A stretch of 64,000 bases of DNA from the NCBI RefSeq assembly GCF_024662215.1, contig NZ_CP096115.1, positions 1,550,001-1,614,000 of the forward strand, read 5' to 3'. Positions 1-64,000 of this stretch are shown one piece after another (positions within the stretch are counted from its first letter, which is position 1; every line of letters starts with the position of its first letter). The position numbers and the translations under genes are program-made. This DNA comes from Methanoplanus endosymbiosus (GTDB lineage Archaea; Halobacteriota; Methanomicrobia; Methanomicrobiales; Methanomicrobiaceae). The notes under the pieces were generated by a model, which made no database searches, had not been told where the DNA came from, and saw nothing but the letters and a program-made list of their open reading frames with translations.

Positions 1-2
1 AA

Positions 3-1226
3 CTGATAAATGAAGCCCTTGTCGCTGTTGAAGACAAAAACAGGTCAAAACTGGAGGGCGTATTCCGGAATATAGACTTTAACAGTGAATCCAACCTTGG
101 CAGGACAAAAGAGAGAAACCGCCGGCTGAAGACCCTGCTTGAGGATTTTAATAAACCACAACTGGATATGAGCCCGGGCAATGTCTCAGAAGATGTGATC
201 GGAAATACATACATATATCTGATTGAGAAATTTGCATCCGATGCAGGAAAGAAGGCTGGGGAATTTTACACACCACACGCAGTATCAAAGCTTATTGCTA
301 AACTTGCAAAGCCAAAAGATGGCGACAGGATCTGCGATCCTTCCTGTGGTTCCGGGGGACTGTTGATTGAAGCCGGAAGAGAGGTTGGAAGTGACAATTA
401 TGCTCTCTTTGGTATGGAGGTTAACGGCAGCACCTGGGCACTTGCACGGATGAATATGTTCCTTCATAACGCTGACGGGGCAAGAATTGAATGGTGCAAT
501 ACTCTGACAAACCCCGCCCTGGTCGATGGTGACCGCCTGATGAAGTTTAATGTTGTTGTTGCCAATCCTCCGTTCAGTCTGGATAAATGGGGTGCTGACG
601 TAGCTGAAACTGACATATTCAACCGCTTCTGGCGCGGCATTCCTCCGAAGAGCAAGGGCGACTGGGCGTTTATAAGCCACATGATAGAAGCGGCACTCAA
701 TAAGGAGGGCCGTGTTGCCGTAGTTGTCCCACACGGCGTATTATTCCGTTCAGCAAAGGAAGGAAAAATCCGTCGGAAAATGATCGAGGAGAACCTCCTT
801 GATGCAGTAATTGGCCTGCCTGCAAACCTCTTTCCGACTACCAGCATTCCGGTTGCAATCTTAGTCTTTGACCGCAGCCGTGAAAGAGGCGGAGATAATG
901 AGAACAGACGAGATGTATTATTTATTGACGCAAGTTCTGAGTATATCTCCGGAAAAAACCAGAATTCACTCTCAGATTTACAACTGGACAGGATTGTTAA
1001 GACATACTATGACCGCACAGATGTGGAAAAATACGCTCATGTTGCCAATATGGAAGAGATTGAAGAGAATGACTTCAACCTCAACATTCCCCGCTATGTG
1101 GACACCTTTGAAGAGGAGGAGGAGATTGACATAGATGCAGTTCAGATGGAGATTGATGAACTTGAAAAAGAACTCGGTGAAATCCGTCTGAAGATGGCCC
1201 ATAAACTTGATGAGATCCGGAGATGA
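3..1226 (+). CDS. hsdM: Type I restriction-modification DNA methyltransferase subunit HsdM (5' end outside window)
   Basis: This N6-adenine methyltransferase subunit modifies the target site and forms the M2S core of a type I enzyme. The frame is open from base 3, and the upstream residues fit the HsdM N-terminal helical region, so the first ATG in the window (168) is internal and the gene starts before the window. Visible are FYTP (264-275), the SAM-binding motif DPSCGSGG (from 336) and the catalytic NPPF motif (about 573-584), then a C-terminal acidic coiled stretch. The 3' end lies just ahead of dinD, and the whole locus hsdM-dinD-rhuM-hsdS-TIGR04141-hsdR is tightly packed on one strand. 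About 407 residues are visible, against roughly 500 for the family. The family assignment is secure; the target sequence cannot be read from the gene. Confidence 0.96.
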   Translation: MINEALVAVEDKNRSKLEGVFRNIDFNSESNLGRTKERNRRLKTLLEDFNKPQLDMSPGNVSEDVIGNTYIYLIEKFASDAGKKAGEFYTPHAVSKLIAKLAKPKDGDRICDPSCGSGGLLIEAGREVGSDNYALFGMEVNGSTWALARMNMFLHNADGARIEWCNTLTNPALVDGDRLMKFNVVVANPPFSLDKWGADVAETDIFNRFWRGIPPKSKGDWAFISHMIEAALNKEGRVAVVVPHGVLFRSAKEGKIRRKMIEENLLDAVIGLPANLFPTTSIPVAILVFDRSRERGGDNENRRDVLFIDASSEYISGKNQNSLSDLQLDRIVKTYYDRTDVEKYAHVANMEEIEENDFNLNIPRYVDTFEEEEEIDIDAVQMEIDELEKELGEIRLKMAHKLDEIRR

Positions 1227-1230
1227 TCAG

Positions 1231-2109
1231 ATGAACTCAGAAAACATTGAAAAAAAGCACCATCTGACTTTTGAGGAGATGAAACAGACAGATCCTGATG
1301 GGAGTGAATTCTGGATGGCACGTCGGTTATCCAGAGTTTTAGAATATGCAGAGTTCCGGAATTTTCAGCCGGTGATTGAGAAAGCAAAAAAGGCCTGCGT
1401 AAATAGTGGCCAGAATGTAAAAGACCATTTCGTGGAGATGCACGAGATGGTCAGGATAGGTTCAGGCGCTGAAAGAAAAATGGACTCATACGCTCTCTCA
1501 CGCTATGCCTGCTACCTGATTGTTCAGAACGGAGATCCGTCAAAACCGGTTATTGCCAATGGCCAGACATATTTTGCCATTCAGACACGAAGGCAGGAAC
1601 TGGCTGATGATGAGGCTTTTCAGCGCCTTAAAGAGGAGGAAAAACGGTTGTTTCTTCGTTCCGAGATGCGTGAGCACAACAAACAGCTCATGGAGGCAGC
1701 ACAGCAGGCCGGTGTTGTTTCCGGGATGGACTTTGCTGTTTTTCAGAACCACGGGTACAGGGGACTTTATGGCGGACTGGATGCCAAAGCGATTCATAAG
1801 AGAAAACAACTGAAGAAGAACCAGAAGATCCTTGACAATATGGGCAGCACTGAACTTGCAGCCAATCTCTTCCGTGCAACACAGACCGACGAAAAGATAC
1901 GCAGGGAAGAGATCCGGGGAAAAAATAACGCCAACAGGACACATCTTGAAGTCGGCAGCAAGGTGCGCCAGACAATTGAAGAACTTGGCGGAACTATGCC
2001 TGAAAACCTCCCTACGCCTGATAAAAACCTGAAAAAGCTGGAAAAGAAGGCGAAATCTCCGAATACAAAGATGGTTAATTCCGGACATTCAGCAAAAGAG
2101 GAGAGATAA
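1231..2109 (+). CDS. dinD: DinD-like protein (DNA-damage-inducible protein D family)
   Basis: A 292-residue DinD-family protein. E. coli DinD is an SOS-induced protein that inhibits RecA strand exchange in vitro; archaeal members are often found inside type I restriction loci, and their role there is unknown. The family is recognised from the BRO-N-like N-terminal half (FWMARRLSRVLEYAEFRNF, then YALSRYACYLIVQNGDPSKP) and the conserved central block with YRGLYGG followed by NMGSTELAANLFRATQTD. I chose ATG 1231 because GGAG at 1219-1222 sits 8 nt upstream; a TTG at 1207 and an ATG at 1210 in the same frame would overlap hsdM and lack such a site. The stop overlaps the rhuM start as TAATG. Translational coupling with the neighbouring subunits is likely. 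Confidence 0.9.
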   Translation: MNSENIEKKHHLTFEEMKQTDPDGSEFWMARRLSRVLEYAEFRNFQPVIEKAKKACVNSGQNVKDHFVEMHEMVRIGSGAERKMDSYALSRYACYLIVQNGDPSKPVIANGQTYFAIQTRRQELADDEAFQRLKEEEKRLFLRSEMREHNKQLMEAAQQAGVVSGMDFAVFQNHGYRGLYGGLDAKAIHKRKQLKKNQKILDNMGSTELAANLFRATQTDEKIRREEIRGKNNANRTHLEVGSKVRQTIEELGGTMPENLPTPDKNLKKLEKKAKSPNTKMVNSGHSAKEER

Positions 2110-3161
2110 TGGCTAAAGGGAAGAATGGAATTATTCCTGCAAGCCGCGATAACCCTACTGAGTTTTTGTTATATACATCTCCTGACGGTGAGGTTAAAGT
2201 TGAAGTTTTCCTTCATGACGAAACAATCTGGCTGCCGCAGAAGAAGATTGCTGAGTTATTTGGTGTTGGTGTTCCGGCGATATCAAAACACCTGGATAAT
2301 ATTTATGAAAGCGGTGAGCTTGATAGAAATTCAACTATTTCCATTTTGGAAACAGTTCAAAAAGAGGGTAATCGCAATGTTAAAAGAAAGCTTGAATATT
2401 ACAACCTTGACGCAGTCATATCCGTAGGCTATCGTGTCAATTCATCCAAAGCAACGCAATTTAGGATCTGGGCAACAAAACTGCTCAAAGAGTTTATCAT
2501 CAAAGGCTTTGTGATGGATGATGACCGGCTCAAGAATGGTCATTACTTTGGGAAGGACTATTTCAGGGAACTGCTTGAGCGTGTCCGGTCTATCCGGGCA
2601 AGTGAGCGGAGAATTTATCAGCAGATTACAGACATTTTTGCAGAATGCAGCATTGATTATGAACCAGGATCAGATACGACAAAGCAGTTTTACGCTCATG
2701 TCCAGGATAAATTTCATTTCGCTATCACCGGGCATACTGCCGCTGAGACAGTATATCTCAAAGCAGATGCAGAAAAACCGCTTATGGGACTTAAAACCTA
2801 CAAAAATGCTCCGGATGGCCGGGTGCTTAAGTCCGATATTACGGTGGGCAAAAACTACCTCTCTGAAGAAGAAATAAAACGGCTTGAGAGAACAGTCTCA
2901 GGTTTTTTTGATTATATTGAAAATATCATTGAAAAGCGGACCACAATTACAATGGAGAGTTTTGCAGGAAGCGTTGATAAATTTCTTGACTTCAACGAAT
3001 TCAGAATTCTTGAGGATTATGGTAAGATTTCCAGGAAAAAAGCCGAAGAAAAGGCAACTGAGGAGTATGAAAAGTTCAACAGGAAACAGAATATTGAATC
3101 TGACTTTGACCGGATGATTAAGCATTTGTCAAAGAAACACGGGGAATTAAATGAACAATAG
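2109..3161 (+). CDS. RhuM family protein (virulence RhuM / BRO-N-like)
   Basis: A 350-residue member of the RhuM family (Pfam virulence_RhuM), named after a Salmonella pathogenicity-island protein of unknown biochemistry. The N-terminal half has a winged-helix-like segment (WLPQKKIAELFGVGVPAISKH, about residues 42-62) followed by the family block YNLDAVISVGYRVNSSKATQFRIWAT. The C-terminal half is helical and charged. The gene starts on the ATG overlapping the dinD stop and ends 11 nt inside hsdS, so it is co-translated with the restriction genes. RhuM and DinD genes recur as passengers of type I loci in bacteria and archaea; whether they modulate restriction is inference. Confidence 0.88.
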   Translation: MAKGKNGIIPASRDNPTEFLLYTSPDGEVKVEVFLHDETIWLPQKKIAELFGVGVPAISKHLDNIYESGELDRNSTISILETVQKEGNRNVKRKLEYYNLDAVISVGYRVNSSKATQFRIWATKLLKEFIIKGFVMDDDRLKNGHYFGKDYFRELLERVRSIRASERRIYQQITDIFAECSIDYEPGSDTTKQFYAHVQDKFHFAITGHTAAETVYLKADAEKPLMGLKTYKNAPDGRVLKSDITVGKNYLSEEEIKRLERTVSGFFDYIENIIEKRTTITMESFAGSVDKFLDFNEFRILEDYGKISRKKAEEKATEEYEKFNRKQNIESDFDRMIKHLSKKHGELNEQ

Positions 3162-4404
3162 TCTCCTTAAACAGCCAGACAAAGACATAATGGCAGATTA
3201 TGCGGAGATGTGGGAGATAAAAAAACTCAAAGACTTAACTTCAATTAGAATATCTAACGGTGCATTTAATGATCCTAATAAAACAGGAAATGGTTATAAG
3301 CTGATTAATGTTAAGAACCTGTATAATGAACCTCACATAAATGCATCAGGACTTAGCTTACTAAACATATCTGAAAAAGAATTTGAAAGATACAAGGTAA
3401 AAAAAGGAGATTTATTCTTCACAAGATCTTCACTGAAGGCTGAAGGTATAGCCCATTGCAATATTTTTACCGAAATACCTGATGACATAATTTATGAATG
3501 CCACATTATGAGAATTCGGCCAGATGAAGAAATTATTGATCCATTCTACCTGTTTCATTTTTGCAAATCTTTCCATGCGAGAAAATATTTCATTCGCCAT
3601 TCAAAGGTTGCAACAATGACAACAATTGATCAAAATGATCTGGGAAATTTACCAGTTCTCCTCCCCCCAATCCCCGAACAGAAAGCCATTGCAGATCTCC
3701 TCTCCACCTGGGATGATGCAATAGAAAAGACCGAACGGCTGATTGAAGCGAAAGGAAATGTTTTTAAAAAACTGATAAATGACTTAATTTATATTCCAAC
3801 AGTTAATGGAAAATGGGAAGAATTAAAAATGAAATTTCTCTTCAGTGAACGCAAAGAATCCAAAAGAGATGACCTGCCACTGTTGGCAATTACAGAAAAT
3901 GAGGGCATTATACCTAGAGAAAATACTAACCGTAAAGACACATCCAATAAAGACAAATCCAAGTACCTGAGAATTTGTCCCGGAGACATCGGTTACAATA
4001 CAATGAGGATGTGGCAAGGGGTTTCAGCTCTTTCAATGTTTGAGGGAATTATCAGTCCAGCATACACAGTTTGTATTCCCGGTAAAAAACTTTCACCACA
4101 GTTTATATCTTATTTATTCAAGACACCATTTATGATTCACCGTTTTTACCGGTACTCACAAGGTTTGACATCAGACACATGGAATCTTAAATACTCTAAC
4201 TTCTGTGAAATCAAAATGCCTCTTCCATCATTACCCGAACAGCAGCAGATAGCAGAAACATTGTCAACAGCACAGCAGGAAATTGACCTCCTGAAAAAAC
4301 TGGCAGAGAAGTATAAAGAACAGAAGAGGGGGCTAATGCAGAAACTGCTGACCGGAGAATGGCGGGTGAAAAGTGAAATTTTAAATCAATATAAAGGAGC
4401 GTAA
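3151..4404 (+). CDS. hsdS: Type I restriction-modification specificity subunit HsdS
   Basis: The 417-residue specificity subunit that recognises the bipartite DNA target. Two target-recognition domains are visible, each followed by a conserved helical spacer: LPPIPEQKAIADLLSTWDDA near residue 172, and LPSLPEQQQIAETLSTAQQ near residue 354 with a terminal coiled helix ending LLTGEW. The first target-recognition domain (about 3240-3650) is clearly more AT-rich than the spacers, which is usual for exchangeable recognition domains. The start ATG at 3151 overlaps rhuM; a later ATG at 3190 is possible. Two unlike half-domains imply a bipartite asymmetric site whose sequence cannot be deduced here. 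Confidence 0.95.
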   Translation: MNNSLLKQPDKDIMADYAEMWEIKKLKDLTSIRISNGAFNDPNKTGNGYKLINVKNLYNEPHINASGLSLLNISEKEFERYKVKKGDLFFTRSSLKAEGIAHCNIFTEIPDDIIYECHIMRIRPDEEIIDPFYLFHFCKSFHARKYFIRHSKVATMTTIDQNDLGNLPVLLPPIPEQKAIADLLSTWDDAIEKTERLIEAKGNVFKKLINDLIYIPTVNGKWEELKMKFLFSERKESKRDDLPLLAITENEGIIPRENTNRKDTSNKDKSKYLRICPGDIGYNTMRMWQGVSALSMFEGIISPAYTVCIPGKKLSPQFISYLFKTPFMIHRFYRYSQGLTSDTWNLKYSNFCEIKMPLPSLPEQQQIAETLSTAQQEIDLLKKLAEKYKEQKRGLMQKLLTGEWRVKSEILNQYKGA

Positions 4405-4406
4405 CT

Positions 4407-5975
4407 ATGGTAAAGAGCAGAAGTTTTTCAATATATTTATTAAAAAAGGGATTTTCAGCTGAAAACTCATTAAAAGAACACCATGAGCTCATAGAAAATA
4501 TAACTGCTGATAATCTTCCAGATGGGGCAACGCTCTTTTTACTTGACAAAAATCCATCAAACCCATGGTGGAAAGATTTCTGGAAAATAAAGACAGAACT
4601 AAAGCAGACACTAAAAGGCGCAATTGTTTTTCTTCCTGTTTATGATCGATGCTTTGCCTTTACTTTTGGACATACATACCACAACTTAAAAGAGGAGAGC
4701 TATGAGTATGATTTCGGTTTGAGAAGTACTTTAAACGCAGTAGATCCCGATAAACTTAAAAGTACTGATATATTACAACCAGAAAATGCTAAAAGAGAAA
4801 GTATTCAAAGTTCAAATACTGTTAATTTAACTTTCTTTGATTTTGATAAGGACGAATCAATTGTAAAAAGAATTTCAGGAAAAGTAAAAGAAGAGTATAG
4901 GTATCTCTTTTCAAATGTTACTGGAGCAAATAGCATACGGATTGATTCAAAACTTCAAGCAAGAGAACTACCTGAGTTATGCAGGAATATTTTGGCACTA
5001 TATAACAAAGACGATTTTAAAATACATTTTCCAGACATTCAAAATATCATACCAGTAAAAGATCCAAATATCATATCCAAATTAAATAAACAATTATTAA
5101 AGGTATTTCGTGAGGAATTGACAGATATTGCACTGACTGTTCCTGAAATTATCAATTATCAGGAAAATTTTCAAATAAACTATTCCATAGGGAAGAATAA
5201 TTCAGAAACACATGATGATGCTCATATAAATCATTATATTAAATTTTTTAAAAGTAGAAATATTTCTCCTGACGAAATAGATATTGGCAAACTTAATAAG
5301 CACAATCTGAATATCTGCGATGAAAATAGGCATATAATACAAAGTTTTTCGATATATAAGAGTCTGCTTTTTGACTGTGAATTTGAGAGTAAGCACTACC
5401 ACATATGTGAAGGTAAATGGTATGAGTTAGACAAAGATTATATAGTCAGATTAAAAAAACAATTAGATCCTTACTTCAAAAATAACATTTTACCAAAGTG
5501 CGACTACAAAAGAGAAGATTCTTACAACAAGCATGTAAGTGATACAAATCATAAATTTATTTGTTTAGATAAAAAAAATATTTCACCTAAAGGACAATCC
5601 TCAGTAGAACCATGCGATCTTTATACTTCCACAGATAACAAGGCAACACTGATACATATAAAAATATCAACTCGATCTGCCAATTTAAGTCATCTTTTTA
5701 ATCAAGGCTTAAATTCAGCTGAAATTATACGACTTCACGAAGAATCTAAAGATAAACTAAAAAAACTTATAGGAAATAAAGATACAGAAATTATAGATGG
5801 AGATAAATTTGAAGTAATATATGGGATAATTACTGCTAAAAACCCAGATAAGAAATCCAACAATTTACCTATTTTTTCAAGAATTAGTTTATTGAGATGC
5901 ATTAACTCCTTTAAATTAATGGGTCTGCATGTCTCGATCATGCTTATTGAGGATGAGTATGACAGAAAAAAGTAG
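4407..5975 (+). CDS. TIGR04141/DUF6119-type sporadically distributed protein embedded in the restriction locus
   Basis: A 522-residue protein that I assign to the TIGR04141 (DUF6119) group, proteins of unknown function scattered through prokaryotes. Supporting patches are the N-terminal FSIYLLKKGF with NPWWKDFW (residues about 52-58), the block FGLRSTLNAVDPDKLKSTDI, and a C-terminal region EPCDLYT...LIHIKIS...LSHLFNQGLNSAE. That last region (D, then about a dozen residues, then IHIK) resembles a divergent restriction-endonuclease-like core, but this is only inference. The start has GGAG about 8 nt upstream, 2 nt after the hsdS stop. The gene is markedly AT-rich compared with hsdR and hsdM, which suggests separate acquisition. 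Its position between hsdS and hsdR in one transcription unit points to a function tied to restriction or phage defence. Confidence 0.72.
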   Translation: MVKSRSFSIYLLKKGFSAENSLKEHHELIENITADNLPDGATLFLLDKNPSNPWWKDFWKIKTELKQTLKGAIVFLPVYDRCFAFTFGHTYHNLKEESYEYDFGLRSTLNAVDPDKLKSTDILQPENAKRESIQSSNTVNLTFFDFDKDESIVKRISGKVKEEYRYLFSNVTGANSIRIDSKLQARELPELCRNILALYNKDDFKIHFPDIQNIIPVKDPNIISKLNKQLLKVFREELTDIALTVPEIINYQENFQINYSIGKNNSETHDDAHINHYIKFFKSRNISPDEIDIGKLNKHNLNICDENRHIIQSFSIYKSLLFDCEFESKHYHICEGKWYELDKDYIVRLKKQLDPYFKNNILPKCDYKREDSYNKHVSDTNHKFICLDKKNISPKGQSSVEPCDLYTSTDNKATLIHIKISTRSANLSHLFNQGLNSAEIIRLHEESKDKLKKLIGNKDTEIIDGDKFEVIYGIITAKNPDKKSNNLPIFSRISLLRCINSFKLMGLHVSIMLIEDEYDRKK

Positions 5976-5999
5976 TTTTGATTTTAACGGAGAATAAAT

Positions 6000-8900
6000 A
6001 TGACTCCACCACCAATAACAGAAAAACTTCAGTCACAGATACCGGCATTACAACTGCTGATAAATCTTGGATATACTTACCTGACACCTGAAGAGGCCCT
6101 GAAACTGAGATATAACCGGACTTCTGAGGTAGTGCTCGAAGAAATCCTGAGCCGGAAACTTAAAGAGATAAACAGAATCAGATACAAAGGAATGGAATAC
6201 CTCTTCAGCGAAGAGAACATCCAGTCTGCTGTTCAGAGGCTGAAAAACATACGCTACGACGGACTACAGACAACAAACCAGGAAGTATATGACATACTCA
6301 CACTTGGCGAATCATTTGAGCAGACCATAAACGGGGATAAAAAGAGCTTTCATTTAAACTACATAGACTGGAAAAACCCTGACAATAACTCATACCACGT
6401 AACAGCAGAATTTCCGGTTGAGAGAACAAAAAGCGAGAGAACAGCACGGCCCGACATTGTTCTTTTCGTAAACGGAATTCCACTCGTGGTTATAGAATGC
6501 AAATCTCCAAAGAATGATGTAGAAGAGGCAGTATCACAGTCACTCAGAAATCAGGGAAAAGACTACATTCCAAAACTCTTCATGTACGCACAGATTGTCC
6601 TTGGAATAAACAAAAACCGGGCAATGTACGCAACCGCAGGCACTACCAAAAAATTCTGGAGCATATGGAAAGAAGAACCACCCTCAGATGAGATAATAAA
6701 CAGAAGTCTGCCTGACGATATAAAAGATAAACTTTACTCCGGAGACTTTGAGACCGCAGGATGGCATTTTAAAAGATTACAGGAAAGTGGCGGCAGAATT
6801 GCAACAGAGCAGGATACGGCCCTGTATTCTCTTTGCAGACCGGAAAGACTCATTGAACTGACACACAGGTTCATCATCTTCGATGCAGGAATAAAAAAGA
6901 TTGCACGTTACCAGCAGTACTTTGTAATTAAATCAACATTAGAGCGTATCAGAACAACCAACGAAGACAACCGGAGAAGAGGGGGAATTATCTGGCATAC
7001 ACAGGGGTCAGGAAAATCCCTTACAATGGTAATGCTTGCCAGAAATATTGCACTTGATAAAGAGCTGAATAACCCACGGATAGTCATTGTAACAGACAGA
7101 ACAGACCTTGACACACAGCTCAAAAATACATTTACAGAATGCGGGCTTGAACCCAAGAAGGCGACATCCGGGAGAAACCTCCTTGAACTCGTATCTGAGG
7201 AAAAAACAGGCATCATAACAACCCTTGTCCACAAGTTTGACAAAGCACTGAACATAAAAAAATACAGAAATGAATCATCTGAAATAATCATTCTCGTTGA
7301 TGAAGGGCACAGGACACAGTCTGGATCACTATCCGGACGAATGAGACAGATGTTTCCAAACGCCTGCTATATCGGGTTCACCGGGACACCCCTGCTAAAG
7401 AAAGAGAAGAACAGCTTTGAAAGATTTGGAGGACTTATCTCGCCGCATTATTCCATCAGCCAGGCAGTAGAGGACAAAGCAGTAGTCCCGCTTCTTTACG
7501 AAGGCCGGCTTGTTGACATAGAACAGGACAAAAAAGCAATTGATACCTGGTTTGAAAGATACACAAAGGACCTGACCAGAGAGCAGATGGCAGATCTAAA
7601 ACGGAAATATGCAAGAGCAGAAGAGCTGAACAAAGCAGACAGAGTCATATATATGAGGGCTTATGACATCAGTGATCACTTCTGCAAAAACTGGAAAGGG
7701 ACAGGGTTTAAGGGTCAGCTTATAGCTCCGAATAAAGCATCCGCAGTAACATACCTGAAATATCTAAGAGAAATAGGGGAAGTCTCAGCCGAAGTTATCA
7801 TATCCCCACCGGACATGAGGGAAGGATACGATGAAGCTGAAGATGAATCAAAAGACCAGGTTGTGGCATTCTGGAAAAAGATGATGGAGAGGTACAGAAA
7901 TGCGGATGAATACACAACCCAGATAATTAACCAGTTCAAACACGGAGAAGAGCCTGAGATAATAATCGTAGTTGACAAACTTATCACCGGATTTGACGCT
8001 CCGGTGAACACCGTCATGTATCTCTGCCGCAACCTGCGTGAACACACCCTGCTTCAGGCTATCGCCAGAGTAAACAGGGTACATGAAGGCAAAGATTTTG
8101 GTTACATCATCGACTACGCCGGCATTTTAGGAAAACTTGATGAAGCACTGACTATGTACAGTGCATTTGAAGGATTTGATCCCGAAGATGTAGAGGGCAC
8201 TGTTATATCTGTTAAATCAGAGATAGAAAAACTTCCCCAGTATCACTCAGATCTTTTAGACATATTTAAGGATGTACCCAATGTCTATGACGAAGAAGCC
8301 TATGAGGTCCATTTAAGTGATAAGGAAAGGAGAGACAGATTTTATGGACGGCTGTTTAACTTCAGTAAATGCTTATCTGTCGCACTATCATCAGAACATT
8401 TCATGCTAAACACCAGCGATTCACTGATAAAGAGATATAAAAACGATCTGAAGAGATTTACAAACCTGAAAGCATCTGTTAAGCTGAGATATGCAGATTC
8501 CATTGATTACCGGGATTATGAGCCAAAGATCAAAAAACTGATCGATACAAACATCAAAGCGGATGAGGTTATCCAGCTCAATGAACCGGTGAACATATTT
8601 GACAGGGAGAAGTTTTCAGCCGTAAAAGAGGAACTTGGGATATACAACGGAAAAAGTACAGTTTCCCGTGCAGATATTATTGCCCATGCAACAAAGAGAA
8701 AGATAACTGAGAAGATGGATGAGGACCCGGCTTTTTACAAAAAGTTCTCTGACCTGATCCAGGAGGCTATAGATGACTTCAGGGCAAGAAGAATTTCAGA
8801 GATTGATTATTATAACAGAGTCGTGGACCTAAAGGAGAAGGTTACAAAGAAAGAACACGAAAATGTACCGGATGACATTCAGGAGAATTACAGTGCAATG

Positions 8901-9185
8901 GCATACTATGGCGCAATAGACGAAATTCTCAGAGTTAATAACCCTGATGAAGAAAAAAGAAACCAGATTTCAGCAGAGATAGCATTGAAAGTCTGTAAGA
9001 GTCTGAAGGCACACAATAAAGTCCAGTTCTGGGAAGATGAGGATGCAAAGAACTGTGTACGAAATGATATAGATGATTATCTTTATGATGTGGTAAAAGA
9101 CGAGATAGATTTAAGCACCGGACAAATGACTGAGATCATTGATAAAACCCTTCACATTGCAAAAAAACGGGAATGTTATGAATAA
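6000..9185 (+). CDS. hsdR: Type I restriction endonuclease subunit HsdR
   Basis: The 1061-residue motor and nuclease subunit that translocates DNA and cuts unmodified molecules. The N-terminal endonuclease has D152, E166 and K168 (RPDIVLFVNGIPLVVIECK). The SF2 helicase core follows with Walker A TQGSGKS (334-340), a DEGH box (434-437), the FTGTP motif, and a C-terminal RecA lobe with LITGFDAPVNTV and QAIARVNR. The C-terminal third is the helical HsdM/HsdS-docking region. The start ATG has GGAG about 10 nt upstream. All catalytic motifs are intact, so the type I enzyme is probably functional. It overlaps the metalloprotease gene by 8 nt. Confidence 0.97.
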   Translation: MTPPPITEKLQSQIPALQLLINLGYTYLTPEEALKLRYNRTSEVVLEEILSRKLKEINRIRYKGMEYLFSEENIQSAVQRLKNIRYDGLQTTNQEVYDILTLGESFEQTINGDKKSFHLNYIDWKNPDNNSYHVTAEFPVERTKSERTARPDIVLFVNGIPLVVIECKSPKNDVEEAVSQSLRNQGKDYIPKLFMYAQIVLGINKNRAMYATAGTTKKFWSIWKEEPPSDEIINRSLPDDIKDKLYSGDFETAGWHFKRLQESGGRIATEQDTALYSLCRPERLIELTHRFIIFDAGIKKIARYQQYFVIKSTLERIRTTNEDNRRRGGIIWHTQGSGKSLTMVMLARNIALDKELNNPRIVIVTDRTDLDTQLKNTFTECGLEPKKATSGRNLLELVSEEKTGIITTLVHKFDKALNIKKYRNESSEIIILVDEGHRTQSGSLSGRMRQMFPNACYIGFTGTPLLKKEKNSFERFGGLISPHYSISQAVEDKAVVPLLYEGRLVDIEQDKKAIDTWFERYTKDLTREQMADLKRKYARAEELNKADRVIYMRAYDISDHFCKNWKGTGFKGQLIAPNKASAVTYLKYLREIGEVSAEVIISPPDMREGYDEAEDESKDQVVAFWKKMMERYRNADEYTTQIINQFKHGEEPEIIIVVDKLITGFDAPVNTVMYLCRNLREHTLLQAIARVNRVHEGKDFGYIIDYAGILGKLDEALTMYSAFEGFDPEDVEGTVISVKSEIEKLPQYHSDLLDIFKDVPNVYDEEAYEVHLSDKERRDRFYGRLFNFSKCLSVALSSEHFMLNTSDSLIKRYKNDLKRFTNLKASVKLRYADSIDYRDYEPKIKKLIDTNIKADEVIQLNEPVNIFDREKFSAVKEELGIYNGKSTVSRADIIAHATKRKITEKMDEDPAFYKKFSDLIQEAIDDFRARRISEIDYYNRVVDLKEKVTKKEHENVPDDIQENYSAMAYYGAIDEILRVNNPDEEKRNQISAEIALKVCKSLKAHNKVQFWEDEDAKNCVRNDIDDYLYDVVKDEIDLSTGQMTEIIDKTLHIAKKRECYE

Positions 9186-9888
9186 CTACTCAGGTTCAGT
9201 AGAGTATGGCAACCGGCAGATTTGCTATGAAGTAGCCTGTATTGAGAGAAAAACACTTGAAATTGCCGTAAATCCCGATACCACAGTAACCGTTAGAGCA
9301 CCACTAAATACTCCGCCTGAAAAGGTACTGAAGATTGTTACAAAAAGAGCCAGGTGGATTACAGAGCAGAAGAATTTTTTCAGTCAGTTCTGTCCTAAAA
9401 CCCCAAAACGCCTGTACGTAGGGGGTGAGACCCACCTCTATCTTGGGAGGCAGTACAGGTTAAAGATAATTTCCGGAGAAAAAAACTCTGTAAAACTATC
9501 CGGAGGTTATTTTAATATTACAACTACAGATAGGTCACCTGAAAATGTAAAGTTGCTCCTTGATGCCTGGTACAGGAACAGAGCAGAGATAGTCTTTTCT
9601 AAGTCCCTTGAGAACTGCTGGAAAAATATCAGAAGCATTGCAGATGAAAAACCGGAATTTCAGATCAGGAAGATGAAAAAGCGGTACGGAAGTCTCTCAA
9701 CATCAGGAGTTTTAACCCTTAATCCTGTCATAATACTCTCGCCAAAAACCTGCATAGATTATGTGGTCACTCATGAACTATGTCATTTAAAATATTATAA
9801 CCACAGCCCGGACTATTACAGACTATTAGAGCAGATTATGCCCGACTGGAAGGAAAGAAAACAGAGGATGGAGATTCTGCTGGCATAA
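9178..9888 (+). CDS. YgjP-like (DUF45) zinc metallopeptidase
   Basis: A 236-residue protein of the M48-related YgjP/DUF45 family. The zinc site is visible near the C-terminus: THELCH followed by a downstream histidine in NHSPDYY, then the family ending MPDWKERKQRM. The mid-region LGRQYRLKI is also typical. I chose ATG 9178, whose sequence overlaps the hsdR stop codon; a start at 9139 would lie deep inside hsdR. In bacteria this family is frequently the last gene of type I restriction operons, matching its position here. Its substrate is unknown. A possible job in turnover of restriction subunits (as ClpXP does for HsdR elsewhere) is inference. Confidence 0.9.
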   Translation: MNNYSGSVEYGNRQICYEVACIERKTLEIAVNPDTTVTVRAPLNTPPEKVLKIVTKRARWITEQKNFFSQFCPKTPKRLYVGGETHLYLGRQYRLKIISGEKNSVKLSGGYFNITTTDRSPENVKLLLDAWYRNRAEIVFSKSLENCWKNIRSIADEKPEFQIRKMKKRYGSLSTSGVLTLNPVIILSPKTCIDYVVTHELCHLKYYNHSPDYYRLLEQIMPDWKERKQRMEILLA

Positions 9889-9915
9889 ATGAAACAGGTA
9901 TATGAGACATCCGGA

Positions 9916-9946
9916 AAAATAAAGTGAAATCCGGGGCCTTTATTTT
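9916..9946. terminator. Bidirectional terminator-like hairpin between convergent genes
   Basis: AAAATAAAG (9916-9924) and CTTTATTTT (9938-9946) form a perfect 9-bp inverted repeat with a 13-nt loop. It lies between the convergent metalloprotease gene and the small winged-helix gene, whose stop codon (9940-9942) sits within the right arm. The A/T-rich arms give a U-run on either transcript. Confidence 0.6.
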
Positions 9947-10263
9947 CCATCCAAAACTTTCCGGTAACCGGTTTTTCTGCCTCCGACTCTTACAATCATC
10001 CCGCTCTTTTTCAGCTTTGAAAGATTCTTCTCAACTGTACGTGTCGTTATATTTAGCTCACCTGCGATGTCATCAATTGTAAGATCAGATTTTTTTTTCA
10101 AAAGCTGCAATATATTGTATTCAGTCTTTTCCGAACCCTTTTCCGAACCCTTTTCCGAACCCTTTTCCGACATCTTTTCCGACATCTTTTCCGACATCTT
10201 TTCCGACATCTTTTCCGACATCTTTTCCGAAACTGAAACATCATTAGTAATAATTACTTCCAT
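9940..10263 (-). CDS. Small winged-helix protein with nine Ser-Glu-Lys repeats
   Basis: A 107-residue protein with two parts: a run of nine SEK units (five linked by Met, then three by Gly, residues about 12-47) and a C-terminal winged-helix domain (LTIDDIAGELNITTRTVEKN). The same layout of repeats followed by a winged helix forms the tail of the AlbA_2 ATPase encoded at 11307-12665, so this may be a decapitated relative or a stand-alone regulator. I chose ATG 10263 because the bases just upstream on the minus strand (a GGGGGTGGGG run) form a strong ribosome binding site. The frame stays open further upstream to 10389 but that extension looks non-coding. The repeat encodes flexible, highly charged linkers. 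Confidence 0.6.
   Translation of the reverse strand: MEVIITNDVSVSEKMSEKMSEKMSEKMSEKMSEKGSEKGSEKGSEKTEYNILQLLKKKSDLTIDDIAGELNITTRTVEKNLSKLKKSGMIVRVGGRKTGYRKVLDGK
10127..10234. repeat. 12-nt in-frame tandem repeat array (nine units)
   Basis: On the plus strand TTTTCCGAACCC occurs three times (10127-10162), TTTTCCGACATC five times (10163-10222), then a final partial unit (10223-10234). Each unit is 12 nt, so gain or loss of units keeps the reading frame of the minus-strand gene and changes only the length of its SEK linker. Confidence 0.95.
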
Positions 10264-10389
10264 AATAGCCCCACCCCCTGTTATTAACAGATTCATAGCC
10301 ATAATCGTTATTTTCAATAAGATCCATCCTCTCCGGCTCTGATTATTTACAGCCCACAACAAATTTATCGAAAACTTATAGTCGAACAT

Positions 10390-10725
10390 AAGTTTTTCCG
10401 GAGATTAACCACACTCCAACGCAAGTAAAGCAGGAGTTTAATTACAATGCAATATAAGAGGCCGTTGCACGGCTATTTTTCTATAGACAATAAGATAATT
10501 CCATACGACAATTATCCATATTCTACTGGTATTGCTCCAATAGTGTCCACTATTTATCCATTTGTCCATTAAAATGAGGACTTCAGATTAAAGAGAATTT
10601 CGCAGACGTGCCTGCGAAGTTAAGATTCCGGTGTAAGACTACATATGATAAATGTGAAAATCTAAGATAAGTGGGTAAAATTTCCCGGCATAGACCAGAT
10701 TCAGAATGAAATTAATGAATTCTAA
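10390..10725. other. Intergenic stretch with two hairpins, no gene seen
   Basis: This 336-nt stretch between the winged-helix gene and hicA has short stop-rich frames only. It holds a compact hairpin GCCGT-TGC-ACGGC (10461-10473) followed by a T-run (terminator-like on the plus strand) and a perfect 7-bp hairpin TTCGCAG-ACGTGC-CTGCGAA (10599-10618). No transposase remnant or tRNA was recognised. Confidence 0.5.
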
Positions 10726-10953
10726 TTAAAGAAGCTTATCCAGTTCTTCCAGAGTCATATCAGCCTGTTTAAGGATATGAGAAAGAGTTGATCTTTTTAT
10801 CGGTTTATGCATAGGAATTGTGAGTTTTATTGTTTCTTCAGGTGTATTTTTATGGAGACGAATATGACTCCCCCTTGTTCTGACAACAACAAAACCATCT
10901 CTCTGAAACGCCCGCACTACTTTGTCATAATCCAGAGAGGGAACTTTATTCAT
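10726..10953 (-). CDS. hicA: HicA-family mRNA interferase toxin
   Basis: A 75-residue HicA toxin, a double-stranded-RNA-binding-fold ribonuclease that cleaves mRNA when free of its antitoxin. The catalytic-histidine motif GSHIRLHK (about residues 28-35) and the conserved end IPMHKPIKRSTLSHILKQA are present. It overlaps the hicB stop by 4 nt and so is translated after the antitoxin. The order hicB then hicA is the reverse of the classic bacterial operon but common for this subgroup. All expected motifs are intact, so the toxin should be active. Confidence 0.93.
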   Translation of the reverse strand: MNKVPSLDYDKVVRAFQRDGFVVVRTRGSHIRLHKNTPEETIKLTIPMHKPIKRSTLSHILKQADMTLEELDKLL

Positions 10954-11153
10954 ACTGCAATCTCTATCTGTTCAGCGTTCTCACCAAAGATTATTTCATC
11001 TTCGATTGGCTCAAGATAAAGATCAATCGCCTCTTTGATATTTTGTATAGCCTCTTCCCTGGTTTCTCCTTCGCTGATACAACCGGGAAGCGAGGGAACG
11101 TATACTGTATATCCTCCATCCTCACTTGGTTCAAGGACTACACGAATATTCAT
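10950..11153 (-). CDS. hicB: HicB-family antitoxin
   Basis: A 67-residue HicB antitoxin of the short type, with the partial RNase H-like fold: a β-rich N-terminus followed by YVPSLPGCISEGETREEAI and a helix IKEAIDLYLEP. No C-terminal DNA-binding domain is present, so operator binding, if it happens, must use another part of the complex. It is the first gene of the pair. A near-palindromic element sits 13 nt upstream of its ATG. Confidence 0.93.
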   Translation of the reverse strand: MNIRVVLEPSEDGGYTVYVPSLPGCISEGETREEAIQNIKEAIDLYLEPIEDEIIFGENAEQIEIAV

Positions 11154-11165
11154 AGAAACTAATTA

Positions 11166-11198
11166 TCGTTTAAGAATTTAAAAATGTGGTTTAAACGA
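11166..11198. promoter_or_regulatory. Inverted repeat upstream of hicB (candidate operator)
   Basis: TCGTTTAA (11166-11173) and TTAAACGA (11191-11198) form a perfect 8-bp inverted repeat separated by an A/T-rich 17-nt spacer that could contain the minus-strand TATA box. The position just upstream of the hicB ATG at 11153 suits an autoregulatory site. The function is inferred from position. Confidence 0.5.
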
Positions 11199-11306
11199 AA
11201 GATGACTAATCGTTTTCCGGAAATCCGGGACTATAGTCAGTGGAAAATTTAATTAACAGTTTTGAGATGCACGGAATATAATTTAGGCCTTTATTTCAAT
11301 GAAGGT

Positions 11307-12665
11307 TTAATTCTCACCCAGAACCTCCCAGTGTCCACCTTTGTCAGGACCAATGCGTTTTAGTTTTCCGGCTTCCTTTAGCTTATCTATCTGTTTAGCA
11401 ACTGCCCTTCTGCTAATTCCAAGACATTCTGCCATTTCTGTTGTGGTAATACTATTATTATCTTTGACAAGCTGCAAAATTTTCTGTGAACTTTTCTGTG
11501 AACTTTTCTGTGAACTTTTCTGTGAACTTTTCTGAGCGGTGTCTTCCATTATTTTGGTTACATTTCCATTCTGTTGAAGTTCCAGCGCACCAGAATCCAT
11601 AGGAAAGACGGTACGGACAAAGTTTGCAGTAAAAAGAAAAGATTCCCTTGGATAGGCCTTAAGAATACGAGGCATACCTGAACCGAGATATTCTACAATA
11701 CCCAAATCCTTAAAGATCCGCATAAGTATTTTGTTACGTGGAATTGAGTAACCGGCAAAAAACTCCTCACGTGCAATACCAGGTGCAACAGTTCCGGCAG
11801 AAGTAATTTCGATACGATCCTGGAAAATTTCAAACTTCGGGACAGCCCCACTGGTATAGTCATTGTGAATAATGGCATTAATTACAGTCTCACGTAAAGC
11901 AACGGCATTCCACAGGCGTATATTGATTCGTTCTTTAGAAGTAATCTTCGTTACAGTACGGTTCTCAACCTCCAGTCGATCAAGAACCTGTTTACAGGAT
12001 TTAATCAAAGAACAATAGCCATATTCATTGCTTTCAATCAGGTCAACCCTGTCCGGACCACGGTACCTGGCAACCTGAACCGAATTTCCGTTATCATCAG
12101 CAAGAAGATAAGCTGCATAATTATAATCACCCTCTTTAGTTAACAGTTCGAGATTTGAGGCAAATTTATCTCCAAGATTAAATCCCTTTTCCTGATAATA
12201 TATACGAAGCTGTTCAAAACTGAGATCCTGTCGTGGGGACCTTATATTACCGATGGAATTGCGAACCCGTTTTGCAAACAATTCTTCGATCATACGTGCC
12301 GGCATTGGATCACTTGCACTGCCAACCCGGATGAAGCATCCCTTTTCTGTCATCCCATATTTCCGAAGGTAGTATGGCTTCTCAGAACCACCAGCCAATA
12401 CAATCCTGACGAGATCTTTTCCATTCCACAATTCATGAATAACATCAAATAACCCAAGGCATGACGGCCGGATATTGTTTCTTAACCTATCCTTAACCTT
12501 TAGCTGGATCTCATCAGCATCACTCAGACCGAACACATTTCCCGCCTTATCAATCCCCAAATAAATAACACCACCTTCAGATGTATTTAAAAAGGCCACA
12601 ACCTCCTTTTCAAGAGATTCTGTTAACTCCTGTTTATACTCAATGCGGTTGGATTCTGTCATCAT
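11307..12665 (-). CDS. AlbA_2 (Schlafen-type) / HATPase_c_4 putative transcriptional regulator
   Basis: A 452-residue regulator with an N-terminal Slfn/AlbA_2 domain (ESNRIEYKQEL, then VAFLNTSEGGVIYLGID), a central GHKL-like ATPase domain (LRETVINAIIHNDY, near residues 253-266, then YLGSGMPRI), a repetitive Ser-Ser-Gln-Lys linker, and a C-terminal winged helix (TTTEMAECLGISRRAVAKQI). Members are often annotated as ATP-dependent DNA helicase RecG-related or as transcriptional regulators and are frequent in mobile and defence regions. The start is the ATG pair at the gene's 5' end. A 15-nt palindrome lies about 80 nt upstream. No obvious target gene adjoins it apart from hicBA and the repeat-bearing winged-helix gene. 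Confidence 0.85.
   Translation of the reverse strand: MMTESNRIEYKQELTESLEKEVVAFLNTSEGGVIYLGIDKAGNVFGLSDADEIQLKVKDRLRNNIRPSCLGLFDVIHELWNGKDLVRIVLAGGSEKPYYLRKYGMTEKGCFIRVGSASDPMPARMIEELFAKRVRNSIGNIRSPRQDLSFEQLRIYYQEKGFNLGDKFASNLELLTKEGDYNYAAYLLADDNGNSVQVARYRGPDRVDLIESNEYGYCSLIKSCKQVLDRLEVENRTVTKITSKERINIRLWNAVALRETVINAIIHNDYTSGAVPKFEIFQDRIEITSAGTVAPGIAREEFFAGYSIPRNKILMRIFKDLGIVEYLGSGMPRILKAYPRESFLFTANFVRTVFPMDSGALELQQNGNVTKIMEDTAQKSSQKSSQKSSQKSSQKILQLVKDNNSITTTEMAECLGISRRAVAKQIDKLKEAGKLKRIGPDKGGHWEVLGEN
11480..11527. repeat. 12-nt in-frame tandem repeat (four units) in the AlbA_2 regulator gene
   Basis: TTTTCTGTGAAC is repeated four times exactly (11480-11527), with a further partial copy following. 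On the minus strand each unit encodes Ser-Ser-Gln-Lys in the linker before the winged helix. Unit gain or loss preserves the reading frame. Confidence 0.95.
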
Positions 12666-12742
12666 CTTCTCCCTATAATTAATCAGGATATTTTCGTAAT
12701 CTCACTCTGTAAAATCCCATCTAAACGAACAATAAAATGCTA

Positions 12743-12757
12743 ATCACTCACAGTGAT
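12743..12757. promoter_or_regulatory. Palindrome upstream of the AlbA_2 regulator
   Basis: ATCACT-CAC-AGTGAT is a perfect 6-bp inverted repeat with a 3-nt centre, about 80 nt upstream of the regulator's start at 12665. It is a candidate autoregulatory site by position only. Confidence 0.35.
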
Positions 12758-12883
12758 CAGAGTTATTCGTCTCAAAACTAAAATAAATTCCTCTGATTTC
12801 CATCAGGCAATATTATAATCAGGGCATGTACAAAAAATGAGTCTGATGATCCGTGCGCAATATTGTTAATTAGGAAGAAAAAA

Positions 12884-12907
12884 TAAAAGCAAAAACGTAA
12901 AAAAAAA
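12884..12907 (-). terminator. U-rich terminator after the ATP synthase operon
   Basis: Immediately after the atpD stop the minus strand carries a long T-run interrupted only briefly, followed by further T-rich sequence. Oligo-T tracts of this kind are the usual archaeal termination signal, and this one closes the nine-gene operon. Confidence 0.6.
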
Positions 12908-13540
12908 TTATTTGGCCTGGGTTTTGGCCCGGATCTTTTTGAGACGGACGATTTCGTCCCTTTCCATCTCATCAAGCCTCATTTTAATGAAGTCACGTGC
13001 TTCGGAAAGTTCGGGGATTACCTTGAACTCCAGAGCATTGACACGGCGTTTTGTCGACTCAATTTCATCGAGCAGACGCTTCATAGTGGTCTCAATCTCA
13101 GCAGCCTGAATGATAGCATCGACCAAATCCTCAAAGGAGGATGCAGTATCATCAATAACCGCTGATGTGCCTAAAACACCATAACCACGCTGTGTAACGT
13201 TCTTTCTTACAGCTGAAGACTCAATATCGGGAACAACAACACCCATGATATTCTTCTCCTTAAGAGTAATCTGGGGTTTCTCCTTGACAGCCATTGCAGC
13301 CGCCTTAACCCTGATTGAACCCTCAACTGTATTCGCCATTGCAATCATACCGGTTGCACGCTCATACCCTTCAGCAAGAGCACCCCGGCTTTCCTTTGCA
13401 TCTTCTAAAACCTTGAAAAATTCAAGGATCAGTCCGTCGCGCTTCATCTTGAGGATGTTATAGCCACGTTCGGAGAGCTTAATCTTCCTCTTCAAATCAA
13501 TAAGCTCAGAACGTGTTGGCTTTACATCTTTAAGCGCCAT
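12908..13540 (-). CDS. atpD: A-type ATP synthase subunit D
   Basis: The 210-residue central-stalk subunit that turns inside the A3B3 head. The N-terminal VKPTRSELIDLKRKIKLSERGY and the long antiparallel coiled coil, with ESTKRRVNALEFKVIPEL near residue 163, are diagnostic. It is the last gene of the operon and starts 8 nt after the atpB stop. The length agrees with the family (about 205-220). Confidence 0.96.
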   Translation of the reverse strand: MALKDVKPTRSELIDLKRKIKLSERGYNILKMKRDGLILEFFKVLEDAKESRGALAEGYERATGMIAMANTVEGSIRVKAAAMAVKEKPQITLKEKNIMGVVVPDIESSAVRKNVTQRGYGVLGTSAVIDDTASSFEDLVDAIIQAAEIETTMKRLLDEIESTKRRVNALEFKVIPELSEARDFIKMRLDEMERDEIVRLKKIRAKTQAK

Positions 13541-13548
13541 TTACAGGC

Positions 13549-14928
13549 TCACTCCTTCTTTCTGTACTTAGGGTGATACTTCCTGATCAGATCACGGTCA
13601 ATACGGGTAAGCTGATCTTCCGGAAGGGTAGAAAGAAGCTCCCAGCCGAGATCAAGCGAATCCGCAATTGAGCGGTCCTCATCATGACCCTGGCGGACAA
13701 ATCTGCCTTCAAAGAGGTCAGCGAATTCAAGTAACAGCTGATCACGCTCTGATAAAGCATCCTTACCGACAATAGCCACAAGACCACGGAGATCAACACC
13801 CTCTGCATATCCTGCATACATCTGATCAGATACCTTCTTGTGATCTTCACGGGTCTTGCCCTCTCCGATACCAAGATTCATCAGACGTGACAGTGACGGC
13901 ATGACATTGATCGGCGGGTAGATACCCTTCCTGTGAAGTTCACGGTTGACCACAATCTGACCCTCGGTAATATAACCTGAGAGATCAGGAATTGGGTGTG
14001 TAATATCATCACCAGGCATAGTAAGGATTGAAAGCTGAGTAACAGATCCCTTATTGCCCTTGATAATACCTGCACGCTCGTAGAGTGATGCAAGATCAGT
14101 GTACATGTAACCCGGATATCCACGTCTTCCGGGCACTTCCTCACGTGCTGCACCAATCTGACGCAGAGCCTCACAGTAGTTTGTCATATCAGTCAGAATA
14201 ACCAGAACGTGATATCCAAGCTCAAATGCAAGATACTCAGCAGTTGTAAGTGCAAGACGCGGGGTGATGATACGCTCTACAGCAGGATCATCTGCAAGGT
14301 TGAGGAAGACAACAGCGTGCTCAAGAGCACCTGTACGCTCGAAATCAGCCATAAACTGATTTTCCTCTTCCTTTGTGATACCCATAGCTGCGAAAACTAC
14401 AGCAAACTCTTCTGATGAACCAGGCACTTTAGCCTGACGTGCAATCTGAAGAGCGATCTCATTGTGCGGAAGACCTGCACCGGAGAAGATAGGAAGCTTC
14501 TGACCACGGACAAGTGTGTTTGTCGCATCAATGGTTGAAATTCCGGTCTGGATAAACTCAGACGGTGATGCACGTGCATACGGATTGATAGCCGCACCGT
14601 TGATGTCGATCTTCTTCTCCGGAACAATCTCCGGTCCGCCGTCCTTAGGCTTACCGCCACCGGAAAGGATACGTCCAAGCATATCATGTCCGACAGGCAT
14701 CTTAATGGTCTCACCTGTGAACCGGACACCTGCATCCCTGCCGATACCGGCAGTTGTCTCAAATACCTGAACAACTACGATATCATCGGAGGTATCAAGA
14801 ACCTGACCACGCTTTGTGGTCCCGTCTGCCTGGACAATGTTTACAAGCTCATTGTATCCGACAGGCTCAGTCTTCTCGACAAATACAAGAGGACCCTGAA
14901 CCTTATGAATAGTGCGATATTCTTTCAT
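13549..14928 (-). CDS. atpB: A-type ATP synthase subunit B
   Basis: The 459-residue non-catalytic nucleotide-binding subunit of the A3B3 hexamer. Visible are the N-terminal barrel ([20 protein letters not shown]), [22 protein letters not shown] in place of a full Walker A as expected for B, and [12 protein letters not shown] downstream. It begins 5 nt after the atpA stop. Length and motifs are normal. Confidence 0.97.
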
Positions 14929-14933
14929 CTGAA

Positions 14934-16682
14934 TCAGGCCTCCTTGATCTGTGCGAATTCCACTTCCATATCCTTAAAGATCTTTGCAAGTTCAGGCTTG
15001 TAATCTTCCGTAAACTTGATCTGCGCAAGTTCATTCTTTGACTTGACAGCAATAATAGAAGCAATCGGGAAACCTGCCTTCTGTGTGGAATATGCAAGCT
15101 CTGCGTACTTCTTAATTGCCTTCATAAGATCAAACTGCTTCTCCATTGAACAGAATGTATCAACCGGGTCAAAAGCATTCTGCTGAAGGAAGACCTCACG
15201 AAGCATACGTGCCACTTCAATTGTGACCTGCTCTTCGTCAGGAAGTGCATCTGAACCGACAAGCTGTACAATCTCCTGGAGTTCCGCCTCTTTCTGAAGA
15301 ACTTCCATTGCCCATGCACGAAGCGGGTTCCACTCAGGTGAAACATTCTCATCGTAGTATGGTGCAAGGGTATCAAGATATAAAGAGTACGAATTCAGCC
15401 AGTTGATTGCCGGGAAATGTCTCCTCTGCGAGAGTTTTGCATCAAGCGCCCAGAAGCACTTGACAATACGGAGTGTGTTCTGCGTAACCGGTTCTGAGAA
15501 ATCTCCACCAGGTGGTGAAACAGCACCGATAACGGTAATTGAACCGAGATCTCCGTTGAGAGTATCAACACGTCCTGCACGCTCATAGAATTCTGAGAGA
15601 CGTGCTGAGAGATATGCAGGGTAACCTTCCTCACCAGGCATCTCTTCAAGACGTGAAGAAATCTCACGCATTGCTTCAGCCCAGCGGGATGTTGAATCTG
15701 CCATCAGTGATACATCGTATCCCATATCACGGAAGTACTCCGCAATTGTGATTCCGGTGTAAACAGATGCCTCACGTGCTGCCACAGGCATATTTGAGGT
15801 GTTTGCAATGAGAATTGTCCTCTCCATCAGAGGCTTTCCGGTCTTTGGGTCCTCAAGGAACGGGAACTCGGTAAGTACCTCTGTCATCTCATTGCCACGC
15901 TCTCCACATCCGATATAGACAACTATCTCTGCATCAGACCACTTTGCAAGAGCCTGCTGGGTAACAGTCTTTCCTGATCCGAACGGACCTGGAATTGCAG
16001 CTGTACCGCCCTTTGCAATCGGAAACAGACCATCAAGAATACGCTGCCCTGTAATCAGGGGGATATCCGGATTCTTCTTCTCTGTAACCGGTCTTGGTAC
16101 ACGGACAGGCCACTTCTGCATCATGATGACATCTTCACCGCTGTCAAGAACACAGACTACCTCTTCAACAGTGAAACTGCCTGATTTGATCTCTGTTACT
16201 TTTCCGCCTTTGAAATTCGGCGGAATCATAATCTTTGTGACAATGTTCGTCTCCTGAACCTGACCGATAACCATACCAGGTTTAGCGAGATCGCCTTTCT
16301 TTAAGAGTGGCTGAAATTCCCACTTCTTCTCATGATCAAGACCTGGTGCAGTAACACCACGTTCAATGAAGTTGCCCATCTTTTCCATGAGCACTTCAAG
16401 CGGCCTCTGAATACCATCATAGATACTTGTCAGAAGACCTGGTCCAAGCTCAACTGCCAGGGACAGTCCGGTGTTTTCAACCGGTTCACCCGGACGGATA
16501 CCGTCGGTCGCTTCATATACCTGAATGATAACGTTGTCACCGTCAATCTTGATGACCTCGCCCATCAGCTGCTCATCGCCAACCCTGACCACATCATACA
16601 TATGTGCATCAAAATTAACGGCAGTAACGACCGGACCGGAAATCCTTTTTAGAATTCCTTTACTTTTTCCTTTTACTTCCAC
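14934..16682 (-). CDS. atpA: A-type ATP synthase catalytic subunit A
   Basis: The 582-residue catalytic subunit. The P-loop GPFGSGKT spans residues 232-239 (K238); most relatives have GAFGSGKT, and Pro in the second position is a known variant. The A-type-specific insertion follows the N-terminal barrel ([19 protein letters not shown]), and the catalytic domain continues with [13 protein letters not shown] and [15 protein letters not shown]. The start overlaps the atpF stop by 10 nt. No intein is present, unlike some archaeal and yeast homologues. Confidence 0.97.
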
Positions 16683-16975
16683 AGATCAACACCCACTGAT
16701 CTCTTAATTCTCTCTCTCATGGAAAGTCCGCCCTCTTCACCGCCGATTGCAATGACAGTTGGCCTGACTGATTCCGATAGGGTAGTGCGAAGTCTAACCG
16801 GGAGTTTCTGCATATCCTCACCTTTAAGTACTAAGATTCCGACTTCGGGATCACTCATGACCTTTGTGACAAGGTCATTGATCTGATCTGCCGATTCTGC
16901 CGGATATGTCTTCTGAATACCGGCAAGACGGAACCCGAGGATAAACTCACTGTTTCCAACAACTGCAATCTCCAT
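16673..16975 (-). CDS. atpF: A-type ATP synthase subunit F
   Basis: The 100-residue small stalk subunit with a Rossmann-like fold ([20 protein letters not shown]; later IAIGGEEGG). It sits between atpC and atpA as in other archaea, 4 nt after the atpC stop, and overlaps atpA. Confidence 0.95.
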
Positions 16976-16979
16976 ATTT

Positions 16980-18038
16980 TCACACCACCATTGAGGCCTC
17001 TATCCTATCTGAAGGGAGCTTTGACTCCTTTCCTCTTGCAAGTGCACGAAGATTTGCAACCTCGTAATACTTCTCTTCAAGATAGACAAGTATTGGAGTG
17101 ACTGAAAATGCATAACGCCTTGAGAGTTTTTCCATCTCACTAAGCTTTGCCTTAATCAGTCCGACTTCTACCTCATAGGAGGATTTACCCGCCTTTACAA
17201 GTTCAAATACTTCGTCAAAAGATTCGCCCTTAATACGCTTATTGACAGTGTCAACAACCTCATCCATATTATCAGAAGAAGCAAGACGGGCAAGTTCATC
17301 AACTGTGAAACTTCCGCCTTCAACCATCAGAGCCTTTATCTCTTCCGGATCAGCCTCTCCCTTAACACGGAAGAGAGTCTGAAGGTTTCTGGTATCGACA
17401 TCGACCTTTATGTAGGACAAAAATGCATGTCCACCCTTCACACCGCCTTTGGCTTCCCTGATAAGGTTGGCGTAATATGCCTTATAAAGCTCATTTTCCA
17501 TATCTGCAAAGGAACCGGACTCTATTGCTCCGGTAAGTTCCCTTTCAAATACTGGATATAATTTATGACCTTTAAGACTCTCAATAATCCTGTCAGGTGA
17601 ATCCTCATTTAACAGGCGGTCCAGTACCACTCTGTCAAGGCATCCTGCCGGAATTAAGATCTCCTTGATCTTTCCGGCTTTAACACCCTGGTGTTTACCA
17701 CGGATTATTGTAAGGACGTTTTGAATGTCCCAGCGCAGAAGGTAACTCTTTGTAAAGCCCTTCAGATGCCCCGGCACAAGTTCAATAATCTTCTGATATT
17801 CCTTCGCAAGATTCCAGGAAAGTGCGATCTCAATCAGATCTATACCTGAGAATGATGGAGCAAGCTCATCGATCTCTGCTTTATAGCGTGTCTCTTCAAT
17901 AACACGCGTAATCTCAGGCAGCTCCATATTCAGCATGCGCATGTAATCTTCGCGGGGGATGAGTTTTGATCTCCTCACCCGCATACGAGTGCATGTATAG
18001 ATATAGGGGGCAGGGCCTGTTGTATTCACAGCAGCCAT
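16980..18038 (-). CDS. atpC: A-type ATP synthase subunit C
   Basis: The 352-residue socket subunit (V-ATPase subunit d type) linking the central stalk to the membrane rotor. The N-terminal [16 protein letters not shown] and the repeated helical domains with [17 protein letters not shown] near residue 95 are typical. The ATG at 18038 has a GGAGGG ribosome binding site about 9 nt upstream. Confidence 0.95.
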
Positions 18039-18053
18039 TTCTGCAACCCTCCT

Positions 18054-18632
18054 TTAGCCAAAAAGGGCCTCTGATGCGTCTTTCAGACTGTCTTCCCAGA
18101 CTTCTGAGAGATAAGCATTGTAGCTGAAATCCAGCTGCAACTGCCCGTCTGCACTCTCTGCAATGACGCCACCCGATATGTCCTTTCTTCCTGCCAGTGA
18201 AAAACCTTTAAGCGTTTTAAGCTCGGAAAGAGCTGCCTCAACTGCGGCTGAATCACGTTCATTACAGTAAAACAGACCTTCACCAAGTTCCTTTGCCGCA
18301 GCCTTACACAGCTCACGGGCAGCCTTGGCGTGGAAATCCGCAGGAAGTTCATTTATTGCCCTGACAGTTTTCTCATAGGTCTCATCTAAAAGGTCCTTTT
18401 CTGCATTAAGAACGCCACGCTTGACAGAAAGGTTTGCAGCTGCAACCTCCCTTGTCACAATGAGCGCTGACTGTCTGTCAGACTCACTCTCTGCGGCCTT
18501 CTTGATGGAAATGACTTTCTCATTTGCCTCTGCAAGGATCTTGTCTGATTCCGCTTTTCCTTCCGCTATAATTGCGGCAGCCTCTTTTTCACCTTTTGCT
18601 TTGATCTCACTGACTACAGCATCCAATGCCAT
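18054..18632 (-). CDS. atpE: A-type ATP synthase subunit E
   Basis: The 192-residue peripheral-stalk subunit. The N-terminal half is an Ala/Glu/Lys-rich helix that pairs with subunit H, and the C-terminal half (ISGGVIAESADGQLQLDFSY) is the globular head that binds subunit B. A GAGGT site precedes the ATG. Confidence 0.93.
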   Translation of the reverse strand: MALDAVVSEIKAKGEKEAAAIIAEGKAESDKILAEANEKVISIKKAAESESDRQSALIVTREVAAANLSVKRGVLNAEKDLLDETYEKTVRAINELPADFHAKAARELCKAAAKELGEGLFYCNERDSAAVEAALSELKTLKGFSLAGRKDISGGVIAESADGQLQLDFSYNAYLSEVWEDSLKDASEALFG

Positions 18633-18669
18633 TGTTCATTACCTCTTATACTTAAGTCGGGCTACCAAC

Positions 18670-18921
18670 TTACGTGAACAACAGCAGGAGTGCAATAACA
18701 AGACCAAAGATAACGACTGTTTCCGGAATTACAGTGAAGAGAAGTGCGAGACCGAACATCTCTTTGTTCTCTGCGGTTGCTCCGACTGCTGCACCGCCTA
18801 TTCCAAGCTGTGCGAGACCTGTTCCCATACCTGCAAGACCTACTGCAAGGCCTGCACCAACTGCTTTAAGTCCAACTGCTGATGCTTGTGCCACTTCAAC
18901 TGTCATAGCTTCTACTACCAT
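18670..18921 (-). CDS. atpK: A-type ATP synthase subunit K (proteolipid c subunit)
   Basis: An 83-residue two-helix rotor-ring protein. Helix 1 is Gly/Ala-rich (GLKAVGAGLAVGLAGMGTGL), and helix 2 contains the ion-binding carboxylate E67 in the sequence FTVIPETVVIFGL. One carboxylate per two-helix hairpin is the standard arrangement, unlike the duplicated forms in some methanogens. Whether the ring uses Na+ or H+ cannot be settled from this reading. Confidence 0.96.
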   Translation of the reverse strand: MVVEAMTVEVAQASAVGLKAVGAGLAVGLAGMGTGLAQLGIGGAAVGATAENKEMFGLALLFTVIPETVVIFGLVIALLLLFT

Positions 18922-18924
18922 AAT

Positions 18925-20901
18925 TTAATCCTCTGTAAATTTCCTTTTAATTCCAAATGGTTCATATTTCCGTCCTCCACCCTGATAGAACTTGGTGAAG
19001 AACTCAACATAGTGCAGACGAATTGAATGCAAACCGCCGCCAAGGAGACCAAGTGCGGTGTTTAAAATGTGTCCGAGAAGGAACACAACAATTCCTGCGA
19101 TAATTAAAACTATACTCATAATACTGAAATCAGCCATTGCAGGTTCTATCATCATACCAATAGAGATAAAGTTTGTAACTGCTGCAATTGCAACCGATGA
19201 CAGACCAACTGCTGCAAGACGTGTATATGATAACACGTGGCTGATAACGGTCGGGAGTTCCATCAGCTCAAGGGCTGATTCCTGTCCGATTCCGACAATA
19301 CCTGCGATAAGCAGAACTGCTCCGAATATACCGAATATATTGAATCCGGAGACAAGCGGTGCAAACCCTGAAAGATCAGGCATAAGCGGCAGTGCGAACA
19401 TTGACCAGAGAATAAAGAGAATACCCCACATTACAAAGATCCATCCAAGCTGCCCAAAAATAACTTTCTTCTGGTGCTCACCGGGATGTATAGTCTTTTT
19501 TGCGTTGTATATGTGAAGACTCCTTCCAAGAGTGATGTGTAAAATTCCAACCCATGCTGACAGAATCAGCATCAGTATTGCGTCCGGTCCTGCACCACCA
19601 TGGGCCGCCCCTATGTGAAAGTGGCGATTGATCCATAATGGATTCCATGGCAATGCAAATCCTAAGAATTCGCTGTAAAACAGACCGAAAATAATACTTG
19701 AAACACTTGCGTTTCTCAGTACGTCAAGGAGCAGATTTCCTGCTTCACTTCCCTTAACCATCCTGCGAAGCCCAAAGCTCGCTGCAAGCAGTATAAGACC
19801 ATATCCCACATCTCCGAGAATAAATCCGAAGAATATCGGGAAGACGATTGCGACAAGAAGTGTCGGGTCAAATTCACTGTATTTCGGCCTTGAATAAATA
19901 TCAACCAGAACTTCGGTTGGTTTTGCAAAGTCCGGATTATCGTATTCTACCGGAACAGTGTCTTTATCATAATCAACTTCTGTTTCGGTGACAAAGACCT
20001 TACCTCCGGTAACGGATTCAAGGTCTTTTATGAGAGCCGCTGTCTTATCGGATGGAACCCATCCTTCGGCAACGAACGCCTCATCTGTGGTGGCAAATCT
20101 AAGCGGAACTTCCGCCCGTTCAACTTCTGCCGTGAGCAGTTCATCGCATGCCACCAAAAACGATGCATGCTTTTCTTTCTGAGCAGAAATCTGCTCATCT
20201 AACTTACCAATCTCGCTTTCGAGACGGGTGATCTCATGAGTAAACCGGGAAATGCACTCCTTTGCCGTGCCATCCTCTGCAGGAATGACAACAGATGAAA
20301 ATCCAGCATCTGAAAGTGCTCTGTCGGCCTTTTCAGAATCAGATTTTGCTACAACTGCAATAAGGAGATTACCGGGCACTTCTGCTGTGAAATATTTTTC
20401 ACAGTCAACCGGAAGTTCAGTGTCCGCGGGTATATGACCTGCAAATACATTTACTTCCTCGTAGCCCCTGAGCAGTGAAAGATCCACAGGTACAGCAACA
20501 AAGGGTTCAAGCTCCGCTACTTTCTGCTGGTTTTCGCGAAGTGTAGTCTCCAGGCTGTTCTTCTTGTCAACCAGAGACGAGACTTCCTTCTCAATTGCAG
20601 GAAGCTCACTTTCAACTTTTGCAGATAACGTGCCTGATTTCTGCGCTGTTCCAGGCTCAATATCACCGGACGACAGCCCGATCATATTGATTATGGATCG
20701 TATTTTCAACAGCTCGGTGGAAGTTTCAGAGGCTCCTTTCATCGGTTTTCCGATCTTAAAGCCCTGATATTCCTCCTCCTCCTTTTCGACAAAGTCTTCT
20801 ACATGAAATACATTATAGCGATACAACTCACGTACAATCGGATCAAGCTGGTCCTTAGACGCGGCGATGAGCAGTTTGCTCATCATCTGTGCCTTAAACA
20901 T
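18925..20901 (-). CDS. atpI: A-type ATP synthase subunit I
   Basis: The 658-residue membrane stator (V-ATPase subunit a type). The N-terminal 350 residues are soluble with coiled segments, and the C-terminal half has about seven to eight membrane helices (starting YSEFDPTLLVAIVFPIFFGF). The essential arginine region is within SHVLSYTRLAAVGLS. It overlaps atpH by 8 nt and precedes atpK. Confidence 0.96.
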   Translation of the reverse strand: MFKAQMMSKLLIAASKDQLDPIVRELYRYNVFHVEDFVEKEEEEYQGFKIGKPMKGASETSTELLKIRSIINMIGLSSGDIEPGTAQKSGTLSAKVESELPAIEKEVSSLVDKKNSLETTLRENQQKVAELEPFVAVPVDLSLLRGYEEVNVFAGHIPADTELPVDCEKYFTAEVPGNLLIAVVAKSDSEKADRALSDAGFSSVVIPAEDGTAKECISRFTHEITRLESEIGKLDEQISAQKEKHASFLVACDELLTAEVERAEVPLRFATTDEAFVAEGWVPSDKTAALIKDLESVTGGKVFVTETEVDYDKDTVPVEYDNPDFAKPTEVLVDIYSRPKYSEFDPTLLVAIVFPIFFGFILGDVGYGLILLAASFGLRRMVKGSEAGNLLLDVLRNASVSSIIFGLFYSEFLGFALPWNPLWINRHFHIGAAHGGAGPDAILMLILSAWVGILHITLGRSLHIYNAKKTIHPGEHQKKVIFGQLGWIFVMWGILFILWSMFALPLMPDLSGFAPLVSGFNIFGIFGAVLLIAGIVGIGQESALELMELPTVISHVLSYTRLAAVGLSSVAIAAVTNFISIGMMIEPAMADFSIMSIVLIIAGIVVFLLGHILNTALGLLGGGLHSIRLHYVEFFTKFYQGGGRKYEPFGIKRKFTED

Positions 20902-21217
20902 TTACTTTCACCTTGAACTTAGAAACAAGCATAGCTACTGCTCTGTCAAGGTTAGAAGCGGCGTCTTTTCTGAGCGATTCAGCACGCTTTTCTCCGTCAT
21001 TACGGATTTTGTCATACTTCTTCTGCGCTTCAGCACGTGCGTCTGCGGTACGCTTGATTTTGTACTCTTCAGCATCTCTTTCCGCTTTGGAAACAAGGTT
21101 TTCAGCTTCTGTTTCGGCAGATGCAATTATTTTTGCATTCTCCACCTTGGCAGCGCTGATTGATTTTTTGTAGTTTTCTTCAGTCTGTTTGATGCTCTTG
21201 AGGACCTCAGTCTTCAT
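20894..21217 (-). CDS. atpH: A-type ATP synthase subunit H
   Basis: A 107-residue coiled-coil peripheral-stalk subunit rich in Ala, Glu, Lys and Arg (EYKIKRTADARAEAQKKYD). It is the first gene of the operon. A strong GAGGAGGG site lies 5-13 nt before the ATG. An A/T-rich TATA-like stretch at about 21238-21248 is too close to the start to give a leader containing that site, so the promoter is probably further upstream. Confidence 0.93.
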   Translation of the reverse strand: MKTEVLKSIKQTEENYKKSISAAKVENAKIIASAETEAENLVSKAERDAEEYKIKRTADARAEAQKKYDKIRNDGEKRAESLRKDAASNLDRAVAMLVSKFKVKVNV

Positions 21218-21487
21218 CCAACCCTCCTCTCACGGCAATATTATAAATGGAGAATGGATTAGTATTAAGAGTTACCATTTTAGGTTTGAAGCATGCCTAA
21301 AATGTAATAAAGATAAAAGAGTTTCATAATGTGCTATAATAGCTTTTGCAGAGAAATACCTGATACGCGGAATATTTTCCGGCATAACACTGTATGATTA
21401 TTCCCATGCCTGCGGACAGAACAGTTTCACAGGGTACAGCATAACAGGATTAATTTAATTCAACTTAAATATAAGTCATATAGAGCA

Positions 21488-21982
21488 TCAGTACCTCAAT
21501 TCAGAATCAGGAATTCTGACTATATCAATATTCATCCCGGAATTATCTGCCACCCTGCCCAATAATCCGGATTCAATCCTTACAAAACCACCATCAGAAT
21601 AAAAAGAAAACCCCGAGAATTCCTCAGAGGCACAGATTACATTCTGTTCAGGATGAGTACCCCTCATAATTCCACACCCAGGTATTATCTCCGGACCGGC
21701 AGAGACCACCATATTAAGCCTCCCGGACCCCGGATGACCTTTGGGGAGCACCATTACCGGCATATTGTACTCCCGGATCAGTTCAAGGAGCATAAACGCC
21801 TGCCGGGGATCACCACCTTCGGGTGCAGATACCGCAATGAGATCATCTTCCCTTACAGTCTGGCAGAGTTCCTTCTCAAAAGTCTCTATAAAAAGGATGA
21901 ATAAACGCTTCGCTCTTCCAATAAGAATAAAAGAGTTTTTCCCCTTCAGAAGAAGATTTCCCTCTTTTAGATCATATCTCAT
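21488..21982 (-). CDS. Unrecognised 164-aa α/β protein paired with a zinc ribbon
   Basis: I do not recognise this family. The protein is soluble, about 164 residues, with alternating hydrophobic strands and helices (DDLIAVSAPEGGD, then NMPVMVLPKGHPGSGRLNMV) and a Gly/Cys segment IIPGCGIMRGTHPEQNVICA. The histidine and cysteines in the second half could bind metal, but no standard motif is present. It begins 7 nt after the stop of the zinc-ribbon gene and is almost certainly co-transcribed with it. The pattern looks like a conserved methanogen hypothetical protein. Confidence 0.7.
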   Translation of the reverse strand: MRYDLKEGNLLLKGKNSFILIGRAKRLFILFIETFEKELCQTVREDDLIAVSAPEGGDPRQAFMLLELIREYNMPVMVLPKGHPGSGRLNMVVSAGPEIIPGCGIMRGTHPEQNVICASEEFSGFSFYSDGGFVRIESGLLGRVADNSGMNIDIVRIPDSELRY

Positions 21983-21989
21983 TGCCCGG

Positions 21990-22142
21990 TCATACCAGAG
22001 TCACATTTTCAGACTGGCATGATGGGCATACCGGATGTTTACCTACCGCCTCAAATGTTGTACCGCAGTCATTGCAGCGGTATTTTTTGCCTTTGAGACG
22101 CTCAGCAAGTTCAACATCCATTGGGCCGCCTACAGAACACAT
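21990..22142 (-). CDS. 50-aa zinc-ribbon protein
   Basis: A short gene of 50 residues with two CxxC knuckles: YRCNDCGTTFEA (residues 21-32) and VCPSCQSENV (38-47), a rubredoxin-like or FmdB-like zinc ribbon. ATG 22142 has GTGAG just upstream on the minus strand, and a TATA-like element occurs near 22195-22206. The tight coupling to the following 164-aa gene suggests that the two proteins act together. Confidence 0.85.
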   Translation of the reverse strand: MCSVGGPMDVELAERLKGKKYRCNDCGTTFEAVGKHPVCPSCQSENVTLV

Positions 22143-22355
22143 GAATCTCACTATGAACAGGACACCGGATAAATGTTTTTAAAAAAACTGAAACAGACAT
22201 ATATAGCAGAAATAACCCGGAATAAAGCATAAACAGTCAATTCACAGTAAAAAAAACAGAGTGCATTCGGGCATCACCAGAGAATTAATATGCTGCCGGA
22301 GAGAAACGGCAGTATATATCCGGAACATAAGAGGCAGAAATCAGTCCTTTCCCTC

Positions 22356-23252
22356 CTAATTATCCGGCTCGATATGAATGGTGACATAAACCCGGCCGTA
22401 ATGCCGGTAGAAATGATCCTCAATCTTTTCAGTGAGGGCATGCGCACTGGCTACATCCATATCCGGAGGAACAATAAGGTCAAACTCAACATGCCTGTCA
22501 GGGCCTGATCTTCTTGTCCTGACTCTGGTGTAACTGCATGATTCACCACAGTTCTGAAGAATAATACTCTCTATTTCCTGAGTATCCTCAGGCGGCAGGG
22601 ATTTATCGGTTAAATCCCAGAATGACCTCTTAACAAGACCGTAAGCAGTATGGATAATTATCAGCGAAATTCCCACCGCAATTAACGGATCAATTATCTC
22701 AAGCCCGGTTATCTTTATGAGAATCAGGCCGGCAAAGACACCAAGGGATGTATAAACATCAGTTCTCAGATGCCAGCCATCACTTTCAAGAGCAATAGAA
22801 CCGGTAGCATCTGCAACCTCAAATAATTTTGAAGAGACAAACCAGTTTGCACAGGCCGAGATGAGCATTACAACGATACCCACAGCCAGAAATTCCTCCG
22901 AGATTGGCTCTCCGCCAAATACAAGTTTCTGAAGGGCTTCCCAGAGAATTATTCCTGCGGCTGCAAAGATCAAAAGCGCCTCTACCATCCCTGAGATGTC
23001 CTCATACTTGCCATGGCCGTATGCGTGACATTCATCCGGAGGCCTGCCTGATTTTTTTACAGATAAGAAAGCAATCCCCGAAGCAATGAGGTCAATTCCG
23101 GAATGGATGGCCTCAGAGATGATACCGATCGATCCAATTGAAATTCCGGCAATCAGCTTAAATATAACCAGAACTGAGTTAGAAATAACTGAAAGAGCAG
23201 CAACATTCTTTTTTCTCTCATTTACCTCATCAGAATTCTGAATACCATTCAT
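22356..23252 (-). CDS. Cation diffusion facilitator (CDF) metal exporter
   Basis: A 298-residue CDF-family transporter that exports divalent metals in exchange for H+ or K+. Six membrane helices precede a cytoplasmic C-terminal domain. Metal-site residues are visible as AIHSGIDL in helix 2 and WHLRTDV in helix 5, along with HGKYEDISG after helix 2. The C-terminal domain has the β-strand pattern SGPDRHVEFDLIVPPDM and histidine-rich ends typical of the dimerisation domain. The metal (Zn, Fe, Mn or Co) cannot be decided from these motifs. It is a single gene downstream of the archaellin gene. Confidence 0.93.
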   Translation of the reverse strand: MNGIQNSDEVNERKKNVAALSVISNSVLVIFKLIAGISIGSIGIISEAIHSGIDLIASGIAFLSVKKSGRPPDECHAYGHGKYEDISGMVEALLIFAAAGIILWEALQKLVFGGEPISEEFLAVGIVVMLISACANWFVSSKLFEVADATGSIALESDGWHLRTDVYTSLGVFAGLILIKITGLEIIDPLIAVGISLIIIHTAYGLVKRSFWDLTDKSLPPEDTQEIESIILQNCGESCSYTRVRTRRSGPDRHVEFDLIVPPDMDVASAHALTEKIEDHFYRHYGRVYVTIHIEPDN

Positions 23253-23419
23253 ATATTAAAAAAACCTCACAAGAATCCGGATATAACTGTTATGGGCACT
23301 CTCTGAAAAATCAGTTATGCCCAATCACTCTTAATGAAAAATTCCCTCTTCAGTTTATCTGAACCGGAATTGTCTGATTCATATTTTTACACATCACTGA
23401 AAGATCCTATTGTGCTCTG

Positions 23420-24013
23420 TTATGACAGGACATTTATATTGTCAATTCCCCAGGGTGCTCTTCTGTGAATGATAAATGTCGTGGTTTTGGGAGAGTTCAT
23501 CTGAATCCTGAAGTCCTGTCCGGGATCAAGCTCCTCACCATCAGTCAGATTGAGATATACAGTATATACCTCATTGGCCTCAAGAAATGTGTCATCCGCC
23601 GCAGTTGACGGTTTAATATCAATAATGCCCCAGTAACCCTCGTCTATCATTGTACTGTCATAAAACGGATCATTCTGATCATATGTTCTCAGATAATCAG
23701 TGGTACTGTACGTCAGAACCATATTTTCAAAAGCTATAGGGTTTGCCCCCGATGAAATTCCGACATTGAAACGTATTGCACCTATCCCGTCAACCCCATC
23801 CTGTTTAATCCCATGCAGATTGCCAAGAAGAACAGGAGTGGAGCCGGTCTGTGAAATGGTGGAGTAAAGCACCCTCTCCGTCGTCTGTGTTGTAAAGTAG
23901 CCTGCCCCGATCATGGCAAAAGAGAAGACCGAAGCCACAACTACAAATGCAATCAGGACTATTGCGGCCTCAAGGCCAGTAAAAGCTTCAGAATTTGCCC
24001 GCATTACCAACAC
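23420..24013 (-). CDS. Archaellin (archaellum filament protein)
   Basis: A 197-residue archaellin. A class III signal peptide is followed by the filament core helix TGLEAAIVLIAFVVVASVFS; processing by the archaellin peptidase is expected close to the residues SEAF. Frame start is a GTG at 24013, but ATG 24004 gives a more typical short leader (MRANSEA). The rest is a β-rich outer domain (NVGISSGANPIAFENMVLTY) without cysteines. It follows arlJ by about 200 nt with its own promoter, and so can be expressed at higher levels than the assembly machinery. A type IV pilin of the same superfamily is the alternative, but the core helix matches archaellins better. Confidence 0.88.
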   Translation of the reverse strand: MLVMRANSEAFTGLEAAIVLIAFVVVASVFSFAMIGAGYFTTQTTERVLYSTISQTGSTPVLLGNLHGIKQDGVDGIGAIRFNVGISSGANPIAFENMVLTYSTTDYLRTYDQNDPFYDSTMIDEGYWGIIDIKPSTAADDTFLEANEVYTVYLNLTDGEELDPGQDFRIQMNSPKTTTFIIHRRAPWGIDNINVLS

Positions 24014-24047
24014 AAACCAGACTGCCGCCAGACATAAGACAGCATTT

Positions 24048-24061
24048 CGTAGATATCTACG
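24048..24061. promoter_or_regulatory. 14-bp perfect palindrome in the archaellin 5' region
   Basis: CGTAGATATCTACG is fully palindromic and lies about 45 nt upstream of the archaellin start, close to the predicted transcription start. It is a candidate operator. Confidence 0.4.
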
Positions 24062-24078
24062 TTACTATTGCAAAAAAT

Positions 24079-24088
24079 GGTATATAGT
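24079..24088 (-). promoter_or_regulatory. Archaellin gene TATA box
   Basis: The minus strand carries CTATATACCA about 70 nt upstream of the archaellin start. A start of transcription about 25 nt downstream would fall near 24058, next to the palindrome. Confidence 0.5.
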
Positions 24089-24216
24089 AGTTTTGAGTGT
24101 GACAATTTTTTTTCAGTCCCTCACATTCAAAAAATTATCAACAAGCAGGCAGAAACCAGAATAATCAACGACTAAAGTAAAGTCTTGAACCTCCTGCCTG
24201 TTCACTCCGCAAAAAA

Positions 24217-26160
24217 TCAGATGAAGATATTGAATATTATAAGCGCGACAAGCAGAAGAAGGACAGCATGCTTAATTCCGGCTTTAACAGAACCTTCACC
24301 CATCTGTCCAGCTATAAGTCCGGAGAATAACGCCTGTATCAGGCATGTGTGATACATAAGCCTCCTGAATGAATCAACCGCCATTGTGGATGTCTGTGAA
24401 AAAGCACCACCCGATGAAGCTATTTCCGCTCCTGATGCACCGGTTTCAGCCATATTTTCTATAATAGAGAGGAAATTTGTATTCAGAACAGAGACTACAA
24501 AGACAAAGACAAAGAATGCCAGATAAATGATGACCGTATAGATGAACATCTCTCCGGTCCTCTCTTTTTTAAGGGTCTCTGTCATTCTCGCATCACTGGA
24601 TGCAATATTTAACACCTCACCAATGTCCCCGCTCATCTCACTGGCCTTCGTGATAAGAGTAACCGTTCTTGCAATGGTTGCAGTCTTTATCCTCTTCTCA
24701 AACCTGTAAAGGGCATCATTTACACTCGCGCCCCAGTCGATATCCCTCTTGATTCTCCTAATCTCGTATGAGATCAGGCCGAGGTTGGCCCTGACAAGTA
24801 TCCCGATTGCTCCGGCAATAGTCATACCTACCCTGTTAATTCCGGCAAGCCGGTCAAGAAAATCAGGGGTGCTCCCCTCAATGCTCCTCACTCTCTTTCT
24901 CCACAGCTCAACAAATACAGCATAGGGCAGAAGAATAATAAGAAGTGCAATGATTAAATGATCGTCAATAACTGCATAATAGATCTCAGCATCTGTATAA
25001 TGCGGCGTGTTCAGGAATAAAAAAATCAGATAAATTACTGCCAGCGGGACAGATATATAAAGAATACGCTCAGATCCGTCTTCAAACCATTTCAGAGGAT
25101 CTTTTAAGAATCCCTTAATTTTCCTGGAACGTTCATATTTTTCAAGGTCCTTAAATTTCTCCTCTTCACCACCGGGAATACTGATGGTCCCCACATCAGA
25201 AAATACCTTCAGCTCGGTTGCTTTTTCAAATTTTTCAACCTTCTCATCCTTTATGCTGACCATATCCAGAAAGAGCATAAACATTATCGCACCTATCGGA
25301 AGCAGAAGATAGGTGATTCCTGTAAGCTGAAGGGTGGCGGAGCTGCCGACCATACCCATCACAACCATAATAATTATCAGAAAGAGAGGGCCCGCCACAA
25401 AAACAGTCACATAACTCTCAGCCACCATCTGAAGCAGTGATAAGAACTGCTTCTGCTCAAACCTTGCCTCATCCTGATAGAGACGCACGCGGCTTTCAAG
25501 ATAAGTGGAGACATTCCCACCGCTGTTTATCACCGAAATCAGATCCTCAAGGAAATCCTTAAATTTCTCGGATGGGGTTGTAAGGCTTAGATTTCTGAGG
25601 GCAGCAATAATATCAAGGCCGAAATACTCGGCATCCCTTACAACCTGCCTGAATTCAACTGCAACCTCACCATAAATGTCAGCATTGTCAGATATGGATT
25701 TAAAAACAGTGAGAAGTTCTGCACCACCCCTTCTCATGGCATAGAGGTATGATACTGCATTATGCAGTGTGAGATTGATCTTGGTGGCCCGTGCCCTCTT
25801 CTGCATGCCGGGATAACTCAGCATGACAAAATATGAGAAAACCGTCCCGAAAAGAAAAGCAACCAGAAATGCCAGAATTCCAACATAAAGGCGTATATCC
25901 CCCAGAAAAGAAAAATCAGGAGCGGGGAGATTAAAGACATTGTATATCTGAAGCTGAACTCCCGGAATAAAGATAAGGGAAGATATCAGATATCCTGCAA
26001 CACCAAGCGCAAATCCGGCACAGAGTGACACTATGATTGCATAATAGAGAAAACGGTGCAGAGTGATCCCGCTTCTTGATGATACCAGATCGCCGTGCAG
26101 CGTGAGATAGGCATCCTTGTTCCGCGAAATTTTCCGGTCAACATATCTGTCAATTATCAT
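24217..26160 (-). CDS. arlJ: ArlJ (FlaJ) archaellum membrane platform protein
   Basis: A 647-residue polytopic protein with two type II secretion F (T2SF) domains, separated by a long cytoplasmic linker, and membrane segments at the N-terminus, middle and C-terminus. It anchors filament assembly and binds the ATPase ArlI. The start overlaps the arlI stop by 4 nt, which signals translational coupling. Length is within the normal range for ArlJ/PilC2 proteins. Confidence 0.9.
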   Translation of the reverse strand: MIIDRYVDRKISRNKDAYLTLHGDLVSSRSGITLHRFLYYAIIVSLCAGFALGVAGYLISSLIFIPGVQLQIYNVFNLPAPDFSFLGDIRLYVGILAFLVAFLFGTVFSYFVMLSYPGMQKRARATKINLTLHNAVSYLYAMRRGGAELLTVFKSISDNADIYGEVAVEFRQVVRDAEYFGLDIIAALRNLSLTTPSEKFKDFLEDLISVINSGGNVSTYLESRVRLYQDEARFEQKQFLSLLQMVAESYVTVFVAGPLFLIIIMVVMGMVGSSATLQLTGITYLLLPIGAIMFMLFLDMVSIKDEKVEKFEKATELKVFSDVGTISIPGGEEEKFKDLEKYERSRKIKGFLKDPLKWFEDGSERILYISVPLAVIYLIFLFLNTPHYTDAEIYYAVIDDHLIIALLIILLPYAVFVELWRKRVRSIEGSTPDFLDRLAGINRVGMTIAGAIGILVRANLGLISYEIRRIKRDIDWGASVNDALYRFEKRIKTATIARTVTLITKASEMSGDIGEVLNIASSDARMTETLKKERTGEMFIYTVIIYLAFFVFVFVVSVLNTNFLSIIENMAETGASGAEIASSGGAFSQTSTMAVDSFRRLMYHTCLIQALFSGLIAGQMGEGSVKAGIKHAVLLLLVALIIFNIFI

Positions 26161-28805
26161 ATCAGTGCCTTCTTCAGGTCAGCAAGATTTTCAAGAACCT
26201 TCCCCGGATTTATCGCATAGGACTGCACAACCCTTGTAAATGATATATAATCCCTCATACCCTGGTCATGCATTGCATCAAGTATCCTGATCCTTTTTTC
26301 AACCTCTTCAGACATCTCCTGATTACTCCATCCTCGCACCTCCATTATATGAGAATAAACCTGCGATCTCCCCTTGTAATTGTGCTGATCAGTGATAGGA
26401 TCATATTCAAAAACAGTATTGACTCTCATGCTCCCGGTTGAAGCGTCAATTCCAATTATTTCAACAATCTCCATTGACCGCCTCACCCTGTCCTGCCCCC
26501 TGTAGATGAGGGACTGGATGCTCACGACATCGAGCGCCTGAACCATATTACGGGGAACATTTAAAGGAGGATTCTCAAGCCTGTGTATGGCAGCATCGAC
26601 ATTATTTGCGTGAAGTGTCGAGAAGGTCGTATGTCCGGTGTTCATCGCCTGAAAGAGGGTCTGAGCCTCCATGCCCCTCACCTCTCCAACGAGGATGTAT
26701 TCAGGCCTCTGCCTCATTGCAGCCTTTAAGAGGTCAAACATATCAATCTTTGAAGCGTTTGACTCGCTTACGGATTCTCTTGTAACGCTCGCAATCCAGT
26801 TGTCATGATAGAGTGTAATCTCCCTTGTATCCTCAATGCTGACAATCTTCGCAATCGGAGGAATGAAGAGGGATACGGCATTGAGAGATGTTGTCTTACC
26901 ACTTGCCGTTCCCCCGACAAAGAGAAGGCTTTTGTTGTTCTCAATTCCAAGCCAGAAATATACCAGTTCATCTATGCTGAAGGTATTAAGTTCAATCAGT
27001 TCAACCGGGGTGAAAGGCACCTCCCTGAACTTTCTGATTGTAAAAGATGTCCCGCGGCTTGTAACCTCTTTTCCAAGTGTCAGCTGAAGCCTGGAGCCGT
27101 CAGGCATTGTCGCGTCAAGCATGGGCTGAGATACCGAGATGTGCTTGCCGGACCTCTGGGCCAGGGTTATTGCAAGGGAGTAGAGCATCTCCTCCTCAAA
27201 CCTCAGGTTTGTCTTTACATTGTGGTACCTCCTGTGGTAGAGAAAAATGGGAATATCTGCACCGTCACAGGATATATCCTCAATGTTTGGATCTTTTATC
27301 AGAGGTTCAAGCTTTGACCACCCCAGGAAATTTCTGATCAGGTAATACTGGAGTTTAAAGAGGGCTTTATCCTCAAGGACAACACGGTACTCTTTCAGCA
27401 AATCTGCCTTCTTTTCCATCAGAACAACATCTCTCTCCTTTAACAGATCGTCATCTGTCAGAATCAGGACATCGCGCATATCCTCGTAAAGCCTTTCTAT
27501 AAGTTCTCGCTCAAACTCAGTAAGCCAGGGTTCAAAGAGAAGATATTCATTTAAGCCGGATACGAGGTTTTTTGCAATGATGACCTTTGACATTCCCTCC
27601 TGTATCCAGTAACTCTCAATCTCTTCGTAGCCTTCCGGAATTTTAGCATCAAGGAGAGGCTCATCGGTTTCAGGATTGTAAAACCTTACAGGCTCTGATT
27701 TTGAGACTCCAATGCCTGATAATAAACCTTTTTTTGCCGGTTTTTCGCCTTCTTGGGTACTGAGAAGAGATTTTTTATGATCAGACATCTTTTTTCTCCC
27801 GAAAAATCCCCCAAATGATATTTTCTTACCTTTAACGGCATCTTTTTCCATGCCCAAATCTTCCGGTGCAATTTCAGGAACTGAAAGGGTTTTTTTGCCA
27901 CCCGGAATAAATACAGCGGCTTCAGCAGGATTTTCCTCCCTTATAACCGGAGTAATCTCTTCTGACGGGATTTCTGATGAAGATTCAGGAGGCTCTCCGG
28001 CAGGCACTGCATCCGCATTGTCGGAAGGACTGCCATCATCAATTCCGGAAGGCTCAGCAGCGGCAACAGAGACAGGGTCAGGCAGGCTTTCAGGAGAAGT
28101 AACATCAGAAGGAAGAGCATCAGCAGCAGGAGCTGAAACATCACTATCACCCTCCACAACCGGTTCAGGTGAAGACTCAGAAGGGGGAGAGACGGAAGGC
28201 TCAACAGAGGAAACAGAAGCACCGGAGACAGGGTCAGGGACCATTTCAGGGTAAGAGCCAGCAGGGAGAACAGCAGCAGGAACGGCAGCTGAAACATCAC
28301 TATCACCCTCCACAACCGGTTCAGGTGAAGACTCAGAAAATTCCTCAGCATCAGACTCCGGGATTTCCGGAGAGATGGAGGTCTCCGGAGATTCCGTAGA
28401 TATAACAGATTCTTCAGTGTCAGAACCGGAAATTGTTCCGGAAGATTTCCCGGAATCCACAGGCTTACCCGTAATTACAGGCCACACAGGATCGGAGGGT
28501 GCAGGAGATGAGGATGGAATTTCAACGGCATCATAACCGGCAGATTCTGAGAGATTCTCAAATTCAAACATTTCAGGACTACCCACCCCTTCCGGAGAAT
28601 TTCCGGTCTTTTCACCCTCAGTTGCGGATTCAGACAGGTCATAATCCGGTGTCTCAGTTATGCCTTCTGAATTTTTTGGGTCAGAACCGGATACCTCTTT
28701 AACATCTGCTTTGCCGGAAGTCCGGCTTAAAAGGTCACTCAGCTTAATATCTTCCTCTTTCTTTTCAGAATTCTTTTTTTCCTTTTTAAACCATTTAAAT
28801 GCCAA
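26157..28805 (-). CDS. arlI: ArlI (FlaI) secretion/motor ATPase with a very long disordered N-terminal extension
   Basis: An 882-residue type II/IV secretion-superfamily ATPase that powers archaellum assembly and rotation. The folded core begins near residue 350. Walker A GGTASGKT is at 631-638 (K637), followed by SIEDTREITLYH, the Walker B region EYILVGEVRG and the conserved FSTLHANNVDAAIHRLE. Typical ArlI proteins have about 550 residues; the extra ~330 N-terminal residues are Ser/Pro/Glu/Val-rich low-complexity sequence with a perfect internal DNA duplication. Start is a TTG at 28805 with a GGTG-like site upstream. A pilus ATPase is an alternative identity, but the neighbouring arlJ and archaellin support ArlI. 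Confidence 0.88.
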   Translation of the reverse strand: MAFKWFKKEKKNSEKKEEDIKLSDLLSRTSGKADVKEVSGSDPKNSEGITETPDYDLSESATEGEKTGNSPEGVGSPEMFEFENLSESAGYDAVEIPSSSPAPSDPVWPVITGKPVDSGKSSGTISGSDTEESVISTESPETSISPEIPESDAEEFSESSPEPVVEGDSDVSAAVPAAVLPAGSYPEMVPDPVSGASVSSVEPSVSPPSESSPEPVVEGDSDVSAPAADALPSDVTSPESLPDPVSVAAAEPSGIDDGSPSDNADAVPAGEPPESSSEIPSEEITPVIREENPAEAAVFIPGGKKTLSVPEIAPEDLGMEKDAVKGKKISFGGFFGRKKMSDHKKSLLSTQEGEKPAKKGLLSGIGVSKSEPVRFYNPETDEPLLDAKIPEGYEEIESYWIQEGMSKVIIAKNLVSGLNEYLLFEPWLTEFERELIERLYEDMRDVLILTDDDLLKERDVVLMEKKADLLKEYRVVLEDKALFKLQYYLIRNFLGWSKLEPLIKDPNIEDISCDGADIPIFLYHRRYHNVKTNLRFEEEMLYSLAITLAQRSGKHISVSQPMLDATMPDGSRLQLTLGKEVTSRGTSFTIRKFREVPFTPVELIELNTFSIDELVYFWLGIENNKSLLFVGGTASGKTTSLNAVSLFIPPIAKIVSIEDTREITLYHDNWIASVTRESVSESNASKIDMFDLLKAAMRQRPEYILVGEVRGMEAQTLFQAMNTGHTTFSTLHANNVDAAIHRLENPPLNVPRNMVQALDVVSIQSLIYRGQDRVRRSMEIVEIIGIDASTGSMRVNTVFEYDPITDQHNYKGRSQVYSHIMEVRGWSNQEMSEEVEKRIRILDAMHDQGMRDYISFTRVVQSYAINPGKVLENLADLKKALI
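28131..28338. repeat. Two perfect 52-bp direct repeats inside arlI
   Basis: The segments 28131-28182 and 28287-28338 are identical over 52 bp, with start points exactly 156 bp (52 codons) apart. They encode the same acidic Ser-Ser-Pro-Glu-Pro-Val-Val-Glu-Gly-Asp motif of the low-complexity extension. Recombination between them would remove or add 52 codons without changing frame. Confidence 0.9.
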
Positions 28806-29043
28806 ACCTTACACCTTCTCCCTTTATGCTGAAATAATTAATATGATATTGCAGGCTTATCTGATAACTTCAATTACAATTAACTGGTATATAATCTATT
28901 TTGTTGCCCCGTAATAAAGAACTGAACTATTCATACGAATTTCCCGAAAGAACAGGCATAGATTACCAACATACATCACAGGAGTCCATCTCAGATCTAC
29001 AAACACAATATTTAGATAAAAAACCGCCTATTAGTTAATTATT

Positions 29044-29874
29044 ATGGAAGAGGTTACGGCAGAGAGAATGCCAACCGGAATTTCCTCGCTTGACCCGGTA
29101 CTGGATGGTGGAATTCCTCCGGGATCAGTAGTTCTTCTTTCAGGCACCCAGGGGTCGGGGAACAGGGAATTTGTGTACAGTTCAGTCATATTCCTTGGAA
29201 ATATGAAAAAGACAGGACAGAATCCAAAGAATGCCATACTCCCTGAAGAGATTGCCTATATAACATTCACAAGGCTTTCATCATCAATATTAAAGGAGAT
29301 CAGTCTCTCATTCAAAAAAGACCTGATAGAAGGTATTGAGGAGAGTATAAAATTTATAGACCTCTCCGAAATATATTTTGAATCGACAATAGTGCCAACC
29401 GGATGGTACTCTGACTCAACCATACTTGAGAGATTTCAGAAGAGATCAACCGATGACAGCCTGATAGGAGCACTTGCGGCAAAACTGAATGATCTGCCAA
29501 GTAGAAGCCTAATAGTCATAGATGCAATATCTGACGTCGCAACAGGATTTTCAACCCCCACTGAATGGAAGGAGATTGTCGGATTTTTAAGAGGACTACA
29601 GAGAATTTCAAAGAAATGGAATTCTACAATTATGATCCTCATATCAGAAGGCATACTTCCGGAACAGAAATTCATGGAGGTTGCAGACTGCTGCGATGCA
29701 CTTGTAAACTTCTCATGGGAAGAAAGTTCCGGCAGGAAACGCCAGAGAATTATGTTCTTTGAGAAGTTTGCCGGAGTTATGCCTCACCTTGAGGAGAACG
29801 ACCTTGTAAAATTCGGGGTAAAAATATCACCTGAGGCAGGCTTTGAAGTCAGCAATATCAGGGTGGTTATATGA
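29044..29874 (+). CDS. KaiC-like RecA-superfamily ATPase with degenerate Walker A
   Basis: A 276-residue KaiC/RAD55-like protein. The N-terminus has the family hallmark PTGISSLDPVLDGGIPPGSVV, but the P-loop reads GTQGSGNR (residues 34-41): Asn replaces the invariant Lys and Arg replaces Ser/Thr. A Walker B-like segment SLIVIDAISDV remains. ATP hydrolysis is therefore doubtful, as for ArlH-type regulators that bind nucleotide without efficient turnover. It is divergent from arlI and overlaps the next KaiC-like gene by 4 nt, so the two probably form one complex. Confidence 0.85.
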   Translation: MEEVTAERMPTGISSLDPVLDGGIPPGSVVLLSGTQGSGNREFVYSSVIFLGNMKKTGQNPKNAILPEEIAYITFTRLSSSILKEISLSFKKDLIEGIEESIKFIDLSEIYFESTIVPTGWYSDSTILERFQKRSTDDSLIGALAAKLNDLPSRSLIVIDAISDVATGFSTPTEWKEIVGFLRGLQRISKKWNSTIMILISEGILPEQKFMEVADCCDALVNFSWEESSGRKRQRIMFFEKFAGVMPHLEENDLVKFGVKISPEAGFEVSNIRVVI

Positions 29875-30569
29875 ATAAAGAGAGAATTTTTATGGGAATT
29901 CCGGGCCTTGATGAGATGATGGGCGGAGGGATGATAAAAGAGAGTATATGCACCATAATCGGGACATATGGTACAGGTAAGACAACCTTTGCCCTTGAAT
30001 TTCTCTATGAAGGTCTGAAAAATGATGAACCGGGAGTCTTTATCAGTCTTGAGGAAGATGCCGATATAATATATGAAAAGATTGATGACCGGGGTTATGA
30101 CATCGCACCATACAAGGACAAATCATTCTTCATTCTCAAGCTTGACCCGACTGATTTCAATATATCCATAAACAGCATAAAGAACGAACTCCCTGAACTA
30201 ATAAAGAGTGTCAATGCAAAGCGGGTTGTAATTGATCCTATATCCCTCTTTGAAGGGCTTTTTGATGACGAAGCGCTCAGAAGAAAGGAGATGTTCAGGC
30301 TCTTTGAGTTACTCAGAAAACTGGAATGCACTTACGTTATGACAACGGAGTCTGAAAAAGGTGATTTCTTCTCAAGCAAATACGGCCTTGTTGAATATCT
30401 CGCCGACACTGTAGTAATTCTCAGATACATACGCCCCTCTGATCTCTCAGAAGTACATACAGCAGTTGAAGTGGTAAAGATGAGGCGCTCAAACCACTCA
30501 AGAGAGATCAAGCCTTACGAGATAATGGAAGACAAGGTCAATGTATATTCAGAGGCAGGGATATTCTGA
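29871..30569 (+). CDS. KaiC-like RecA-superfamily ATPase (canonical P-loop)
   Basis: A 232-residue single-domain KaiC-like ATPase. It opens with MGIPGLDEMMGGGMIKES, has an intact Walker A GTYGTGKT (residues 31-38), and continues with FISLEEDADIIYEKI and RVVIDPISLFEG as Walker B. The C-terminal EVVKMRRSNHSREIKPYEI matches KaiC-family proteins used in archaeal signalling and archaellum regulation. The catalytically competent partner overlaps the degenerate one upstream. Confidence 0.9.
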   Translation: MNKERIFMGIPGLDEMMGGGMIKESICTIIGTYGTGKTTFALEFLYEGLKNDEPGVFISLEEDADIIYEKIDDRGYDIAPYKDKSFFILKLDPTDFNISINSIKNELPELIKSVNAKRVVIDPISLFEGLFDDEALRRKEMFRLFELLRKLECTYVMTTESEKGDFFSSKYGLVEYLADTVVILRYIRPSDLSEVHTAVEVVKMRRSNHSREIKPYEIMEDKVNVYSEAGIF

Positions 30570-30593
30570 CGTTCCGGAATTTCACACCAATAA

Positions 30594-30821
30594 AAATTAA
30601 CAATAACTCAGTACAGTATCATAATTAAGAAGGCTGAATACGGACATTTTGCCCATTTACCCACCATTCAGGGATGCTATGCTCAGGGCGAAACTTATGG
30701 GGAGGCACTCATAAATATCGAGGATGCCATAAATCATCATCTCGAAGATATCATAAAATCCGGTCAGAAAATTCCGAAAATAGATCATATCAGCCTGAAC
30801 ATTATGGAAATATCAGGATGA
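30594..30821 (+). pseudogene. HicB-like antitoxin remnant without a start codon or HicA partner
   Basis: An open frame bounded by a stop at 30591-30593 encodes about 75 residues with HicB features: IKKAEYGHFAHLPTIQGCY, then EALINIEDAINHHLEDI. No ATG, GTG or TTG occurs before the conserved core, so it is probably a decayed gene; an unusual start (for example ATA) cannot be excluded. A HicA toxin gene does not follow: the next ATG (30826) opens only nine codons. The family call rests on the GC-Y-x-Q-G-E-T pattern shared with the intact hicB at 10950-11153. Confidence 0.6.
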
Positions 30822-30952
30822 TTATATGAACAGAACCCCTCTTTTGATGCTCTAAAATCAAAGCGTAGAACTGATATTCAGAATATAACCATTCAGACTG
30901 TTTTTAAAAAAAGGACATTTTTGGATTATGTGAAAACCGGAGATAACTCCAA

Positions 30953-31207
30953 TTATACAGCAATTCCAACAGCATTGAAGAGGATTAAGAGTATCGCACC
31001 CGGAAGTCCGCCTATTGCACAGATTATAACGGATGCCCATGTTACCTTAAAGGTCTCCATGCCTAAGATTCCAAACTGACTCACAACTATCAGGGTGATT
31101 ATTCCCACAATTGAGTTGATTATCAGGGTTGTTACATTCTTCAGCATATACCAGATGAAGAATACAATCCCGACTGCAATCAGAATTGTAATTATTGTTC
31201 CAATCAT
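30953..31207 (-). CDS. BofA-like small membrane protein
   Basis: An 84-residue, almost entirely hydrophobic protein of the group annotated as pro-sigmaK processing inhibitor BofA-like. Three membrane spans are visible, with the conserved tail ICAIGGLPGAILLILFNAVG. Archaea have no sigma-K, so the true function is unknown. It lies 19 nt downstream of the tldE stop on the same strand and may be co-transcribed with the tld genes. Confidence 0.8.
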   Translation of the reverse strand: MIGTIITILIAVGIVFFIWYMLKNVTTLIINSIVGIITLIVVSQFGILGMETFKVTWASVIICAIGGLPGAILLILFNAVGIAV

Positions 31208-31226
31208 AATTTCACTCCACTCATAG

Positions 31227-32537
31227 TTACTTTCCTATTATCTGTATGCCATTAAACCTAACCGATGGAATTTTAGATGAGCCAATCTCTCTTGAAGACT
31301 CTGACAGTCCTGCAATATCCTTCATCATCTCAAAGAAATTTCCGGATACCATAGCCGACCGTACAGCACTGCCATACTCGCCGGACTCCATCCAGGATGT
31401 ATTTGACAGTTCAAGTGAGAAATCACCGGTAATTGCATTTGCAGTGTGTGCACCTACGACATCCTGAACATAGAGTGCCTTCTCATCAAAAACATTGCTC
31501 CTCTTACCGTCAACATGCAGATTATGCATCCCGATTGATGGCAGTCCGCCGGCACCGCCCCTCTTTGCACTTCCGGTGGACTCCTCACCGTACCTGTATG
31601 CAGTCTTTAAATCATATGCAAAGGATTTCAGGACACCTTCCTCCACAAAATCAATTCTGCGTGTCGGGACACCCTCTGCATCAAGGAGTGTGCTCCCCTG
31701 TCCGTCCGTAGGGTCGTCATATATGCAGAGGCATTCATCAAAGACCTGCTCACCCATTTTTCCGGCAAGGAAGGACCGGTTGGAATGGACGTTTCTGCCG
31801 GAAAAAGATGGCAGAAGAACTGATCCCAGAATCTGACTGAATGCTATAGGTGAGAAGATTACATCATACTGCCCCGATTCAATCTCCTCTGCATCAACTG
31901 AGTGTGCAGCAAGAAATGCAGCCTGCTTTCCGGTCTCCTTTGCATCAATCCTGTCATTAAAACAGGCCGAGTCAAATTCATAACCGGTGGATGTCCCGGA
32001 GATTGCCTCAAGAGAGACCGAAACCCGGCTCTTCTCACGTGAATAAAAGACACCCTCCGAATTTACGATTACGGAGTATCCGGTACCAAAAGATGAACCT
32101 CCGCCTGCAATATTCACATCAAATTCAGATGCACCCTCTTTCATCTCCTCAATTAAGGAGGAAGCAGCTGAAATATCGGGCTTTAACGAACTGTCAAAAA
32201 TATCCAGATCTATATCGCTTAGAGGTACAGGAGAAGGAAGGCCCTCCCACTTCTGTCCTGTCGCAAGTTTTGCACTCGCTTCAGCGGCAGCAAGGCATTC
32301 CTGCCATCTCTCAGGGTTGCCTGTTGTAGAGGAGCCAATCTTTCCGTCTTTAATCAGCCGGATGCCGATGCCGAATGACTCAGATCCTCCGGCCTCACCT
32401 ATGAGATCGCCCTTAAGCTGTGTCACAACACCACTGCCTCCGGCTAAGAATATCTCAACCTCATCAGCGCATTTATTCCCCGCCTTTATGATAAGTTCAG
32501 AAAGGCCTCTTATTTTATCTTCATTCACCGCAACCAC
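31227..32537 (-). CDS. tldE: TldE/PmbA-like subunit of the TldD-TldE protease
   Basis: A 436-residue PmbA/TldE protein. It forms a heterodimer with TldD and lacks the metal-site HExxxH, as expected for this subunit. Conserved segments are GGSESFGIGIRLIKDGKIG and the C-terminal MVSGNFFEMMKDIAGLS. The frame begins with a GTG at 32537 overlapping the tldD stop by 17 nt; an internal GTG at 32528 is also possible. The pair degrades unstructured peptides and, in some systems, processes modified peptides. Confidence 0.92.
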   Translation of the reverse strand: MVAVNEDKIRGLSELIIKAGNKCADEVEIFLAGGSGVVTQLKGDLIGEAGGSESFGIGIRLIKDGKIGSSTTGNPERWQECLAAAEASAKLATGQKWEGLPSPVPLSDIDLDIFDSSLKPDISAASSLIEEMKEGASEFDVNIAGGGSSFGTGYSVIVNSEGVFYSREKSRVSVSLEAISGTSTGYEFDSACFNDRIDAKETGKQAAFLAAHSVDAEEIESGQYDVIFSPIAFSQILGSVLLPSFSGRNVHSNRSFLAGKMGEQVFDECLCIYDDPTDGQGSTLLDAEGVPTRRIDFVEEGVLKSFAYDLKTAYRYGEESTGSAKRGGAGGLPSIGMHNLHVDGKRSNVFDEKALYVQDVVGAHTANAITGDFSLELSNTSWMESGEYGSAVRSAMVSGNFFEMMKDIAGLSESSREIGSSKIPSVRFNGIQIIGK

Positions 32538-33852
32538 CTACCACAGCGTCTTTGAGCAGAATATGAGGCGAACCGTCGGTAACCGGAACGCTCTGACCTC
32601 CTTTGCCACAGTATCCCGGAGTCATCTTTTTATCATTGCCACAGAGAGCAATATTATGCATAGTCTTTAAGATATCACCCGAAAGAGAGACATCCCTGAC
32701 CATCTTTGATAATTCCCCGTTCTCTATCACGTAGCCATATTCTGCATTGAACTGGAAAACCCCCCTTCCGGGGTCTACCTGGCCGCCGCGTGAGCCTTTG
32801 AGAAGAATTCCGTTTCTGCACTCCGAAATTATCTCGTCATACGAGGAGTCACCGCTCTCTATGAATGTATTGCTCATTCTGACAAGCGGAACCTCGCCTG
32901 CCTGCCCCCTTGCATGTCCGGCATCACCATCACCGACAACGGCAAGTGTCTGCCGGTTGTGAAGATATGCACTTAAAACACCCTCTTTGATGATTTCGGA
33001 TCTCACCGGAAGAACACCCTCTGAATCCACCGGCATAAATCCGAATTCATGCAGAGTAGGATCATCGACAACAGTCAGATTCGGGCTGCCTATACACTCG
33101 CCGATCATTCCCTTAATAACCGAGATGCCCTCTTTAACAAGGTCACCCTCACTGGCATGCCCGATTGCCTCATGTGCAAATACGCCTGCAAGCTGCTGGT
33201 CAAGAACAGCATTCATTTTGCCGCCCTTCGCCGGAGAGGCATCCAGAAGTGCAACTGCCCTCTCAGCCGCCTTTGCACCCATATCCTCCTTATGCCGGAG
33301 ATTTAAGCCGGAGATTGTATGCTCACTCTCCCTTGCAGCCTGCATAACGCCGTTTCGTCCTGCAACCGCTGATATGGAGTATCCTGACCGGCAGATTGCA
33401 TATGAAAATTCAGCGCCGGAAGAGTTTTCAAAAGAGACAGTGCCTGACCCTTCGGAATATCCGGCACGGGTGCTTACAATACCATCCACCTTTCTCGCCT
33501 GTGACTCTATGCCAGAGAGAAGGGAGCATTTCTCCTCTAAGGGGACTGATGCCGGATCTTCCTTCATTGCGGGCATTGGCAGAATTCCGGATCTGGCATC
33601 GCCGAGTGCTACATCCTCCACAGTTACCATTGCGTGGCGGAGTGCCTGGCTGATGTACTCGTCCTTCTCCTTTCTGCTCTTTGCACTGTAATTGTCAATA
33701 GTTACAATTCCCCACCCGTGACTCCCAAGCACACGCAGAATTGCAGTATCAAAAAACGATGTCCCCGCAGACTCCACCACACCATTGTCGATATCAATAT
33801 GTGTGGAAGTGCCCGCAGTATGCCTTATATCATAATATCTTGGTTCTTCCAT
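32521..33852 (-). CDS. tldD: TldD metalloprotease subunit
   Basis: The 443-residue catalytic partner of TldE. The zinc motif HEAIGH spans residues 227-232 within VFAHEAIGHASEGD, and the following FNAEYGYVIENGELSKMVRD is conserved. It is the first gene of the tldD-tldE pair. An intact zinc site and adjacent partner suggest that the protease is functional. Confidence 0.95.
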   Translation of the reverse strand: MEEPRYYDIRHTAGTSTHIDIDNGVVESAGTSFFDTAILRVLGSHGWGIVTIDNYSAKSRKEKDEYISQALRHAMVTVEDVALGDARSGILPMPAMKEDPASVPLEEKCSLLSGIESQARKVDGIVSTRAGYSEGSGTVSFENSSGAEFSYAICRSGYSISAVAGRNGVMQAARESEHTISGLNLRHKEDMGAKAAERAVALLDASPAKGGKMNAVLDQQLAGVFAHEAIGHASEGDLVKEGISVIKGMIGECIGSPNLTVVDDPTLHEFGFMPVDSEGVLPVRSEIIKEGVLSAYLHNRQTLAVVGDGDAGHARGQAGEVPLVRMSNTFIESGDSSYDEIISECRNGILLKGSRGGQVDPGRGVFQFNAEYGYVIENGELSKMVRDVSLSGDILKTMHNIALCGNDKKMTPGYCGKGGQSVPVTDGSPHILLKDAVVGGCGE

Positions 33853-33900
33853 TCAGGATCACCTGTATCTTTAAAAATAAAAAAATTGGCTGAAATTAAT

Positions 33901-36000
33901 TCAGAGTCCGGTTGAAGAGGCAATATTACCGGATATTGATTCTATGAATTCAGAGGGTTTCATATTTGCAAGTTTGTTAAGTTTCTCCATGAAATCCTCC
34001 TTCTTCTCAGGCACAAGAGCGATCTCAAGCACCTCCTCTATTGTGCTGACCGGAATTATCTCCACCATATCCCTGTATCTGTCCTCAATTAATACATCAT
34101 CAAGGTTTGATTTCGGAATAATGACCGTCTTTATACCGGCCTTTGCAGCAGCCTCAATCTTGTAGGTTGCACCGCCTATTGGCAGGACATTACCCCTTAC
34201 AGAGAGTGAGCCGGTCATTGCAACATCCTGCCTGACAGGAATATTCTCAATTGCACTGATAACAGCGGTTGCAACACTGACTGAAGCAGAGTCACCCTCA
34301 ACACCATTGTATGTCCCTATGAACTGGATATGAATATCCATATTCCGGATGTCCTTGCCAGTGAACTTCTTTAATATTGCACTGACATTTTTGATTGACT
34401 CCTGTGCAATCTCCTTTAACAGTCCGGTTGCGATAACATTGCCGGTTGCGCTCTGTGTAGGGGTTGCCTCAGCCATTATCGGGAGGACCTGACCGGAGTC
34501 ATGACCAACGACTGCAAGTCCGTTGACCCTGCCGACCGCAGTTCCTTCTACTATTGTAAGGTCATACTCACGGCTTCTTCTGGTATATTCATCTGAGATC
34601 TGGTCTTCAACAGACTTTGCAATCTCTTTTGCCCTTAAGACATGCTCAGCAGTTGTGATCTCGGAATTATCCTGTCGTGCCATATCACCGGAAACCCTGA
34701 TAAGACCACCGATGTCACGAAGCTTGAGTGTCAGATGACCCTTGCGGTTGCTTCTTCTTCTGGCATCCCTCATAATCTCCTCGATTGCGGATCTGTCAAA
34801 CGGAGGTATCTTGCCGTCGTTCTTGACTTCCTGGGCAACGAATGTGATGAACTTCTTCTGGTTTTCAGGCGTGTCAGGCATGGTATCCTGCATATATACC
34901 TCATAACCATAGCCTCTGATCCTTGAACGCAGTGCCGGGTGCATGCCCTCCATGGCATCGAGGTTTCCGGCCGCAATCATTATGAAACTGCAGGGCACAG
35001 GTTCGGTCTTGACCATTGCACCGCTTGAACGCTCACTCTGCCCGGTGATTGAGAACTCACCCTCCTGAAGGGCTGTAAGCAGGTTTTGCTGTGAATGAGG
35101 AGTCAGAGTATTGATCTCATCCACGAAGAGCACACCCTTGTTGGACTTGTGAATAGCTCCGGCTTCAACACGGTCATGCGCCGGGGTCTCAAGTCCGCCG
35201 GACTGGAACGGATCGTGCCTGACATCACCGAGAAGTGCACCTGCATGCGATCCTGTTCCGTCAATATATGGTGCTGTGCTGTCAGGAGTGTTGGAGACGA
35301 GAAGTTTTGGCACCATTGCCTCTTCTTTCGGCCTTGAATACTGTAGTGCCATGAATATGAAGGCAGCACCGATGATACCCATCAGCAGCTGTCCGGTAAT
35401 TATCGCATAGCCCATAATTCCGAAGATAAGAATCATGATGAGGGTATTTCTCGTCTGCGCCCTCTTCTTCGCCTCCGCTTTGTGGGCAGCAACTATCTCC
35501 TTGCCTCTTCCGGCTTTTACTGACCGGATTATCGGGTTATTTGAGTCTTCGGAATTTGGATATACAAGTATGTCCTGCATCTCCTCTTTCGGGAGGAGTT
35601 CGGCCATTGCCTTTGCAAGCATTGATTTGCCAGTACCCGGTGTCCCGATCATCATGACATGCCGCCTCTGGATGGCAGCCTTCCTTATGACCTCTACTGC
35701 ATGCTCCTGTCCAATTACCTGATCAATGAGCTTTTCAGGCACCTCTATCTCAGAGGATGAGTTGAGGCTTTCAAGCTCAATATCCTCCGGCTTGATCTTT
35801 GGATCTTCTGCCTTCTCCTCCGGAATATCTTCTGAACCTACAACTGATACATTGGGATTGTCTGTTATTGTCTTGTTATTATCCTGATTTATGCTCCCTT
35901 TGGTTTCGGCAGGTGACGGAGATTCCCCTGCTCCACCCTGATTATTGACCTCAGGAGAGACATCATCAATATTGGGATTTATTTTATCGTCTTTATCCAT
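33901..36000 (-). CDS. lonB: Archaeal membrane-anchored Lon protease (LonB)
   Basis: A 699-residue LonB from ATG 36000. Residues 1-85 are a polar linker. Walker A is GTPGTGKS (119-126), two membrane segments follow within 186-220, Walker B is LFVDEIN (291-297), and the Ser-Lys dyad is S571 (GVEGDSASVS) and K614 (GGATYKIEAA). The frame stays open upstream to 36726, but that extension is antisense to prs and has no coding character; GAGGT about 10 nt before ATG 36000 supports the shorter start. LonB is the main ATP-dependent membrane protease of archaea, which lack FtsH. Confidence 0.96.
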   Translation of the reverse strand: MDKDDKINPNIDDVSPEVNNQGGAGESPSPAETKGSINQDNNKTITDNPNVSVVGSEDIPEEKAEDPKIKPEDIELESLNSSSEIEVPEKLIDQVIGQEHAVEVIRKAAIQRRHVMMIGTPGTGKSMLAKAMAELLPKEEMQDILVYPNSEDSNNPIIRSVKAGRGKEIVAAHKAEAKKRAQTRNTLIMILIFGIMGYAIITGQLLMGIIGAAFIFMALQYSRPKEEAMVPKLLVSNTPDSTAPYIDGTGSHAGALLGDVRHDPFQSGGLETPAHDRVEAGAIHKSNKGVLFVDEINTLTPHSQQNLLTALQEGEFSITGQSERSSGAMVKTEPVPCSFIMIAAGNLDAMEGMHPALRSRIRGYGYEVYMQDTMPDTPENQKKFITFVAQEVKNDGKIPPFDRSAIEEIMRDARRRSNRKGHLTLKLRDIGGLIRVSGDMARQDNSEITTAEHVLRAKEIAKSVEDQISDEYTRRSREYDLTIVEGTAVGRVNGLAVVGHDSGQVLPIMAEATPTQSATGNVIATGLLKEIAQESIKNVSAILKKFTGKDIRNMDIHIQFIGTYNGVEGDSASVSVATAVISAIENIPVRQDVAMTGSLSVRGNVLPIGGATYKIEAAAKAGIKTVIIPKSNLDDVLIEDRYRDMVEIIPVSTIEEVLEIALVPEKKEDFMEKLNKLANMKPSEFIESISGNIASSTGL

Positions 36001-36082
36001 TAACTGGTTAACCTCACATAAGCGATAGTTCTTAAATGATTCTTTGTGATAGTTTAAGTACTTTCCAGAACAGGTAATTGAG

Positions 36083-36928
36083 ATGAAGATAATCGGAAAT
36101 GAAAAATCACAGGTTCTCGCGGCAAAAACAGCCGGGATTTTAGGTGCGGAGCTGCTGCCGGTTGAGTTTCGAAAATTCCCTGACGGAGAACTTTTTCTGA
36201 GGGCAGAAGGCATTGGTAACGAGATAACTATAATCGGGAGCATAGTTGACAGTGATTCCTTTGTGCAGCTTCTTCTCTTAATAGATGCGTGCGAAGGGGC
36301 AGAGATCACTCTTGTCATTCCGTATATGGGATATGCAAGACAGGACAAAAAATTCCATGAGGGTGAGCCTGTCAGCAGTCGGGCGATTGCAGGCGCACTG
36401 TCACGTAATGTCTCAAAGATATATACAATAAATATCCATGAAGAGTCAGTGCTTAATTTCTTTGATACAGATGCAGAAAACCTCTCCCTTGCACCATATA
36501 TGGGCAGGTATATAAAGGAACTCGGCCTTGAAAATCCCCTGATCCTTGGCCCTGACGGCGGTGCGGCAGAATTTGCAAAGGCTGTTGCCGGTGAAAACGG
36601 ATGGGACAGTGACCATCTTGTAAAAACAAGGCTTTCAGGGACTGAAGTCAGGATTGAACCAAAGACGGTTGAGGCTAAGGGAAGAGAGGTCGTCTTTGTT
36701 GATGACATCATCGCAACCGGAGGCACACTTGCAAACGCGGCTTCAATGCTTATGAATCAGGGGGCAGCCGGAGTTCACGCAGCATGTGTCCACGGTGTAT
36801 TTGCCAAGGGCGGCTACTCAAAGCTCTGTTCTTCCGGGCTTAAATCCGTTGTATCAGCCGATACGATTGAGTCAGCATCAAGTGTCATCTCGGCGGCGCA
36901 GTGCATAGCTGATGCACTCCGGAAGTAA
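36083..36928 (+). CDS. prs: Ribose-phosphate pyrophosphokinase
   Basis: A 281-residue PRPP synthase, which transfers pyrophosphate from ATP to ribose 5-phosphate for nucleotide, histidine and methanopterin synthesis. The flexible-loop motif RQDKKFHEGEPVSSRAIA and the PRPP-binding loop VFVDDIIATGGTLANAA are intact. It is divergent from lonB, with only about 80 nt between the starts. The length is typical for the shorter archaeal class. Confidence 0.96.
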   Translation: MKIIGNEKSQVLAAKTAGILGAELLPVEFRKFPDGELFLRAEGIGNEITIIGSIVDSDSFVQLLLLIDACEGAEITLVIPYMGYARQDKKFHEGEPVSSRAIAGALSRNVSKIYTINIHEESVLNFFDTDAENLSLAPYMGRYIKELGLENPLILGPDGGAAEFAKAVAGENGWDSDHLVKTRLSGTEVRIEPKTVEAKGREVVFVDDIIATGGTLANAASMLMNQGAAGVHAACVHGVFAKGGYSKLCSSGLKSVVSADTIESASSVISAAQCIADALRK

Positions 36929-37080
36929 GACAATTTCAGAGAATAAGCCGGAGAGAAAGGCATGAATAGAGAGAAATGTACCGGAATGCCGGTAATTTCC
37001 GGAGATACAATCTGCCTGATTAAAACGGCAAATTCAGGGAAAATATACTAAATCAAAAAATATTCAGGCCGGACAACATT

Positions 37081-37533
37081 ATGATAATTCTTGACTCATC
37101 ATTCTTTTTTACTGACATTCCGCTCAATGAGAGGGCAATGATTCCCCCTTCAGTACTCTGTGAACTGAAGGATTTCAGGTCAAAATGCCGGTTTGATACC
37201 CTCAGCCAGAACATGGTATCGGTAGAATCGCCTTCGGCAGAATCCCTTGCGCTCGCAAGGAAGGGTGCGGAGAAGACAAAGGACATCACCGTGCTGTCTG
37301 AGACTGACCTTGATGTCATTGCACTTGCGATTGAGAAGAAGGCTGAGCTTGCAACCGATGACTTTGCAGTATCAAATACTGCCCAGTACCTTGGAATCCA
37401 GGTAAATCCAATCCAGCAGAGAAGACCAAAACTCAGAAAGTGGAAATACAGGTGCATAGGATGCGGAAGATATGCCAAAGATGCAGGGATATGTGATGTC
37501 TGTGGATCAGAGATAAAAAGAAAGCTTAAATGA
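37081..37533 (+). CDS. nob1: Nob1 endoribonuclease (16S rRNA 3'-end maturation)
   Basis: A 150-residue PIN-domain nuclease with a C-terminal zinc ribbon. The catalytic acidic residues include D5 in MIILDSSFFF and the later LATDDFAVSN. The ribbon reads CIGCGRYAKDAGICDVCGS. In archaea Nob1 makes the final 3' cut of 16S rRNA. It is directly followed by the PRTase-like regulator. Confidence 0.93.
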   Translation: MIILDSSFFFTDIPLNERAMIPPSVLCELKDFRSKCRFDTLSQNMVSVESPSAESLALARKGAEKTKDITVLSETDLDVIALAIEKKAELATDDFAVSNTAQYLGIQVNPIQQRRPKLRKWKYRCIGCGRYAKDAGICDVCGSEIKRKLK

Positions 37534-37554
37534 TTGAAAACAAATCCTATTCTT

Positions 37555-38163
37555 ATGTCATCCCTTGAAGAACTTGTCAGCAAAGCGAAGATGCTGCATT
37601 CAGAAGGAAGAAGCACAAGCCAGATTGCAGATGAACTAAGTCTATCCGCAGAGACAGTCACCTGGCTTTTAACACAGCAGAAAGGCAGTGAAGCACCAAA
37701 GGATGTTTTAATCGACTGGTCTGCCATAAGCGGTCATGCTGATATGTTGAAGGATTCCGCAGTAATGATGATTAAACGGTATTACTACTCCAAGGACGAT
37801 GCCGGGGAAGATTACTGCCCTCCGGAAGTTGTAATCGGGATTGCACATTCCGGAATTCCGCTTGCAACCTTCATTGCCGCAGAGGAGAACTGTCTCTTTA
37901 CAATGTTTCACCCGAAAAAACATGCTGCGGGTCAGAATCCGGCAGGTTCCCTCAACAGCAGTTTTGCCGATGTGTCAAACAAGAACTGTATAATTGTCGA
38001 TGATGTCATCACAAGCGGCAAGACCGTGACCGAAACAGTCTCATATATTAAAAGTCACGGCGGAAATCCGGTTGCGATTCTCGTCCTCTTCAATAAACTT
38101 GGTATTAAGGAGATAGATGGCGTACCCCTCATATCACTTGTGAAGATTGAGAGAATCGACTGA
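37555..38163 (+). CDS. HTH-phosphoribosyltransferase regulator (GfcR / OPRTase-like family)
   Basis: A 202-residue protein with an N-terminal helix-turn-helix (STSQIADELSLSAETVTWLL) and a PRTase domain carrying the PRPP loop IIVDDVITSGKTVTETV. The family includes the haloarchaeal sugar-catabolism regulator GfcR and proteins formerly annotated as orotate phosphoribosyltransferases. I chose ATG 37555 (MSSLEELVSKAK), the usual family start, over a TTG at 37534. It may sense PRPP or a related ligand; adjacency to nob1 and near prs fits a nucleotide-related role but does not prove it. Confidence 0.87.
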   Translation: MSSLEELVSKAKMLHSEGRSTSQIADELSLSAETVTWLLTQQKGSEAPKDVLIDWSAISGHADMLKDSAVMMIKRYYYSKDDAGEDYCPPEVVIGIAHSGIPLATFIAAEENCLFTMFHPKKHAAGQNPAGSLNSSFADVSNKNCIIVDDVITSGKTVTETVSYIKSHGGNPVAILVLFNKLGIKEIDGVPLISLVKIERID

Positions 38164-38200
38164 TAAAAACCGATAAATACGATTAAAATAAGGAGAAATT

Positions 38201-38662
38201 ATGGCAATTATTGATGTGGTGGTCTTTGAGATCGGCGAAACATTATACGCACTTGACATACATCTGGCAAGAGAGATCGTTGAGATGATGCCGATAACAC
38301 CCGTCCCCAGGGCACCGCCGCATATTGCAGGAATCATCAATTTAAGGGGTGAAATTACAAACATAATTAAACTCAATGAAATCCTCGCCCTTCCTGAGAA
38401 TGAGGACCAGGAAAACCAGAAGATTATAGTGCTGATGTCTGACACCTCAGGCGGTTCAAATCTTGGAATTATCGTTGACAATGTCCACTCTGTCATTCAG
38501 GTGGATGAAAATACCATTGATCAGATGGACTCTGCATTCTCAAAAGAGGCATATGTCAGGGGAATTATTAAGGAGAGGTCTGATCTCGATGGCGAGGAGA
38601 AGACTGAGCTTATAATCTGGATTGATCTCGGGCTGATTCTTAATACCCTGAAAGAGGAATAA
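38201..38662 (+). CDS. cheW: CheW-like chemotaxis coupling protein
   Basis: A 153-residue CheW domain. Conserved segments include FEIGETLYALDIHLAREIVE, PHIAGIINLRGEITNIIKL and LGIIVDNVHSVIQV. In chemotaxis it links receptors to CheA. No cheA, cheY or receptor gene is in the window, so it is an isolated copy. A T-run closes the gene. Confidence 0.92.
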   Translation: MAIIDVVVFEIGETLYALDIHLAREIVEMMPITPVPRAPPHIAGIINLRGEITNIIKLNEILALPENEDQENQKIIVLMSDTSGGSNLGIIVDNVHSVIQVDENTIDQMDSAFSKEAYVRGIIKERSDLDGEEKTELIIWIDLGLILNTLKEE

Positions 38663-38865
38663 TCCTTTTTTCATCAGTATTCTTATGCCTTATCCTGAAT
38701 AAAATATTTTCAGGGTTATGAAGTACTGTCAGTTTAATCGTGTGAAAATTACTCTTTAAAGAGAGTAAAAGGCAATAAATGATAATCCAGACAGTTTTTC
38801 CGGATAACAGTCAGGACATCATTACGAAACAGGTAAGCCCGAAATCTGTCAGCGACCCATCGCAA

Positions 38866-38874
38866 ATTATATAT
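38866..38874 (+). promoter_or_regulatory. Thermosome TATA box
   Basis: TTATATATA (38866-38874) with the upstream purine-rich CGCAAA fits an archaeal BRE-TATA promoter. Transcription would begin near 38895-38898. This means the first in-frame ATG (38895) would be leaderless, whereas ATG 38925 follows an AGGAG site; this decides the gene start. Confidence 0.7.
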
Positions 38875-38924
38875 AGAACCACAATTCTACATTTATGGAA
38901 GATCTTAAACAGGAGTATCTGCAT

Positions 38925-40505
38925 ATGATAGGAAATCAACCAATTGTAATTTTACGTGACAATGTAGAAGTCACAAAGGGAAGGGAGGCACAGAACTCCA
39001 ATATCATGGCATGCAAAGCCATTGCAGAGGCAGTAAGAACAACCCTTGGTCCACGCGGAATGGACAAGATGCTCGTTTCACCATCAGGTGATGTGGTAAT
39101 CACAAACGACGGCGCAACAATTCTCCATGAGCTTGCAGTTGAACATCCGGCTGCGAAGATGGTTATTGCCGTTGCTGAAACACAGGACAATGAAGTTGGT
39201 GACGGTACAACAACTGCATCAATTCTCATCGGCGCACTGATGGAAGAGGCACAGAGGCTTATTGCAAAGGGTATTCATCCGACAGTAATCGCAAAGGGAT
39301 ATACACTTGCAATGCAGAAGGCTCTTGAAATCCTTGAAGATAATGCAATCGTTGCAGAAGGAAAGGATATTGATCTGTTAACAAAGGTTGCAGCAACCGC
39401 CGTTACCGGAAAGTCAATTGAATCAATGAAAGAGACCATCACAAAGATTGTTGTTGATGCAGTCTGTGAAGTTGCAACAGAGGAAAATGGAAAGTTCTCA
39501 GTTGATGAGGATGATGTCAGGATCAAGACCGTCATCGGAGACAGTCTTGAGTCAGCAGAACTTATTACAGGATTTTTGATTGATAAGACCCGCTGTGATA
39601 ATGGTATGCCAAAGAGGGTTGAGAATGCAAAGATTGCACTTCTGCTAAAGCCTCTTGAGATAGCCAAGACTGAGACAAAATCAAAGATTAAGATCACATC
39701 CTCACAGCAGCTTGAGGCATTCTCTGAACAGGAGAAGGAGACACTCAAAGGAATGGCTGACAGGATCAGTGCATCGGGCGCAAATGTTCTTCTCTGCCAG
39801 AAGGGAATTGCAGATTCAGTCCAGTACTATCTCGCACGCCATGACATTCTTGCAATTCAGGATGTACCTGAGAAGGATATGAAAGCATTCGCACGTGCAC
39901 TCTCAGGAACAATTGTAAACACTGTTGATGACCTTGAAGAGGCAGTTCTTGGAAATGCAGAAGTTGTTGAAGAGATGAAGGACATCAAGGTTACAAAGTT
40001 CACCGGATGCACAAACGGCCACACAGTCACAATTTTAGTCAAGGGATCTAACCAGATCTATGTTGATGAACTTGAGCGTGCGGTTTATGATGCAGCAAGA
40101 GTTGTTATGGATGCCCTTGAGGACGGCAAATATGTCGTTGGTGCAGCAGCAATCGATACTGAAATTCACTTAAAACTGCGTGAATATGCTTCCACAATCG
40201 GCGGAAGGATTCAGATCGCAGTTGAGGCATTCTCAAACATCTTTGAGACAATTCCTGAGACACTTGCAGAAAACTCAGGACTTGATTCAATTGATATACT
40301 TGTTGACCTTAAGGCAGCACATTCAAAAGGCGAGAAGTATGCCGGAATCAATGTGTTCACCGGAAAGATCTCAAATATGTATGACGCAGGTGTAATTGAG
40401 CCAATGCGTGTCAAGAGGCAGGCAATCGAGAGCGCTGCTGAGACAGCATCACTGCTCATCCGTGTTGATGACATGCTGATCTCAAAGTCCGGCTCCCAGA
40501 TGTAA
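38925..40505 (+). CDS. thsA: Thermosome (group II chaperonin) subunit
   Basis: A 526-residue group II chaperonin subunit that assembles into double rings and folds proteins with ATP. Recognisable are the [13 protein letters not shown] segment, NDGATIL and the nucleotide-binding GDGTTTAS. I chose ATG 38925 ([10 protein letters not shown]) because GGAG at 38912-38915 precedes it with 9-nt spacing and typical thermosomes begin a few residues before NQPIxIL; an upstream ATG (38895) would add ten residues. The C-terminus ends SKSGSQM without the Gly/Met tail of some paralogues. No paired subunit gene is nearby. Confidence 0.96.
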
Positions 40506-40784
40506 AAATAAACAGAAATAAATTTTATCCTTTTTTATTCACTGCAAGCCCTTTTACGAATCAGAACTTTTCAGACTCTGCATGAAGCAACCTGTCATGC
40601 ACCACGCAATTAATAGGCACTAACTTATTTTTCTGTGTTAAAACCCGGGAGTTAAAGGGTATAACCTGCTTTATTTCACTCATATATATACACAAAAAGC
40701 TGATTTAGATCTAACCGACCTGTGAAACCTCCTTTCATCAGATTTTACATGGAAAATAGGCTTTGCAACAAAATGGTGAATATA

Positions 40785-41273
40785 ATGAAGAATATATTTA
40801 AAGCAGTTGCAGTCATGCTGACAATGTGCCTGACTATGGCAGTTTGCGGCCCTGTAAGTGCACAGGCAGACAGCACACAAAAAAATACAGATGAAAATAG
40901 TATCAATATTGACATCTTTGCAAAGGATAAGAACATAAACAGCGGTGATGAGACCTACTTTGTTTCGGTACTGACTGATGAAGCAGGAAATCCTGTTGCA
41001 GACAAAACGGTCTACTTCTACCAGAACATCATGGTTTCCGGACTGGGTGTTGACCATTATATCGGAGAGACAGATACAGACGATTATGGAACCGCAGTAC
41101 TCAAAGTTGAATTAAGTATTGCCGGCGACTCAGAATCTATGTTTGTAGGATGTGTAGCAGAGGATACAGAGACAGGCAGGGCCATTTATTCAGACCATGT
41201 CATGATAACTGTTACAAACCCGTACCCGGTATTATCAGATGATGAGAATCAGGAGGAATTATTGAATTACTGA
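40785..41273 (+). CDS. Secreted Ig-like domain protein of unknown function
   Basis: A 162-residue exported protein. ATG 40785 has GGTGA 5-9 nt upstream and gives a clean signal peptide (MKNIFKAVAVMLTMCLTMAV) with likely cleavage after VSAQA. The mature part carries one bacterial/archaeal Ig-like β-sandwich with the familiar VLTDEAGNPVADKTVYFY and TDDYGTAVLKVEL. The protein ends in an acidic tail without a membrane anchor. It lies alone between the thermosome and msrA, so no function can be inferred from context. Confidence 0.8.
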   Translation: MKNIFKAVAVMLTMCLTMAVCGPVSAQADSTQKNTDENSINIDIFAKDKNINSGDETYFVSVLTDEAGNPVADKTVYFYQNIMVSGLGVDHYIGETDTDDYGTAVLKVELSIAGDSESMFVGCVAEDTETGRAIYSDHVMITVTNPYPVLSDDENQEELLNY

Positions 41274-41458
41274 AAATATCAATCAAAACCTCCTAAATAA
41301 CATACAAACAGTGGCTGGGAGTTAAGTAACATCCGGAAAATGAGAGTTGTCAGCAATTCTAAGATTCCATTCAGCCTTTTTTTTAAATTTTAAACTTCAG
41401 ATATTTATAACAAAAGAATAGCGGCAGACTTTTTTCTGTTCAGGTCAAAGCAGTTTTT

Positions 41459-41938
41459 ATGGTTAAGGATAATGCCACATTTGCAGCAGGGTGCTTCTGG
41501 GGGGTTGAAGCGGCATTTCAGAGAAAAGAAGGCATCCTTGTGACAAGAGTAGGATATACCGGCGGTGAGACCAAAGATCCGGATTACACAATGGTCTGCA
41601 CCGGAAATACAGGTCATGCTGAAGCTGTGCAGATTGCATTTGATAATGATATTATCTCATACAGGGAACTGTTAGAGATATTTTTTTCAGTACATGACCC
41701 GACAACGCTCAACAGGCAGGGGCCGGACGTTGGTGATCAGTACAGGTCTGCTATATTTTACCGGAATGATGAGCAGAAGAAGGAGGCTTTGAATTACATA
41801 AAGGAACTTGAGGAGAAGAAAGCCTTTGAGAGTCCTGTTGTGACCGAAGTTCTGCCACTTGGTGATTTCTGGAAGGCTGAGGACTACCACCAGAAGTATT
41901 TTGAGAAGATGGGGCGTAAATACGGCTTTTATGATTAA
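41459..41938 (+). CDS. msrA: Peptide methionine sulfoxide reductase MsrA
   Basis: A 159-residue MsrA that reduces methionine-S-sulfoxide. The catalytic Cys is C12 in FAAGCFWGVEAAF, followed by GYTGGETKDPDYTMVCTGNTGHAEAV and YRSAIFY. There is no MsrB fusion. A TATA-like ATATTTATAAC at about 41401-41411 precedes it. The stop overlaps the next gene's ATG by 8 nt. Confidence 0.95.
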   Translation: MVKDNATFAAGCFWGVEAAFQRKEGILVTRVGYTGGETKDPDYTMVCTGNTGHAEAVQIAFDNDIISYRELLEIFFSVHDPTTLNRQGPDVGDQYRSAIFYRNDEQKKEALNYIKELEEKKAFESPVVTEVLPLGDFWKAEDYHQKYFEKMGRKYGFYD

Positions 41939-42455
41939 ATATCCCTTCAGATCACTGCTGAAAAAAATACAGGATCTTCTTTTGGGTATTGAACAGGAAA
42001 CTGCTCCGGCAGCACTGCCTAAAATAATCCCCGTCCTGATTGTGCTTGTCGCAGTTGTCATAATTCCGGGCTGCACTGAATTATCTGACAGTTCAGTTGT
42101 TTTTCCGGGCGGGACTCAGATCTGTATTGACAACGAAACCCACCTGAAATGGATGGAGGAATTCAGAGAGAACCCGGAGAAGTATCTCACCAATCCGGAA
42201 AATCCGTTTGAGTGGACAATTAAGGGCATGCACAGTACTGCAACACCATTTGGAGACGAACAGGCAATTGAATATTACAATAAAGCAATAGAGATCGATT
42301 CTGAATTCCCTATGGCATACTGTGGAAAAGCTGAGGCTCTCGGCAATCTTAAGAGATTTAACGAAAGTGTTGAGTGCCTGAGAAAAGCTGTTGAGCTTGA
42401 CAGCAGGTATGAACCATGGGCCGATAAGCTCAGACAGAGATATAGCCTTGATTAG
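41931..42455 (+). CDS. Membrane-anchored TPR lipoprotein-like protein
   Basis: A 174-residue protein. ATG 41931 overlaps the msrA stop, giving a start consistent with coupling. A hydrophobic segment KIIPVLIVLVAVVIIPGC ends in a possible lipobox cysteine, and the C-terminal half has tetratricopeptide repeats (AIEYYNKAIEIDSEFPMAY, then ESVECLRKAVELDSRY). TPR proteins mediate protein contacts; no partner is evident apart from MsrA upstream. Confidence 0.75.
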   Translation: MIKYPFRSLLKKIQDLLLGIEQETAPAALPKIIPVLIVLVAVVIIPGCTELSDSSVVFPGGTQICIDNETHLKWMEEFRENPEKYLTNPENPFEWTIKGMHSTATPFGDEQAIEYYNKAIEIDSEFPMAYCGKAEALGNLKRFNESVECLRKAVELDSRYEPWADKLRQRYSLD

Positions 42456-42780
42456 GTTCGGCTCCGATTCCGGTCTTACCTAACCTCCATAAGTGAATGA
42501 TCTGAAAGGATGGAGTTTTAAAGAATAAACTACAGATTATTCATTTAACGGACTGCACTTCCGGGCAGCAAATTATCTCAGCACTGATGAGACAATTGTG
42601 CCGGAAGCACTTAAATTAGAATATTCTTATCCTGAAATAATATGGATTTTTAAAAACAGGAGCATTTTAACTGAATATGCTTTCAATTCCTCCGGTGAGA
42701 ACGTTGAAACTGTAAGAAAGATTTGAACCGTCAGTCTTCAGATATTTACCTATTGCTCTTGAACCACTGATCTTCTGATA
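42456..42780. other. Intergenic stretch with a startless 65-codon frame
   Basis: The stretch contains an open plus-strand frame from 42529 to the TGA at 42724-42726 that encodes protein-like sequence (KLEYSYPEIIWIFKNRS) but has no start codon and no recognised family. It may be the 3' remnant of a decayed gene. No RNA gene or repeat was seen. Confidence 0.3.
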
Positions 42781-43227
42781 TTATCCATTCGTAATATTTC
42801 TGAGTTCTTCTGAGGGTTTTTTTATGCTGTCCGGACTCTGAAATTTTTTTAAGCTCTGCTTTTCAGCGATACCGGGAATGTCAAATCCATCTTCGACCGC
42901 TCTTAAATCACCAAGATAAAATGATTCAAGTTCGGTGCACGCAATCCGCACCATTGTATTATCCCTGTGTGCTTCCCTGCATTTGTTCATGAGATTTTCC
43001 CTGATCTCTATACAGTTACCATTGTCCTGGTCCCTTAGAATTACAAAAAAAGTATCGGGAGTTCTCCAGCCTCTGAGTTTTTTTACAATCTGTTTCTCTA
43101 AATCCTGTTTCCCCTGAAATATCACATAGCGTACCTGAATATATTCCGGAATCATTGAAGGAAGAAGCCCCTTAAGCATCTCTTTTGCTGATGGCTATTC
43201 GAGAAAGAAGACAAGAGTTGTGATCAT
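42781..43227 (-). pseudogene. DUF4276 protein interrupted by an in-frame amber codon
   Basis: Reading from ATG 43227, which lies 2 nt after the ATPase stop, the frame encodes MITTLVFFLE, then TAG at 43195-43197, then PSAKEMLKGLLP and a complete DUF4276 body through IACTELESFYLGDLRAVE to the stop at 42781. The family N-terminus normally reads through this point (an acidic residue followed by PSAKEML), so a single base change has created a nonsense codon at position 11. Conserved acidic residues (the LE before the stop and LRDQD) recall a Toprim-like nuclease, which is inference. Translation could restart at ATG 43179, losing the first strand and its conserved Glu. Pyrrolysine read-through is unlikely in this lineage. 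Confidence 0.75.
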
Positions 43228-43229
43228 AT

Positions 43230-44432
43230 TCAGATCTCACCAAAAAAGCCCTCTCTCCAGAGAGACCCCATCTGATCGCCTTCTTCCATGTAGGCAGCTA
43301 TCTGTTCATCATCTTTTGCCCGTTTTATTTTCGTATAGCCATCTGATTTTTCAAGCCAGTACACTTCATCAGGGAGGGCGGCATTGAGGAAGTCGGGGGA
43401 GTGGGTAGATACAAACACCTGCCCGCCGCGATTTGCATAGTCCCTGAATTCTTCGGCAAGTTCCCACAGGAGTTTAGGGTAGAGCTGGTTTTCTGGTTCT
43501 TCAACACATAAGAGGGGGTGTGGATTTGGATCATAAAGGAGAACGAGATATGCCAGCATCTTTATTGTTCCGTCAGAGACATAACGGGCAAGGAATGGAT
43601 CTTCAAAAGATCCGTCCTGAAACTTCAGAAGGACACGCCCCTCTTCCGTTGTCTTTGATTCTACATCTGTTATGCCGGGGACCCGGTCCTTTAGCAGTTC
43701 AATAATTATCCCAAATGTCTCAGGATATTCCCTGTGCAGATACTGTATTACAATCGAGAGATTTTCACCTTCAGTTAAGAGATGTTCCGCATATCCGGCT
43801 TCCTGTTCTGGGCGTGCCCTGTTTATATGAAAATCGGATGTATGCCAGTTTTCAATAAAATTGCCAAGTGAGACCACTGCCGGGAATTTTTCAAACTGTG
43901 TGAGGCCCTTTATCGCCAGAATATCATTGGATTTTAAGTTCTGTTCTTCTCTCTGGAGTTTACTTATGTCTGATGTCTCACTCAGTACTTTATCCTGTGC
44001 ATCATCAGAAATTTCTGTTACTGCGTACCCCTTACCATCTGCAAATTCAAGAATGCTCAGGGGTTTTCCTCTGCTGCCACGGTGGTATTTTAATATCTTA
44101 TTTTCAACATATGCCCGACCTTTTCGCTCATTTATCCGGAGAAAATATGTTATCAGTGGTTTTTCAGAAGATTCCCTGAATTTTATTTCGATCTCTATCG
44201 GGCCTTTGGAATTTCTGCTGCGGACTTCTTCAAATCCTCTGCTGCCTCCAAGTTTTACAAGTGCTGAGTTTACATTGCCTGAGAGTGCATCTTTTAAAAA
44301 TTTAAATACGCTGAATATTGTGCTTTTGCCGCTTCCGTTAGCTCCGACTATTATACAGAAATCCGGAATATCAGTCATCTCAGCATCCTGAAATGCCTTG
44401 AAGTTCTTCAGCCTTATTGATTCAATTTTCAT
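43230..44432 (-). CDS. AAA_21 / COG4637-type ATPase paired with DUF4276
   Basis: A 400-residue SMC/ABC-like ATPase. Walker A is GANGSGKS (residues 30-37), the Walker B region is LLCVEEPENQLYP, and the H-loop region is VSTHSPDFLN. It belongs to the predicted ATPases commonly followed by a DUF4276 gene, an arrangement found in defence neighbourhoods and analogous to the OLD and PARIS ATPase plus Toprim pairs. Here the ATPase is intact and its partner is broken by an amber codon. The 2-nt spacing indicates one operon. Confidence 0.88.
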   Translation of the reverse strand: MKIESIRLKNFKAFQDAEMTDIPDFCIIVGANGSGKSTIFSVFKFLKDALSGNVNSALVKLGGSRGFEEVRSRNSKGPIEIEIKFRESSEKPLITYFLRINERKGRAYVENKILKYHRGSRGKPLSILEFADGKGYAVTEISDDAQDKVLSETSDISKLQREEQNLKSNDILAIKGLTQFEKFPAVVSLGNFIENWHTSDFHINRARPEQEAGYAEHLLTEGENLSIVIQYLHREYPETFGIIIELLKDRVPGITDVESKTTEEGRVLLKFQDGSFEDPFLARYVSDGTIKMLAYLVLLYDPNPHPLLCVEEPENQLYPKLLWELAEEFRDYANRGGQVFVSTHSPDFLNAALPDEVYWLEKSDGYTKIKRAKDDEQIAAYMEEGDQMGSLWREGFFGEI

Positions 44433-44904
44433 ATTTCCACAGCCTTTTAGATACCAGAATTGTCAGAGTTGCCGGAGTTAACAGGGCCCCCAAAGCAGTT
44501 AGAGTAGCTAAATTAATATCTGTTTTATTTTCCTTAAATGATGTGCCACGAAATTCAGAGTAACTTTAAACACATCCCAAGAAGGCGCCGGATGCATCAG
44601 ACAGTATTAACAGATTCTAACGATATTTTGGAGGATAAAATTACTGACATTTGGCTTATCCTCCATTGAAAGTCACACAGGCTGACATTCATACAGCAGT
44701 TTTCTGGAATAATGTCCGGAGAATACTCTGACCTGACAGGAGTAGTTTTTGTACATACTGCCTTGTTTTTACAGATTAAAAGTTTTAAATCCGGATTGCA
44801 TAATCTTATTAAACTATACATTTTGTTAGTATATGTTAAAAATGTCAGTATGAACTATTTATGCACTAACCGACATATGCTAATATACACTAAGGTGAGT
44901 AAGC
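44433..44904. other. Intergenic region upstream of DUF169 with inverted repeats
   Basis: This 472-nt stretch separates divergent genes. No convincing gene was seen; a 74-codon minus frame at 44597-44821 lacks coding character. It holds a perfect 10-bp inverted repeat TGGAGGATAA / TTATCCTCCA (44629-44638 and 44656-44665) with a 17-nt loop, and a near-perfect 11-bp repeat TTAGTATATGT / ACATATGCTAA (44826-44836 and 44873-44883, one mismatch) just upstream of the DUF169 start. Confidence 0.5.
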
Positions 44905-45693
44905 ATGACAAACTGGAAAGAACTTGTAGAAGAACTAAATGAACTTGTAAAGCTGGATTCAGGCATCATCGCCTGCAAAAGAATGGCAAAAAAAGACGGT
45001 TACATGGACATTCCCGGCATAGAAAAACCACATAAAGGATTTCTCTACTGTCAGCTCCCATACCTTGTAAGAAAACAGGGAAAGACCATCGGAGTAACCA
45101 AAGAGGATTTTGAAGCATATGCCGACAAGACTCAGCTGAAGTACCGTTGCGTAAGAATTCAGGGACTTGCACCGGCAGATGAGAAAGAACTTGACAGCGA
45201 AGCTAAAGGCTTTGCAGGTTTCTGGTTTAAAGACTATGACACTGCTATGGAACAGATGAAAATTTATCCGGCACCCACTCCAATTGAGGCACTGGTAATG
45301 AGTCCTCTTGAAGAGGAGAAATTTGAACCTGATTATATCATGATCTACGCAGATGGTGAACAGATGACGTTTATTCTAAACGGCCTGCAGTACCACAAAT
45401 ATGAACTTATTGAGTCCTGCTTCATTGGAGAAGGCTCCTGTGCCGATGCTCTGCCCCGCTCTGCTGCTACAAAAAAACCGTCCCTTTCCCTGCCCTGTTT
45501 AGGTGAGAGGAACTTTGGACTTGCCGGAAAAGAAGAGCTTATCCTCACCATACCCCCAGACAGACTGGAGCGTATAGTAGAAGGTCTAAAGGCACTCAAA
45601 GAAAACGGCCTTGCTTACCCGGCAACACCATTAGAACCGGCAGTCAATGCCGGTGAGATGCTTCAGCAGCTCTACCCCCTACAGGACAGCTAA
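44905..45693 (+). CDS. DUF169 family protein
   Basis: A 262-residue DUF169 (COG2043) protein, a family common in methanogens and anaerobes with unknown biochemistry. Typical blocks are the N-terminal LNELVKLDSGIIACKRM, YCQLPYLVRKQGKT, and LPCLGERNFGL. Cysteines in the N-terminal half may bind metal or a cofactor. It is expressed from its own promoter region and closed by a terminator hairpin. Starts at ATG 44905 with GGTGAG about 5 nt upstream. Confidence 0.88.
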   Translation: MTNWKELVEELNELVKLDSGIIACKRMAKKDGYMDIPGIEKPHKGFLYCQLPYLVRKQGKTIGVTKEDFEAYADKTQLKYRCVRIQGLAPADEKELDSEAKGFAGFWFKDYDTAMEQMKIYPAPTPIEALVMSPLEEEKFEPDYIMIYADGEQMTFILNGLQYHKYELIESCFIGEGSCADALPRSAATKKPSLSLPCLGERNFGLAGKEELILTIPPDRLERIVEGLKALKENGLAYPATPLEPAVNAGEMLQQLYPLQDS

Positions 45694-45705
45694 AAATCCT
45701 GTGAT

Positions 45706-45736
45706 CCTGCTCTTAAAAAAGCAGGCCCTCCTTTTT
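45706..45736 (+). terminator. Hairpin terminator after the DUF169 gene
   Basis: CCTGCT (45706-45711) and AGCAGG (45720-45725) form a 6-bp stem with an A-rich loop, followed by a T-run (45732-45736). Confidence 0.7.
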
Positions 45737-46051
45737 CGCCATTATGAGCAGATAATAGATATGTAATTCCGGATGAAGCACATCAATTTATCCATCCGTT
45801 ATTTTATCATTCCGAAAGTTAAACCCGGCATTTACACTAATGTGCTGAATGAAATAAAAAGACAAATGAAGAATAATAAATGCAGGAAATTAATATCCCT
45901 TCAGGTTTAAAAGACATTTAAGCAATAGCATATTCAGACATAACACAGATAAATAAAAGTGTTAATGAAGCAGGAAAGACCTGTAAAAAGCAATTATTTA
46001 ATATTTACATCCGGGACATATGCCCCCGGACTGATGCCGCATTTTAATCAC
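45737..46051. other. Intergenic stretch without a recognised gene
   Basis: Convergent flanks meet here. The only structured element is a 6-bp hairpin TCCGGG / CCCGGA (46010-46015 and 46025-46030), close to the 3' end of the HxlR gene and possibly part of its termination. Short open frames have no protein-like composition. Confidence 0.5.
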
Positions 46052-46423
46052 TTATTCTTTCTTATTCAGAGTACACTGCCTTTCGAGGTATTCAGCTCCC
46101 CAGTCGCAGAGTGCCTCTATTATAGGAGAGACGGTCTTTCCAAATTCTGTCAGTGAATATTCAACTTTTGGAGGAATTTCCGGGTACATCTTCCGGTTTA
46201 CCAGACCGTCCTCTTCAAGTTCTCTCAGTTGTTTTGTCAGCATTCTCGGAGAAACTCCGTGGAGGTTCTGCTGTAGCCTGTTATAGCGTATGACCTCAGT
46301 CTCTTTTAACTGCCAGAGGATCAGAGGTTTCCATTTGCCACCGATAACATCAAGGGCAGCTTCTACAGGGCAGTGATACTCCTTGTTGTTCCTGACATTG
46401 ATCAGTTTCTTTTCTTCTTCCAT
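46052..46423 (-). CDS. HxlR-family winged-helix regulator
   Basis: A protein of about 123 residues, from ATG 46423 (a GTG at 46432 adds three residues). The HxlR signature is complete: CPVEAALDVIGGKWKPLILW, GVSPRMLTKQLRELEEDGLV and VEYSLTEFGKTVSPI. HxlR regulators respond to aldehydes, redox or ligands; there is a single Cys (C20) at the typical N-terminal position and another in the C-terminal helix. Target genes are not evident. An inverted repeat lies 55-87 nt upstream. Confidence 0.92.
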   Translation of the reverse strand: MEEEKKLINVRNNKEYHCPVEAALDVIGGKWKPLILWQLKETEVIRYNRLQQNLHGVSPRMLTKQLRELEEDGLVNRKMYPEIPPKVEYSLTEFGKTVSPIIEALCDWGAEYLERQCTLNKKE

Positions 46424-46477
46424 GCTACCCACTTAGATATACTTTTTGTAAGTGACTATCCAAACCACCCTAATGGT

Positions 46478-46510
46478 CAGGACAAACACATATGTACCAA
46501 ATCTGTCCTG
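46478..46510. promoter_or_regulatory. Inverted repeat upstream of the HxlR gene
   Basis: CAGGACA (46478-46484) and TGTCCTG (46504-46510) form a perfect 7-bp inverted repeat around a 19-nt spacer. It is a candidate regulator binding site by position only. Confidence 0.35.
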
Positions 46511-46653
46511 TAGCCATATAAGCCATTTCATCAGACCGGCATAACTCACTCAAATTCTGCCTGCATAACTCCTGTTTAATCAGGATCCACTGACCCAAGA
46601 ATCCCAGTATTTTGCTCAGATATCCTCTAAAAAAGAGATAATACATCAATCCC

Positions 46654-46857
46654 TTATCCCCGGGAAGCAGTGGTTATAATATCATAACCGGCTTCCTCTG
46701 CTAATTCGTCCTCCGGAATTATTCTGCCGTTAAGCTCAATAATTACAGTGTCCGGAATTATTCCGCAGGCCAGCATGAGATCGGAAAGTGGAGTATCCCC
46801 CTCAAACTCAGCTTCTTCTGTAATATTTTCTTTTATCAGGGTGAAAGTGCATTTCAT
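46654..46857 (-). CDS. ThiS/MoaD-like ubiquitin-fold small protein
   Basis: A 67-residue protein with the β-grasp pattern of ThiS/MoaD/SAMP proteins: an N-terminal β-hairpin, helix LSDLMLACGI and the conserved IIELNGRIIPEDELAEEAGYDI. The C-terminus is Ser-Arg-Gly and so lacks the usual Gly-Gly; sulfur carriers need a terminal Gly, so activation at a single Gly is possible but unproven. No E1-like gene is adjacent. Confidence 0.72.
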   Translation of the reverse strand: MKCTFTLIKENITEEAEFEGDTPLSDLMLACGIIPDTVIIELNGRIIPEDELAEEAGYDIITTASRG

Positions 46858-47020
46858 AGAATCAATCCAGTATTAAGTCTAATCTGCAATATTTTATCGC
46901 ATTTTTGTTGAATAAAAAAACAATTTTATAAAAAAAGATGAAAATCAGGGTTTGAATTGGAATATAACTGGAATTCAATCTGAATTTAAATTAGGATTAT
47001 AGTGATATTGATGGGAGGAA

Positions 47021-48031
47021 TTACTCCTCATCACATTCTTCTTTCTTCTGGAACTGAGGCATCATGCCACGTATCTCGGCACCGACAACCTCTATTAAAT
47101 GTTCTTCATCCGCTTTTGTCAGTGCATTGAATACCGGCCTTCTGACCCTGTTTTCCAAAATCCACTCCTTAGCAAACTCTCCGGTCTGGATTTCGGTCAG
47201 GACATCCTCCATTGCGGCATACGTCTCCGGCCCGATGACCCTTGGCCCTCTTGTAAGATCGCCAAACTGGGCTGTATTGGAGATGGAATCACGCATCTTT
47301 GTAAATCCGCCCTCATAGATTAAGTCCACAATCAACTTAAGTTCATGAAGAACCTCAAGGTATGCCATCTCAGGAGCATATCCGGCTGCGACAAGAGTCT
47401 CAAAGCCTGCCTTAATAAGGGAAGTTGCACCACCGCAGAGCACTGCCTGCTCACCGAAGAGATCAGTCTCAGTCTCCTCTCTGAATGTAGTTTCAAGAAC
47501 AACCGCTCTTGTTGCACCGATTCCCTTTGCATAGGCAAGTGAGATCTCCTTTGCATTTCCGGATGAATTCTGATGAATTGCAATGAGTGCAGGAACTCCC
47601 ATACCTTCCTCATATACTCTTCTGACCATGTGCCCCGGACCTTTGGGTGCAACCATGACAACATCCACGTTCTCAGGCGGAATGATCTGCCCATAGTGGA
47701 TATTGAAACCGTGTGAGAACATCAGGCAGTCGTTCTCTTCAAGATATGGCTTAATCTCAGCATCATAGACATCTGCCTGAGTTTCATCAGGGAGAAGAAT
47801 CATTACGACCTGTGCAGCTTTTGCCGCCTCAGAGACATCATATACCTCAAGACCGTCTTCTTCAGCCTGCATTCTGCTCTTACCCGGTCTGATTCCGATA
47901 ATTACGTCAAGGCCACTGTCGCGAAGATTAAGTGCCTGTCCCCTTCCCTGTGATCCATATCCAATTACTGCAATTTTTTTACCTGAAAGTGTCTTCAGGT
48001 CTGCATCGGATTCATAATACTTCTTTATCAT
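47021..48031 (-). CDS. ilvC: Ketol-acid reductoisomerase
   Basis: A 336-residue class I KARI that converts acetolactate and acetohydroxybutyrate to dihydroxy acids using NAD(P)H and Mg2+. The cofactor loop is [20 protein letters not shown] with IIGIRPGKS, and the knotted helical domain holds the metal ligands ([10 protein letters not shown]). The gene is on the minus strand next to leuA and completes the Ile/Val/Leu pathway together with the plus-strand operon. A palindromic element lies near 48101-48116 upstream. Confidence 0.97.
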
Positions 48032-48100
48032 AGATTTACTTCCTGAGTTCTGAATTATTCCCGTTATGATTTATTCTTTTGCCATTAAAACGGGTATTGT

Positions 48101-48116
48101 CAGAATAAATATTCTG
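48101..48116. promoter_or_regulatory. Palindrome overlapping the likely ilvC TATA region
   Basis: CAGAATA-AA-TATTCTG is a perfect 7-bp inverted repeat with a 2-nt centre, about 70-85 nt upstream of the ilvC start. It contains an A/T core that could serve as the TATA box, so a bound regulator could block initiation. Confidence 0.4.
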
Positions 48117-48190
48117 CCCGCAGAATTATCCGGAAAAGTTATCCCGCTCTCCCGGATTACTCAATTATTTCAGTATATTCACAGATTCTG

Positions 48191-49756
48191 CTAATCCCGG
48201 TCCCTGTTTGCACGATAGACGAGATTAAGTGCATTCACCATCGCCTCAACCGAGGCCAGGACGATATCACTGTTTGTGCCAGATGAGTCAAACACCCTTC
48301 CACGGCTGTCCTCAACCGCAATTGTGACACAACCGATTGCATCTGTACCACCTGAGATCGCCTCAACCTGATAAGATTTCAGCTCAACCGGCTTTGGGAT
48401 GATGCCCATTAATGCATTCATGGCAGCATCAACAGGGCCATCGCCTGTGCTTGAGCAGACCTTCTCCCTACCATAGACAATCGCCCTGACGCTTGCAGTC
48501 GGAATCGCATGAATTCCGGTGAATATCGAGATGTCATCGATCTCAATCGCCTTTTCAGACACACCGGACTCCATAACCGTATCGGCAATCTGGAAGAGGT
48601 CATTATCAGTGACCTTCTTACCCCTGCCGGAGATCTCCTTCATGAGCCGGATAATCTCATCGAGTTCTTTGTCATCCGGATTTATGCCTGCGTCGGAGAG
48701 CATCTGCCTTACGGCATGGCTGCCTGCATGTTTGCCGAGTTTTAATCTCCTCCTGTGGCCGACCATCTCCGGAGTCATAATACCGGGCTCGAAAGTTCCC
48801 GGATTTGAGAGCACACCGTGGGAGTGTATGCCGCTTTCATGCGAGAAGGCATTATCACCCACAACCGGCTGTACCGGCGGTACGGCGATTCCTGAAAACC
48901 GCGATACAAGCCTTGAGATTTCAACCAGTTTTTCGGTCACAATTCCGGTGTTAATTCCGTAAATTGCCTCCATGATCATCACAGTCTGAGATATGTCAGC
49001 ATTTCCGGCACGTTCACCGATTCCGTTCACAGTCACCTGGACCTGATCAGCACCGGCCTCAACCGCAGATATGGTATTTGCAACCGCAAGTCCGAAGTCA
49101 TTGTGGCAGTGGACATCAATTCTGCAGTCAACATGCTTTCTCACCTCAGAGACCATATCCCTCATCGCAGTAGGGGTGAAAATCCCGACTGTATCCGGAA
49201 CATTTACGATCTCAGCACCCGCAGCGGATGCAGTGGAATAAACCTCGATAAGATCCTCAATACCCGTTCTTGTGGCATCCATTGCAGAGAACATAACACG
49301 ATCACACTTTGAGGCGGCATAACGGACTATATCGTCAGTTATTTTCACAACCTCAGGGTGTGTCTTCTTAATAGTATGAATTCTCTGGATCTCCGAAGTA
49401 GGAATGAATACATGCACCATGTCAACTCCGGCTTCAACACACCGGTCAACATCACCTTTTACAGATCTTGCAAGGCCACATACAGGAGCTCCCGTATCTG
49501 CCCGGACAATCCGTCTGACATTGTCAAATTCCGCATCAGACGAAGCCGGAAAACCTGCTTCGATCATTGCAGCACCAATATCGGAGAGACGGCGGGCGAT
49601 CTCTATCTTCTGATCAATCGTAAATGAAACTCCGGGAGTCTGTTCTCCATCCCTGAGTGTCGTATCAAAAACTGACACTTTCCTGTTCGCAAATTTAGTA
49701 CCGAATAAGAAAGCGATCTGCCACTTGTGCAGTGACTTTCCCGGTCCCGATATCAT
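48191..49756 (-). CDS. leuA: 2-isopropylmalate synthase
   Basis: A 521-residue LeuA-type enzyme condensing acetyl-CoA with 2-oxoisovalerate. Catalytic features are FDTTLRDGEQTPGVSF, EAGFPASS, VHCHNDFGLAVANT and GIHSHGVL, and the C-terminal LeuA allosteric domain (about residues 385-515) is present for leucine feedback. The EAGFPASS pattern separates it from the citramalate synthase encoded divergently. The first 26 residues (MISGPGKSLHKWQIAFLFG and on) are atypical, and a TATA box at about 49788-49796 predicts transcription from about 49766, where a separate 23-codon out-of-frame ATG begins; the true N-terminus is thus uncertain. Confidence 0.9.
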   Translation of the reverse strand: MISGPGKSLHKWQIAFLFGTKFANRKVSVFDTTLRDGEQTPGVSFTIDQKIEIARRLSDIGAAMIEAGFPASSDAEFDNVRRIVRADTGAPVCGLARSVKGDVDRCVEAGVDMVHVFIPTSEIQRIHTIKKTHPEVVKITDDIVRYAASKCDRVMFSAMDATRTGIEDLIEVYSTASAAGAEIVNVPDTVGIFTPTAMRDMVSEVRKHVDCRIDVHCHNDFGLAVANTISAVEAGADQVQVTVNGIGERAGNADISQTVMIMEAIYGINTGIVTEKLVEISRLVSRFSGIAVPPVQPVVGDNAFSHESGIHSHGVLSNPGTFEPGIMTPEMVGHRRRLKLGKHAGSHAVRQMLSDAGINPDDKELDEIIRLMKEISGRGKKVTDNDLFQIADTVMESGVSEKAIEIDDISIFTGIHAIPTASVRAIVYGREKVCSSTGDGPVDAAMNALMGIIPKPVELKSYQVEAISGGTDAIGCVTIAVEDSRGRVFDSSGTNSDIVLASVEAMVNALNLVYRANRDRD

Positions 49757-49787
49757 TCTGAGACATACAAATTAAAACGCACTAATA

Positions 49788-49796
49788 GATTATAAA
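49788..49796 (-). promoter_or_regulatory. leuA TATA box
   Basis: The minus strand reads ATTTATAAT here. A start of transcription about 25 nt downstream leaves a leader of only about ten nucleotides before the leuA ATG (49756), next to the palindrome cluster. Confidence 0.5.
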
Positions 49797-49811
49797 TCTT
49801 TGCCGGATTCC

Positions 49812-49878
49812 GGTGCAGGACACCAGAGCCAACCACATATTTGGTGCAGGCGCACCACACACACCATATGATTTGGTG
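49812..49878. promoter_or_regulatory. Three tandem GGTG/CACC palindromes between leuA and cimA
   Basis: Three related inverted repeats occupy the centre of the divergent intergenic region: GGTG-CAGGA-CACC (49812-49824), TGGTGC-AGGC-GCACCA (49842-49857) and CACCA-N7-TGGTG (49862-49878). They lie between the two TATA boxes, so one regulator could control leuA and the cimA operon together. Confidence 0.65.
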
Positions 49879-49901
49879 CAAAAAATACTGGATCCAGACA
49901 A

Positions 49902-49910
49902 CATTTAAAT
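49902..49910 (+). promoter_or_regulatory. cimA operon TATA box
   Basis: An A/T-rich TTTAAATA element at about 49902-49910 follows the palindromes. Transcription from about 49930 would give a leader of about 20 nt that contains the GGGAGTGA ribosome binding site (49935-49942). Confidence 0.5.
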
Positions 49911-49952
49911 ACCAGAATAAACACCATCATAAGTGGGAGTGAAAACCTATGA

Positions 49953-51470
49953 GTGATTACTTTATTTTTCGATAACAAAGAGATAAGATTTTTGGACACA
50001 ACCCTGAGAGACGGGGAACAGACACCGGGAGTTTCGCTGACTCCTGAACAGAAGCTTGAAATTGCCACTGCACTCTCTGACATAGGCGTAAATGTAATTG
50101 AAGCAGGTTCTGCCATAGCATCCGAAGGTGAAAGGGAAGCAATAAAACTGATATCAGAGGCTGGTCTCTCTGCGGAATGCTGCACATATTCAAGAGCACG
50201 CACCGGAGATGTAGACCTGGCAGTAGAAAGTGGTGCAGACTCGGTACACCTTGTCGTTCCGGTCTCTGACCTGCACATTGAAAAGAAGATGGGCAAGACC
50301 CGTGATGAAGTCTTTGCAATGGCAATGGAGACGACTGAATATGCCAAAGAGAGAGGGCTTATAGTCGAACTCTCCGGCGAGGACGCTTCGAGGGCTGATC
50401 AGGAGTTCTTAAGGGGGCTATTTAAAGCCGGAACTGAGCACGGGGCAGACAGGTTATGCTTCTGTGATACAGTGGGGCTTATGACACCTGAGAGGGTGAG
50501 GGATTACATACCGGAGCTTTGCTTCGCACCCCTCTCTATACACTGCCACAATGACCTCGGATTTGCACTTTCAAATACGGTTGAGGCACTAAAAGCCGGC
50601 GCATCATGCGCCCATGTGACAGTGAACGGGCTTGGTGAGAGGGCTGGCAACACCTCCTTTGAAGAGCTGGTAATGTCACTTGAGAAGCTCTATGATTTCC
50701 ACACCGGAATCCAGACGGAAAAGCTGTACAGGCTTTCAACGCTCGTATCAAGGCTTACAAGAGTGCCTCTTGCGACAAACAAGCCGATAGTGGGTGCAAT
50801 GGCATTTACGCACGAGAGCGGAATCCATGCCCACGGCCTTATGAAGGACTCCGGGACATATGAACCAATGCGGCCCGAAACTGTCGGCAGGACAAGGAGA
50901 ATCGTTTTAGGCAAGCATTCCGGCTCGGCATCCGTTAAGGCGGCCCTCACCGAACTTGGTTATAAACCGAATGAGAAGCAGCTTGCAGAGATCGTAAAAC
51001 GGATTAAGGAGCTTGGAGATTCCGGCATAAAAGTGAGCGATGCTGATGTTATGGCAATAGCAGATGCAGTGATGCTCCTTGAGTGCAGACCGGTTCTGAG
51101 TATGAAGCAGTTTACCGTTGTAAGCGGAAACACAGTCATACCAACCGCCTCGGTGACAATGTCTGTACACGGCGAAGAGGTTACAGGCGCTGCAACAGGT
51201 ACAGGCCCTGTCGATGCCGCACTGAAAGTACTTCAGCAGTCAGTCAGTGTCGGAGGAGAGATAACGCTTGAGGATTATCATGTGGATGCCATAACAGGCG
51301 GCACTGATGCTGTCGTGGATGTGACAGTCAAACTCAGCAGGAACGGAAGAGTAATAACATCCCGTGGTGCAAGAACAGATATAATAGAAGCAAGTGTTGA
51401 AGCAGTCCTTTCGGGGATGAACAGACTTCTCAGGAGAGAAAATGAAGACAGGAGCACAGATACTGATTGA
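49953..51470 (+). CDS. cimA: (R)-citramalate synthase CimA
   Basis: A 505-residue enzyme condensing acetyl-CoA and pyruvate to citramalate, the first step of threonine-independent isoleucine synthesis. The pattern EAGSAIASEGEREAI distinguishes CimA from LeuA, and FLDTTLRDGEQTPG, HCHNDLGFALSNT and GIHAHGL are intact along with the C-terminal regulatory domain. The frame begins with GTG 49953, but an ATG four bases earlier (49949), better spaced from the GGGAGTGA site, opens an eight-codon frame that would join the enzyme frame if one T of the run 49965-49969 were removed (MSDYFIFDNKEIR). It is the first gene of cimA-ilvB-ilvN-leuC-leuD-leuB. Confidence 0.92.
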   Translation: MITLFFDNKEIRFLDTTLRDGEQTPGVSLTPEQKLEIATALSDIGVNVIEAGSAIASEGEREAIKLISEAGLSAECCTYSRARTGDVDLAVESGADSVHLVVPVSDLHIEKKMGKTRDEVFAMAMETTEYAKERGLIVELSGEDASRADQEFLRGLFKAGTEHGADRLCFCDTVGLMTPERVRDYIPELCFAPLSIHCHNDLGFALSNTVEALKAGASCAHVTVNGLGERAGNTSFEELVMSLEKLYDFHTGIQTEKLYRLSTLVSRLTRVPLATNKPIVGAMAFTHESGIHAHGLMKDSGTYEPMRPETVGRTRRIVLGKHSGSASVKAALTELGYKPNEKQLAEIVKRIKELGDSGIKVSDADVMAIADAVMLLECRPVLSMKQFTVVSGNTVIPTASVTMSVHGEEVTGAATGTGPVDAALKVLQQSVSVGGEITLEDYHVDAITGGTDAVVDVTVKLSRNGRVITSRGARTDIIEASVEAVLSGMNRLLRRENEDRSTDTD

Positions 51471-53145
51471 AAGCCTGAAAGATGAGGGGACAGATATAAT
51501 ATTTGGATATCCCGGAGGATCAGTCCTCCCAATCTATGATGTCCTATATGACTCAGGCATAAAGCATATTCTTGTAAGGCACGAACAGGCGGCAGTACAT
51601 GCAGCAGACGGTTATGCAAGAGCCTCCGGTAAAACCGGAGTCTGCCTTGCGACATCAGGGCCGGGTGCATGCAACCTCATATCCGGAATTGCAACTGCAA
51701 ATATGGATTCTGTGCCCGTCATTGCACTTACAGGCCAGGTTCCGACAGGCATGCTTGGAAACGATGCCTTCCAGGAGTCTGACATCACCGGAATCACAAT
51801 GCCGGTTACGAAGCACAATTATCTCGTAAACGATGCAGGAAATATCCGGAGAATTGTTAGGGAAGCCTTCTTCATCGCCGGAACCGGCCGTAAAGGCCCT
51901 GTGCTCATTGACCTTCCAAAGGATGTCCAGACCGGACAGGTGGATGAGAGTGAAAACCTGAAGACTGAGATTAACCTGAGAGGTTATAAACCTACATTCA
52001 GGGGTCACCCAAAGCAGATCAAGAGTGCGATAAAACTCATCGCAGAGGCAAAAAGGCCGATAGTCTATGCAGGAGGCGGAGTAATAGCATCCGACTCCTC
52101 AGCTGAGCTCATACAGCTTGCAGAGATGCTCGATCTCCCGGTTACGACAACGATGATGGGCCTTGGAGCAATCCCGGCACACCATCCGCTAAACCTCGGA
52201 ATGCTCGGCATGCACGGGACAGAAGCTGCCAATTATGCAGTTACGGAGTGTGATCTGCTCATCGCAGTCGGTGCAAGGTTTGATGACAGGGTTACAGGAA
52301 AAATAGAACTCTTTGCCCCCAATGCAAAGGTGATCCACATTGACGTTGATCCAGCTGAGATTGGCAAGAATAAAGCTGTGGATGTTCCGATTGTCGGCGA
52401 TGCAGGTGAAGTCCTGAGGGAGATGATAAACCTTTCAGAGACCCTTGATATCAAAAAGAAGGACCCCTGGCTTGTAAAGATAGAGAACTGGAGAGAGAAC
52501 CATATGATGAAATACAGGGATGATAAAGAGCTTCATCCGCAGTACATCATAGAGCAGCTCTCCGGAATTCTGGAAGGTGAGGGGATTATAGTATCTGAGG
52601 TCGGCCAGAACCAGATGTGGGCTGCACAGTATTATGGTTTTAAGTCGCCCCGGCAGTGGATAAGCTCAGGCGGCCTTGGAACAATGGGATACGGATTTCC
52701 GGCAGCCATCGGCGCACAGTTTGCAAAGCCAGACGAGACCGTTGTGTTAATAGCCGGAGACGGCAGTTTCCAGATGAATATACAGGAGCTTGGGACGGTA
52801 TCACAGTACAATGTCCCTGTAAAAATACTCATACTGAATAATATGTACCTCGGCATGGTCAGACAGTGGCAGGAGTTGTTCTATGAGAGACGGTATTCCT
52901 ACACCGAACTGCCCCAGGTTGACTTTGTCGGAATAGCGGCTGCATATGGCATTCCCGGTCTTAAGGTAGAGGATAAGGATGATGTTGAAGCGGCACTGAA
53001 AAAGGCCATGGAAACAGACGGGCCGTTCCTCATTGACTTCAGGATCGAAAGGGAGGAGAATGTATTTCCTATGGTTCCGGCAGGTGCGGCGATAAGCGAT
53101 ATGATCGGATGCCATATTCCTGACAAAGAGGAGGCCAAAAGATGA
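51442..53145 (+). CDS. ilvB: Acetolactate synthase large subunit
   Basis: A 567-residue thiamine-diphosphate enzyme forming acetolactate and acetohydroxybutyrate. The catalytic glutamate lies in VRHEQAAVHAADGYARA, the FAD domain follows, and the ThDP motif is GDGSFQMNIQELGTVSQYN. It overlaps cimA by 29 nt, with GGAGAG just before ATG 51442, and overlaps ilvN by 4 nt, matching the expected 1:1 expression of the complex. Confidence 0.97.
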   Translation: MKTGAQILIESLKDEGTDIIFGYPGGSVLPIYDVLYDSGIKHILVRHEQAAVHAADGYARASGKTGVCLATSGPGACNLISGIATANMDSVPVIALTGQVPTGMLGNDAFQESDITGITMPVTKHNYLVNDAGNIRRIVREAFFIAGTGRKGPVLIDLPKDVQTGQVDESENLKTEINLRGYKPTFRGHPKQIKSAIKLIAEAKRPIVYAGGGVIASDSSAELIQLAEMLDLPVTTTMMGLGAIPAHHPLNLGMLGMHGTEAANYAVTECDLLIAVGARFDDRVTGKIELFAPNAKVIHIDVDPAEIGKNKAVDVPIVGDAGEVLREMINLSETLDIKKKDPWLVKIENWRENHMMKYRDDKELHPQYIIEQLSGILEGEGIIVSEVGQNQMWAAQYYGFKSPRQWISSGGLGTMGYGFPAAIGAQFAKPDETVVLIAGDGSFQMNIQELGTVSQYNVPVKILILNNMYLGMVRQWQELFYERRYSYTELPQVDFVGIAAAYGIPGLKVEDKDDVEAALKKAMETDGPFLIDFRIEREENVFPMVPAGAAISDMIGCHIPDKEEAKR

Positions 53146-53645
53146 AGAAGCAGATATTGAGCGTTCTTGTTGAGAACCAGTCCGGTGTCCTTGCAAGGGT
53201 ATCCGGACTCTTCTCCAGAAGGGGATATAATATCGAGAGCCTCGTTGTCGGCAGGTGCGAATCCCCAGACATCAGCAGAATGACAATTGTTGCCTGTGGT
53301 GACGAGGCACAGATTGAGCAGGTAAAAAAACAGCTCAATAAGCTGATCGAGGTCATCAAGGTGACTGACATCACTGAAAGGAAGCATGTGGAGAGGGAGC
53401 TTGCACTTATAAAGGTGAATGCAGAACCGGGAGACATGAGATCAGAAGTTATGCAGATTGCAGGCATATTCCGGGCAAAGGTGATCGATGTCGGGTCAAA
53501 AACAATTGTGCTTGAGATCACCGGAGATTCCGGCAAGATAGATGCAATAGAAGAACTCCTGAAGCCATACGGGATATACGAGATGGTACGGACAGGAAAG
53601 GTGGCACTCCAGAGAGGATCTGCCACTGTGCTTAATTCAAAGTGA
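53142..53645 (+). CDS. ilvN: Acetolactate synthase regulatory small subunit
   Basis: A 167-residue regulatory subunit with an N-terminal ACT domain ([20 protein letters not shown]) that binds valine and a C-terminal domain ([20 protein letters not shown]) that activates IlvB. It follows ilvB with a 4-nt overlap. Confidence 0.96.
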
Positions 53646-53650
53646 TAAGT

Positions 53651-54901
53651 ATGACACAGACATATGTTGAGAAGATCTTCTCTAATAAATGCGGAAAGGT
53701 TTATTCAGCCGGAGATATGGTTATGGCACCTGTGGACGGTGCGATGATACATGACATCACCGGGCCGCTGGCGATAAATGTATTTAAGGAGATGGGTGGA
53801 GAGAAGGTTTTTGACCCGGAAAAAGTCATAATGCTCTTTGACCACCAGATCCCGGCGGACTCGATTGCGGCGGCGAAGAATCACGTCATGATGAGGGAGT
53901 TTGCAAAGGAGCAGGGCATCTTCAACTATGACATAAAAGAGGGAGTATGCCATCAGGTTGTTCCTGAGAAAGGCAGGGCAAGGCCCGGAGAGATAATCGT
54001 AGGCGGCGATTCCCATACCTGTGCATACGGGGCACTCGGTGCATTTTCAACCGGAATAGGTTCCACTGATATGGGCTTTGTGCTGAAGTTCGGTGCACTG
54101 TATTTCAAAATCCCGGAGAGCATCAGGCTTGAAATAGAAGGTAAATTCCCGAAGAGGACAGGTGCAAAAGATTTGATCCTGAACCTTGCAGGCGACATCG
54201 GAGCCGATGGTGCAACCCACAAAGCACTTGAATTCTACGGCGGGACTGTGTCAGATATGGACATATCCGGCAGGATGACAGTTGCCAACATGGCAATCGA
54301 GATGGGAGCAAAGGCAGGAATTGTTCCTCCGGATGCAAAGACATGGGATTATCTCTCCGGAAGGGCAGATGTTACACCCTTTGAGATGACCGGAGATGAG
54401 GATGCCGCTTATGCTGAGGTGAGGCATTATGATGTCTCCGATCTCGCACCAAAGGTGGCAGTGCCGCATAATGTGGACAATGTCGTGGATGTGACTGAGG
54501 TTGCCGGACGGAAGGTTGACCAGGTCTTTATCGGATCATGCACCAACGGGAGATTTGAGGACTTTGCCGAGGCGGCAGAGGTTCTCGGAGACGGGAAGTT
54601 CTCAGATGACTTAAGAGTCATCATAGTTCCGGCATCAAAGGAAGAGTACCTGAAAGTCTTAAGGGCCGGGCTTGTTGAGAAGTTTGTTGAGGCAGGGGCA
54701 CTTGTTGAGGCTCCCTGCTGTGGCCCCTGCATGGGCGGGGCTTTCGGACTGCTGGCACCGGGCGAGGTCTCACTTTCGACATCCAACCGTAATTTCAGAG
54801 GCAGACAGGGAAGCACTGAAGCCGGAGTATATCTCTGCTCACCCGCAACCGCCGCTGCCAGTGCAATGACCGGCGTGATAACCGACCCAAGGGAGGTCTG
54901 A
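53651..54901 (+). CDS. leuC: 3-isopropylmalate/citramalate isomerase large subunit
   Basis: A 416-residue aconitase-family subunit. The [4Fe-4S] ligands are in [12 protein letters not shown] and CCGPCMGG, and [16 protein letters not shown] is conserved. In methanogens the same enzyme isomerises both isopropylmalate and citramalate, matching its position after cimA. ATG 53651 is preferred over a GTG at 53642 that would overlap ilvN. Confidence 0.95.
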
Positions 54902-54905
54902 AATT

Positions 54906-55394
54906 ATGAGAGTGTGGAAATTCGGCAGTGACATAGACACCGACGCAATAATTCCGGGGCGGTACCTGACAATCTATGACGAGAAGGAGCTTGCATCACA
55001 TGCCTTTGAAGGCACAAGGGACGAGTTCTCAGTTGAGGCAAAGGACGGCGATGTAATTGTCGCTTCAAGGAATTTCGGCTGTGGGTCTTCGAGAGAGCAT
55101 GCACCTCTTGCACTGAGGGGTGCAGGGGTTAAGGTGATTCTTGCAAAATCCTTTGCGAGAATCTTTTACAGGAATTCCATCAATACCGGACTTCTGCCTG
55201 TTATCTGTCCTGAGGCGGATGAGATAGCAGACGGTGCTGAGATTGAGATAGACTCTGAATTCAGATACGTAATGAGTGGCGGGAAGAGATATGAACTTGA
55301 GCCGGTCCCGGAATTTATGAAACATATCGTTGATGCCGGCGGACTTGTTAACTATGCAAAAGAGATGGATGAGGTGAAGACGTGTACAGAGTAG
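54906..55394 (+). CDS. leuD: 3-isopropylmalate/citramalate isomerase small subunit
   Basis: A 162-residue swivel-domain subunit with the hallmarks [14 protein letters not shown] and [12 protein letters not shown]. It pairs with LeuC from the preceding gene and overlaps leuB by 13 nt. Confidence 0.96.
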
Positions 55395-56500
55395 CCTGCA
55401 TGCCGGGTGACGGAATCGGACCTGAGATCGTTGCAGAGGGCAGGAAAGTTCTCGATGCTGCCGGAGAGAAGTTTGGCTTTGATATTGAGTGGACAGATTA
55501 TGAGATCGGTGCAGAGAGATATCTTCAGACCGGAGAACTGATAACCGAGGATGAGCTAAAGGAGCTTTCGAAGTTTAAGTCGATATACTTCGGATCAATA
55601 GGTGATGACAGGGTTAAACCCGGAATTCTGGAGAAGGGAATTCTGCTTGCCATCCGGTTTTACTTTGACCAGTATGTGAACTTAAGGCCGATAAAACTCC
55701 TGCCCGGAGTTTCGACTCCGCTTGCCAATAAAGGCCCTGAGGACATTGACTTTGTCGTTGTCAGGGAGAATACCGAGGACTTCTATGTCGGAATCGGTGC
55801 AAGGGCAAAGGCCGGAAAGCAGAGGGATGAGCTTGAGGTTATAAGAAACCTCTACAATGTCAGATTTGGCATTGATGTTGAGACCGATGCCGATGAGCTT
55901 GCATACCAGATCGGAGTTTTGAGCAGAAAGGGATCAGAGCGTGTGATGAGATACGCCTTTGACCTTGCACAGACCAGGGAAAAGAAGCTTACATCGGTTG
56001 ACAAGGCAAATGTGCTGACAGATGTATACGGCCTCTGGCGTGAGGTCTTTGAGGAGACCAAAAAAAGTTATCCGGATGTCTCAACCGAATACAACTTTGT
56101 CGATGCCATCACCATGTGGTTTGTTAAGAATCCGGAATGGTTCGATGTCGTTGTCACCCCGAATATGTTTGGGGATATTATAACCGATCTCGGTGCCATG
56201 ATACAGGGAGGACTTGGCCTTGCTCCGGGAGGGAATATCAACCCGAAGGGTACTTCAATGTTTGAGCCGATTCACGGCTCTGCACCGAAGTACAGGGGCA
56301 AAAATGTCGCCAATCCGCTTGCGACAGTCTGGGCAGGATCGCTTCTGCTTGATCATATAGGAGAAAAAGAAGCCGCTGCCGCAGTAATCACCTCAATCAG
56401 CCATTCAATTGAGAAGGGAGCTGTTACAAAGGACATGGGCGGTTCGATGAGGACATCGGATATAGGCGACTGGATTGCCAAAGACATCCTGAATGGATAA
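55382..56500 (+). CDS. leuB: 3-isopropylmalate / methylmalate dehydrogenase
   Basis: A 372-residue β-decarboxylating dehydrogenase (isocitrate/isopropylmalate family). Recognised motifs include [29 protein letters not shown], and the substrate/metal segment [18 protein letters not shown], then [13 protein letters not shown]. It completes both the leucine and the citramalate branch (as in the M. jannaschii enzyme). A T-run at 56516-56523 follows. Confidence 0.95.
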
Positions 56501-56595
56501 TATTTACCCCGAAAACTTTTTTTCAGACTGCTTAAACCCGGGTTATCTGCCAGTCCGGGAAGTTTTTATTCCATCTGTCGACATTGACAACAAAA

Positions 56596-56777
56596 CACTT
56601 ATGGCTCCTCGCTAAATCCTGTGGGTAGTTATCAAAGGTTTCCAACAAATGACTTGTTTTTTTGCAGGATTATAATAGATCATTTTAGCTAAATGCTGGA
56701 TTCATGGTGTTTGTGGCTGAATTGGTGATTATAGCGATCAAATTTTACCCACACCAAACAGCGAGGAGCCACACTTA
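56596..56777. repeat. CACTTA target-site duplication flanking the MITE
   Basis: Exact 6-bp copies (56596-56601, 56772-56777) abut the element. Excising the element with one copy restores the reading frame of the host gene, confirming insertion into a once-intact gene. Confidence 0.88.
56602..56771. mobile_element. 170-bp MITE-like element with 6-bp target duplication
   Basis: The element starts TGGCTCCTCGCT and ends AGCGAGGAGCCA (12-bp perfect terminal inverted repeats); a further 8-bp block TGTGGGTA / TACCCACA continues the repeat after a mismatched spacer. CACTTA occurs on both sides (56596-56601 and 56772-56777). It has no coding capacity and needs a transposase in trans; none with these ends is in the window. 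Confidence 0.88.
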
Positions 56778-57050
56778 TTCACAGGAACCTTCCGCCATCT
56801 GCCCGGAAGACCGTCTTTTGGAAGCTGCAGCCTTAAGTCCTTCATAATTTTTGGAATTAGAGGGTTTTCCAGTTCAAGGAGGCAGATGTATATTATTGGT
56901 TTATCGAGTCTGTCCTCAGCCCATCTGTACAGAAATGTATCCCTGAATTTCAGTGTCAGTGATTTTATCAGGGGATTATAACAGTTCTTATCAGGATAAC
57001 CGTCTGAAGCATCGGTGTAGTCTTTAACCTCAACAAAATAATATTTATTC

Positions 57051-58951
57051 GTATCATATCCAAAATCGGAGAAATAGGTTAAAAATGAATTTTTATAAGT
57101 TGGATGAAATGTATCTGTGTTGACCTACCGGTACATTTGAAAGGTCCTCTTTTGCAGCAACTGAATTTTTACCCTCTATTTTAAGATCATCCAAGGTTGC
57201 TTTCTGGTTTTTGCATGCTATTATCTCAGCAAGTGATTTTTGTCTATGACCATTTATGATCAAACCGGCTATATGATCAAAGGGATTTATGTCCAACTTC
57301 TTAGCAGTTTTAACAATTGTTAAATTTCTGTCTACAACATTTGTTCCTTTCTCATTTCTTGTAAATAAGCTTATATCACGATGTCTGACCTGTGCTCGTG
57401 CTCCGAGCTCAGCATCATTATTATGAAGAGGGACGTGAGGGTGATCTAAGAATGTGAGTAAGAAGTCTTTATTCCGGTGTGTCTTCTCAATTCTTAGGTT
57501 CAACTCTTTATATTCAGTCTCGCTGTTAAATAACTCATCAAAGTCCTTTCTAATTTTTAATGCCCACTCTGGAGATGGATTGTCTTTATATGCTCTCATC
57601 TCTCTGTAAAATGCCCAAAACCGATCCATGAAATCTTCATGGACTTTTCTCATTACAGCAGTTTTAGGTTTTAATTTTTTATAGTGTCTGGCTTCATGAA
57701 CCCAACATAACTGGTGTTCTTCAGTGATATTGTCGTATTGGGGTGCATCATCTGTAAGAAGAATTTTTGGAACTGGGTAATCTTTCTGTGATCTGTAATA
57801 AGCAATCAATCCAGCCTCAGTAACTCGCTTTTTAAGCGTTTTAAATCCTTCTTGACCAAATAACTCAACCAAACTATTTTCTAATTCAAATTCACTAAAG
57901 CAAGAGTTGTAAATATTTTCTCTAAGTTTTTTGATCCATTTTTTTGCGGTTCTAAGATTGGATAAATGTTCAAAGGCAAACTCATTGAATAGGTACTTGG
58001 GTTCTAAAACTTCCATAATGTGCTTAACTATGCTAATTCTATCCTTTTTTGGAGAAGTTCTAAATGCTGTGAAATTATGATTTGAAAAGATATGTGTATT
58101 ATATTGAGTGCCATTTACATTAGCTCCAGTTGTATCTGTCTGGAGGTAATCGGAGGACTTTATTCCTTCTTTTAGTATATCTTCCGATTCTTTATCTAAA
58201 ACCTCATTCTTTTCAGTTAATTTCCTTGAGATTGTAGATTGGGCTATAAAGATACCATGGTTATTTAAAAAGGCTCTAATTGCATTTTCACTCATTCCAC
58301 AAATTGCTTTGCATTCAATAATAAGTGCCTTTATTCCAGGACCAAATTCTCCACCATATCCTTGAGGTCGATCAGTTAAGAGATATCTTCCTTCTGAAGG
58401 GGAATAATATTTTTCAAGTAAAAACTTTGTATTTCTCGGACGAATTTCAATGTCCTGTATGATTAATTCAGAAAAGCCTTTAAAAACTGCATCTTTCGGA
58501 AGTTTATTTTTGTCAGAGTACCAGATCTTTTCTTCATGGATTTCGATTTTATGATTACGTTTTCCTCTGCCTTTATTTGGATTATTTTGATCTGATTTCT
58601 CTTTTTTTGAGCGTTCCTCCTCAGTAGAATGATTTTTATTGCCAGAACCCCCTTTTCTTTTTCCTTTTTTTGCGGCTTCCGGCCTACCCTGTTCACCAAT
58701 TAGATGATTGTAATCATCTCTGAGTTGAAGATGCTCTTCATATAATTTATCGTATTTTGCAGATAGTTCCTCAAAGGCTGAGATGAGCAAATATATTATG
58801 TCTTTATCCGGAGAATTATCTATCCGATCAGGAGTTATTACGGATTCTAATTCTTTGAAGATACCATTTGACATAATGTATTCTATATTTTGAATTTATA
58901 AGTACAAATTATTATCCATTATCACATTACCTCACATTATGGATATGATAC
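57051..58951 (-). mobile_element. IS66-like insertion sequence, 1901 bp, with 8-bp target duplication
   Basis: The ends GTATCATATCC (57051-57061) and GGATATGATAC (58941-58951) are perfect inverted repeats that continue imperfectly to about 25 bp. The 8-bp direct repeat ATTTATTC abuts both ends (57043-57050, 58952-58959), the duplication length of the IS66 family. A single transposase gene fills the element. It appears complete and possibly still mobile. Confidence 0.9.
57093..58874 (-). CDS. IS66-like transposase
   Basis: A 593-residue DDE transposase. An N-terminal coiled region (EELSAKYDKLYEEHLQLRDD) and a basic low-complexity stretch precede the catalytic core: TDTTGANVNG (first D), ILLTDDAPQYD (second D), LCWVHEARH, and HNNDAELGARAQVRHRDISL holding the final Glu. 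These match IS66 (whose standard ending is PLDNNxAER) in order and spacing. The IS66 accessory genes tnpA and tnpB are absent, as in archaeal and short variants. Confidence 0.88.
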   Translation of the reverse strand: MSNGIFKELESVITPDRIDNSPDKDIIYLLISAFEELSAKYDKLYEEHLQLRDDYNHLIGEQGRPEAAKKGKRKGGSGNKNHSTEEERSKKEKSDQNNPNKGRGKRNHKIEIHEEKIWYSDKNKLPKDAVFKGFSELIIQDIEIRPRNTKFLLEKYYSPSEGRYLLTDRPQGYGGEFGPGIKALIIECKAICGMSENAIRAFLNNHGIFIAQSTISRKLTEKNEVLDKESEDILKEGIKSSDYLQTDTTGANVNGTQYNTHIFSNHNFTAFRTSPKKDRISIVKHIMEVLEPKYLFNEFAFEHLSNLRTAKKWIKKLRENIYNSCFSEFELENSLVELFGQEGFKTLKKRVTEAGLIAYYRSQKDYPVPKILLTDDAPQYDNITEEHQLCWVHEARHYKKLKPKTAVMRKVHEDFMDRFWAFYREMRAYKDNPSPEWALKIRKDFDELFNSETEYKELNLRIEKTHRNKDFLLTFLDHPHVPLHNNDAELGARAQVRHRDISLFTRNEKGTNVVDRNLTIVKTAKKLDINPFDHIAGLIINGHRQKSLAEIIACKNQKATLDDLKIEGKNSVAAKEDLSNVPVGQHRYISSNL

Positions 58952-59098
58952 ATTTATTCTCTGTTTCAACGATGAAATCAACTGCTTTCATGCAGTGAGA
59001 TAATCCATGAAAAGTTCCTTTTGACCTGTCTTTTTCATCAAACTTAAATGCATCAATCACTCCATTAAAATCAAATTGCAGATTTCCCTCCTGCAATA

Positions 59099-60136
59099 TC
59101 ATTTAAGACTGCCCCGCATCTCTCTTGCAATATCCCTGTCAATAATATCTGCAAACGTATCATCAATTGCATTGGGAGAGATCTTTTCATATTCCAGAGT
59201 TGATGAGATGGAGATTTCATTCGTCTCTTTGTCCCTGAACAGGCTATGATAGATTATCTTATCGTTTTCAATTCTCTGAAGATCAAATTCTTTCAGAATG
59301 ATATAATCATGGGTTGAAATTAGTATCTGAACTCCCATTCTCTGAAGTTCAACAAGAATCTCAACAACTGTCCTCATAAGCCTTGGATTTAAATTTGCCT
59401 CCGGTTCATCCCAGCAGAGCACAGAACCACTGGTAAGTGTCCCGTTCTGTATCAGAAGCCATAGAAGTACCAGTTTTCTGAGGCCCTCTGCAACCAGTGT
59501 AAATTCAAGCTCGCCATGCTTATTTTTCAGGAAAAACTCTTCATTTTTGATTACCACCCGGCCATCAATCGCCTTTTGAAGGATATTCATGAGCTTCTTC
59601 CTTCCGGCATCCATAGGGCCTTTAAGTGAACCAAGAAAGGCCCTGTCAATGATATCTGCATAGACTTCTTCAAAGTGAATATCCCTCAGGCTGTACAATG
59701 ACCGGAATCCCGGAGCATTGGCCATCATATCTTTAACAGGAATATATACTGACTCTATCGGTTCCTCAGACCATGTCTTATACGCACCGGAAATTTTTGC
59801 ACCCTCAGGGCTTTTTGTATGATTGGAGATACTCAGGCGTATTACAGCATTTTTATTCTGATTCAGTACCCTTTGAATTTCTACAAAACCATTTGAACTT
59901 CCAGGTGATCTTTTCACAAGGCGTCCGGTATGCTCACCTGAGGGAAGGAAGACTTTAGTCAGTTTTTCTGCAAAACCCTTCCTGCTCTTGGAGATCTCAC
60001 AACCAGCATATACAGTTTTTAGTATGTGGGTTTTTCCTGTGCTATTTTCGCCGGTAAATACATTAATCCCGGGTGAAAGACCAATCTCCAGCTCCTGAAA
60101 AGCGGTGAAGTTTTCAAATTTTACACATTTTATCAT
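59099..60136 (-). CDS. AAA_15/AAA_21-type ATPase upstream of the disrupted nuclease-like gene
   Basis: A 345-residue ABC/SMC-like ATPase. Walker A is GENSTGKT (residues 29-36), Walker B is VLCWDEPEANLNP, and the H-loop is ISTHDYIIL. There is no Toprim domain on this polypeptide. AGGAAG just upstream supports ATG 60136. Its stop overlaps the start of the disrupted 161-codon gene (ATGA), so it is probably the sensor/motor partner of that gene in a two-component defence-like module. With the effector lost it may be neutral now. Confidence 0.88.
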   Translation of the reverse strand: MIKCVKFENFTAFQELEIGLSPGINVFTGENSTGKTHILKTVYAGCEISKSRKGFAEKLTKVFLPSGEHTGRLVKRSPGSSNGFVEIQRVLNQNKNAVIRLSISNHTKSPEGAKISGAYKTWSEEPIESVYIPVKDMMANAPGFRSLYSLRDIHFEEVYADIIDRAFLGSLKGPMDAGRKKLMNILQKAIDGRVVIKNEEFFLKNKHGELEFTLVAEGLRKLVLLWLLIQNGTLTSGSVLCWDEPEANLNPRLMRTVVEILVELQRMGVQILISTHDYIILKEFDLQRIENDKIIYHSLFRDKETNEISISSTLEYEKISPNAIDDTFADIIDRDIAREMRGSLK

Positions 60137-60466
60137 TTATCTTCCTGGTGTGAGAATCTCAGCTCATATGTCAATACAATGCCATGAAATCAGATTAATT
60201 ACTCAGATCTCTGAATTAAGCAATAATAAAGTTTTGCGCCGGAAAAGTGACGGGGAAGAAATCCAAAATATTCAGACCAAATTATAGTTGGTTCACCATC
60301 ACAGAAATATTTATGCAACAGAGCGTTGCACAAATTTCAGAAGAATAAATCCGTAATAATCCTCAATTCACTTTTAAACAGGAAATCTGAAATCCCAGAA
60401 TATTACTCAAATGCATAATATGAGCAATCAAATGTCAAAAACAGATATATAAACTCTGAAACAATT
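60137..60466. other. Divergent intergenic region, no gene seen
   Basis: The stretch separates the ATPase (minus) from the STAS-like gene (plus) and is A/T-rich. On the plus strand ATATATAA at 60445-60452 is a TATA box for the STAS-like gene. GCAACAGAGCGTTGC (60315-60329) forms a short 5-bp hairpin. No repeat or RNA gene was recognised. Confidence 0.5.
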
Positions 60467-60835
60467 ATGATAACCAAAATGCCGGAAAGTTCAGGAAGAA
60501 ATGTGGGTTTTCTGATTCACGGGAAACTTACTGATGAGGACTATAAGGAGATACTCATTCCTGCTCTGGATGAGGCGATTGAAAAACATGAGAAGATCAA
60601 TATTCTCTTCAAAATGGAAGGTTTCAGGGGATGGACAGCCCATGCAGCATGGGATGATTTAGTCAGCTGGCCAAAGATCAGGGCTGTTGATAAAACTGCA
60701 ATCGTATTTGACGGAAAGTGGGATGAATTTATGAGCTGGCTATTCAAGTCATACGCTTTAATCTCCCACATTGAGATGAAGTTCTTTCATGATGACCGGA
60801 CTGATGAAGCCTGGGAGTGGTTAAAGGGAGAATAA
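60467..60835 (+). CDS. STAS/SEC14-like (SpoIIAA-like) domain protein
   Basis: A 122-residue single-domain protein of the SpoIIAA-like group, with the typical GFLIHGKLTDEDYKEILIPA, ILFKMEGFRGWTAHAAWDDL and WEWLKGE end. Members are small soluble α/β proteins, and their role in archaea is unknown. The TATA box at 60445-60452 would place transcription at about 60473, so the true start could be ATG 60479 (leader of a few bases) rather than ATG 60467. Confidence 0.85.
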   Translation: MITKMPESSGRNVGFLIHGKLTDEDYKEILIPALDEAIEKHEKINILFKMEGFRGWTAHAAWDDLVSWPKIRAVDKTAIVFDGKWDEFMSWLFKSYALISHIEMKFFHDDRTDEAWEWLKGE

Positions 60836-61174
60836 GGATTCATAAATTATCAAGAATATGTTACTTATTTTGGGGACACAATAATATCATTATTTTTTTA
60901 TAAATTGGAGCTCATACCCCTTAATGACTGCCAGATAAATCACAAAACTTTGTGCTTCATCCAGATCATGTATCTCATATAGTCTGTTATCATAAAAGCA
61001 CCTATCGCACATTCCACCCAACAGACATTTTACAAAGGCGTCCTTGACAATCACCAAAACCAAGCAGTGTAATTATCCGGAGAGTAAAAACCATTTTGCA
61101 CTAAAAACAACAAATATCCAATAACTAAAGGAGTATAAAGGTAACAATAAAAAAATCGGGAGAGGGCAATTAAA
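60836..61174. other. Intergenic stretch holding one candidate short minus-strand gene
   Basis: Apart from a possible small gene at 60890-61012 the stretch is A/T-rich. It ends with a GGGAGAGGG run that serves as ribosome binding site for the next gene. No repeats or RNA gene were recognised. Confidence 0.4.
60890..61012 (-). CDS. Possible 40-aa CxxC small protein
   Basis: An open minus-strand frame from ATG 61012 encodes 40 residues beginning MCDRCFYDNRLYEIHDLD and ending in a basic tail; a GTG at 61054 would add 14 residues. It has natural protein composition and one CxxC pair but no recognised family. GGGTGG lies just 1-2 nt before the ATG, too close for an ideal ribosome binding site, so the start and reality of the gene are uncertain. 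Confidence 0.35.
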   Translation of the reverse strand: MCDRCFYDNRLYEIHDLDEAQSFVIYLAVIKGYELQFIKK

Positions 61175-62290
61175 GTGAATAAGGAATCAGATGATCATAA
61201 ATCACAAAATCAGAGGACTTCAAGGGGTCGCACCAGAGAGGGAGCTATTTTTCCAATTCCAGCAGAAAAAAACATCCTGCCGGAGGACTATGGAGAAATA
61301 TTTGAAGACATTAAGAAAAGAATCAAATCTGAACGAATTAATGTTACACTCAAAGCAAACGCTGCCATGGTAATGCTTTACTGGGACATTGGGAATGTAA
61401 TCCTGACCCGCCAGAAAAAAGAAGGATGGGGAGCAAAAATAATTGACCGCCTGTCACATGACCTGAAAGTCGCCTTTCCTGATATGACTGGCTTATCTCC
61501 CAGAAATCTCAAATATATGCGAAAATTTGCCAGTGCCTGGCCAAAGCGTGAAATTGTGCAAGAGCATCTTGCACAAATTACCTGGTATCACAATCTTGCT
61601 CTGTTGGAAAAATGTGATGAGCCACAGATAAGACTGTGGTATGCACACAGAACCATCGAAAACGGATGGAGTCGGAATATTCTGGCCATTCAGATCAAAA
61701 ATCAACTGCATGAACGCCAAGGTAAAGCACTTAATAATTTCAAAAATTTACTTCCTCCAGAAGATTCAGATATGGCGGCACAGATATTTAAGGATCCGTA
61801 TCTCTTTGATTTCCTGGGTACCGCTGATCCACGCAAAGAGCGTGAGGTTGAACAGGCCCTTATAGATCACGTTCAAAATTTTCTCCTCGAAATGGGTACA
61901 GGATTTGCATTTGTAGGAAAACAGGTACTACTGGAAGTTGGCGAAAGTGATTTTTACTTAGATCTGCTTTTTTACCACCTAAAACTGCGTTGTTTTGTAG
62001 TCGTTGAATTAAAAGCAGTACCGTTTGAACCAGCTTTTGTTGGCCAGCTTAATATGTATCTCTCCGCTGTCGATGACCTGCTTCGACATCCGGATGACAA
62101 CAGAACCATAGGTCTTCTACTTTGCAGAAGTAAAAACAGGCTTGTTGCAGAGTATTCTTTGAGAGGATTTAACAGTCCAATGGGTGTTGCCGATTGGGAA
62201 ACTGAATTAACTGAAAAACTTCCGGAAGATTTAATGGGCAGTCTCCCATCAATTGAAGAAATTGAAGCTGAACTGAAAGATAAAATTTAA
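61175..62290 (+). CDS. YhcG/DUF1016 PDDEXK nuclease-family protein
   Basis: A 371-residue protein of the YhcG/DUF1016 family: an N-terminal helical DUF1016 domain (LYWDIGNVILTRQKKEGWG; LSPRNLKYMRKFASAWP) followed by a PDDEXK nuclease domain with D263 and E278-x-K280. Start is a GTG preceded by GGGAGAGGG. These proteins are abundant in mobile and defence-rich regions, and their substrates are unsettled. It lies between a STAS-like gene and a DUF234 ATPase and may belong to the same variable zone. Confidence 0.9.
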   Translation: MNKESDDHKSQNQRTSRGRTREGAIFPIPAEKNILPEDYGEIFEDIKKRIKSERINVTLKANAAMVMLYWDIGNVILTRQKKEGWGAKIIDRLSHDLKVAFPDMTGLSPRNLKYMRKFASAWPKREIVQEHLAQITWYHNLALLEKCDEPQIRLWYAHRTIENGWSRNILAIQIKNQLHERQGKALNNFKNLLPPEDSDMAAQIFKDPYLFDFLGTADPRKEREVEQALIDHVQNFLLEMGTGFAFVGKQVLLEVGESDFYLDLLFYHLKLRCFVVVELKAVPFEPAFVGQLNMYLSAVDDLLRHPDDNRTIGLLLCRSKNRLVAEYSLRGFNSPMGVADWETELTEKLPEDLMGSLPSIEEIEAELKDKI

Positions 62291-62331
62291 TTCCTGAGAG
62301 AACAGGAACATCTGCCATAATGAGTTAAACA

Positions 62332-63777
62332 TCACTTCCAGCCGGAAAGATAAGATCTGCTTAATTCCCTTAAATCCTCCAGATCAAAGAGACGATATCC
62401 TTCTGCTCTAAGATTTTCCTTACCGGAAATCTCCTTTGCTATGAGAGCATATACTTCAGATCTCTTCTGGTTTTTCCATTCAACAAGGGGTGATTTTTTG
62501 GTTAGTGATTTTAATATTCCCCTCGCTTTCATCTCAGAGAGATTCATCCATTTGCACTCACAGAACAGTGCTTTGTCTGACGATTCATCAAATCCGACAA
62601 TATCAATCTCATTCTCCTTAAACCACCATCGCCCCAGTTTTGAAAAACGCATATCCTCAAAGAAAAATCCGTTTTGTATAATTTCCATACATAAATTCTC
62701 AAACATTTTCCCAAAGTAGACAGGCAACTCAGCCCTGGCTGACTCTAAGACTTCAGATCCTTTTTTTGTTTCAATCTCCATCCTGTGTGGATAGACAACT
62801 GCAAACCAGAAGTTAAGGTATGGATCTAAAATCCTGTAGTGCCTCTTCCGGTAGCCTGCATGTGCAGTTACAGGCATCTCATCCACAATGAGATGAATAC
62901 CTGCCAGAACCGAGAGATATTTCGACACCATACTCTTATCAAGCCCGGTCTGCTGACAGACTGATGAAAGAGTTGTAAATCCGGATGAGAGAGCACGAAG
63001 AATTGAAATGTAATTCCCTGCTTCACGAAATTCATAGTGCAGCAGGATCTCGGCCTCAAGGTACAGGTATGAACCCTTGCTTAGCATCTGCTGTAAAATG
63101 TTCTCCCACAAGGTAATTTCCGGATTAAACAGCCTGAGATATGCCGGAACACCACCGATAACAGACCAGACCATTATAAGTTCCTCCTCACTGTAAGGCA
63201 GAAATTTCCGGATATACGGATAAAAGAGAGGCTCGACCTGCCACTGCCCTGTTCTCCTGCCGTACAGCGGACTTTTGTAACCCAGCACCTCAGTTTCCAT
63301 CGTGCTGACTGAAGATCCGGAGAGTATAAGCATTATATTTTCATCTGAAAGTATCAGATCCCAGATCTTCTGAAACGCAGATGGAACACCTTTATCTTTT
63401 GAAATAAGATATGAGAACTCATCAATTACAATTACAACCCTCTCACCGGAATCAGGACTGAAATTTCTGTGGCTGATAAGGGATTTAAACAGAGCCTGCC
63501 AGTCAGGATAATTTGCTCTTTTAAAGTCCGGATCTCTGAGGTAATCACCTGCGACATCTGCAAAATCACGGATATTTGAGGCCTGTCCCTCCTCCGAAGC
63601 CATGAAATAAAAGCCCGGAAGGTTTTTGAGAAAACGGGAGATTAGAGTAGTCTTGCCAACCCTTCTCCTGCCGTATATTATTATCAGTTCCGGAATTCTG
63701 GAATTATAATGACCGGTTAAGAACTCCATCTCATCATTCCGGTCAATAAACTCCGGCACAGACATTTGTTGAGACAT
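62332..63777 (-). CDS. Archaeal ATPase with DUF234 C-terminal domain
   Basis: A 481-residue AAA-type ATPase of the archaeal ATPase/DUF234 group. Walker A is GRRRVGKT (residues 36-43), Walker B is VVIVIDEFSYL, and a winged-helix segment occupies about residues 240-290. The C-terminal DUF234 domain has a nuclease-like NEIDIVGF...ALFCECKW core. These proteins expand as lineage-specific families in archaea and are suspected mobile or defence genes. The start lies within a 9-bp inverted repeat pair. It converges with the DUF1016 gene. Confidence 0.92.
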   Translation of the reverse strand: MSQQMSVPEFIDRNDEMEFLTGHYNSRIPELIIIYGRRRVGKTTLISRFLKNLPGFYFMASEEGQASNIRDFADVAGDYLRDPDFKRANYPDWQALFKSLISHRNFSPDSGERVVIVIDEFSYLISKDKGVPSAFQKIWDLILSDENIMLILSGSSVSTMETEVLGYKSPLYGRRTGQWQVEPLFYPYIRKFLPYSEEELIMVWSVIGGVPAYLRLFNPEITLWENILQQMLSKGSYLYLEAEILLHYEFREAGNYISILRALSSGFTTLSSVCQQTGLDKSMVSKYLSVLAGIHLIVDEMPVTAHAGYRKRHYRILDPYLNFWFAVVYPHRMEIETKKGSEVLESARAELPVYFGKMFENLCMEIIQNGFFFEDMRFSKLGRWWFKENEIDIVGFDESSDKALFCECKWMNLSEMKARGILKSLTKKSPLVEWKNQKRSEVYALIAKEISGKENLRAEGYRLFDLEDLRELSRSYLSGWK

Positions 63778-63803
63778 AAGTATACTACTTTATACTCAAC
63801 AAA
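63765..63803. promoter_or_regulatory. 9-bp inverted repeat around the DUF234 ATPase promoter
   Basis: TTTGTTGAG (63765-63773) and CTCAACAAA (63795-63803) are a perfect 9-bp inverted repeat. The left arm lies within the first codons, and the spacer contains minus-strand TATA-like sequence. It could be an operator, or an RNA stem that hides the start. Confidence 0.45.
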
Positions 63804-64000
63804 CTGGTTTAATCTTTTCTCCGGGAATCTTTCAGCGGCCCGAATCTGCACTCAATAGAAGCACCGGTTGTAAGTTATCATACTGTCCAAAGTTAGATGA
63901 AATACTCAGATATTGGAACAATATTCAGACCACAGAACAGTTCATTTTTGCAAATCCTTCCTGCACAGATAGCAGAAACACCAATCCATAATCATTATCT
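63804..64000. other. Window end, no gene recognised
   Basis: No convincing gene, hairpin or repeat was found in the last 200 nt. Confidence 0.4.

What the first reader, a model, noticed from the sequence alone, without database searches (positions are those of the whole stretch)
42781..44432. ATPase/DUF4276 pair with an amber codon at position 11 of the effector-like gene
Seen: starting 2 nt after the ATPase stop, the DUF4276 frame reads MITTLVFFLE-TAG-PSAKEML and then stays open to its normal end. The stop sits beside the N-terminal conserved acidic residue. Known: DUF4276 genes commonly follow such ATPases. Inference: a recent point mutation inactivated the second gene, or the gene restarts at 43179 as a truncated form.
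Basis: partly seen in the sequence, partly recalled or inferred. Interest (0 to 1): 0.7.

Follow-up and report, generated by a model that had tools for sequence, protein, structure and literature searches.

The report
Broken partner gene of archaeal defence pair
In a methanogenic archaeon, the second gene of a two-gene candidate anti-virus system has been knocked out by two separate stop mutations while its ATPase partner stays intact; this is ordinary gene decay, though the same one-sided decay recurs in relatives.

Summary
The ATPase (43230-44432, minus) is followed 2 nt later by a DUF4276 frame with TAG at codon 11 (43195-43197). One detail is wrong: the frame does not run to its normal end. 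The sister genome, a 96%-identical pair at the same place, has glutamate at codon 11 and lysine at codon 149, where the window has a second stop (TAA, 42781-42783). The full gene is 186 aa and ends at 42667. Both stops arose on the window's lineage; E11 is invariant in 18 homologues. No recoding was found: no PylS, no CUA tRNA among 57 tRNA hits, and no amber recoding would cure the TAA.

The pair matches PADLOC candidate defence system HEC-01. Low pN/pS dates the loss as recent. The ATPase is open and constrained (pN/pS 0.10).

Partner loss beside an open ATPase recurs: 3 of 20 pairs in the archaeal sample plus one loss with a truncated ATPase, and 6 of 78 database loci (biased to intact ATPases). 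A second ATPase/nuclease pair in the window (HEC-02) has its partner cut by an IS66-like element while the ATPase is intact.

Verdict: a recently inactivated effector pseudogene in a known candidate system. Effector-first decay is suggestive, not proven.

The parts
43230..44432 (-). AAA_21/AAA_15 ABC-type ATPase of the pair, 400 aa, open; Walker A GANGSGKS, Walker B LLCVEEPEN and H-motif STHSPD present
   Evidence: Pfam PF13304 E 1.2e-30; PADLOC PDLC04144 HEC-01B E 2.7e-188; alignment; pN/pS 0.10 against the sister genome
42667..43227 (-). DUF4276 partner pseudogene, full ancestral extent of 186 codons plus stop, carrying two internal nonsense codons
   Evidence: sister gene 186 aa at the same place; PF14103 match over the whole frame with 1 TAG and 1 TAA; PADLOC PDLC04143 HEC-01A E 7.8e-63
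43195..43197 (-). TAG at codon 11; invariant glutamate in 18 aligned homologues, directly after E10
42781..42783 (-). second premature stop, TAA at codon 149 (lysine in the sister and in Methanogenium)
42667..42669 (-). ancestral stop codon of the DUF4276 gene
   Evidence: alignment with the sister and Methanogenium genes
   Evidence: ORF listed; sequence
42021..44561 (.). tract that is 91% identical to the sister genome; the ATPase has pS 0.17 against 0.41-0.46 in neighbouring genes, which suggests exchange after the species split

Best explanation
This is a two-gene candidate antiviral module of the HEC-01 type: an ABC-type ATPase (likely sensor/regulator) plus a small DUF4276 protein (likely metal-dependent, TOPRIM-like nuclease effector). 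In this genome the effector gene has recently become a pseudogene through two nonsense changes (codons 11 and 149), while the ATPase gene stays intact and constrained. Shown: the pair, both stops, their derived state, intact copies elsewhere, no recoding machinery found. Inferred: antiviral function, effector chemistry, and that loss was tolerated or favoured because an effector without a threat is a cost or a self-toxicity risk.
For: Sister genome has sense codons at both places in the same location. Outgroups place both nonsense changes on the window lineage; ATPase changes there are 6 non-synonymous to 11 synonymous, against 7 to 19 on the sister lineage. Effector pN/pS is 0.22 even with the nonsense changes counted, so the gene was constrained for most of its history. 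E10, E11, D66 and D68 are invariant in 18 homologues. HEC-01 models match both proteins. PylS best match 27.8 bits against a 178.15 cut-off; no CUA anticodon among 57 tRNA hits. Partner loss beside an open ATPase also in Methanogenium CSMAG_280, the sister's second copy and L104, L105, L109, L125, L158.
Against: The reading frame outside the two stops is well preserved, which also fits a very recent change, a sequencing error at codon 11, or a rarely translated product. No reads or second strain were available. Four of six window-lineage ATPase changes hit positions invariant in the outgroups (E112K, R117H, S219L, Y390S), so the ATPase may be starting to decay as well. The antiviral role and nuclease chemistry of HEC-01 were not tested here.
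Confidence: 0.9

Rival explanations
1. Amber recoding: the TAG is read as pyrrolysine or by a suppressor tRNA, so the protein is made in full.
For: Methanogens include pyrrolysine users; the frame after the TAG stays open for 137 codons.
Against: No PylS over the cut-off while one control genome (of 14, a set that includes Methanosarcina acetivorans) passes it; no CUA anticodon among 57 tRNA hits; the second stop is TAA; the position is glutamate in all homologues; TAG ends 4 of 34 genes checked in the window.
Confidence: 0.02
2. Truncated but useful protein: translation restarts at 43179 after the TAG and codons 17-148 make a shortened partner, for example an inactive regulator that still binds the ATPase.
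For: An ATG lies 15 nt after the TAG and the region between the stops is open. Stop-and-restart over a short distance can occur (general knowledge).
Against: It lacks the first strand and E10/E11, and conserved S156, I159, S171, S173, F174 at the C-terminus. K76, invariant in 18 homologues, is changed to R on this lineage. No clear ribosome-binding site before 43179.
Confidence: 0.06
3. Sequencing or assembly error at the codon 11 site.
For: One substitution; no reads were available.
Against: Single-contig genome of 3.16 Mb, 99.1% complete; the gene carries a second, independent nonsense change and further lineage-specific replacements.
Confidence: 0.04

Closest known systems
HEC-01 (Hma-embedded candidate 1, PADLOC-DB 2.0; Payne et al. 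preprint cited in PMC12988326)
   Same: Same two genes; both proteins match HEC-01 models with very low E-values.
   Different: Here the DUF4276 gene is broken. The antiviral activity of HEC-01 itself was not checked in any paper I could read.
PARIS (AriA/AriB), 'class 4 OLD'
   Same: An ABC ATPase and a small nuclease encoded as separate adjacent genes; the ATPase matches AriA models at E 4.4e-30. In PARIS AriA is the sensor and AriB the tRNA-cutting effector (PMC12409363).
   Different: The ATPase scores far higher to HEC-01 (2.7e-188), and the partner is DUF4276, with no AriB match.
Intact HEC-01 pairs in bacteria and archaea (e.g. Methanogenium MK-MG, Chlorobiaceae, Synechocystis pSYSM, Meiothermus plasmid)
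   Same: ATPase followed directly by a 183-207 aa DUF4276 protein, usually with overlapping start and stop; some sit beside other defence genes.
   Different: Their effector frame is complete.

Membership tests
HEC-01 (PADLOC) | ATPase matching the HEC-01 ATPase model | tested here: met
   PDLC04144 E 2.7e-188, residues 1-398 of 400
HEC-01 (PADLOC) | adjacent DUF4276 partner matching the HEC-01 partner model | tested here: met
   PDLC04143 E 7.8e-63 for the read-through; 2 nt from the ATPase stop
HEC-01 (PADLOC) | both genes intact | tested here: not met
   TAG at codon 11 and TAA at codon 149 of 186; so this is a decayed HEC-01 locus, not a working one
HEC-01 (PADLOC) | antiviral activity | not testable with these tools
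   needs an experiment
DUF4276 (PF14103) | profile match over the curated cut-off | tested here: met
   35.9 bits vs 30.2; 18 of 18 homologues match
TOPRIM nuclease fold | strand-Glu-helix-strand-helix-strand-DxD order | tested here: inconclusive
   AlphaFold2 model of the intact Methanogenium protein, pLDDT 94: strand 4-9 then E10, strand 59-65 then D66/D68, in TOPRIM order; but no significant Foldseek match in the PDB (best E 0.041), no PDB sequence match and no Pfam Toprim match
PARIS | AriB-type effector | tested here: not met
   partner matches only DUF4276/HEC-01 models
Pyrrolysine-decoding organism | PylS and a CUA tRNA | tested here: not met
   PylS below cut-off; no CUA tRNA found among 57 hits, though tRNA-Trp and tRNA-Tyr were also not seen, so the tRNA list is not complete

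The most novel reading that the evidence does not exclude
ATPase/nuclease defence pairs lose their effector first and systematically, and the orphan ATPase is kept by selection for a function of its own (for example decoying a viral trigger, or serving another pair's effector such as the intact DUF4276 pair at 142.9-144.6 kb of this genome).
Probability: 0.1. Interest if true: 0.5.

Novelty: new member of a known kind. Interest (0 to 1): 0.27.

Why it matters
It is a clean, recent example of how a candidate archaeal defence system is switched off: the presumed effector is lost and the ATPase remains. If effector-first loss holds in a larger, unbiased sample, it would be evidence that DUF4276 is the harmful part of the pair, and annotation pipelines that score systems by presence of the ATPase would overcount working systems. 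The case also warns against reading an amber codon in a methanogen as pyrrolysine without checking for PylS, tRNA and further stops.

Tried and rejected
Pyrrolysine or suppressor reading: rejected (and the second stop is TAA). TOPRIM confirmation by structure: AlphaFold2 model good, but Foldseek against the PDB gave nothing significant and sequence searches gave nothing, so TOPRIM remains an inference from motif order. Literature: no paper with DUF4276 in the library; 'HEC-01' hits were unrelated, apart from one phage paper not followed up.

Full report
WHAT IS THERE. On the minus strand an ABC-type ATPase (43230-44432, 400 aa, AAA_21/AAA_15) is followed 2 nt after its stop by an ATG that opens a DUF4276 frame. 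Codon 11 is TAG (43195-43197). The DUF4276 profile is recognised with the stop read through and also from the part after the stop.

CORRECTION. It does not. The nearest genome (G001, same genus, 3.2 Mb, one contig) has the pair with a 96%-identical ATPase and a 95%-identical partner. It has glutamate at codon 11 and lysine at codon 149, and its protein is 186 aa long. In the window codon 149 is TAA (42781-42783), and the ancestral stop is at 42667-42669. A profile search of the genome independently reports one TAG and one TAA in a 189-codon frame. The gene therefore has two nonsense lesions.

DIRECTION AND AGE. With Methanogenium and bacterial outgroups, both nonsense changes fall on the window's lineage. 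In the partner gene the window lineage also has 5 replacements and 10 silent changes; over the whole comparison pN/pS is 0.22 including the nonsense changes. Neutral decay for the whole branch would give a ratio near 1, so inactivation is recent relative to the divergence of the two copies. The tract 42021-44561 is closer to the sister (91% DNA identity; ATPase pS 0.17) than neighbouring genes (pS 0.41-0.46), which suggests that the cassette was exchanged after the species split; the loss is then more recent still. This dating is rough, with few changes.

THE ATPASE. It has no stop, keeps its motifs and has pN/pS 0.10. Window-lineage changes are 6 replacements to 11 silent, sister 7 to 19: no clear difference. 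Four of the window-lineage replacements hit positions invariant in the outgroups, so early relaxation cannot be excluded.

RECODING. The PylS profile gives only weak matches (27.8 bits against a cut-off of 178.15), of the kind also seen in 12 of 14 control genomes; one control genome passes the cut-off. Of 57 tRNA matches none has a CUA anticodon; tRNA-Trp and tRNA-Tyr were not seen either, so the list is not complete. TAG serves as an ordinary stop in 4 of 34 window genes. The second stop is TAA. Recoding is not a viable explanation.

WHAT THE PAIR IS. PADLOC assigns both proteins to HEC-01 with E-values of 2.7e-188 and 7.8e-63 (the A/B labels of the models are not consistent for this family). 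HEC stands for Hma-embedded candidate, a candidate class of which several members have shown antiviral activity (PMC12988326). Intact pairs occur across bacteria and archaea, some beside a type I restriction system with a DUF4433/macro-domain pair or a phosphorothioation gene. In 18 partner proteins E10, E11, D66, D68, E99 and E101 are among the invariant residues. The AlphaFold2 model of the intact Methanogenium protein (pLDDT 94) puts E10 after the first strand and D66/D68 after the third, the order expected of a TOPRIM nuclease (general knowledge), but no PDB structure matched significantly. A nuclease effector is thus an inference. The working model, by analogy with PARIS where the ATPase AriA senses the phage and holds the nuclease AriB (PMC12409363), is ATPase as sensor and DUF4276 as effector.

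IS THE LOSS UNUSUAL? In 393 genomes of the phylum, 19 ATPases of this group (E about 1e-90 or better) were found and 18 partners. Two partners have internal stops (the window's, and the second copy in G001 with TAA; the TGA counted in G011 is its normal end). In G168 the partner was not found and the ATPase C-terminus is truncated. Adding G021 (Methanogenium CSMAG_280; partner cut after about 20 codons, ATPase open) gives 4 of 20 with the partner lost, 3 of them with a complete ATPase, and no case of an intact partner with a broken ATPase. In G023 only partner fragments remain and the ATPase is gone. If lesions fell in proportion to length (400 against 186 codons), three of three in the partner has a probability of about 0.03. 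This is suggestive only: the numbers are small and the comparison was made after seeing the data. Among 78 database loci with enough downstream sequence, 6 have a broken or missing partner beside an open ATPase (L095, which is the same locus as G021, L104, L105, L109, L125, L158), but that set was selected for good ATPase matches, and draft assemblies may hold errors (the L125 frameshift lies in a run of A).

A SECOND CASE IN THE WINDOW. The ATPase at 59102-60136 matches HEC-02 (2.7e-125). Its partner starts at 59102, matches HEC-02B (3.1e-20) and is interrupted by an IS66-like element (57051-58951, inverted ends GTATCATATCC, 8-bp duplication ATTTATTC), whose transposase has nine equal-scoring copies in the genome. 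The downstream part of the partner carries a further palindromic insertion at about 56602-56771. The sister has this partner uninterrupted; the HEC-02 ATPase has pN/pS 0.13. Both ATPase/partner pairs found in the window thus have an open ATPase and a broken partner, by different mechanisms. The genome does keep another DUF4276 gene, intact, beside a distant ATPase at 142.9-144.6 kb.

ORGANISM. Relatives G011 and G021 coincide with Methanogenium records, which puts the window in Methanomicrobiaceae.

VERDICT. A recent, doubly hit effector pseudogene in a known candidate defence pair. The single case is ordinary; the recurring one-sided decay is the part worth following.

Noticed in passing
window 56602-60136: Second ATPase/nuclease candidate pair (HEC-02): ATPase intact, partner gene interrupted by an IS66-like element at 57051-58951 (8-bp target duplication) and by a palindromic MITE-like insertion at about 56602-56771; the sister genome has the partner uninterrupted.
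   Followed up: yes
G000 C1, nine places including window 57093-58874: Nine equal-scoring copies of an IS66-like transposase with a 600-codon frame, suggesting recent activity.
   Followed up: partly
L011 / L058 (G001 C1:1246946-1247524): The sister genome's own second HEC-01-like pair also has a premature TAA in its DUF4276 gene with the ATPase open.
   Followed up: partly
window 168-9185: Type I restriction locus with a RhuM-family gene (2109-3161) and a DUF6119 gene (4407-5975) between its subunits.
   Followed up: no
window 42021-44561: The cassette is markedly less diverged from the sister genome than its neighbours (pS 0.17 against 0.41-0.46), suggesting exchange at this locus after the species split.
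   Followed up: partly
L158, after the ATPase: The partner remnant is followed by two copies of a repeat (TTATGTGCAATCCTTGTAGTTGTG-like) of unknown kind.
   Followed up: no
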